Positions 1 to 23,817 of a stretch of DNA of 23,817 nucleotides are shown here, in pieces. Position numbers and translations under genes: made by a program. Position 1 is the first letter of the stretch. Every line of letters begins with the position of its first letter. The notes beneath the pieces are model-generated. The model worked only from the letters and a program-made list of their open reading frames with translations, was not told where the DNA came from and ran no database searches. Origin of the DNA: a virus; IMG/VR virus record IMGVR_UViG_3300009068_000195, positions 1 through 23,817 of that record. One strand, written 5' to 3'.

Positions 1-49
1 ATGCACGAAGATACTGATTATTAGCATCAACAATCATCATTCTTGGCAT
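1..49 (-). CDS. Partial gene at left edge; start resembles a 5'-3' exonuclease
   Basis: Only the first 16 codons are inside the window. The ATG at 47-49 is preceded by a strong Shine-Dalgarno AGGAGG with about 7 bases of spacing, so the start is convincing. The visible peptide has the pattern MIVDANNQYLRA, which resembles the first strand of Pol I-type 5'-3' exonucleases and RNase H-like flap nucleases (hydrophobic-VD-N-N-hydrophobic-x-RA), where the Asp binds catalytic metal. The start overlaps the end of the upstream 75-aa gene by 13 bases. A separate 5' nuclease would fit a phage with a polymerase-only PolA, but 16 residues cannot settle the identity. Confidence 0.4.
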   Translation of the reverse strand, partial: MPRMMIVDANNQYLRA

Positions 50-264
50 TTAAGATCCTCCTTGAAAAAATAGTGGTATTCGTCATCTTGCATTACCCAA
101 ACATAACAAAGTTCTGGGTATGCTGTAACAACAATACCAAGAATAGTAAATTCTTCTAGTAATGACATTTGTTTTGTTTTACGATGAATAATAAGTTCTG
201 AGCTATATGACTTAGCATACTTATTAACCCATACTAAATCACCTTCTTGAAGTTCTGTGTTCAT
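37..264 (-). CDS. Small hypothetical protein (75 aa)
   Basis: I do not recognise this protein by name. It starts with a short acidic stretch followed by GDLVWVNKY, then several short predicted beta strands rich in V, I, W and Y, and ends with FFKEDLKCQE. A G-D-L-V-W-V start followed by strands is common in small SH3-like barrels, but that is only a fold guess. There is no membrane segment and no catalytic motif. It overlaps the upstream 122-aa gene by 26 bases and the downstream partial gene by 13 bases, so it is probably translated in a coupled early/middle operon with them. Confidence 0.6.
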   Translation of the reverse strand: MNTELQEGDLVWVNKYAKSYSSELIIHRKTKQMSLLEEFTILGIVVTAYPELCYVWVMQDDEYHYFFKEDLKCQE

Positions 265-607
265 CGCATAGTGTCTCTACATAAAGTTTATCTCTAGATG
301 TGTTTGCTGGAGAACTGCAATACTCACAGATAGTAAAAGATCTTTTTTCTGCTTCTGCAATCATATCATAAATATGTCTAACATCTTGTTCGTCAATTTC
401 TTCAATACTAATGTAGTATCTAAGACCCCCGAACTTCTGTTTGATTTGTGCAGCACGAATGTAGCTTGATGGAGAATACTTATTATTTATAACTTCAATT
501 TTAGAAGTGATTTCTTCAACAAGTTCCTTCCATCCTTCGTTGATTTCAAAGTATGAAAGACCCTTAAGAGTCTTTGGGTACTTGTCATGCATTTCAGATT
601 CCCACAT
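239..607 (-). CDS. Hypothetical protein with C-terminal zinc-finger-like Cys/His cluster (122 aa)
   Basis: The N-terminal part has the pattern GWKELVEEI and then QIKQKFGGLRYY. This signature recurs in small phage and bacterial proteins of unknown function. The C-terminal part holds CEYC near residue 95 and C-D-E-H near residue 114, a plausible four-ligand zinc knuckle. The ATG at 605-607 follows an AGGAGAAAG ribosome site. The gene overlaps the end of the upstream 98-aa gene by 14 bases and the next gene by 26 bases. No enzymatic residues are visible. A nucleic-acid or protein-binding role is possible but is inference only. Confidence 0.65.
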   Translation of the reverse strand: MWESEMHDKYPKTLKGLSYFEINEGWKELVEEITSKIEVINNKYSPSSYIRAAQIKQKFGGLRYYISIEEIDEQDVRHIYDMIAEAEKRSFTICEYCSSPANTSRDKLYVETLCDEHRTSRR

Positions 608-890
608 TCTTTCTCCTTTCGTTTACAACCTTTCCAATAGATTCAATAGTGTTTAGAGCTATGTCAGAAATTGAATAAGGCTTTCCATTATTAATTGTAT
701 TTGAAATTTCATTTACCATAACATCGTAACAAACAGCCATTGCATAATGAAATGCTTCAAGTTCTTGAATTCCTTGTTCTTGGCTTACTTTTTTCATAGA
801 AGTACAGCCTTTAGATTTACGAATTACCCAACAACCTTCTTCTTGTTCCTCCCAAGGATTGTTGTAATTATCATAATACTTATTACTCAT
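594..890 (-). CDS. Hypothetical protein (98 aa)
   Basis: Not recognised. The first third is polar and rich in Asn, Tyr and Glu, with an acidic EEQEEG patch. The rest is predicted to be mostly helical, including an ELEAFHYAMAVCYDVM segment. It overlaps the deaminase upstream by 8 bases (ATGAGTAA) and the next gene downstream by 14 bases, so translation is probably coupled. Base composition is low: about 14 of 60 bases are G or C at 661-720. This contrasts sharply with the adjoining deaminase gene. Confidence 0.6.
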   Translation of the reverse strand: MSNKYYDNYNNPWEEQEEGCWVIRKSKGCTSMKKVSQEQGIQELEAFHYAMAVCYDVMVNEISNTINNGKPYSISDIALNTIESIGKVVNERRKNVGI

Positions 891-1305
891 TGTAAATCCT
901 CATAGATTCAATCTGTCCGTCCTCATTAGAGTAAATGACCTTCTTGATACCAACATACTGCATAGCCGCCTCACACATAGCGCAAGGCTTAGAATTGCGA
1001 AGGCATCCATCACGACCAACACGAACAACGTAGATAGTAGCACCCTCAGTAACAGAGCGATCAAGACCAAGAATAGCACCAATCTCAGCATGAACAGTAG
1101 CATGACCACGCTGCTTCTTACGGAACTGATTGGCCCATGCCTTATACTTGTTCTTGTTGCAGGACGTATTCACAACAGCACCAGCACGAACAAGAACTGC
1201 TCCATGCTTATACTCGCGAAACTCAGTCTGCATAGCGATACGCGATGCAAGCTCAATAAACCGCTGCTTCTTCTTAGACAGCTTGTTACTCGGGTGACTC
1301 TCCAT
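883..1305 (-). CDS. CMP/dCMP-type zinc deaminase (140 aa)
   Basis: Deaminase of the cytidine/deoxycytidylate superfamily. It probably acts on a cytosine nucleotide or nucleoside in pyrimidine metabolism. The catalytic zinc site is complete: HAE at residues 72-74 (zinc ligand plus proton-shuttle Glu) and PCAMC at 107-111. I chose the ATG at 1303-1305, which follows GGAG, over longer upstream codons that would extend into the promoter region. The VRVGRDG strand before the PCxxC motif resembles a group of short deaminases rather than the longer T4 dCMP deaminase (about 190 aa), so the substrate is uncertain. G+C is about 47% in 1021-1080 against about 23% in the next gene, which suggests strong codon selection or a different origin. 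Confidence 0.85.
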   Translation of the reverse strand: MESHPSNKLSKKKQRFIELASRIAMQTEFREYKHGAVLVRAGAVVNTSCNKNKYKAWANQFRKKQRGHATVHAEIGAILGLDRSVTEGATIYVVRVGRDGCLRNSKPCAMCEAAMQYVGIKKVIYSNEDGQIESMRIYNE

Positions 1306-1329
1306 GATGTTCTTTTCTCCAACACATAG

Positions 1330-1358
1330 ATAGTAACAAAGCCCCGTGAGGAAGTCAA
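1330..1358 (-). promoter_or_regulatory. Sigma-70-like promoter for the deaminase operon
   Basis: On the minus strand TTGACT (1353-1358, 5 of 6 consensus) is followed by a 17-base spacer and TACTAT (1330-1335, 4 of 6). It lies just upstream of the ribosome site and ATG of the deaminase gene. The -35 box sits in the loop of a hairpin that could end UvsX transcription. An early or middle promoter using host sigma factor is the simplest reading. Confidence 0.55.
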
Positions 1359-1369
1359 CCACACGGAGC
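1336..1369 (-). terminator. Possible terminator hairpin after UvsX
   Basis: GCTCCGTG (1362-1369) pairs with CACGGGGC (1341-1348), 8 pairs including one G-U, with a 13-base loop. It is followed on the minus strand by TTTGTT, so the U tract is weak. It lies 18 bases after the UvsX stop and overlaps the proposed deaminase promoter. Confidence 0.4.
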
Positions 1370-1387
1370 CTGTTTGTTTTACTTAGA

Positions 1388-2512
1388 TTAGTCTTCGCTT
1401 TCTATGTTGTAATAATTTGAAGCATTACCAGTTTGCTTATCAAATTTAGTAATAAGCTCTTCTTCTACAATACTTAGTACAGCATTTCTAAAACTTTCAT
1501 TCTGAAGTTCTGTAGGAAAGTCTGCTGACCTAAATCTCTTCTCTGATCCATCAAGTAGAGTAATTGTCCACCATGCACCACTTGAAGCTCTATCTGATTT
1601 AGAAATAATGTCAAGCCAAGCTTCATGGTCTGAAACTTCTACTCGTTCTCCACCCCACAAGAGTTTAAGCGAACATTCTCTACCTTCTGTACCAAAACGA
1701 GATTTCTTTAGGACACATTTAGTCTCTGACCCAATTCTAAATCCTGTTGGAGATACAACATAACTTGCTTTGCTCTTTTTTGGAGTAAGCCAAATTCTTA
1801 GCGAATAAGCATAAGATAGTGCTTTACCGCCAGGAGTTATAAATGGATTTACAAGCATTTCTGTATGTGCTGTTGGCCCCATTACAATGTTTTGTTTTAG
1901 CTGATTAAGAACAAGGAATGAGCTTTTCTTATTTGCAATTGGCTGAATAAGCTTAGCAAGACCTTTTGACATAATTCTTGGTTTTACTGCCATTGAAGAC
2001 TGAGGATTAAAATCTCCTTCAAGGTCTGCAAGCGATGGAGTAAAAGCAAAAGAGTCAAGAACAAATAAGAAGTGATCACCTTCTCCAAGAAGTTGTTCAA
2101 TAGTTTCAAGTACAAACTCAATGTTTACTGCTTGAGTATAAATAATCTCACCTACATTACATCCAGCTTTACTAAGGAATGAAGGGTCTAGTGCAGATTC
2201 TGAATCAAAGTAAACTACAGTCATTCCCATCTTTTGGGCATTAGCAGCAATCTGAGCAGCAAAGTAAGACTTACCAGAGGCTTCAATACCTGCAAGTTCT
2301 GTAATACGTCCAACTGGAATTCCTGCTTTCTTGCCTCTACAAATAATAGAGTCTAGTACATCTGAACCTGTTGGAATCCATTCTGTTACTTCTGATGGGT
2401 TTTGTTCAAGAAGATCAAAAGAAACTTCTACTCCAGCTTTTTTATTAATTGCATCTCTCATTTGTGCAATAGATAATTTACCATTTGTCGTTGTTTGAGT
2501 TTTTTTAGCCAT
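1388..2512 (-). CDS. uvsX: UvsX/RecA-type recombinase (374 aa)
   Basis: ATP-dependent strand-exchange recombinase for phage recombination and recombination-primed replication, working with gp32. Walker A is GIEASGKS at residues 75-82, closer to bacterial RecA (GPESSGKT) than to T4 UvsX. A VVYFDSESALDP segment matches the RecA region after strand 2. The Walker B strand is FLFVLDS, and LNQLKQN followed by PGGKALSYAYSLRI matches the RecA L2/DNA-binding region. The length is close to T4 UvsX (391 aa). The ATG follows AAGGAACCAA. It is next to gp32, a functional partner. Identity as a RecA-family recombinase is firm; the T4 name is by family and context. Confidence 0.92.
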   Translation of the reverse strand: MAKKTQTTTNGKLSIAQMRDAINKKAGVEVSFDLLEQNPSEVTEWIPTGSDVLDSIICRGKKAGIPVGRITELAGIEASGKSYFAAQIAANAQKMGMTVVYFDSESALDPSFLSKAGCNVGEIIYTQAVNIEFVLETIEQLLGEGDHFLFVLDSFAFTPSLADLEGDFNPQSSMAVKPRIMSKGLAKLIQPIANKKSSFLVLNQLKQNIVMGPTAHTEMLVNPFITPGGKALSYAYSLRIWLTPKKSKASYVVSPTGFRIGSETKCVLKKSRFGTEGRECSLKLLWGGERVEVSDHEAWLDIISKSDRASSGAWWTITLLDGSEKRFRSADFPTELQNESFRNAVLSIVEEELITKFDKQTGNASNYYNIESED

Positions 2513-2531
2513 TTGGTTCCTTTAGTTAAAT

Positions 2532-2562
2532 GAAAACGGGTGTACCATAAAGATACACCCGT
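2532..2562 (-). terminator. Rho-independent terminator after gp32
   Basis: A perfect 9-base stem (TACACCCGT at 2554-2562 on the plus strand with ACGGGTGTA at 2536-2544) has a 9-base loop and is followed on the minus strand by TTTTC. It stands 20 bases after the gp32 stop and 23 before the uvsX start. It would let the abundant gp32 message end separately from uvsX. Confidence 0.75.
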
Positions 2563-2578
2563 TCGGTTAATTAGTCAA
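2550..2578 (-). promoter_or_regulatory. Sigma-70-like promoter before uvsX
   Basis: On the minus strand TTGACT (2573-2578) is followed by a 17-base spacer and TATCTT (2550-2555, 4 of 6). It begins right after the gp32 stop codon and overlaps the gp32 terminator hairpin. This is the same arrangement as before the deaminase gene, which strengthens both calls. Confidence 0.45.
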
Positions 2579-2582
2579 CAGA

Positions 2583-3377
2583 TTAGTCGTCTGTACCCGT
2601 AAAACCTGCAAACGCCTCATCGACAGAAGATGTAGCTTTCTTGGTTTTACTACCACCTTTTACAATCTCACGGGACTCAGTTTCAGCAGATTCATCGGAA
2701 GCAAGGGCAGCATCAAGGATCTTCTGAACCTCTTGTGTGCTCTGGCGTGGGTAAAGTGCTCCAAAGTCAGGGATGGTATCGAGAAGTTCCTTACATTTTG
2801 CTGCTCCACCATAAGATGGATCGCAAAGTGGTGAGGACTTACGGCGAGGTGTAATCTTAGTCTCTGGGAACTGGTCTTTTGCACCAGCAGGAGGCTTAGT
2901 GTAGTCGATTACAAGGTCAAGACCATCCTGTGGATCAGTAATGTCGCCATACTCTGGATTGAGAACAAGACCAATCATAGTCTCATATGCACGCTTACCG
3001 TATTCCCATACCTGTACACCTTTTGCCTCTTCCCCGCGAACGAGAACTGGAGACATAAAACGCTGCTTGGGGAATAGCTCTTTTGCCATCTTCTGGCTTG
3101 CCTTATCCTCGTTTGCTACACCGTCACGCCAAAGCTGTGAAGCGAAGTTGCAAACAGGACAATCATCAGAGAAGTTCTTTTTGGGACAAAGAACAGTCTT
3201 ACCACCTACCTTGTAATGGAAGAAAAGCTCCTTGAATGGATCACCATCATCAGTTGGAACGATACGAACAGAGTGCTGACCCTCTTCCATCTTCCACTTA
3301 ACAGAATTATTGCTCTCCTTACCGTTATTAGCAAGCTTCTCAAGCTTGTTCTTCATTTTGCTCATATCAATAGCCAT
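2583..3377 (-). CDS. 32: gp32-like single-stranded DNA-binding protein (264 aa)
   Basis: Cooperative single-strand DNA-binding protein for replication, recombination and repair. The T4 gp32 zinc site is present with near-identical layout: H54, C64, C73 and C76 (T4: H64, C77, C87, C90). The N-terminus is basic and helical (KMKNKLEKL), as in the cooperativity domain. The C-terminus is acidic and ends AFAGFTGTDD, like the partner-binding tail of gp32. At 264 aa it is shorter than T4 gp32 (301 aa). The ATG follows AAGGAGACAG. G+C is raised (about 28 of 60 bases at 3001-3060), as expected for a highly expressed protein. It is flanked by a leader hairpin and a strong terminator. Confidence 0.92.
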   Translation of the reverse strand: MAIDMSKMKNKLEKLANNGKESNNSVKWKMEEGQHSVRIVPTDDGDPFKELFFHYKVGGKTVLCPKKNFSDDCPVCNFASQLWRDGVANEDKASQKMAKELFPKQRFMSPVLVRGEEAKGVQVWEYGKRAYETMIGLVLNPEYGDITDPQDGLDLVIDYTKPPAGAKDQFPETKITPRRKSSPLCDPSYGGAAKCKELLDTIPDFGALYPRQSTQEVQKILDAALASDESAETESREIVKGGSKTKKATSSVDEAFAGFTGTDD

Positions 3378-3407
3378 TTTACTGTCTCCTTAGTTTGTTG
3401 TTAAGAA

Positions 3408-3431
3408 CGGTTGAACAAATCTCTTCAACCG
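3408..3431 (-). promoter_or_regulatory. Leader hairpin upstream of gp32
   Basis: CGGTTGAA (3424-3431) pairs perfectly with TTCAACCG (3408-3415) around an 8-base loop, about 30 bases before the gp32 start codon and 13 after the end of the upstream gene. It lacks a proper U tract, so it is a weak terminator. In T4 the gp32 leader folds into a structure bound by gp32 for autogenous repression, and this hairpin is in the equivalent place. Function is inferred from position. Confidence 0.4.
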
Positions 3432-3444
3432 CCATGTTTCTATC

Positions 3445-3696
3445 TTATCCCTCTAGGGTGCTTTCGTCAAGATCCATTTCAAGAATCTCACCTACTAGCG
3501 TTTTATGATTGAAAATTCGGAATTCCTTAGTTTCAACATCATAAACTGTTTCGGAACCATCGGCAAGTGTTCTTACCTTTCCTGTCCCTTTGATTCTAGC
3601 CTCAACCATTGGCTTTGGCAAGTCACTAATTTTTACAAAGTGCATAGTCCTTTGAGAACCATCTTTCTTTAGAAAAGTACCTTTATACGATTTCAT
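3445..3696 (-). CDS. Small SH3-like beta protein (83 aa)
   Basis: Compact, beta-rich sequence (YKGTFLKKDGSQRTMHFVKI near the N-terminus, later EFRIFNHKTLVG) with an acidic C-terminal end. Small proteins with this look are common in T4-like marine phages and are usually labelled hypothetical or SH3-like; the fold is inferred here. It overlaps the start of the upstream HExxH gene by 14 bases, and the gp32 leader follows. No catalytic residues are visible. Confidence 0.65.
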   Translation of the reverse strand: MKSYKGTFLKKDGSQRTMHFVKISDLPKPMVEARIKGTGKVRTLADGSETVYDVETKEFRIFNHKTLVGEILEMDLDESTLEG

Positions 3697-4042
3697 TATT
3701 ACCTCTGTAGTTTTTCCAAGCCATTCTTTCTCTCTTCTCTAAGTAACTAAAATCTTTATGATTTTTATAAGCCTCTCTCTCAAAAGAGATTTCAAAATAA
3801 GCATCACGCTTATTCATACCATTTGCTAGATTCTTTAGCCATTCGTAAACGTAAAGAATGTAAAAAGGTAATACATAAAGTTCTTCTTGTTGTTTTATGT
3901 GTATACTTTCATGATTTACAGTAACTTGATTACCTTCATCACGAATAAAAACAAAAGGCCATATTGTAATTGCATAAACATCAATTACAAAACTTAAGGC
4001 TTTTGGTATTTTTGAATTTTTAATTATTATTGGTGTTTTCAT
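3683..4042 (-). CDS. Small membrane-associated HExxH metalloprotein (119 aa)
   Basis: HESIH at residues 44-48 matches the zinc-metallopeptidase HExxH motif. A downstream FEREAY around residues 87-92 provides a Glu that could be the third ligand. Hydrophobic stretches lie at about 15-33 and 57-69 (LPFYILYVYEWL), so it may sit in or on the membrane. It overlaps its neighbours by 4 bases (ATGA, tubulin-like gene upstream) and 14 bases (SH3-like gene downstream). Similar short HExxH proteins are usually annotated as hypothetical. A peptidase role is inference from the motif; no substrate is evident. Confidence 0.65.
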   Translation of the reverse strand: MKTPIIIKNSKIPKALSFVIDVYAITIWPFVFIRDEGNQVTVNHESIHIKQQEELYVLPFYILYVYEWLKNLANGMNKRDAYFEISFEREAYKNHKDFSYLEKRERMAWKNYRGNNEIV

Positions 4043-4833
4043 TTTTGTATGTGTGGTGATTTTTTAATAATGTAGCAATAATTCTTATCAAAAGAATTAG
4101 AATAAACTCCAAAACTGTTTTTTACAAATTCTTCCGATTTGCTTTCCATTTGGTCTGATAGTTTATCAAACAATTCACCATCAGTTTGCAGTTGTTTGTT
4201 GTTTATAGAGTAATAGTATCTCTTCTCTCTGCACTCGTCAAGATTGAAAAACATACTTTCAACACCAGTATCTGCATTCATAACGCCTATTGAATTTATA
4301 CAATAAGTTGGTAATGATTCAAATTCATTACCTATTATTGCTTCGTTGTGATCAAAAAAATTAATCATATGAATAGTATCAACAATTACTGTATTTAGTT
4401 TATCATAATAACCAATTATAGGAATTTTACCTACAGTCTTTGCAACATCTTCATAGTTTATTATGTACATTGAATCAAACTTTTTTGATCTTGTATACTC
4501 TTGAAGAACATTGTAAACAACTCTATCCGTCATTTTTTGCAAATCGGTTAAGAACTTTTGATTTGGTTTTATGTAAAAGATTCTAATGTTATAGTCTTTG
4601 TAATTTTCTAGTATTTTTAATGAAGCAGCACAAACTATTTCATCACCACTTACAAAAAAATCAATCTCATTATCATCTTGGTCTAGATTAAATGGAACAT
4701 GATTTGTATTTTGTTCATACTTTTCTGGGTGGTCTTGTTCTTCAACAAGAACTTTATAAATTTTATACTGTGGATAGATAGAAAATTTATCCACAATACT
4801 ACATGCTGTTTTTCCTAACCCTATAACATTCAT
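4039..4833 (-). CDS. Divergent tubulin/FtsZ-like protein (264 aa)
   Basis: The N-terminus, NVIGLGKTACSIVDKF (residues 2-17), looks like the first nucleotide-binding loop and helix of FtsZ. A hydrophobic strand ending FFVSGDEIVCAASLKIL (59-75) followed by NIRIFYIKP (82-90) matches the position of the FtsZ G-box loop and next strand, but the glycine-rich GGGTGTG is degenerate (only VSGD). IGYYDKLNTVIVDTIHMINFF (140-160) resembles the long core helix. As I recall, related proteins in other marine T4-like phages keep a better GSG-x-SG loop. A tubulin-superfamily fold is an inference; polymerisation or GTPase activity may be lost. The gene is joined to its neighbours by 4-base ATGA overlaps on both sides. 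Confidence 0.55.
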   Translation of the reverse strand: MNVIGLGKTACSIVDKFSIYPQYKIYKVLVEEQDHPEKYEQNTNHVPFNLDQDDNEIDFFVSGDEIVCAASLKILENYKDYNIRIFYIKPNQKFLTDLQKMTDRVVYNVLQEYTRSKKFDSMYIINYEDVAKTVGKIPIIGYYDKLNTVIVDTIHMINFFDHNEAIIGNEFESLPTYCINSIGVMNADTGVESMFFNLDECREKRYYYSINNKQLQTDGELFDKLSDQMESKSEEFVKNSFGVYSNSFDKNYCYIIKKSPHIQK

Positions 4834-5273
4834 TCATAACCCATTGGTATTTCTAGTGCAGTAGCAATGATTTGTTTTACATATGGTGTTTTATCTTCAA
4901 GATCATCAATGTCATTGTACTTAACCCATTGTTTGCCGCAATGTTCATAATTTAACTTTAGCTTATCTTTTATGTTTTTAATTTGATCGTCTAGTTCACA
5001 TAGATAAATGTACATCTTACCTGTTTTTGTTTTACGAACACCAGCATATGTAATCTTTCCATCAAGATTAGTTTCTTCTTTTAACTCACGTTTTGCTGCC
5101 TTGTAAGGAGGTTCACCAATTTCTATATGACCACCTGGAAATGACCAATGTAATGGCATCCAATCATCTGTTTTAGATCTTTGAATTAACAGTATCTTTT
5201 CATCTTTATCTGTTATTTCTTCTTTAGCTATTACAACAATTACAACAGAATCTGGGCTGTCTTTTGTTTCCAT
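4830..5273 (-). CDS. Nudix hydrolase (147 aa)
   Basis: Hydrolyses a nucleoside diphosphate linked to another group. The full Nudix box is at residues 48-70: G48, E54, then REL-x-EE at 62-67 and T68-N69-L70, with Glu ligands for Mg2+. Before it is a WSFPGGH strand typical of the family. The rest (LLIQRSKTDDW, KMYIYLCEL, KQWVKYNDI) follows the standard MutT-like fold. Substrate cannot be told; oxidised nucleotides, NAD- or ADP-ribose-type compounds and RNA caps are all family options. The start is 7 bases after the previous stop and the end overlaps the tubulin-like gene by 4 bases. Confidence 0.9.
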   Translation of the reverse strand: METKDSPDSVVIVVIAKEEITDKDEKILLIQRSKTDDWMPLHWSFPGGHIEIGEPPYKAAKRELKEETNLDGKITYAGVRKTKTGKMYIYLCELDDQIKNIKDKLKLNYEHCGKQWVKYNDIDDLEDKTPYVKQIIATALEIPMGYE

Positions 5274-5280
5274 CGCGTGC

Positions 5281-5535
5281 CTACTTTAGTATCTCTCTTA
5301 TAACCTCTCTAATAACTTGTTCAACAAGATTTTCAAAAGATTTGTGTTCTCCAATTGGAGGTGCAGATTTGGAGCGTTCCATAGAAGGTTTCATTGAGTA
5401 AGGAGGACCAGCTTTTTGTCCTCCGTGACCAATTACTCTCTTTTTTAAACGACTATGCTTAGCCTTCACTTTTCTTTGATAAGGCTCTGTTTGTTCTGCT
5501 AATAATTCTCTAAATTCTTGTACTAAAGGGTCCAT
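5281..5535 (-). CDS. Basic small protein with C-terminal amphipathic helix (84 aa)
   Basis: Not recognised by function. It has an N-terminal helix (LVQEFRELLAEQ), a basic, probably disordered centre (KVKAKHSRLKKRV, then MERSKSAPP), and a C-terminal helix LVEQVIREVIREILK. The basic core and amphipathic tail could suit binding to nucleic acid or to a virion shell, but nothing proves it. It starts with a one-base TAATG overlap on the Dps-like gene, so translation is coupled. There is no signal peptide or membrane segment. Confidence 0.6.
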   Translation of the reverse strand: MDPLVQEFRELLAEQTEPYQRKVKAKHSRLKKRVIGHGGQKAGPPYSMKPSMERSKSAPPIGEHKSFENLVEQVIREVIREILK

Positions 5536-5891
5536 TATTTAAGTGTCAATAGATACTTGAGTTTATTGAACTCTCCAAGAATTTCATCACGAATGTTTAA
5601 AAGGTCTGTGTCTCTTTGTGGGTCAAGAGTATCGGTCATTGAAATTAGTGTTTCAATGTATCCATCAACAATACCTTCAACATCGCCGCCAATGTCTTGG
5701 AGTTCAATTGGGCCAGTAACACGCACTCTTCCATTTCTTCCCATCCAAACCTCTGCAAAAGTGTCTATGAGATCACCTAGGGTTCCGTAGATTCCACCAA
5801 AGGCTGAGTGTCTGGCGAATGATTTTGTCTGCCAATGGAAGATTCTCATTTGTTGTTCCATTTGGACGAGTTGCATTACTATTTGGTCCAT
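5535..5891 (-). CDS. Dps/ferritin-like small helical protein (118 aa)
   Basis: Predicted all-helical. Near the N-terminus RIFHWQTKSFARH and then DLIDTFAE reproduce the Dps pattern: H28, D43 and E47 are spaced exactly as E. coli Dps H63, D78 and E82 (15 then 4 residues), and H19-W20 resembles H51-W52. The Dps D67 equivalent is G32, so the site would be incomplete. The C-terminal helix ends NKLKYLLTLK. At 118 aa it is shorter than Dps (about 165 aa). I recall this type as a widespread phage family of unknown function (DUF5856-like). A ferritin-like fold is inferred; iron oxidation is unproven. The ATG follows AGGAG, and the ACTATTTA element lies 18 bases upstream. Confidence 0.65.
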   Translation of the reverse strand: MDQIVMQLVQMEQQMRIFHWQTKSFARHSAFGGIYGTLGDLIDTFAEVWMGRNGRVRVTGPIELQDIGGDVEGIVDGYIETLISMTDTLDPQRDTDLLNIRDEILGEFNKLKYLLTLK

Positions 5892-5909
5892 TATTATCTC
5901 CTAACACTA

Positions 5910-5917
5910 TAAATAGT
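5910..5917 (-). promoter_or_regulatory. ACTATTTA element upstream of the Dps-like gene
   Basis: ACTATTTA on the minus strand, 18 bases before the start codon, in the 25-base gap after the polymerase gene. It is one of five copies found before genes in the window. It suggests separate expression of the Dps-like to SH3-like cassette. Confidence 0.4.
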
Positions 5918-7062
5918 CAAATCTTACGCATTTCTCCGTAATTATTTCCTGCTTTTACATTAACTTTAAACATACCAAGATCTGTATTTGAGAAAACATT
6001 AATAATTTTCTTTAAATCTTTTTTATCTTCTTCTGCCAAGTCAATGACGATGTTGTCGTGTATTGTAAAAGCAATAAATGATTTACGGTCTTTTAGAAAG
6101 TTAAACACTTTAATCATCTGACGAAGAGCAAGTTGACCAAATGTAGACTGAATAAGGTAAGAGAGAGCGTGATGATTATCCGCAGGAATTTCCATACCGT
6201 AGAATGTAGTAACCACTTCCCCATTCCAGTATTTATCAAGTACTTCTTTTTTGTTGTAAATGACTTCAGCCTTTTCATTCTTTGTTTCTCCGTAAAGCCA
6301 AGCAAGAAATGCAACTTTTGCTTCATCTCTTGTTTTTGTTCCGCCATAAATGAGATTGTTATTCCAATCGTGAATGTCTTCTTTAGGTTGTTCTTTGTCT
6401 GCAAGAGCTAAAAATGTCCTAAGCTCCGCACCATTATAATCAAGTTCAATAAACCAATCATTTGTTGGTTGGATAATTGAACGATGATTCTTATCCATCT
6501 GCATAATTGGGAATGAATGCTTATGAGTTGATAGTCTTCCTGTTTTTGTTCCAAAGATGTTGTAATTAATGTAATGATTTACATCTGTGTATTTTTGAAT
6601 TACTTTTTTATCTGTCAAAGACGACAAATCAATGTTTAGTTTTCTACCTTTAATGTCCCATAATACTTCGGAAAGAGCGACAAGATAATTGTAGTCTTTT
6701 GGTTTAGTGGTTGTATCTAGAATGTTTTTAACAATCTGAGATTTTACCTCGTAATAATTGATCAAAAAATGATCTGGAATCATATCAAAAATGCAATTAT
6801 CATCAAGGTTAATCTTTGCAGAATTAAAAGATTTAAAAAATGCTTTCATCTTGTTGTTAAGCATTTTCCAATCGCTCTTATAATCATCTGGAATAAATTT
6901 ATTAATTTCATCTTGGCAATAAAGATAGGCGTACTCACCACCTAGTCCAAAAGATGGATGGTAAGACCAAGACTGTATTTCTTCTGGTACTTCTTTTACT
7001 ATCTGGCCGTTAGAATAAAACCCAACGCAATCGCCTTTATTATCAAGCGGTTCAACCAACAT
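5917..7062 (-). CDS. Family A (Pol I-like) DNA polymerase, polymerase domain only (381 aa)
   Basis: Template-directed DNA polymerase. GTKTGR at 171-176 matches the Pol I TGR motif. Motif A is DYNGAELR with catalytic D208. Motif B has R245, K249, Y257 and G258 in the spacing of E. coli R754, K758, Y766 and G767, with L253 at the F762 position. Motif C is IHDN with catalytic D336; the Glu of the usual HDE is Asn. There is no 3'-5' exonuclease or 5' nuclease domain, so these would be separate genes, as reported for the T4-like Rhodothermus phage RM378. Classical T4 phages use family B gp43 instead. It begins 9 bases after the last baseplate-type gene with RBS AAGAGG. Confidence 0.88.
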   Translation of the reverse strand: MLVEPLDNKGDCVGFYSNGQIVKEVPEEIQSWSYHPSFGLGGEYAYLYCQDEINKFIPDDYKSDWKMLNNKMKAFFKSFNSAKINLDDNCIFDMIPDHFLINYYEVKSQIVKNILDTTTKPKDYNYLVALSEVLWDIKGRKLNIDLSSLTDKKVIQKYTDVNHYINYNIFGTKTGRLSTHKHSFPIMQMDKNHRSIIQPTNDWFIELDYNGAELRTFLALADKEQPKEDIHDWNNNLIYGGTKTRDEAKVAFLAWLYGETKNEKAEVIYNKKEVLDKYWNGEVVTTFYGMEIPADNHHALSYLIQSTFGQLALRQMIKVFNFLKDRKSFIAFTIHDNIVIDLAEEDKKDLKKIINVFSNTDLGMFKVNVKAGNNYGEMRKI

Positions 7063-7071
7063 GGTAGCCTC

Positions 7072-8268
7072 TTAGAGTTTATAAATAAAATTAGAAGTCT
7101 TTAGCTTTTTGCTTTTACTGACTTCGATAACGGAAGAGTAGCTTGGATTAGTTCCACCGTCAAGGAATGGCTTCGTATCTTTGTTTATAAATTGAAGTGC
7201 GCTTATTTCACCACTAGAATTATAAATGTTTGTAAGTTGTCTTAATTTGTTTTCAAATTGAATTTGGCTCAATCTTATGTCTTCTTCTCTTAAACGAACA
7301 AAGTAATACAATTTAATCCAAAATAAATCGTTATAAGTATTATCTGCTAATAGTTCTTTAGTAATGCTCTTATTTACTACTGAACTGTCGCAATTTAATT
7401 CTGGTCTTTGAACTTTTAATTTTGTTTCTACATTGTTTTTATAATAATTGGTCAACAATGTTTTTAATTCCTTCCAATCGCTTAAGTAAGTTTTACTATA
7501 CACATTAGAAAACATTTCGTCAATAGAATTAAAATTGTATGTTTTCATTTTTTCTGCTGCAAAACTTGTACTGATGTTGTACACTAATCTCCAAGGAGCA
7601 TTTTTATCAACAAAAAAACTATACTTTTCTGCTGTATTTATAAAAAATTGATAGTTTGGATCTTGTAAGTATTGAGAAACTTTTGGTCTATCGTCACCAT
7701 GATCTAGTGTAGCTAATTCTATAACCAACCCACTTACGGAAGGGCTGGAAATGTTGCTTGACATAAAAGAAGTTTGGCTTACATTTAATGATGTATTACT
7801 AATGATAGAAATAAAATAATTTAAGAAATCTTTAAGATTATAAATTTTATCTTTAAGTATAGATTTAGTAAAAGAAGAATCTAAAAATAACTTAATTACT
7901 TCATCATACTTTGTTTTTGGTATTATAGTAGAGTTAGAAACATTTAAAGGATTTAATTTTGATTTTGGTATTATCTTGAATTGATCTGCTCTTTGAAATT
8001 CAAGAACCATTTCATTAAATGAATCTGCAACAAATGAAACAGCATAATTTTGTGTTGATCTAACAACAGAATTTGTTTTCAACACTTTTAAATAATTTGT
8101 ATTTATCATAACAGAATCTAGTTCTTTATCAACCTTTCCATATAATAAAGAATTCTTCCAAAAATCTATAATGTTTGTATAATCTTTTGGATAATAGATA
8201 ACATCATAGTATTTTCTAAAGACAAATTGTTGTGCTGTTTTTTGATTATTTTTACCTAGTACTGCCAT
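7072..8268 (-). CDS. Unknown probable tail/baseplate protein (398 aa)
   Basis: I do not recognise this protein. It is rich in Asn, Ser, Tyr and Lys, typical of the AT-rich late genes here. It mixes helical stretches (about 115-160 and 310-350) with short strands, and has no signal peptide or membrane segment. Its start overlaps the stop of the 956-aa hub-like gene by one base (TAATG), so it is co-translated with it. Position at the end of the tail/baseplate block suggests a baseplate wedge or hub partner, but this is inferred from context only. Confidence 0.65.
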   Translation of the reverse strand: MAVLGKNNQKTAQQFVFRKYYDVIYYPKDYTNIIDFWKNSLLYGKVDKELDSVMINTNYLKVLKTNSVVRSTQNYAVSFVADSFNEMVLEFQRADQFKIIPKSKLNPLNVSNSTIIPKTKYDEVIKLFLDSSFTKSILKDKIYNLKDFLNYFISIISNTSLNVSQTSFMSSNISSPSVSGLVIELATLDHGDDRPKVSQYLQDPNYQFFINTAEKYSFFVDKNAPWRLVYNISTSFAAEKMKTYNFNSIDEMFSNVYSKTYLSDWKELKTLLTNYYKNNVETKLKVQRPELNCDSSVVNKSITKELLADNTYNDLFWIKLYYFVRLREEDIRLSQIQFENKLRQLTNIYNSSGEISALQFINKDTKPFLDGGTNPSYSSVIEVSKSKKLKTSNFIYKL

Positions 8269-11138
8269 TAAATTTTTGGTCCTCTTGCAAAAGCTTCGGA
8301 TGCTGATGAGCCAACACTTAGACTGAGTTGTTCTTCTTTGCGTTTTTGTTCCTCTTCGTCTTCTTTTAATTCTTTTCTAATTTCTTCTAATTTTGAAGTT
8401 AAGAAGCCAGAAACTGGTGCTATGCTGCCATCTGGGTTTAGTAAACCAGCTTTTTCTAATTCGGATACTTTACATTCTTCTTTGTTTGCTTCTGGCTGGT
8501 TTCCATCATTAGAATGGAAAACGCAAGTAAGATTAGTTGTATAACTTTCATCTGTAATAGAACTATCAACTTTAATTACAGTATAATAACCACCAACTCC
8601 AGTTAATTGAGCAAAGGTAGGTTTTGCTGGATTGTTAGAAATAACTTTTCCAAATTCAATTGTTGGTTTAATAAACAAAATCATGCCTGGATGAAACAGG
8701 TTGTTGCCTATCATTTTTATGCTAGCGTTATAAAGATCTCTAAACTGTCCAAGATAAATAGTTTTTTTACCAACGGACTTAGATTCTTTTAAGAAAGGTT
8801 GATCAATTTTTGTAAAGTTAATTGATTTAATCAAACCATAGTTTTGTGCTATTGTAAAATGATAAACACCTTTTGCTTCATCAGTTATTTTGTTTTCTGC
8901 GCCCGCAAAGTCTTTATTGAATCTGTCATAAATTATAAAATAATTAAATGGTTGTAAACCACGGTTTTTAAGATTAGAATAAGTTAAATAATACTGTCTA
9001 AAATCACTTTTCTTTTTACCATTTAAAGAAATAATTTTATTGTTATTAGCTAGCGAAAAGTATGTACTTAAAGGATCTGAGCCGTTTCTATTATTAGAAC
9101 CTAGTGATACAATAGTTGAAGAAATTGAAGTATTTGCGTATTTTTGTCCATCATCTGTTGGAATTTCTCTTGATTGCAAAGCAGGTTCTGCAACTTTTAC
9201 TGTCAATTCTTTTAAGAACTGAAATAAGGATAGTTCTGTTGCACCTCTTTGATACAAAATTTCATCTAATAATTTAATTAGATAATTCATTTCAACAGGA
9301 ATACAAGCAATAGATTTACTAACCCTTGCAAGAGATGGAGCAAAAGTAGAAAATACCATCTTGTTTTGCATAAACTCAAAAATTTCAGCTCTATCTCCTT
9401 TGGAAAAAACATTATTTGAGACAATCTCAAAAGCAGAATCAACAATATGTCCTATTGTTGTGAAGAAAAGATTTTTACTAGTTATAGATTCTTCATTCAT
9501 AACTAAAACATCCATTGCTTCATCAAAATTATCTGGTTTATTAGCTTGTTGTTGATAATTTGATAAGTCATATCGTTCACCATTGCCAGATGTGTATTCG
9601 CCAAAATCAGCAGTATCGCCTGCTTCTCTGTCTAATGAAATAACTTCTGCTGCATTGCTAATTAAATTTACATTACTGCTTTCTCCAACACTTAAATTAA
9701 ATGTTGGTTTTACTTTAGTTTTTCCATTTTTCCAACTCAGCCATTCAGTTACTGAGCTGGCGCTTAATGTAAAACCATACATAGCGTATTTTCCATTTCC
9801 TTTATTTTTTAATAAATTTTGTAATAATTTTGAATAATGATAAAGTTTTACATTTTGTATTGCTTTATCAATTTCTTGTTGAGTTTGATCTAATTGATCT
9901 TGAAATGTAGTTATTATTCCTTCAAGTTTATCTGTGTAATTAACACCAGCACTATTAACTATAATGTCTATTAGCTGTTGTTTATCCGATGTAGAATCGC
10001 AATTTCCAATTTCTTCTGCTAAGTTATCTAAGTTTCCTTGATTTTCTTTAATGTAACGAAGAAACTTTATTTTTGATTCTAATGAACTATAAGAAAGATT
10101 TTCAACACCAGAATAAAGTCGATCATTTCTTGCGAGTCTTTCAAAAGTTTTTTCATCACTCTCTGGATCTAATTTAACACCTTCTAGGTTATCACCTAAA
10201 CCACTTAAGTCTACACCATCACCAGAAGTTGCTATTGCATTTATTCCAAGTAAAGTATTGTAATCAATAAATTTTAATTTATCAATTGACTCTTTTAATC
10301 CTCTTAATAAATCAAATGGTTTAGATGAAAAAGAATTTTCTAAACTAGCAATGTAGTTTGCTGTTAACTTTATGCTTCCATCTTCATTAAATTCAAAATT
10401 ATGCTGTACTAAATTTAAATACATAACTAAATCTGAATCGTAAAGTTCTTCGTTTATGTTACCCATTTTATCTTTAGCAAACAATTCTTGAACTATGTTT
10501 GGGTCTATCTGTTCCCATCCAACAACGGCCTTTATTCTGAATAGTGGACTCTGGTATTCATCTGCTCTAAGTTTAGGGTGATAAATAAGCGACCAGAAGT
10601 TAGTTGTTGTTCTTGTCTTTGGGTTATCAAATGGAGTTTGCAATAAAGAAGATGGGTTACTATTCCATAGGTTAAGCATTTCGTTATAGCTACCACCAGA
10701 AAAAGAATTAATTGAATCAAAATAAAACTCTAGTTTTACTTCAATTGTTTTTTCTGCTGATACAGGATTTGTTCCAGCAAGAATCCAATTGATTGATTTG
10801 ATACCACAATTATTACCTGTCATTAAAGAATCACCTTCAATTACAAGATTACTTGTTCTATAGTTTTTATTAAATACAAACTCATACTCTGATGTATCTT
10901 CAGAATTTACTCTAAACAATCTTATTTTTGGAATCAAAGCATTGTATTGATGTGTTTTAAGTTTTGAAATAGATAGTGCTTCGCTTTTTCCATTCATTAA
11001 TGCGACACACTCAGCAAAGCTTTTTTGAGTTGTATCTAATGTTAATACATGATCGTAATAAGGATTTAAATCTTCAATTACTTGGTCTATGTAAGATAAG
11101 ATAAAAGCTTGACTATTAAATTTTATGTCATTTACCAT
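8268..11138 (-). CDS. Large probable baseplate hub protein (956 aa)
   Basis: A large structural protein between gp53 and the 398-aa gene. The N-terminal third is beta-rich. A coiled-coil segment (LEGIITTFQDQLDQTQQEIDK) lies near the middle, around residues 405-430. Towards the C-terminus, GQFRDLYNASIKMIGNNLFHPG followed about 35 residues later by GVGGYYTVIKVDSSI resembles hub proteins of contractile tails (gp27/gpD-like): an A-x-I-x-GNxxFxPG strand, then a YYTVxxV strand. The extreme C-terminus is a charged helix rich in E and K. The hub assignment is an inference from this pattern and from gene order; it is much larger than T4 gp27 (391 aa), so it may be a fusion. Confidence 0.6.
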   Translation of the reverse strand: MVNDIKFNSQAFILSYIDQVIEDLNPYYDHVLTLDTTQKSFAECVALMNGKSEALSISKLKTHQYNALIPKIRLFRVNSEDTSEYEFVFNKNYRTSNLVIEGDSLMTGNNCGIKSINWILAGTNPVSAEKTIEVKLEFYFDSINSFSGGSYNEMLNLWNSNPSSLLQTPFDNPKTRTTTNFWSLIYHPKLRADEYQSPLFRIKAVVGWEQIDPNIVQELFAKDKMGNINEELYDSDLVMYLNLVQHNFEFNEDGSIKLTANYIASLENSFSSKPFDLLRGLKESIDKLKFIDYNTLLGINAIATSGDGVDLSGLGDNLEGVKLDPESDEKTFERLARNDRLYSGVENLSYSSLESKIKFLRYIKENQGNLDNLAEEIGNCDSTSDKQQLIDIIVNSAGVNYTDKLEGIITTFQDQLDQTQQEIDKAIQNVKLYHYSKLLQNLLKNKGNGKYAMYGFTLSASSVTEWLSWKNGKTKVKPTFNLSVGESSNVNLISNAAEVISLDREAGDTADFGEYTSGNGERYDLSNYQQQANKPDNFDEAMDVLVMNEESITSKNLFFTTIGHIVDSAFEIVSNNVFSKGDRAEIFEFMQNKMVFSTFAPSLARVSKSIACIPVEMNYLIKLLDEILYQRGATELSLFQFLKELTVKVAEPALQSREIPTDDGQKYANTSISSTIVSLGSNNRNGSDPLSTYFSLANNNKIISLNGKKKSDFRQYYLTYSNLKNRGLQPFNYFIIYDRFNKDFAGAENKITDEAKGVYHFTIAQNYGLIKSINFTKIDQPFLKESKSVGKKTIYLGQFRDLYNASIKMIGNNLFHPGMILFIKPTIEFGKVISNNPAKPTFAQLTGVGGYYTVIKVDSSITDESYTTNLTCVFHSNDGNQPEANKEECKVSELEKAGLLNPDGSIAPVSGFLTSKLEEIRKELKEDEEEQKRKEEQLSLSVGSSASEAFARGPKI

Positions 11139-11139
11139 T

Positions 11140-11484
11140 TTAGGTTATAAACCCCAGTAAGTCAGATAAAGGTTGTGGAATTTCAATTATGTCTCCAACA
11201 TTTATTGTGGCTTCAATTGGTTTTCTATTATACCAAGCAATAATCCACCAATACTTTGGATCTCCATAATAAGTAGCTGATAGCTTCCAAAATTTATCAC
11301 CACCCTTCCAAGTATGTTGTTGTATAACTAATCTATTAATCTGTTCAGCAGTTGGATAAATTAATGTAGATGTTGTATAGTGACTTATGTTTTTTAACCC
11401 ACGTTGCTCTATAAGCTGACTTAAAGAATCAAAATTACTAGTGGAAGTTGTAACAATTTTATTAAATGTGAATCTTGTTGCCAT
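11140..11484 (-). CDS. 53: Baseplate wedge protein gp53-like with LysM-like domain (114 aa)
   Basis: Residues about 55-108 match the LysM-like domain of T4 gp53 and related baseplate proteins: TWKGGDKFWKLSATYYGDP, then YWWIIAWYN, then VGDIIEIPQPL. In contractile tails this protein links the wedge to the hub or tube. At 114 aa it is shorter than T4 gp53 (196 aa), having mainly the LysM-like part and a short N-terminal strand. The ATG follows AAGGATAATA. It sits between the tube-cap gene and the hub-like gene, as expected for a baseplate operon. Confidence 0.8.
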   Translation of the reverse strand: MATRFTFNKIVTTSTSNFDSLSQLIEQRGLKNISHYTTSTLIYPTAEQINRLVIQQHTWKGGDKFWKLSATYYGDPKYWWIIAWYNRKPIEATINVGDIIEIPQPLSDLLGFIT

Positions 11485-11486
11485 TA

Positions 11487-12272
11487 TTATCCTTGACCTT
11501 GGTTTAATACTTTAGTTTGTGCGGCATCTACATTTGCGCTAGCACCAGCACCAGATAAATTATCTGTATTTGTTTTTCTTTGATCTTCTGGCGTTTTATC
11601 AGTTCCGTTTACATGACCACTTCTAGGACCATTTTTAGTTGAATAGTTATAAAAATACTTCTTATCTAAAATACCACTAACCTGTTGTTCTGCAAGGTTT
11701 TCGTTCAATACTGTAAAACCTATGTTTATGTCAAATTGTTTTGGATAGACACCAGTTATCATATTGCCGCGAGATTCAGAAGAAACGTTTGTAAGGTTAC
11801 TAGGTTTATAGTATACGGTATTTTTGTCCATAACTGGATCTGCTTTCAAGCTAGTAATGTAGCATAGAACACCGTTGTTAATTGTAGCTTCACCAGCAGC
11901 TATTAACTCATGTTGTATTCTAAACATTGGTGGTGAAGTCATTATTTGTTCACCATTGTATCTTGGATAGCAAAGTTTTTTTAAATGATCTACACAATGT
12001 AACAAATCGTCATAAGGAAGATATGCATCACCTAAATTTTCTTTTGCTCTTGCTCTGAAGTTAAGATTCATAGTTCTTCCCATTCTCTTGAATCTTGCAA
12101 TAGGGTCCATTCTACCTATTACATTTTCTTGATTCCATTCTGGGGTTAAGTTTTCTGTGATTTTTAAATCATAAGGAAGAAACCAAATTTCAACATTATA
12201 AGTTATACTTTTAACTTTTATAAGACCAGTTTCGTTTTGAAAAAAATGTTTGCCAGGATAAAGTTCAGCCAT
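11487..12272 (-). CDS. Tail tube cap/initiator-like baseplate protein (261 aa, gp48/gp54-like)
   Basis: A beta-rich protein with LTPEWNQENVIGRMDPIARFKRMGRT near residues 42-67; a V-x-GRxDPIxxFxxxxRT segment like this is typical of tube-initiator or tube-cap proteins of T4-like marine phages. The C-terminal 50 residues are polar and low in complexity. It lies directly after the tape measure (one-base TAATG overlap) and before gp53, where a baseplate-tube junction protein is expected. Whether it corresponds to gp48 or gp54 cannot be decided by eye. Confidence 0.65.
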   Translation of the reverse strand: MAELYPGKHFFQNETGLIKVKSITYNVEIWFLPYDLKITENLTPEWNQENVIGRMDPIARFKRMGRTMNLNFRARAKENLGDAYLPYDDLLHCVDHLKKLCYPRYNGEQIMTSPPMFRIQHELIAAGEATINNGVLCYITSLKADPVMDKNTVYYKPSNLTNVSSESRGNMITGVYPKQFDINIGFTVLNENLAEQQVSGILDKKYFYNYSTKNGPRSGHVNGTDKTPEDQRKTNTDNLSGAGASANVDAAQTKVLNQGQG

Positions 12273-14509
12273 TATCTAATTGGTACTCCTAACGTTTGTG
12301 GTGATAAATTACTTTCACCGTTCATAGTTCTGTGAACAATCTCTTTTAAAGCTTGTTTAATTTTTTCATCACCTAAGTAAACATCAATTTTTGTTGGTGA
12401 TGGTGGTGCAGGAGTTACAGTAACACTTGGTGCTTGTGGTGACATAACATTTACTAACGTTGTAGCTTTATCTTTATTTAAATTATTAATAGAATCAACA
12501 GATTTTTTTGTAGCATCTGTTATTTTGTTAGTAACTTCCATGCTTGTATTAAGTTTATTTAATTCTGGTGTTGTAAACGATAGACTTTCTGGAACGCTTT
12601 GTAGATCAGATGAAATACTTTTTGCAGACTTTTCAAATTTTTCAAAATTATTTAAACTTTTTGTCATTTGTCCATCAAATCCACTTAAAGAACCTGCCAT
12701 GCTTCCAAATAGGTTTGGCATACCCTTTAATACATCAGATAAAACAGGAGAATGTGGTACTAACAAAATGTCATGTAGCCATTGAAAAGCTTTTGCTACT
12801 CCATAAATAGCTGCTGCAATAGCAAGAAGAGGTGAGCTAGTAGCAAGTGCAGCTATACCAATAGCTACCAAAATTCCAATAATAACTTTACCAATAGTAC
12901 TATCTACAAACATAGCAAATAGAGAAAAAAGATCACTTATTACTTCAACAACTGGCCCCATTGTGATAGCTAAATTAGCCATTATTAGTTCAAGTTTTTG
13001 TTGAATTGGAATTGATCTTTGAATTGCATCATTAACCAATTCTTGTTGTGCTGCTCTTTCTGCATCTGCTTTAGCAGCTCTTTCTGCCTCGGCATTTGTC
13101 ATTGATAAAATACGACTTGCTTCTTCAACAGTCTTAAAACCACCAGCATCAGCTATCAATTTTTTCTCATAGAAAGACAATTGATCAAAAGCTAAACCAG
13201 CATCATTCAATCTTGTTCTTAACAAATCAATTGCTTTTGATGGATCTTCTGAAGATGCCTCAAGCAATTCCATAGCATTAACGAAACCACCACCAAGAGC
13301 AGCATTAAGCTTACCAGCAGCAGAAGCGGCACCTTCAAATGTTTGAAACTTCTCTGTTAAACTAAGAAGATCATTTAGAGCAACACCAGTGCCTTTTGAT
13401 TGAGCTTCAAGATTTTTGAATACATCAATCATTTTATTACCATATGCTCCCAATCTGTCGGAAGCACCAGCAAAATCAGAGGCTACTTGTTGAGGAGATT
13501 TTCCGATAGCCAAAGCAAAACCAGCTAATTGTTCTGCTGTTTTACCTGCTTGAACTTCTGTCATACCCATTATTTGAGTTAGTGTTGCAATTTGTTTTGC
13601 GCTTTGTTGAGAGGAAATTCCAAGCTTTTCTAATTTAGCTGTTGAGACTGTAAGCTGTTCTTGTACTTTTTGAGATAATGTAGAGAAAGTATTAAGTTCT
13701 GTGTAAAGTCCTTCAATAGCTTTACCAGCTTCAGCAAATGAAATACCATAAGCTGTTGCACCTCTTGCAGTATTTTGAAGAACATTTTGTAATCTTTCAT
13801 TATCTCCTGCAACTTTAGCTATTGAAGCAGAAGCAGCATCATACTGAGTAAATGCTTTCATTGTTTCTTCTATACCTTTAAATAACAATGAACCAGCAAT
13901 GTTTGCTCCTGTAAATGTATCACTAAAAGATTTGCCAATTGCTGTAATGTTAGTTTTGAAATCTGATTCTTTATCTCCTAGTTTACCCCAAATTGTATCT
14001 TTCCATTTAGTAGAAATACCAAAGGTACTTCCCAACATCTTTTTTGTTTCATCACCAATTTGTTTAGCTATTTCTAATTCTTTTTCTCTTATTGTATAAC
14101 GTTTTTGAGCTTCCGCTAATGCATCTAATGCAAGTTGATATGCTTCTTCATCTGTTTCTCTATTAGCTTCTTTTAATTCTGCTTCTTTTCTTAATTCAAA
14201 TAATTTTTTTTGACCAAAATCTTCATTTAAATCTAATTCTATTTTTTCTTTTCTAATAAAAGCATCTAAACTTTCATTTTTTTCTTTATAAAAACTTTTA
14301 TTTTTTTCTAATAGATCTAATTCTATTTGTAATAATCTGTTTCTTTTTTCTTGTAGTTCTACAGATTCTCTCATGCGAGCATTATGAGCTTCTATTGCAG
14401 TAAGACGATCTCTTATTCTTGTATCATCGTCAAGAACACCAGTGGCTCTAAGAGCCTCTAATTCTGCTGTTAATCTAGCAATCGCCGTTACTGAATCTTC
14501 AACTGCCAT
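12272..14509 (-). CDS. Tail tape-measure-like protein (745 aa)
   Basis: Sets tail length and is threaded inside the tube. The first 160 residues are long heptad-like helices rich in Glu, Lys and Leu (coiled coil). The middle has repeated Ala/Gly-rich helices. At about 500-590 there are hydrophobic segments (VIIGILVAIGIAAL and LLAIAAAIYGVA) typical of tape measures. The C-terminus has a Pro-rich linker (APSVTVTPAPPSPT) and a short folded end. The ATG follows AGAGG in the end of the previous gene. Location after tube and chaperone genes and before baseplate genes fits. T4 gp29 is 590 aa, so a tail of similar or greater length is implied. Confidence 0.8.
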   Translation of the reverse strand: MAVEDSVTAIARLTAELEALRATGVLDDDTRIRDRLTAIEAHNARMRESVELQEKRNRLLQIELDLLEKNKSFYKEKNESLDAFIRKEKIELDLNEDFGQKKLFELRKEAELKEANRETDEEAYQLALDALAEAQKRYTIREKELEIAKQIGDETKKMLGSTFGISTKWKDTIWGKLGDKESDFKTNITAIGKSFSDTFTGANIAGSLLFKGIEETMKAFTQYDAASASIAKVAGDNERLQNVLQNTARGATAYGISFAEAGKAIEGLYTELNTFSTLSQKVQEQLTVSTAKLEKLGISSQQSAKQIATLTQIMGMTEVQAGKTAEQLAGFALAIGKSPQQVASDFAGASDRLGAYGNKMIDVFKNLEAQSKGTGVALNDLLSLTEKFQTFEGAASAAGKLNAALGGGFVNAMELLEASSEDPSKAIDLLRTRLNDAGLAFDQLSFYEKKLIADAGGFKTVEEASRILSMTNAEAERAAKADAERAAQQELVNDAIQRSIPIQQKLELIMANLAITMGPVVEVISDLFSLFAMFVDSTIGKVIIGILVAIGIAALATSSPLLAIAAAIYGVAKAFQWLHDILLVPHSPVLSDVLKGMPNLFGSMAGSLSGFDGQMTKSLNNFEKFEKSAKSISSDLQSVPESLSFTTPELNKLNTSMEVTNKITDATKKSVDSINNLNKDKATTLVNVMSPQAPSVTVTPAPPSPTKIDVYLGDEKIKQALKEIVHRTMNGESNLSPQTLGVPIR

Positions 14510-14513
14510 TTAA

Positions 14514-14942
14514 TTAACCTCTAATTCCTGCTAATTCTTTCCAACGAAGTACTAATGATTCACTAATAGTAGTTGGTATTTTATTAGAATTTTGTTGTCG
14601 CCATTCAACTTTATAAGCTTCAAGATTCAAAGCATTTAATAAATTTAAATTTCTTTTATCAACTGCATTACCAGTTTTATCAGCAATAACCCAATTTCCA
14701 TTTTTTGATACTCTGTATGGAACATTTTTTAATTTTACTTCAGTTCCTTTTTTTGGATTCCAACCAGAAGGAACCTGTGTTGGTTCTGGTTGGTTTTGTT
14801 GAACTGGTTGGTTTTGCTGAACTGGTTGTTGTTGTGCTTTTGTAGTAGTAGTTTGTTGTGGTTTTTTACGTACATTAAATGATTGTGCTAGTCTACTAAA
14901 AGCATCAACAAATTTTCCTTCATTAATTTTATTGTTTATCAT
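14514..14942 (-). CDS. Q/P-rich small protein (142 aa)
   Basis: Not recognised. I start it at the ATG 14940-14942; the longer reading from a TTG at 14991-14993 would run through a terminator hairpin and is rejected. After a helical start comes a low-complexity run of Thr, Gln and Pro with tandem PVQQNQ copies. Then comes a small beta domain (GTEVKLKNVPYRVSKNGNWV, resembling short cell-wall or SH3-type repeats) and a C-terminal helix ending LRWKELAGI. No good Shine-Dalgarno is visible. It is 4 bases before the tape measure. It could be a tail-internal or chaperone-like protein; function is unknown. Confidence 0.6.
   Translation of the reverse strand: MINNKINEGKFVDAFSRLAQSFNVRKKPQQTTTTKAQQQPVQQNQPVQQNQPEPTQVPSGWNPKKGTEVKLKNVPYRVSKNGNWVIADKTGNAVDKRNLNLLNALNLEAYKVEWRQQNSNKIPTTISESLVLRWKELAGIRG
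14786..14826. repeat. Short tandem repeat encoding PVQQNQ
   Basis: Two imperfect 18-base direct copies (TGGTTTTGTTGAACTGGT and the same with TTTTGC) encode the tandem PVQQNQ units of the small Q/P-rich protein. Slippage at such repeats can change linker length. Confidence 0.6.
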
Positions 14943-14957
14943 GTTATTAATTAGTAA

Positions 14958-14991
14958 TAAAAAAAAGAAAACGAGCGTTAAGCCCGTTTTC
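14958..14991 (-). terminator. Rho-independent terminator after the chaperone ORF
   Basis: GAAAACGGGC pairs with GCTCGTTTTC (one mismatch, 5-base loop; 14967-14991) and is followed on the minus strand by eight T residues. It starts only 3 bases after the stop codon of the short chaperone-like ORF. The tape-measure cluster downstream would then need readthrough or its own promoter. Confidence 0.8.
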
Positions 14992-14993
14992 AA

Positions 14994-15182
14994 TTATTTC
15001 TTCTTTGATGCTTTTTCCATAGCTTCTGATTCATCTTTGATTTGTTTAGCAAGCCTTTCAATAAACCACATCCTAAGACCAATAGGAAGATTGTATGCTT
15101 CTATAAATGACCAACCACCATGATACTTTAGTATGAAAAATTGTTCATAAACTTGTTTTTGATAATTCTCACTTAGGCCAAA
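14994..15182 (-). CDS. Start-less tail-assembly chaperone ORF, probably made by +1 (or -2) frameshift from the gp26-like gene
   Basis: After the run of seven T at 15180-15186 the shifted frame reads GLSENYQKQVYEQFF, then ILKYHGGWSFIEAYNLPIGL, and ends EKASKKK before a TAA at 14994-14996. The sequence is protein-like, with a HGGWSFxEAYNLP segment that resembles short proteins found after tail genes in other T4-like phages. The frame is open back to a TAG at 15258-15260 but has no ATG, GTG, TTG or CTG until an internal ATG at 15069-15071, which would give only 25 residues. A shift on TTT TTT T would yield a fusion of about 341 aa. Placement between tube and tape measure matches lambda G/GT-type chaperones. 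A sequencing error is the main alternative. Confidence 0.6.
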   Translation of the reverse strand, partial: FGLSENYQKQVYEQFFILKYHGGWSFIEAYNLPIGLRMWFIERLAKQIKDESEAMEKASKKK

Positions 15183-16020
15183 AAAAGTCCGCTGTAAACG
15201 GAACCTCCAATCTCGTTTCCTCTGAACAAGCTCTACATTGGAAATCGTGAGATAAATCTAAAGATGGTGCAACTGTTTTATAAGTATGTCTTAGTTTGAT
15301 TGAATCTCTTGCAGGAAGCATTGAAACTGCTTCTGTTATGAGTTTAGGATCAGTTACATCATTGATTGAATTAACCATCATTCTTAATTGCAATGAAAGT
15401 AGAGAATCTATTTCTTTTTTACTTTGTTGTGCTTCTCTTGTTTTTTGAGCAAGGAATAATTCATCTTTACCAGTTAATAATCTTAGTTCAACATTAAATT
15501 TTGAAATAGGTAATTGAGTAGTAAAAGTTCCTCTATCAGTTACATTTATGCCCATATCACTTAATGAATCTAAATCTACTGGTTCTTTAATGTTGCAGTT
15601 GTTAAGATCAAATTCATATTGTTGTTGTTTACCACAAGATGGGCAAGTTATTTTTGTTTCATACTCTGCACCATAAGCTGATTTTCTTGCTGCTACTATT
15701 ATTGCGTTCTTGTCACCAAGCAGTAATGTATCAATCTTTATGTTTTTATCTATTACTATGTCTTGCAATACTTTTTCTAATGCAACACCTTTCTTAAGGA
15801 GAGATTGGTTTGTTAATGTATCTTCATCCTTTGCGGTCATGTATCTAATTTCAATTGTGTCTTTTCCGTGTAGTGGATGCTCTGGTGGATAGAACATTCC
15901 TTTTGATGGAAGGTCTACAATCTCTGTTGGCACTACAAAGTTTAAAGTGCTTGTAATACTTGCATTATCATCTTGGGGTCTGTTATTTTCTAACCCTAAT
16001 CTATCTAGGTTATTTCTCAT
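15169..16020 (-). CDS. gp26-like baseplate/tail-assembly protein with zinc ribbon (283 aa)
   Basis: Belongs by appearance to the T4 gp26-type family: LPSKGMFYPPEHPL (37-50), then IEIRYMTAKDEDTLT (56-70), then LLGDKNAIIVAARKSAYG (100-117). Four cysteines, CPSC at 126-129 and CRAC at 262-265, probably bind zinc. In T4, gp26 is a baseplate hub assembly factor; in this gene order, between tube and tape measure, it is better read as the short product of a tail-assembly chaperone pair. It ends DFFWPK right after a T7 run where the frame shift is proposed. The start at 16018-16020 follows AACGAG, a moderate ribosome site. Confidence 0.75.
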   Translation of the reverse strand: MRNNLDRLGLENNRPQDDNASITSTLNFVVPTEIVDLPSKGMFYPPEHPLHGKDTIEIRYMTAKDEDTLTNQSLLKKGVALEKVLQDIVIDKNIKIDTLLLGDKNAIIVAARKSAYGAEYETKITCPSCGKQQQYEFDLNNCNIKEPVDLDSLSDMGINVTDRGTFTTQLPISKFNVELRLLTGKDELFLAQKTREAQQSKKEIDSLLSLQLRMMVNSINDVTDPKLITEAVSMLPARDSIKLRHTYKTVAPSLDLSHDFQCRACSEETRLEVPFTADFFWPK

Positions 16021-16039
16021 TAATCACTCGTTGTTAATT

Positions 16040-16687
16040 TTATAAATCTGGTGCGTTGTCTTTTATTTCATCTGTTGAGTTGTCATAACTACACCATTCT
16101 GGTATAAATGTCACAGTGATCTCATTTGCATCATCTGAAGCGTAGTCATATGACCCAAATGAGATTTTTGTTATTCTTGGATTATGAATTGCAAAATATG
16201 TTGTTAGCAATTTTGATTGTTCTTTTAAAGTATTACTATCTTTATTGCTAAGCGAAGTTGTTTTTGATTCTATAAAAATAAAATTACAAAAAATAGGTAA
16301 GTCTAAAACACCAGTTCTATTATCTATTCTAAAAAATTTATTTGAATAATCAAAAAAAATCTTTTTCCAATTTGGAAGGTCATTATTTTGTAAGCTAATA
16401 GCATCAACAAAAGTTACAGTGATTGGCTCCCAATTAATTTCACCCTGTTGAAAATAGTGAACATAATTGTTTGCCAAGCCTCTTTCAAACCCGATGTTCA
16501 TAGAAGGAGCATCAATCTTCTTTACTAATAATGTAAAGTTTTTCTCTATTTCTGGATTTCCTGTTCCGTTCCAGCCTTCTATTTTATTATTTTTACCATC
16601 AAGTTTGTTTTGGTTTGTAACAATAAACTTTGCAGTAAATAGATTCTTTTTTACTAGTTCAATACCACCTTTATCGGTCCAGAACAT
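16040..16687 (-). CDS. Second tail-tube-like protein (215 aa), paralogue of gp19
   Basis: It shares the gp19 pattern with its upstream neighbour: KIDAPSMNIG versus KCDKPSFDVS, INWEPITVTFVD versus VTWKEVSATVID, and a C-terminal ISFGSYDYASDDANEITVTF versus VNFGGLDYSSDDINEVTFTF. This is the tube-fold signature of contractile tails. The remaining residues have diverged and it has an Asn/Lys-rich insert near residues 30-50. It may cap the tube, link tube to baseplate (the role of gp54/gp48 tube-fold proteins in T4), or form part of the tube. The ATG follows AGAGGG. Confidence 0.75.
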   Translation of the reverse strand: MFWTDKGGIELVKKNLFTAKFIVTNQNKLDGKNNKIEGWNGTGNPEIEKNFTLLVKKIDAPSMNIGFERGLANNYVHYFQQGEINWEPITVTFVDAISLQNNDLPNWKKIFFDYSNKFFRIDNRTGVLDLPIFCNFIFIESKTTSLSNKDSNTLKEQSKLLTTYFAIHNPRITKISFGSYDYASDDANEITVTFIPEWCSYDNSTDEIKDNAPDL

Positions 16688-16699
16688 TAGAACCCTCTA

Positions 16700-17311
16700 T
16701 TAAGATTCTACAGAAGAATCGAATGTACCAACGATAACATCAGCCCAGTCGTATCTAAATGTAAATGTTACTTCATTAATGTCGTCTGATGAGTAATCAA
16801 GACCACCAAAATTTACACTTTTCAAAAAAGCGTTGTTAAGCAACCATGTTTCAAGTGCATTACCATTTGCATCAATTTGAATAATTTGAATTTGATCAAA
16901 TTGTCTTGTAGCTGTTCCTTTTGCCATTGTTCTTAAGGTAGCACCAGCACCAGCGCCTGTTATAGCAGAACCAGCAGCAACAGGAGATTGATAGCCAGCA
17001 CGAAGTAATAGTTCATAAACAGATCTAGTTACGTCAGTTGATGGTGCTGTAACTGTAGCTAAATCTTCGTCACCAACGCCACCAGAACCAGCAGGGTCAA
17101 TTACTGTAGCTGAAACTTCTTTCCAAGTTACTTTGCCAGGATAATAAAATTTATGACCAAGAAAGTCATGTGCTACTTCTGATACATCAAATGATGGTTT
17201 ATCACACTTTTTTGCAATAAAAGATGGTAGATCACCAGAGGCTCTTCCAAATCTAATTAAAAACTTAAACTTTCTTTTTGGCTCTAACGCAGCTTCATTC
17301 CAGAATGCCAT
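16700..17311 (-). CDS. 19: Tail tube protein gp19-like (203 aa)
   Basis: Forms the inner tube of the contractile tail, stacked inside the sheath. The N-terminal KFKFLIRFGR strand, KCDKPSFDVSEVAHDFLGHKFYYPGKVTWKEV (about residues 34-65) and the C-terminal FGGLDYSSDDINEVTFTFRYDW segment are typical of gp19-type tubes. T4 gp19 is 163 aa; the extra length is an Ala/Gly-rich insert around residues 105-130. It follows the sheath gene, as in T4. A GGAGG ribosome site and an upstream ACTATTTA element suggest strong late expression. Confidence 0.85.
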   Translation of the reverse strand: MAFWNEAALEPKRKFKFLIRFGRASGDLPSFIAKKCDKPSFDVSEVAHDFLGHKFYYPGKVTWKEVSATVIDPAGSGGVGDEDLATVTAPSTDVTRSVYELLLRAGYQSPVAAGSAITGAGAGATLRTMAKGTATRQFDQIQIIQIDANGNALETWLLNNAFLKSVNFGGLDYSSDDINEVTFTFRYDWADVIVGTFDSSVES

Positions 17312-17338
17312 TTAAATAATCCTCCAACCTTTTAGTAG

Positions 17339-17346
17339 TAAATAGT
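17339..17346 (-). promoter_or_regulatory. ACTATTTA element upstream of the tail tube gene
   Basis: ACTATTTA on the minus strand, 27 bases before the tube start codon and directly after the tandem stop codons of the sheath gene. One of five such elements before genes in the window. Candidate late-promoter core. Confidence 0.45.
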
Positions 17347-17348
17347 TA

Positions 17349-20171
17349 TTAGTCAACAAATGATGCACCAGAATCAGTTATTGTGAAATCAATTGCAATA
17401 AATTCAATTGCTCTTGCTGGTTTCAAGAAGATCTTGGCGTACATGATGTTTCTGTCAACCAAATCTGGTGTGGTTGTGGTTTTGTCAAGTATTACGCGGT
17501 AGTCAGTAAGACCCAATCTTGATTTAACAGTTGCAAGGAATGGATTTACTTGACCTGTAAATCTTGCCCAAGTTACATCTACGTTTTGGTCGAATAAAAG
17601 TGTTGATGCAATCTTAGAAATTTCTCTCTTAACGAAGATCATCATTCTACGAACATTGATTCTATCAAGTGCAGATGGTGTAACTTGAAGAGTCTTTTGA
17701 CCAAAGATTACAATACCTTCTGCTGGGAATTGTGCAATTGGGTTTATGTTAGCTTCGTAAAGTGCATCACGGTCTTTTGATGAAAGACGGTCAGTTACGC
17801 CTATTACTGGAACACCGCCACGACCTTCAGTTAAGCCGCCTCTTGTGAAGCCTGCTGGAGCAAACCAAAGTTCTTGTGTTGCTTGACCGTAAGACATAGC
17901 ACCAAGGGCTACAACTGATGGTGGTACGAAAAGTACTCTGTTATTTACAGTATCGCTTATTTGCACCCAAGGATAGTAAGTTGCGCCGTAGCTGCTATTT
18001 AATCCTCTTTGTCTCATGCCGTTTACAGCGTCAGAAACAGTTCCATATCTACTTGATTTATTAGAGTAGTATTGTTCTGATTCTGGTGTGTATACATTTG
18101 GTAAATCAATAATTGCAAGTGCATCTGCTCTAGCTTCACAGGTTCTTACGAGATGACTTGTAAGTGATGTATTTGTAAGACCTGGAACGGCAATTATGTC
18201 TGTTACTAATGTCTCTGGATCTGCACAAGTATCAATAGCACGCTTGTATGTGTTATAGATATAATCAGTTGTCTCTGTAGGAGTTCCTTGTGAGAGTGTG
18301 TAGTTGTTTAGTGGCTCTGCTTCTGTAACATCGAAACCATCGAAACCGTTAAACAAAGGCATTGTAAAGCCATTATAACCTGCATTTAGAACGCCACGAT
18401 AACCGCCAGCAGAGTTGCTTACGGCAGTCAATGATGTACCTGTTCTTCTTGAACCAGATACGTATACTGCACCAACGCCAGTAGGAGTTGAGCCAGATAC
18501 ATCATCAAGAGAAAATACAAAGGAATTAACCAAGTAAGTTCCAACTACAGCATCATGGTCATAAACTTGTGCGCCTACTAGATCATAGTAACCTTGTGTA
18601 AATTCATTGTTTGTGGATGAGGCACCAGTTGAGATACCGAAGTATGCATCGCGTGGATCACCAAGGCCAGCAGAAGAAGCTGAAACAACCAATGGAAGTG
18701 ATGGGAAAGTAAGTGATGCTGTTACGTTTGCTGATGATGAACAAAACAATGAAACATTAGCACTTCCACCAAAGCCACCAGTAACAGGAGCGTTGGTTGT
18801 AGGATTTACATTGCTTGTTATTGCAAATGTTGGGAATTTTGGTGGTCCGAAGAAACCGAATGGAAGGAATGTTGGATCTACGTTACCAGCATCAACATCA
18901 TCATTCATTTCAACACGAATGTATTTGGAAGCATTTGCGTAAGTACCGTATTCTCTTAGTCTTAGTTGTACGGAATCCCATTCAACATACTTGTCACCAA
19001 TTCTTCTAGCAATGTAGTTTGGTGAAGCTGGGTTGAGATTTAGACCTGTCCAGCTTTCAACTAATTTGATTGTTGAATCTTTGTCGCTTGACATTCTTAC
19101 AAATAGAGAGAAAGTTCCGTACTCGTCAAAATCATTTGTTGGAGCTTTTATGTCACCGATAGATACTTTGTAATTCTTTTGTTCGTATTCACCAGCATCA
19201 AGAGTTGAAAGTCTGAATAGTTTTTGTTGGCTGGCTGGATTGAATGAACCAGTATTATTTGTTAAATCTTGTGCAATTACAAAACCAGTTTTTGCTGAAC
19301 GAGCTGGTTTGTTGTGATTTTGAAGTGAGTATTCTGTACCCTTAAGTGCTGTTATAAGACCGTAACAATTTGCACTTGAAAGTGTATATGAAGTAGATTG
19401 GTTTGCAAATACGTCTGCAAGGTTTCTTTCAAATGTTTCACCAAGCCAGTAATCTTCAAGGTTGGCTGTGCTTGTAATTCTAGCGTTTGTAAGAATTGGA
19501 TTTGTATTAAATACTTTTCTGATGTATTTGTCAGAGGCTGGATCAAAGTTGAAGTTTGATTCGTAAGTACCATTTGGTCCTGTTACTATAGCTCTAAATT
19601 CGCCAGTAGAACCAGCAGTTACGGATCTAGCAATTAAGTTAGTTCCTTGTGTAGAGTCTGTTAAATCTTTAAGTTGAACTGAACCAGATTGAACATACCA
19701 AACAGCAGCAAGTGTTCCAGTTACAGCAGTACCAGCAGAAGCGGAAGGCATAACGAACAAACCATAGGCACCACCACCAATAGAACCAGTTGCAAAATTG
19801 TTGGCGGTTGTCCAGCCTGCTTTTGCGCCGTCAGCATTTGTACGGTTTGGATGCTCTGTACCAACCAAACGGAGTACGTTAAGAGCTGGTGTATTTCTAA
19901 GCCAAGCTTGAGCAGCATAAGCAGCATAAGTTGGTCCTACATAATTACCTTCACGCCATACGTCTGTACCATCATTGCCAGCAATTGGATTACCAAATGT
20001 TTGTACAAATTGAGAAAATGAATTAACATAAACTGGTCGCATTGCTGGACCTTTTTCAAATCTTCCGATTACTGTTGGACCTGTTTGTTGCGAATCAGAA
20101 GTACGAATTGAATTATCAATCTCTTGTACTTGAACACCTGGGGAAACAAATCTGTATGATGAAGCTGCCAT
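17349..20171 (-). CDS. 18: Tail sheath protein gp18-like (940 aa, enlarged)
   Basis: Contractile sheath. The N-terminus (residues 1-20, YRFVSPGVQVQEIDNS) has the classic SPGVxVxEID sheath start. The C-terminal domain, from about residue 810 (SSKDRDALYEANINPI through IVIFGQKTLQ and ISKIASTLLFDQN to the final VDRNIMYAKIFLKPARAIEFIAIDF), matches the conserved gp18 core used for inter-subunit handshakes. T4 gp18 is 659 aa; here the middle (about 120-620) is enlarged with Ser/Thr/Ala/Gly-rich beta domains that probably face outwards. It has its own AGGAG ribosome site and upstream ACTATTTA element. G+C looks raised, as in other abundant virion genes. Confidence 0.92.
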   Translation of the reverse strand: MAASSYRFVSPGVQVQEIDNSIRTSDSQQTGPTVIGRFEKGPAMRPVYVNSFSQFVQTFGNPIAGNDGTDVWREGNYVGPTYAAYAAQAWLRNTPALNVLRLVGTEHPNRTNADGAKAGWTTANNFATGSIGGGAYGLFVMPSASAGTAVTGTLAAVWYVQSGSVQLKDLTDSTQGTNLIARSVTAGSTGEFRAIVTGPNGTYESNFNFDPASDKYIRKVFNTNPILTNARITSTANLEDYWLGETFERNLADVFANQSTSYTLSSANCYGLITALKGTEYSLQNHNKPARSAKTGFVIAQDLTNNTGSFNPASQQKLFRLSTLDAGEYEQKNYKVSIGDIKAPTNDFDEYGTFSLFVRMSSDKDSTIKLVESWTGLNLNPASPNYIARRIGDKYVEWDSVQLRLREYGTYANASKYIRVEMNDDVDAGNVDPTFLPFGFFGPPKFPTFAITSNVNPTTNAPVTGGFGGSANVSLFCSSSANVTASLTFPSLPLVVSASSAGLGDPRDAYFGISTGASSTNNEFTQGYYDLVGAQVYDHDAVVGTYLVNSFVFSLDDVSGSTPTGVGAVYVSGSRRTGTSLTAVSNSAGGYRGVLNAGYNGFTMPLFNGFDGFDVTEAEPLNNYTLSQGTPTETTDYIYNTYKRAIDTCADPETLVTDIIAVPGLTNTSLTSHLVRTCEARADALAIIDLPNVYTPESEQYYSNKSSRYGTVSDAVNGMRQRGLNSSYGATYYPWVQISDTVNNRVLFVPPSVVALGAMSYGQATQELWFAPAGFTRGGLTEGRGGVPVIGVTDRLSSKDRDALYEANINPIAQFPAEGIVIFGQKTLQVTPSALDRINVRRMMIFVKREISKIASTLLFDQNVDVTWARFTGQVNPFLATVKSRLGLTDYRVILDKTTTTPDLVDRNIMYAKIFLKPARAIEFIAIDFTITDSGASFVD

Positions 20172-20210
20172 TTAATTTAGACTCCTGCTTATTATATGAA
20201 ATTACATTAA

Positions 20211-20218
20211 TAAATAGT
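20211..20218 (-). promoter_or_regulatory. ACTATTTA element upstream of the sheath gene
   Basis: ACTATTTA on the minus strand, 39 bases before the sheath start codon, in the 67-base gap after gp15. One of five copies before genes. No clear -35 box is seen, as is usual for T4-type late promoters. Confidence 0.45.
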
Positions 20219-20238
20219 CTATTAAACAGCAAAAGGCT

Positions 20239-21114
20239 TTAAGATCTGTATTTTGTTTTATTTTTAGAAGTATTTAAGAATTCTTGTATGTCTCCAATAA
20301 TAACCCTTTCTCTTGGAAATTTAAATTCAACAGCACTTTCTCTTACAGTCATCTTTGGACCTATTTGATTTTTGTCATCACCAATCAAATAACCTATAAC
20401 TTCTATTGTAATTGAAGATGAATAAGTTTTTCTTTCTTCATTTAATTGTGCAGAATTGTTTTCAAAATTAAAATCGCCTTTAATAAAAGCATCATACTTG
20501 TGTCCATCTTGCAATAACTGAATGTATCTTGTGTTTCCGTTTCTTGTAAAAAATGGTGTAGTTAATTCGTTCAGTTGTTGTTGATAATCTGTTTTAATGT
20601 TTACTTGATAAGATACAGCAACGTGAACAGGAATTGGAATAGTTATTGTTTCATAGACAACTTTATTGTTTCTAGAATAACCAGTTGAGTTTAGTGGAAA
20701 AACAGGATTTGATCTTGGAGATCTATTGTACTTAATGTTATCAGCATTTTGAAAATTAGAAGTCTTTTCTTGATTTACTCTTCTTGCTATTGTAATGACT
20801 CCACCTTTTTCATCATTAACTGCTCTTAAGTTTGCTGGTATTGAACCTGTTTTCTGTGGGTCTTTATTAATTGATTTTCTTTCAATTGTAATAATAGGAT
20901 AAATAATCATACCAGATGAATCACGTATTTCTTTATCATTTTTTATTTGATGGGTTCTCTCTGCTGATACCCAAGTTACAGGTACTTTTTTCCATCCTTC
21001 TGGATAAGTTGCAGATAGATCCATTTCATAGTTTAACCAATTATAGAAAGCAAGATCTATTGTTTCTATAGTAGAAGATTGAAAAGTTATTTCTTGTAGT
21101 TTATTATCTTCCAT
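20239..21114 (-). CDS. 15: Tail terminator gp15-like (291 aa)
   Basis: Closes the upper end of the tail and joins it to the neck. The order of features follows T4 gp15: VPVTWVSAERTHQI (about 45-58), a YPIITIERKSI strand, ETITIPIPVHVAVSYQVNIKTDYQQQLNELTTPFF (corresponding to the T4 SIFTRYEDDMFQIVEQILPYF region), and a C-terminal RKTYSSSITIEVIGYL strand. T4 gp15 is 272 aa. It lies between gp13 and gp18, with a 6-base gap after gp13. No gp14-like gene is seen between gp13 and gp15. Confidence 0.75.
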   Translation of the reverse strand: MEDNKLQEITFQSSTIETIDLAFYNWLNYEMDLSATYPEGWKKVPVTWVSAERTHQIKNDKEIRDSSGMIIYPIITIERKSINKDPQKTGSIPANLRAVNDEKGGVITIARRVNQEKTSNFQNADNIKYNRSPRSNPVFPLNSTGYSRNNKVVYETITIPIPVHVAVSYQVNIKTDYQQQLNELTTPFFTRNGNTRYIQLLQDGHKYDAFIKGDFNFENNSAQLNEERKTYSSSITIEVIGYLIGDDKNQIGPKMTVRESAVEFKFPRERVIIGDIQEFLNTSKNKTKYRS

Positions 21115-21120
21115 AGTTTA

Positions 21121-22410
21121 TCAACCTGTATAAATAAGAACTGGAATCTTCTGGTTAAGCTTCTGCATATCATCAGCCATTTTAGCTTCAGATTCAGCAA
21201 GTTTATGATAAGTGATTTGTTCAAGAATCTTATTAAGCTCTTCCTTTAATTCTTTTCTTTCTTCCTTTCCTTCTGACATTAAAGCAGGACCATTTAGAGT
21301 TACGCTTTCGCCAGGAATTGGAATTGTACTAAATTTAGATCTAACGTGTCCAAGCATTTCTTTACAGATTGCAAGAGCATATCTTCTAATCCATTGTTTA
21401 CCAATTGAGTTTATACTATTATATGGTATGTTTGCAAATGGAAGTGTATTCATATTGTTTACACCATTAACAGTATCATCGGCAGAACCAGATGTTGTTT
21501 CCCAAGGATTGGATTGGTTTGTAATTGAAAACTCAACCCAATAATTTGAAATACCTATGTCTGATGGTTGTGGAAAAAATCTTATTTTATTATTTTTAAT
21601 CTCATAAGAGAAATGAGAATTTCTTGTATAGATTGCTGTTTCATATGCCATAGCTTGAAGTTTGTTGTGCCAAGTAGGTATTACTTCAAATGTGCTATCG
21701 TCTGCATATTGCCCGTAAGATGAAAGATTGCCAATAGCATTTAAACCACCATAGTATCCAAAGAATCTCCACATTGAATTTGGAGTTTTGTAAAATACTC
21801 TTCTAATAATAACTCTTTTATTTCCAACAGAACCAGAGTATGGAACTGGACCACCAGAAGCAGGATCATAATTATTTAAAGAAGCAGATTCAATTATGGC
21901 TTGCAAATCATAATCTTGGTCATATGGTGTAATAGGTACAGATGCAGAATAAATTGGTTCAATACCACCCATACCAGCTTCAGTAGAAAATGGATCTCCG
22001 TACCTTGAAGCATAATTTAAATTGTATTTTGGATAAGCTAATTGTGGACTTTGACCAGCTAAAGCAGAACCAGCAATAAACTCGCCATCTTGATTAAATG
22101 AACCAGTAGCTGCTCCCAACATAGTAGGAAGAGCATTAATTGATTGATGAAGATTGACAAGATAAGAGTATTCTAATACAGCTTCTTCATAAGCTGCGTA
22201 AACATTGCCTGTTGTCAATTCAATGTCTAATACATCACCACCAAGTCTTTTATAAACAAATGCAACTTGGTCTGCTGCACCAGAAAGAAATTGAGCATTA
22301 GTAGAATAAATACCTAATGGTAATGTATTCGCAACATCGCCAACTCTTCCACTAGATGGTAATACAATTGCGCTTAATGTAGATGCTGGAGTTAGGGTTG
22401 GAACTGCCAT
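21121..22410 (-). CDS. 13: Neck protein gp13-like (429 aa)
   Basis: Head-completion/neck protein that forms a ring below the portal. The early segment YKRLGGDVLDIELTTGNVYAAYEEAVLEYSYL (about 53-85) corresponds to the T4 gp13 LRRLGxPVIxIxVxxxQIxDxIDxAL region. The late segment WIRRYALAICKEMLGHVRSKF, then GESVTLNGPALMSEGKEE, matches T4 WVKKYATALIKRQWG and VTMNGQQIYDEAxEE. T4 gp13 is 309 aa; the extra length is a Gly/Ser/Tyr-rich insert between. A GAGGAG ribosome site and an ACTATTTA element precede it. Confidence 0.8.
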   Translation of the reverse strand: MAVPTLTPASTLSAIVLPSSGRVGDVANTLPLGIYSTNAQFLSGAADQVAFVYKRLGGDVLDIELTTGNVYAAYEEAVLEYSYLVNLHQSINALPTMLGAATGSFNQDGEFIAGSALAGQSPQLAYPKYNLNYASRYGDPFSTEAGMGGIEPIYSASVPITPYDQDYDLQAIIESASLNNYDPASGGPVPYSGSVGNKRVIIRRVFYKTPNSMWRFFGYYGGLNAIGNLSSYGQYADDSTFEVIPTWHNKLQAMAYETAIYTRNSHFSYEIKNNKIRFFPQPSDIGISNYWVEFSITNQSNPWETTSGSADDTVNGVNNMNTLPFANIPYNSINSIGKQWIRRYALAICKEMLGHVRSKFSTIPIPGESVTLNGPALMSEGKEERKELKEELNKILEQITYHKLAESEAKMADDMQKLNQKIPVLIYTG

Positions 22411-22433
22411 TCAATAAATACTCCTCAATACTT

Positions 22434-22441
22434 TAAATAGT
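22434..22441 (-). promoter_or_regulatory. ACTATTTA element upstream of the neck gene
   Basis: ACTATTTA on the minus strand, 23 bases before the gp13-like start codon and just downstream of the decoration-gene terminator. This gives a terminator-promoter junction between two virion transcripts. Confidence 0.5.
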
Positions 22442-22445
22442 TATA

Positions 22446-22481
22446 AACAAAAGAAACCCCCCAATTAAGGAGGGTTTCTCT
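22446..22481 (-). terminator. Rho-independent terminator after the decoration-like gene
   Basis: AGAAACCCTCC pairs with GGGGGGTTTCT (22452-22479; one G-U), 6-base loop, followed on the minus strand by TTTGTTTAT. It lies about 20 bases after the decoration-like stop. The matching A/T flank means it may also work on the other strand. Confidence 0.8.
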
Positions 22482-22499
22482 ATAATCAAAACAAATTAA

Positions 22500-22916
22500 T
22501 TAAACTTTAGAATAGATAAAAGCCCAATTAGTTGTTCCAGCTTTAACAGCCATGCCACCACAACTTGCTGAAAGAATTAAACCAGTTGCTGAAGCTAAAC
22601 CATTAATTGTATTTGAGCCTGTTGCGTAAACTAATACGTTTGCTGTTCCTACGTTTGAAAGTATGTAAACTTCACCAGATGTTGCATCAGTTGGAAGTTT
22701 TACACCAGTATTAGCAGTACCAGAAACATTAGTTACATGGTTTACAATTGCAACCGCATTATTAACAGAATTACCAGCAGCATCCAAATTTGATGATGCT
22801 ACGTCTGACAAAACTAAACCACCACCAACAGTTGAATCACCAGATGTTGCTACACTTGTCATTGTTTGAGCAGCAAGTTCTTTTCTCATTCTTGCTACGC
22901 TAAATTTAGAACCCAT
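22500..22916 (-). CDS. Small beta-rich capsid decoration-like protein (138 aa)
   Basis: I start it at ATG 22914-22916, which follows GGAGGG, rather than 23 codons earlier. After a short basic, helical head (MGSKFSVARMRKEL) the protein is a low-charge, Ala/Gly/Thr/Val-rich beta sequence: GVKLPTDATSGEVYILSNVG, then VYATGSNTINGL, then GGMAVKAGTTNWAFI. This GVxLPxxxxxGxxYxLxNxG pattern with a W-x-x-I/Y end recurs in small phage proteins near capsid genes and fits a decoration or head-fibre subunit. It sits alone between two strong terminators next to the major capsid gene, with its own ACTATTTA element, so high late expression is likely. The exact role is inferred. Confidence 0.7.
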   Translation of the reverse strand: MGSKFSVARMRKELAAQTMTSVATSGDSTVGGGLVLSDVASSNLDAAGNSVNNAVAIVNHVTNVSGTANTGVKLPTDATSGEVYILSNVGTANVLVYATGSNTINGLASATGLILSASCGGMAVKAGTTNWAFIYSKV

Positions 22917-22952
22917 TTTAAAAACCCTCCTATTGGCTTTTAACCAACAAAA

Positions 22953-22960
22953 TAAATAGT
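22953..22960 (-). promoter_or_regulatory. ACTATTTA element upstream of the decoration-like gene
   Basis: ACTATTTA on the minus strand, 36 bases before the decoration-like start codon, just after the gp23 terminator. A similar TTATTTAT lies about 13 bases further upstream. Confidence 0.5.
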
Positions 22961-22970
22961 TTGAATAAAT

Positions 22971-23005
22971 AAGAAAACCCCCCAAACCTTTTGGAATGGG
23001 GGGCT
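22971..23005 (-). terminator. Rho-independent terminator after the major capsid gene
   Basis: CCCCCC and GGGGGG (22978-22983 and 22998-23003) form a strong stem with a small internal loop and a CC-TTTT-GG type tip, followed on the minus strand by TTTTC. It is 25 bases after the gp23 stop. Confidence 0.85.
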
Positions 23006-23029
23006 TATTTGCCTAATTAGGCTGCTTTA

Positions 23030-23817
23030 TCAAGCTCCGCTTTCGCCAAGCATACCACGAATGATGACCAAGCCGTAAAGATCTGGTTTGACCATTTTCT
23101 TAGCGTAACGGGTCATGACGCCTTTACGTGGAACGAAGTCCTCAGTACCAAAGATAGTTGGAGTTACTTGGAGTGGAACGTATGGAGCGTAAACATAACC
23201 AGATTCAAGGAAGCTGGAGCCTTTACGACCAACGAGGATTACGTTACGAAGGAAGTATGGATCAACGTAAACGTCCCATTTCTTGGAGATTGAACCAACG
23301 TTAACTGCGCCAATTTCGCCCTTCTCGTCTTCGTGAGTTACTTTAGCTCTGAAGCCAGATGTGAACTCAAGAATGTTTGCAGTTTCTGGACCGCATACGA
23401 GGAAGTTTGCACCACCACGAAGAGTCTTTCTGTGGATTTGGGCTGATACATCATTGATTGTTTCAATGAGAGTTTCATACCAATTCGAGACAGTACCTGT
23501 AAAGTCTGGGGCTTTAGCTGATGCACCAATCTCTACGCCAGTTAATCTATTGACGAAAAGACCTGGTGATCTTGACCAATAGAATGTACCAGCAGTTGCA
23601 CCTTTAATAAGGTCTTCAAGAATTTCACGGTCAATTTCAAGACCGATTTGTTCTGAAAGAATTGATGTAAGTTCAACTTCTGCATCAAGATTGTGATAAG
23701 CATTAAGATCTTGACCAAGTTCTGGTGTCCATTTTGCTTTCATTTTCTTGGTTACAGCGGTGATGCTGATTGAATCAACTTTGATATCAATTTCTGGAAT
23801 TGCAGCGTTAGATTCAA
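23030..23817 (-). CDS. 23: Major capsid protein gp23-like, C-terminal part (262 codons visible)
   Basis: The gene runs off the right edge, so the start and the processed N-terminus are not seen. The visible part matches the gp23 core: IDIKVDSISITAVTKK, then MKAKWTPELGQDLNAYHNLD and AEVELTSILSEQIGLEIDRE. This corresponds to the T4 pattern of VTAxTRALKAxYxxELAQDLKAxHGxDAExEL followed by IxxEINREV. The C-terminal half carries YVYAPYVPLQVTPTI and GVMTRYAKKMV, also typical. G+C is raised, as expected for the most abundant virion protein. It ends 25 bases before a strong terminator. In T4 this protein forms the capsid hexamers after proteolytic processing. Confidence 0.93.
   Translation of the reverse strand, partial: ESNAAIPEIDIKVDSISITAVTKKMKAKWTPELGQDLNAYHNLDAEVELTSILSEQIGLEIDREILEDLIKGATAGTFYWSRSPGLFVNRLTGVEIGASAKAPDFTGTVSNWYETLIETINDVSAQIHRKTLRGGANFLVCGPETANILEFTSGFRAKVTHEDEKGEIGAVNVGSISKKWDVYVDPYFLRNVILVGRKGSSFLESGYVYAPYVPLQVTPTIFGTEDFVPRKGVMTRYAKKMVKPDLYGLVIIRGMLGESGA

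Follow-up and report, generated by a model that had tools for sequence, protein, structure and literature searches.

The window analysed here is a 23.8-kb fragment (23,817 nucleotides) of the IMG/VR virus record IMGVR_UViG_3300009068_000195, and it encodes a small family A DNA polymerase (PolA) of 381 residues that consists of the polymerase domain only. The open reading frame occupies positions 5917–7062 on the minus strand, with 381 codons running from 7062 to 5917, and the plus strand is stop-rich there. Membership in family A is indicated by a Pfam match to PF00476 (46.8 bits relative to a cut-off of 34.3), by a PHROGs match to phrog_17 (E 2e-16), and by an AF2 model (pLDDT 91.7) that Foldseek aligns with the Bst, Taq, Klenow, Pol nu, and apicoplast polymerases, with E values of about 1e-11 and TMq up to 0.60. 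With the single sequence as query, the PDB gave no match and only one weakly matching phage record was recovered; the family alignment was needed to recover more. A reading of the sequence made before any database search (the sequence-only reading) had described the enzyme as missing its proofreading domain, and this is borne out: the 381 residues contain no 3'-5' exonuclease domain, PF01612 has no match in the 12 records searched, and members of the family are about 380–405 residues long with few open codons upstream.

The neighbouring genes considered here also lie on the minus strand. A gp32-type single-strand DNA binding protein is encoded at 2583–3377 (phrog_1192, E 4e-28) and a UvsX-like recombinase at 1388–2512 (phrog_97, E 4e-49), and positions 1–49 contain the first 16 codons (MPRMMIVDANNQYLRA) of a 5'-3' exonuclease gene that is truncated by the window end; its start is as in the 318-residue open reading frame of the related contig L004, and its orthologues carry PF02739. 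Between PolA and gp32 lies a conserved gene (4039–4833) for a 264-residue protein with an FtsZ/tubulin fold. Searches of PHROGs, Pfam, and the PDB gave it no significant sequence match, but its AF2 model (pLDDT 84) matches FtsZ/TubZ structures in Foldseek (E 2.5e-11, TMq about 0.7). Orthologues are present in seven related records (G002, G006, G008, G013, G014, G016, and G017). We also note that the start of this gene overlaps the PolA stop by about four bases in G006, G013, and G017, that the glycine-rich nucleotide-binding loop of the protein looks degenerate, most so in the subclade of the window, and that a Dps-like protein (phrog_858; 5535–5891) and a Nudix hydrolase (4830–5273) are encoded between PolA and the FtsZ-like gene.

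At the other end of the window, positions 23030–23815 encode the C-terminal part of a gp23 major capsid protein (phrog_138), which we used for placement of the phage. Together with the tail sheath and tube, gp32, and UvsX, it agrees with the earlier description of a T4-type virion accompanied by UvsX and gp32, as both the PHROG matches and the gp23 comparison attest. Among annotated phages, the window gp23 is most similar to those of Flavobacterium phage immuto (48%) and Microcystis phage Mel-JY01 (47%), followed by Rhodothermus phage RM378 (37%) and the T4-type cyanophages (about 31%), and these identities fit a Far-T4 placement (compare PMC4360716).

The residue corresponding to F762 of Escherichia coli Pol I had been read as leucine, with the reservation that F252 rather than L253 might occupy that position. 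The family profile aligns with Klenow without gaps over RRSAKAINFGLIYG, such that R245, K249, L253, Y257, and G258 correspond to R754, K758, F762, Y766, and G767, and F252 falls at position 761; position 762 is thus Leu. The O helix, RDEAKVAFLAWLYG (R245–G258), is encoded at 6289–6330 (minus strand), with the L253 codon at 6304–6306, and its assignment comes from both the profile and an alignment of 101 sampled relatives. Motif A, FIELDYNGAELR (F204–R215; 6418–6453, minus strand), includes D208 and E213, the equivalents of D705 and the E710 steric gate, and its D, E, and R residues are invariant in the 101 relatives. Motif C (6052–6060, minus strand) is H335-D336-N337, corresponding to H881-D882-E883, in which the H and D are invariant. 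HDE is the usual but non-essential form of motif C in family A DNA polymerases. The HDN noted earlier is therefore real, yet position 883 is Ser in 72 and Asn in 29 of the 101 relatives and Glu in none, the family motif being HDS or HDN, so that the departure is nothing particular to the window enzyme and, because the whole family is without Glu at 883, is not tied to Leu762.

A scan of IMG/VR with the window protein recovered 27 relatives, and a second scan with their alignment extended this to at least 576, from which the 101 used for alignment and tree building were sampled. Position 762 is Phe in 91 of these and Leu in ten, and the ten Leu762 sequences are confined to the subclade of the window; their occurrence on ten contigs means that Leu762 is no sequencing error. 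In a quick tree without bootstrap they group as a single, fully supported clade (SH-aLRT) that sits within the Phe762 sequences, the closest Phe762 sisters (L054–L056) being about 51–53% identical to them. Ten positions, including 253, are uniform in the Leu762 subclade and almost never found outside it, and position 310 is Gln in the subclade versus Asp or Glu in all others. The tree, which covers sampled members of this family only, points to a single and apparently independent change from Phe to Leu inside a Phe762 exonuclease-less family, and the subclade is likely separate from Leu clades I and II. A joint tree with outgroups sets the family apart from the E. coli, T7, and four phage enzymes, although its branches are very long and it serves only to show separate grouping. 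We did not find a description of this small PolA family in the literature searched, which lay mostly outside subscription journals. A scan of bacterial genomes for PolA gave a single relative, in a WOR-3 bacterium MAG (CP070664.1, L180) with the same phage neighbourhood; at about 3.9–8.9 kb it contains the PolA, FtsZ-like, gp32, and UvsX genes of this phage group, and as the locus lies within a 2.8-Mb MAG chromosome it represents either a prophage or phage sequence that was wrongly joined to the bacterial assembly.

The gene appears to encode a working polymerase. Relative to its closest relatives, the window PolA has dN of 0.04 and dS of 0.44–0.46, and the resulting dN/dS of about 0.09 identifies it as a gene maintained by purifying selection. 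The equivalents of D705, D882, R668, E710, R754, K758, Y766, Q849, and H881 are invariant in all 101 relatives. A protein that has given up polymerisation and acts as a DNA-binding or scaffold protein could be imagined from the off-consensus Leu at 762 and Asn at 883, and from homologues in Mel-JY01 and immuto in which motifs B and C are altered, but the invariant catalytic residues, the selection, and the confident Pol I fold make this very improbable. In those PolA-like proteins Tyr replaces R754, YDA replaces HDE, and His replaces the E710 steric gate, changes that could alter rNTP discrimination or reflect loss of activity.

The related records show what lies beyond the window end. Contig L004 (record G010) is collinear with window positions 1–7076 at 85–95% nucleotide identity, and its gene order is PolA, FtsZ-like, gp32, UvsX, 5'-nuclease, DnaB, and Pol III. 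In five contigs of the Leu762 subclade, L004 among them, a bacterial-type family C polymerase, Pol III alpha, is encoded about 19 kb downstream of PolA, with the 5'-nuclease and a DnaB-type helicase between them. The 5'-nuclease is thus a gene of its own, about 6 kb downstream of PolA, and the window stops inside its start; a search for a separate 5' nuclease had been proposed, and PF02739 is present in ten of the ten related records searched. PF07733, a Pol III alpha domain, was detected in 13 of the 22 records searched, and five of these 13 (G001, G002, G004, G005, and G010) belong to the Leu762 subclade. Of the nine negative records, G023 has the first 273 Pol III residues at its contig end, and in the remaining eight the contig stops no more than about 13 kb from PolA, short of the 14–20 kb that separate PolA and Pol III where both are seen. 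The protein has PHP, palm, finger, and HHH domains with intact motifs (PDIDYD, KFDILG, and the PHP metal ligands). In G006 its gene is at L036:1885–5319 (minus strand), and the same gene is found in 12 other records. The window does not extend to the Pol III region, and a Pol III alpha in its own genome is deduced from these collinear relatives. We also note that GroEL and Clp protease genes are common to related genomes (L035:11443–13017 and L035:14724–15371 in G006), and that a Leu762-subclade record (G002) encodes a UvdE UV endonuclease (L041:8352–9269).

Other replication functions were sought in the same records, none of which is known to be complete. The sequence-only reading had allowed for a gp43-like family B replicase elsewhere in the genome; the relatives do encode a second polymerase, which answers that condition in spirit, but it is of family C, and PF00136 was found in none of 21 records, most of them fragments and five of them longer than 160 kb. 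The search that it proposed for a separate 3'-5' exonuclease recognised no conserved one, with PF01612 absent from 12 records and PF00929 strong only in G014. The PHP metal-ligand motifs suggest that Pol III alpha has built-in proofreading, and the PHP domain may stand in for a separate exonuclease. A bacterial-type clamp or clamp loader (PF02767, PF13177) had no match in the related records.

These findings bear on whether PolA copies the genome. It is a core gene under selection located near UvsX and gp32, and PolA-based replication is widespread among phages (PMC6302109), so one could propose that it is the main replicase, with Leu762 slowing genome copying and Pol III alpha as an auxiliary enzyme. 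Pol III alpha, however, is full-length with intact motifs and is far better conserved, with 66–69% identity among distant relatives compared with 42–49% for PolA, and the latter, at 381 residues, lacks both an exonuclease and any recognised processivity partner. Leu762-subclade relatives have Pol III alpha as a further large DNA polymerase, the genome of the window itself being incomplete. In addition, two cultured phages pair a small PolA-like protein with a large polymerase of another kind, and in total the small PolA or a PolA-like protein coexists with three kinds of large polymerase: family C, family B (Mel-JY01), and an exonuclease-bearing family A enzyme (immuto). The strongest argument we have is this coexistence, from which it follows that the small PolA is most likely not the replicase, and we regard the replicase role as improbable.

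The interpretation that we favour, with a probability of roughly two in three, is that the phage is of the Far-T4 type and has its genome copied by Pol III alpha, while the small PolA, as part of a split Pol I, fills gaps. It builds on the polymerase domain, its Leu762 and catalytic residues, the purifying selection, the separate 5'-nuclease, and the Pol III alpha of the relatives; from these we infer a Pol III alpha for the window phage, the division of labour, and a relaxed demand at position 762. In such a split Pol I the polymerase and 5'-nuclease would reside on separate genes and the 3'-5' exonuclease half would be gone. Pol III alpha would synthesise DNA behind the DnaB-type helicase in bacterial fashion; once the separate 5'-nuclease had taken away the primers, PolA would close the resulting short gaps, along with gaps in UvsX/gp32 recombination intermediates. 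Patches this short would require neither high speed nor built-in proofreading, and we propose that both the missing exonuclease and the tolerated change from Phe762 to Leu reflect this undemanding synthesis.

The gene order with gp32 and UvsX suits a role in recombination equally well, and the main rival is a recombination or repair polymerase that acts with these two proteins in D-loop extension or lesion bypass, functionally akin to the exonuclease-less Pol theta and Pol nu and not an Okazaki gap filler. The conserved gp32 and UvsX neighbourhood, the lack of an exonuclease, the non-consensus residues at 762 and 883, and the presence of human Pol nu among the Foldseek matches are all consistent with it. 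Pol nu is just one of many equal structural matches, however, and a 5'-nuclease in every related record searched is no less compatible with an enzyme that fills gaps after primers are removed; we consider this role unlikely as the sole explanation, although it may be true alongside gap filling.

Gap filling by a split Pol I changes how Leu762 is to be read. In earlier studies Leu762 is associated with temperate phages and with SNF2, RecB, or UvrD neighbours and no ring helicase (PMC6302109, PMC9069017), and it had been taken here as a sign of slow, temperate-like replication. That proposal does not stand: Pol III alpha is encoded on Leu762-subclade contigs, the nearest recognised helicase to PolA is DnaB-type and about 9 kb away, unlike the SNF2/RecB/UvrD neighbour signature, and the tyrosine integrase domain PF00589 was found in none of 13 related records, in keeping with the earlier observation that no integrase was in view. 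The published reasoning concerns PolA as a replicase, and the lifestyle inference therefore fails to carry over; since Leu762-subclade contigs also encode Pol III alpha, the speed of replication need not depend on PolA activity. More generally, virome ecology reads replication speed and lifestyle from PolA residue 762, and this proxy can be misapplied to a probable non-replicase, such that the other polymerases of the same genome need to be checked first.

We tentatively suggest, without counting it probable in all its parts, that there is a large and mostly uncultured Far-T4-type lineage that uses Pol III alpha in place of gp43, possibly with a host clamp, together with a split Pol I gap filler, in which a single independent change from Phe762 to Leu762 occurred in a non-replicase and Leu762 alone is no lifestyle marker. 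T4-type phages possibly running on Pol III alpha and not on gp43 pose a question for phage replication biology. The Leu762 subclade and its Phe sisters also offer a natural Phe-to-Leu comparison. A recent T7 study (PMC13228545) states that exchanges between Phe and Leu seldom occur and have to be accompanied by compensatory changes, and sisters this close would allow these to be sought.

The window phage can be compared with several known systems. It departs from T4-type phages in that the family B gp43 was not found in its lineage (PF00136, 21 records). T7 gp5 is likewise a phage family A polymerase, with residue 526 equivalent to 762, but it is a replicase with an exonuclease domain and Tyr at 526, and the Y526L substitution removes 97% of activity and renders the phage non-viable (PMC13228545). 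RM378, a candidate relative on account of its split polymerase, is also of the Far-T4 type, with the polymerase and exonuclease on separate genes and a stand-alone 5'-nuclease, but that split polymerase is family B (p092 with PF00136, p024 with PF03104) and not homologous to the window PolA. The virome Leu762 clades I and II (PMC6302109, PMC9069017) share the Leu, whereas in the window it goes back to one change within an exonuclease-less family that otherwise has Phe762, with a DnaB-type protein as the nearest helicase and Pol III alpha on the same contigs.

The two annotated phages with T4-type capsids nearest to that of the window, immuto and Mel-JY01, similarly encode a small PolA or PolA-like protein beside SSB, recombinase, 5'-nuclease, and DnaB genes. 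The family profile matches immuto gp001 at 54.7 bits and Mel-JY01 WWT39333.1 at 42.3 bits, although both differ from the window PolA in their altered catalytic motifs and in having Phe at 762. Altered-motif proteins of this kind are encoded at L175:1398–2624 (WWT39333.1), at L181:1–1326 (gp001), and on L179 (LR756508.1). The large polymerase of Mel-JY01 is family B, and that of immuto is a 777-residue exonuclease-bearing family A enzyme; we note that the latter (gp199, L181:37898–40231) itself has Leu762, in a cultured Far-T4-like phage. E. coli PolA, finally, differs from the window enzyme in that the latter is the polymerase part only, 381 residues without a 3'-5' exonuclease, in which Leu replaces Phe at 762 and Asn replaces Glu at 883, and in that the phage 5'-nuclease has a gene of its own. 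The two have in common the palm-fingers-thumb fold and catalytic residues seen in Klenow, a 5'-nuclease encoded in the same genome and, if our proposal is correct, the job of filling gaps beside Pol III.
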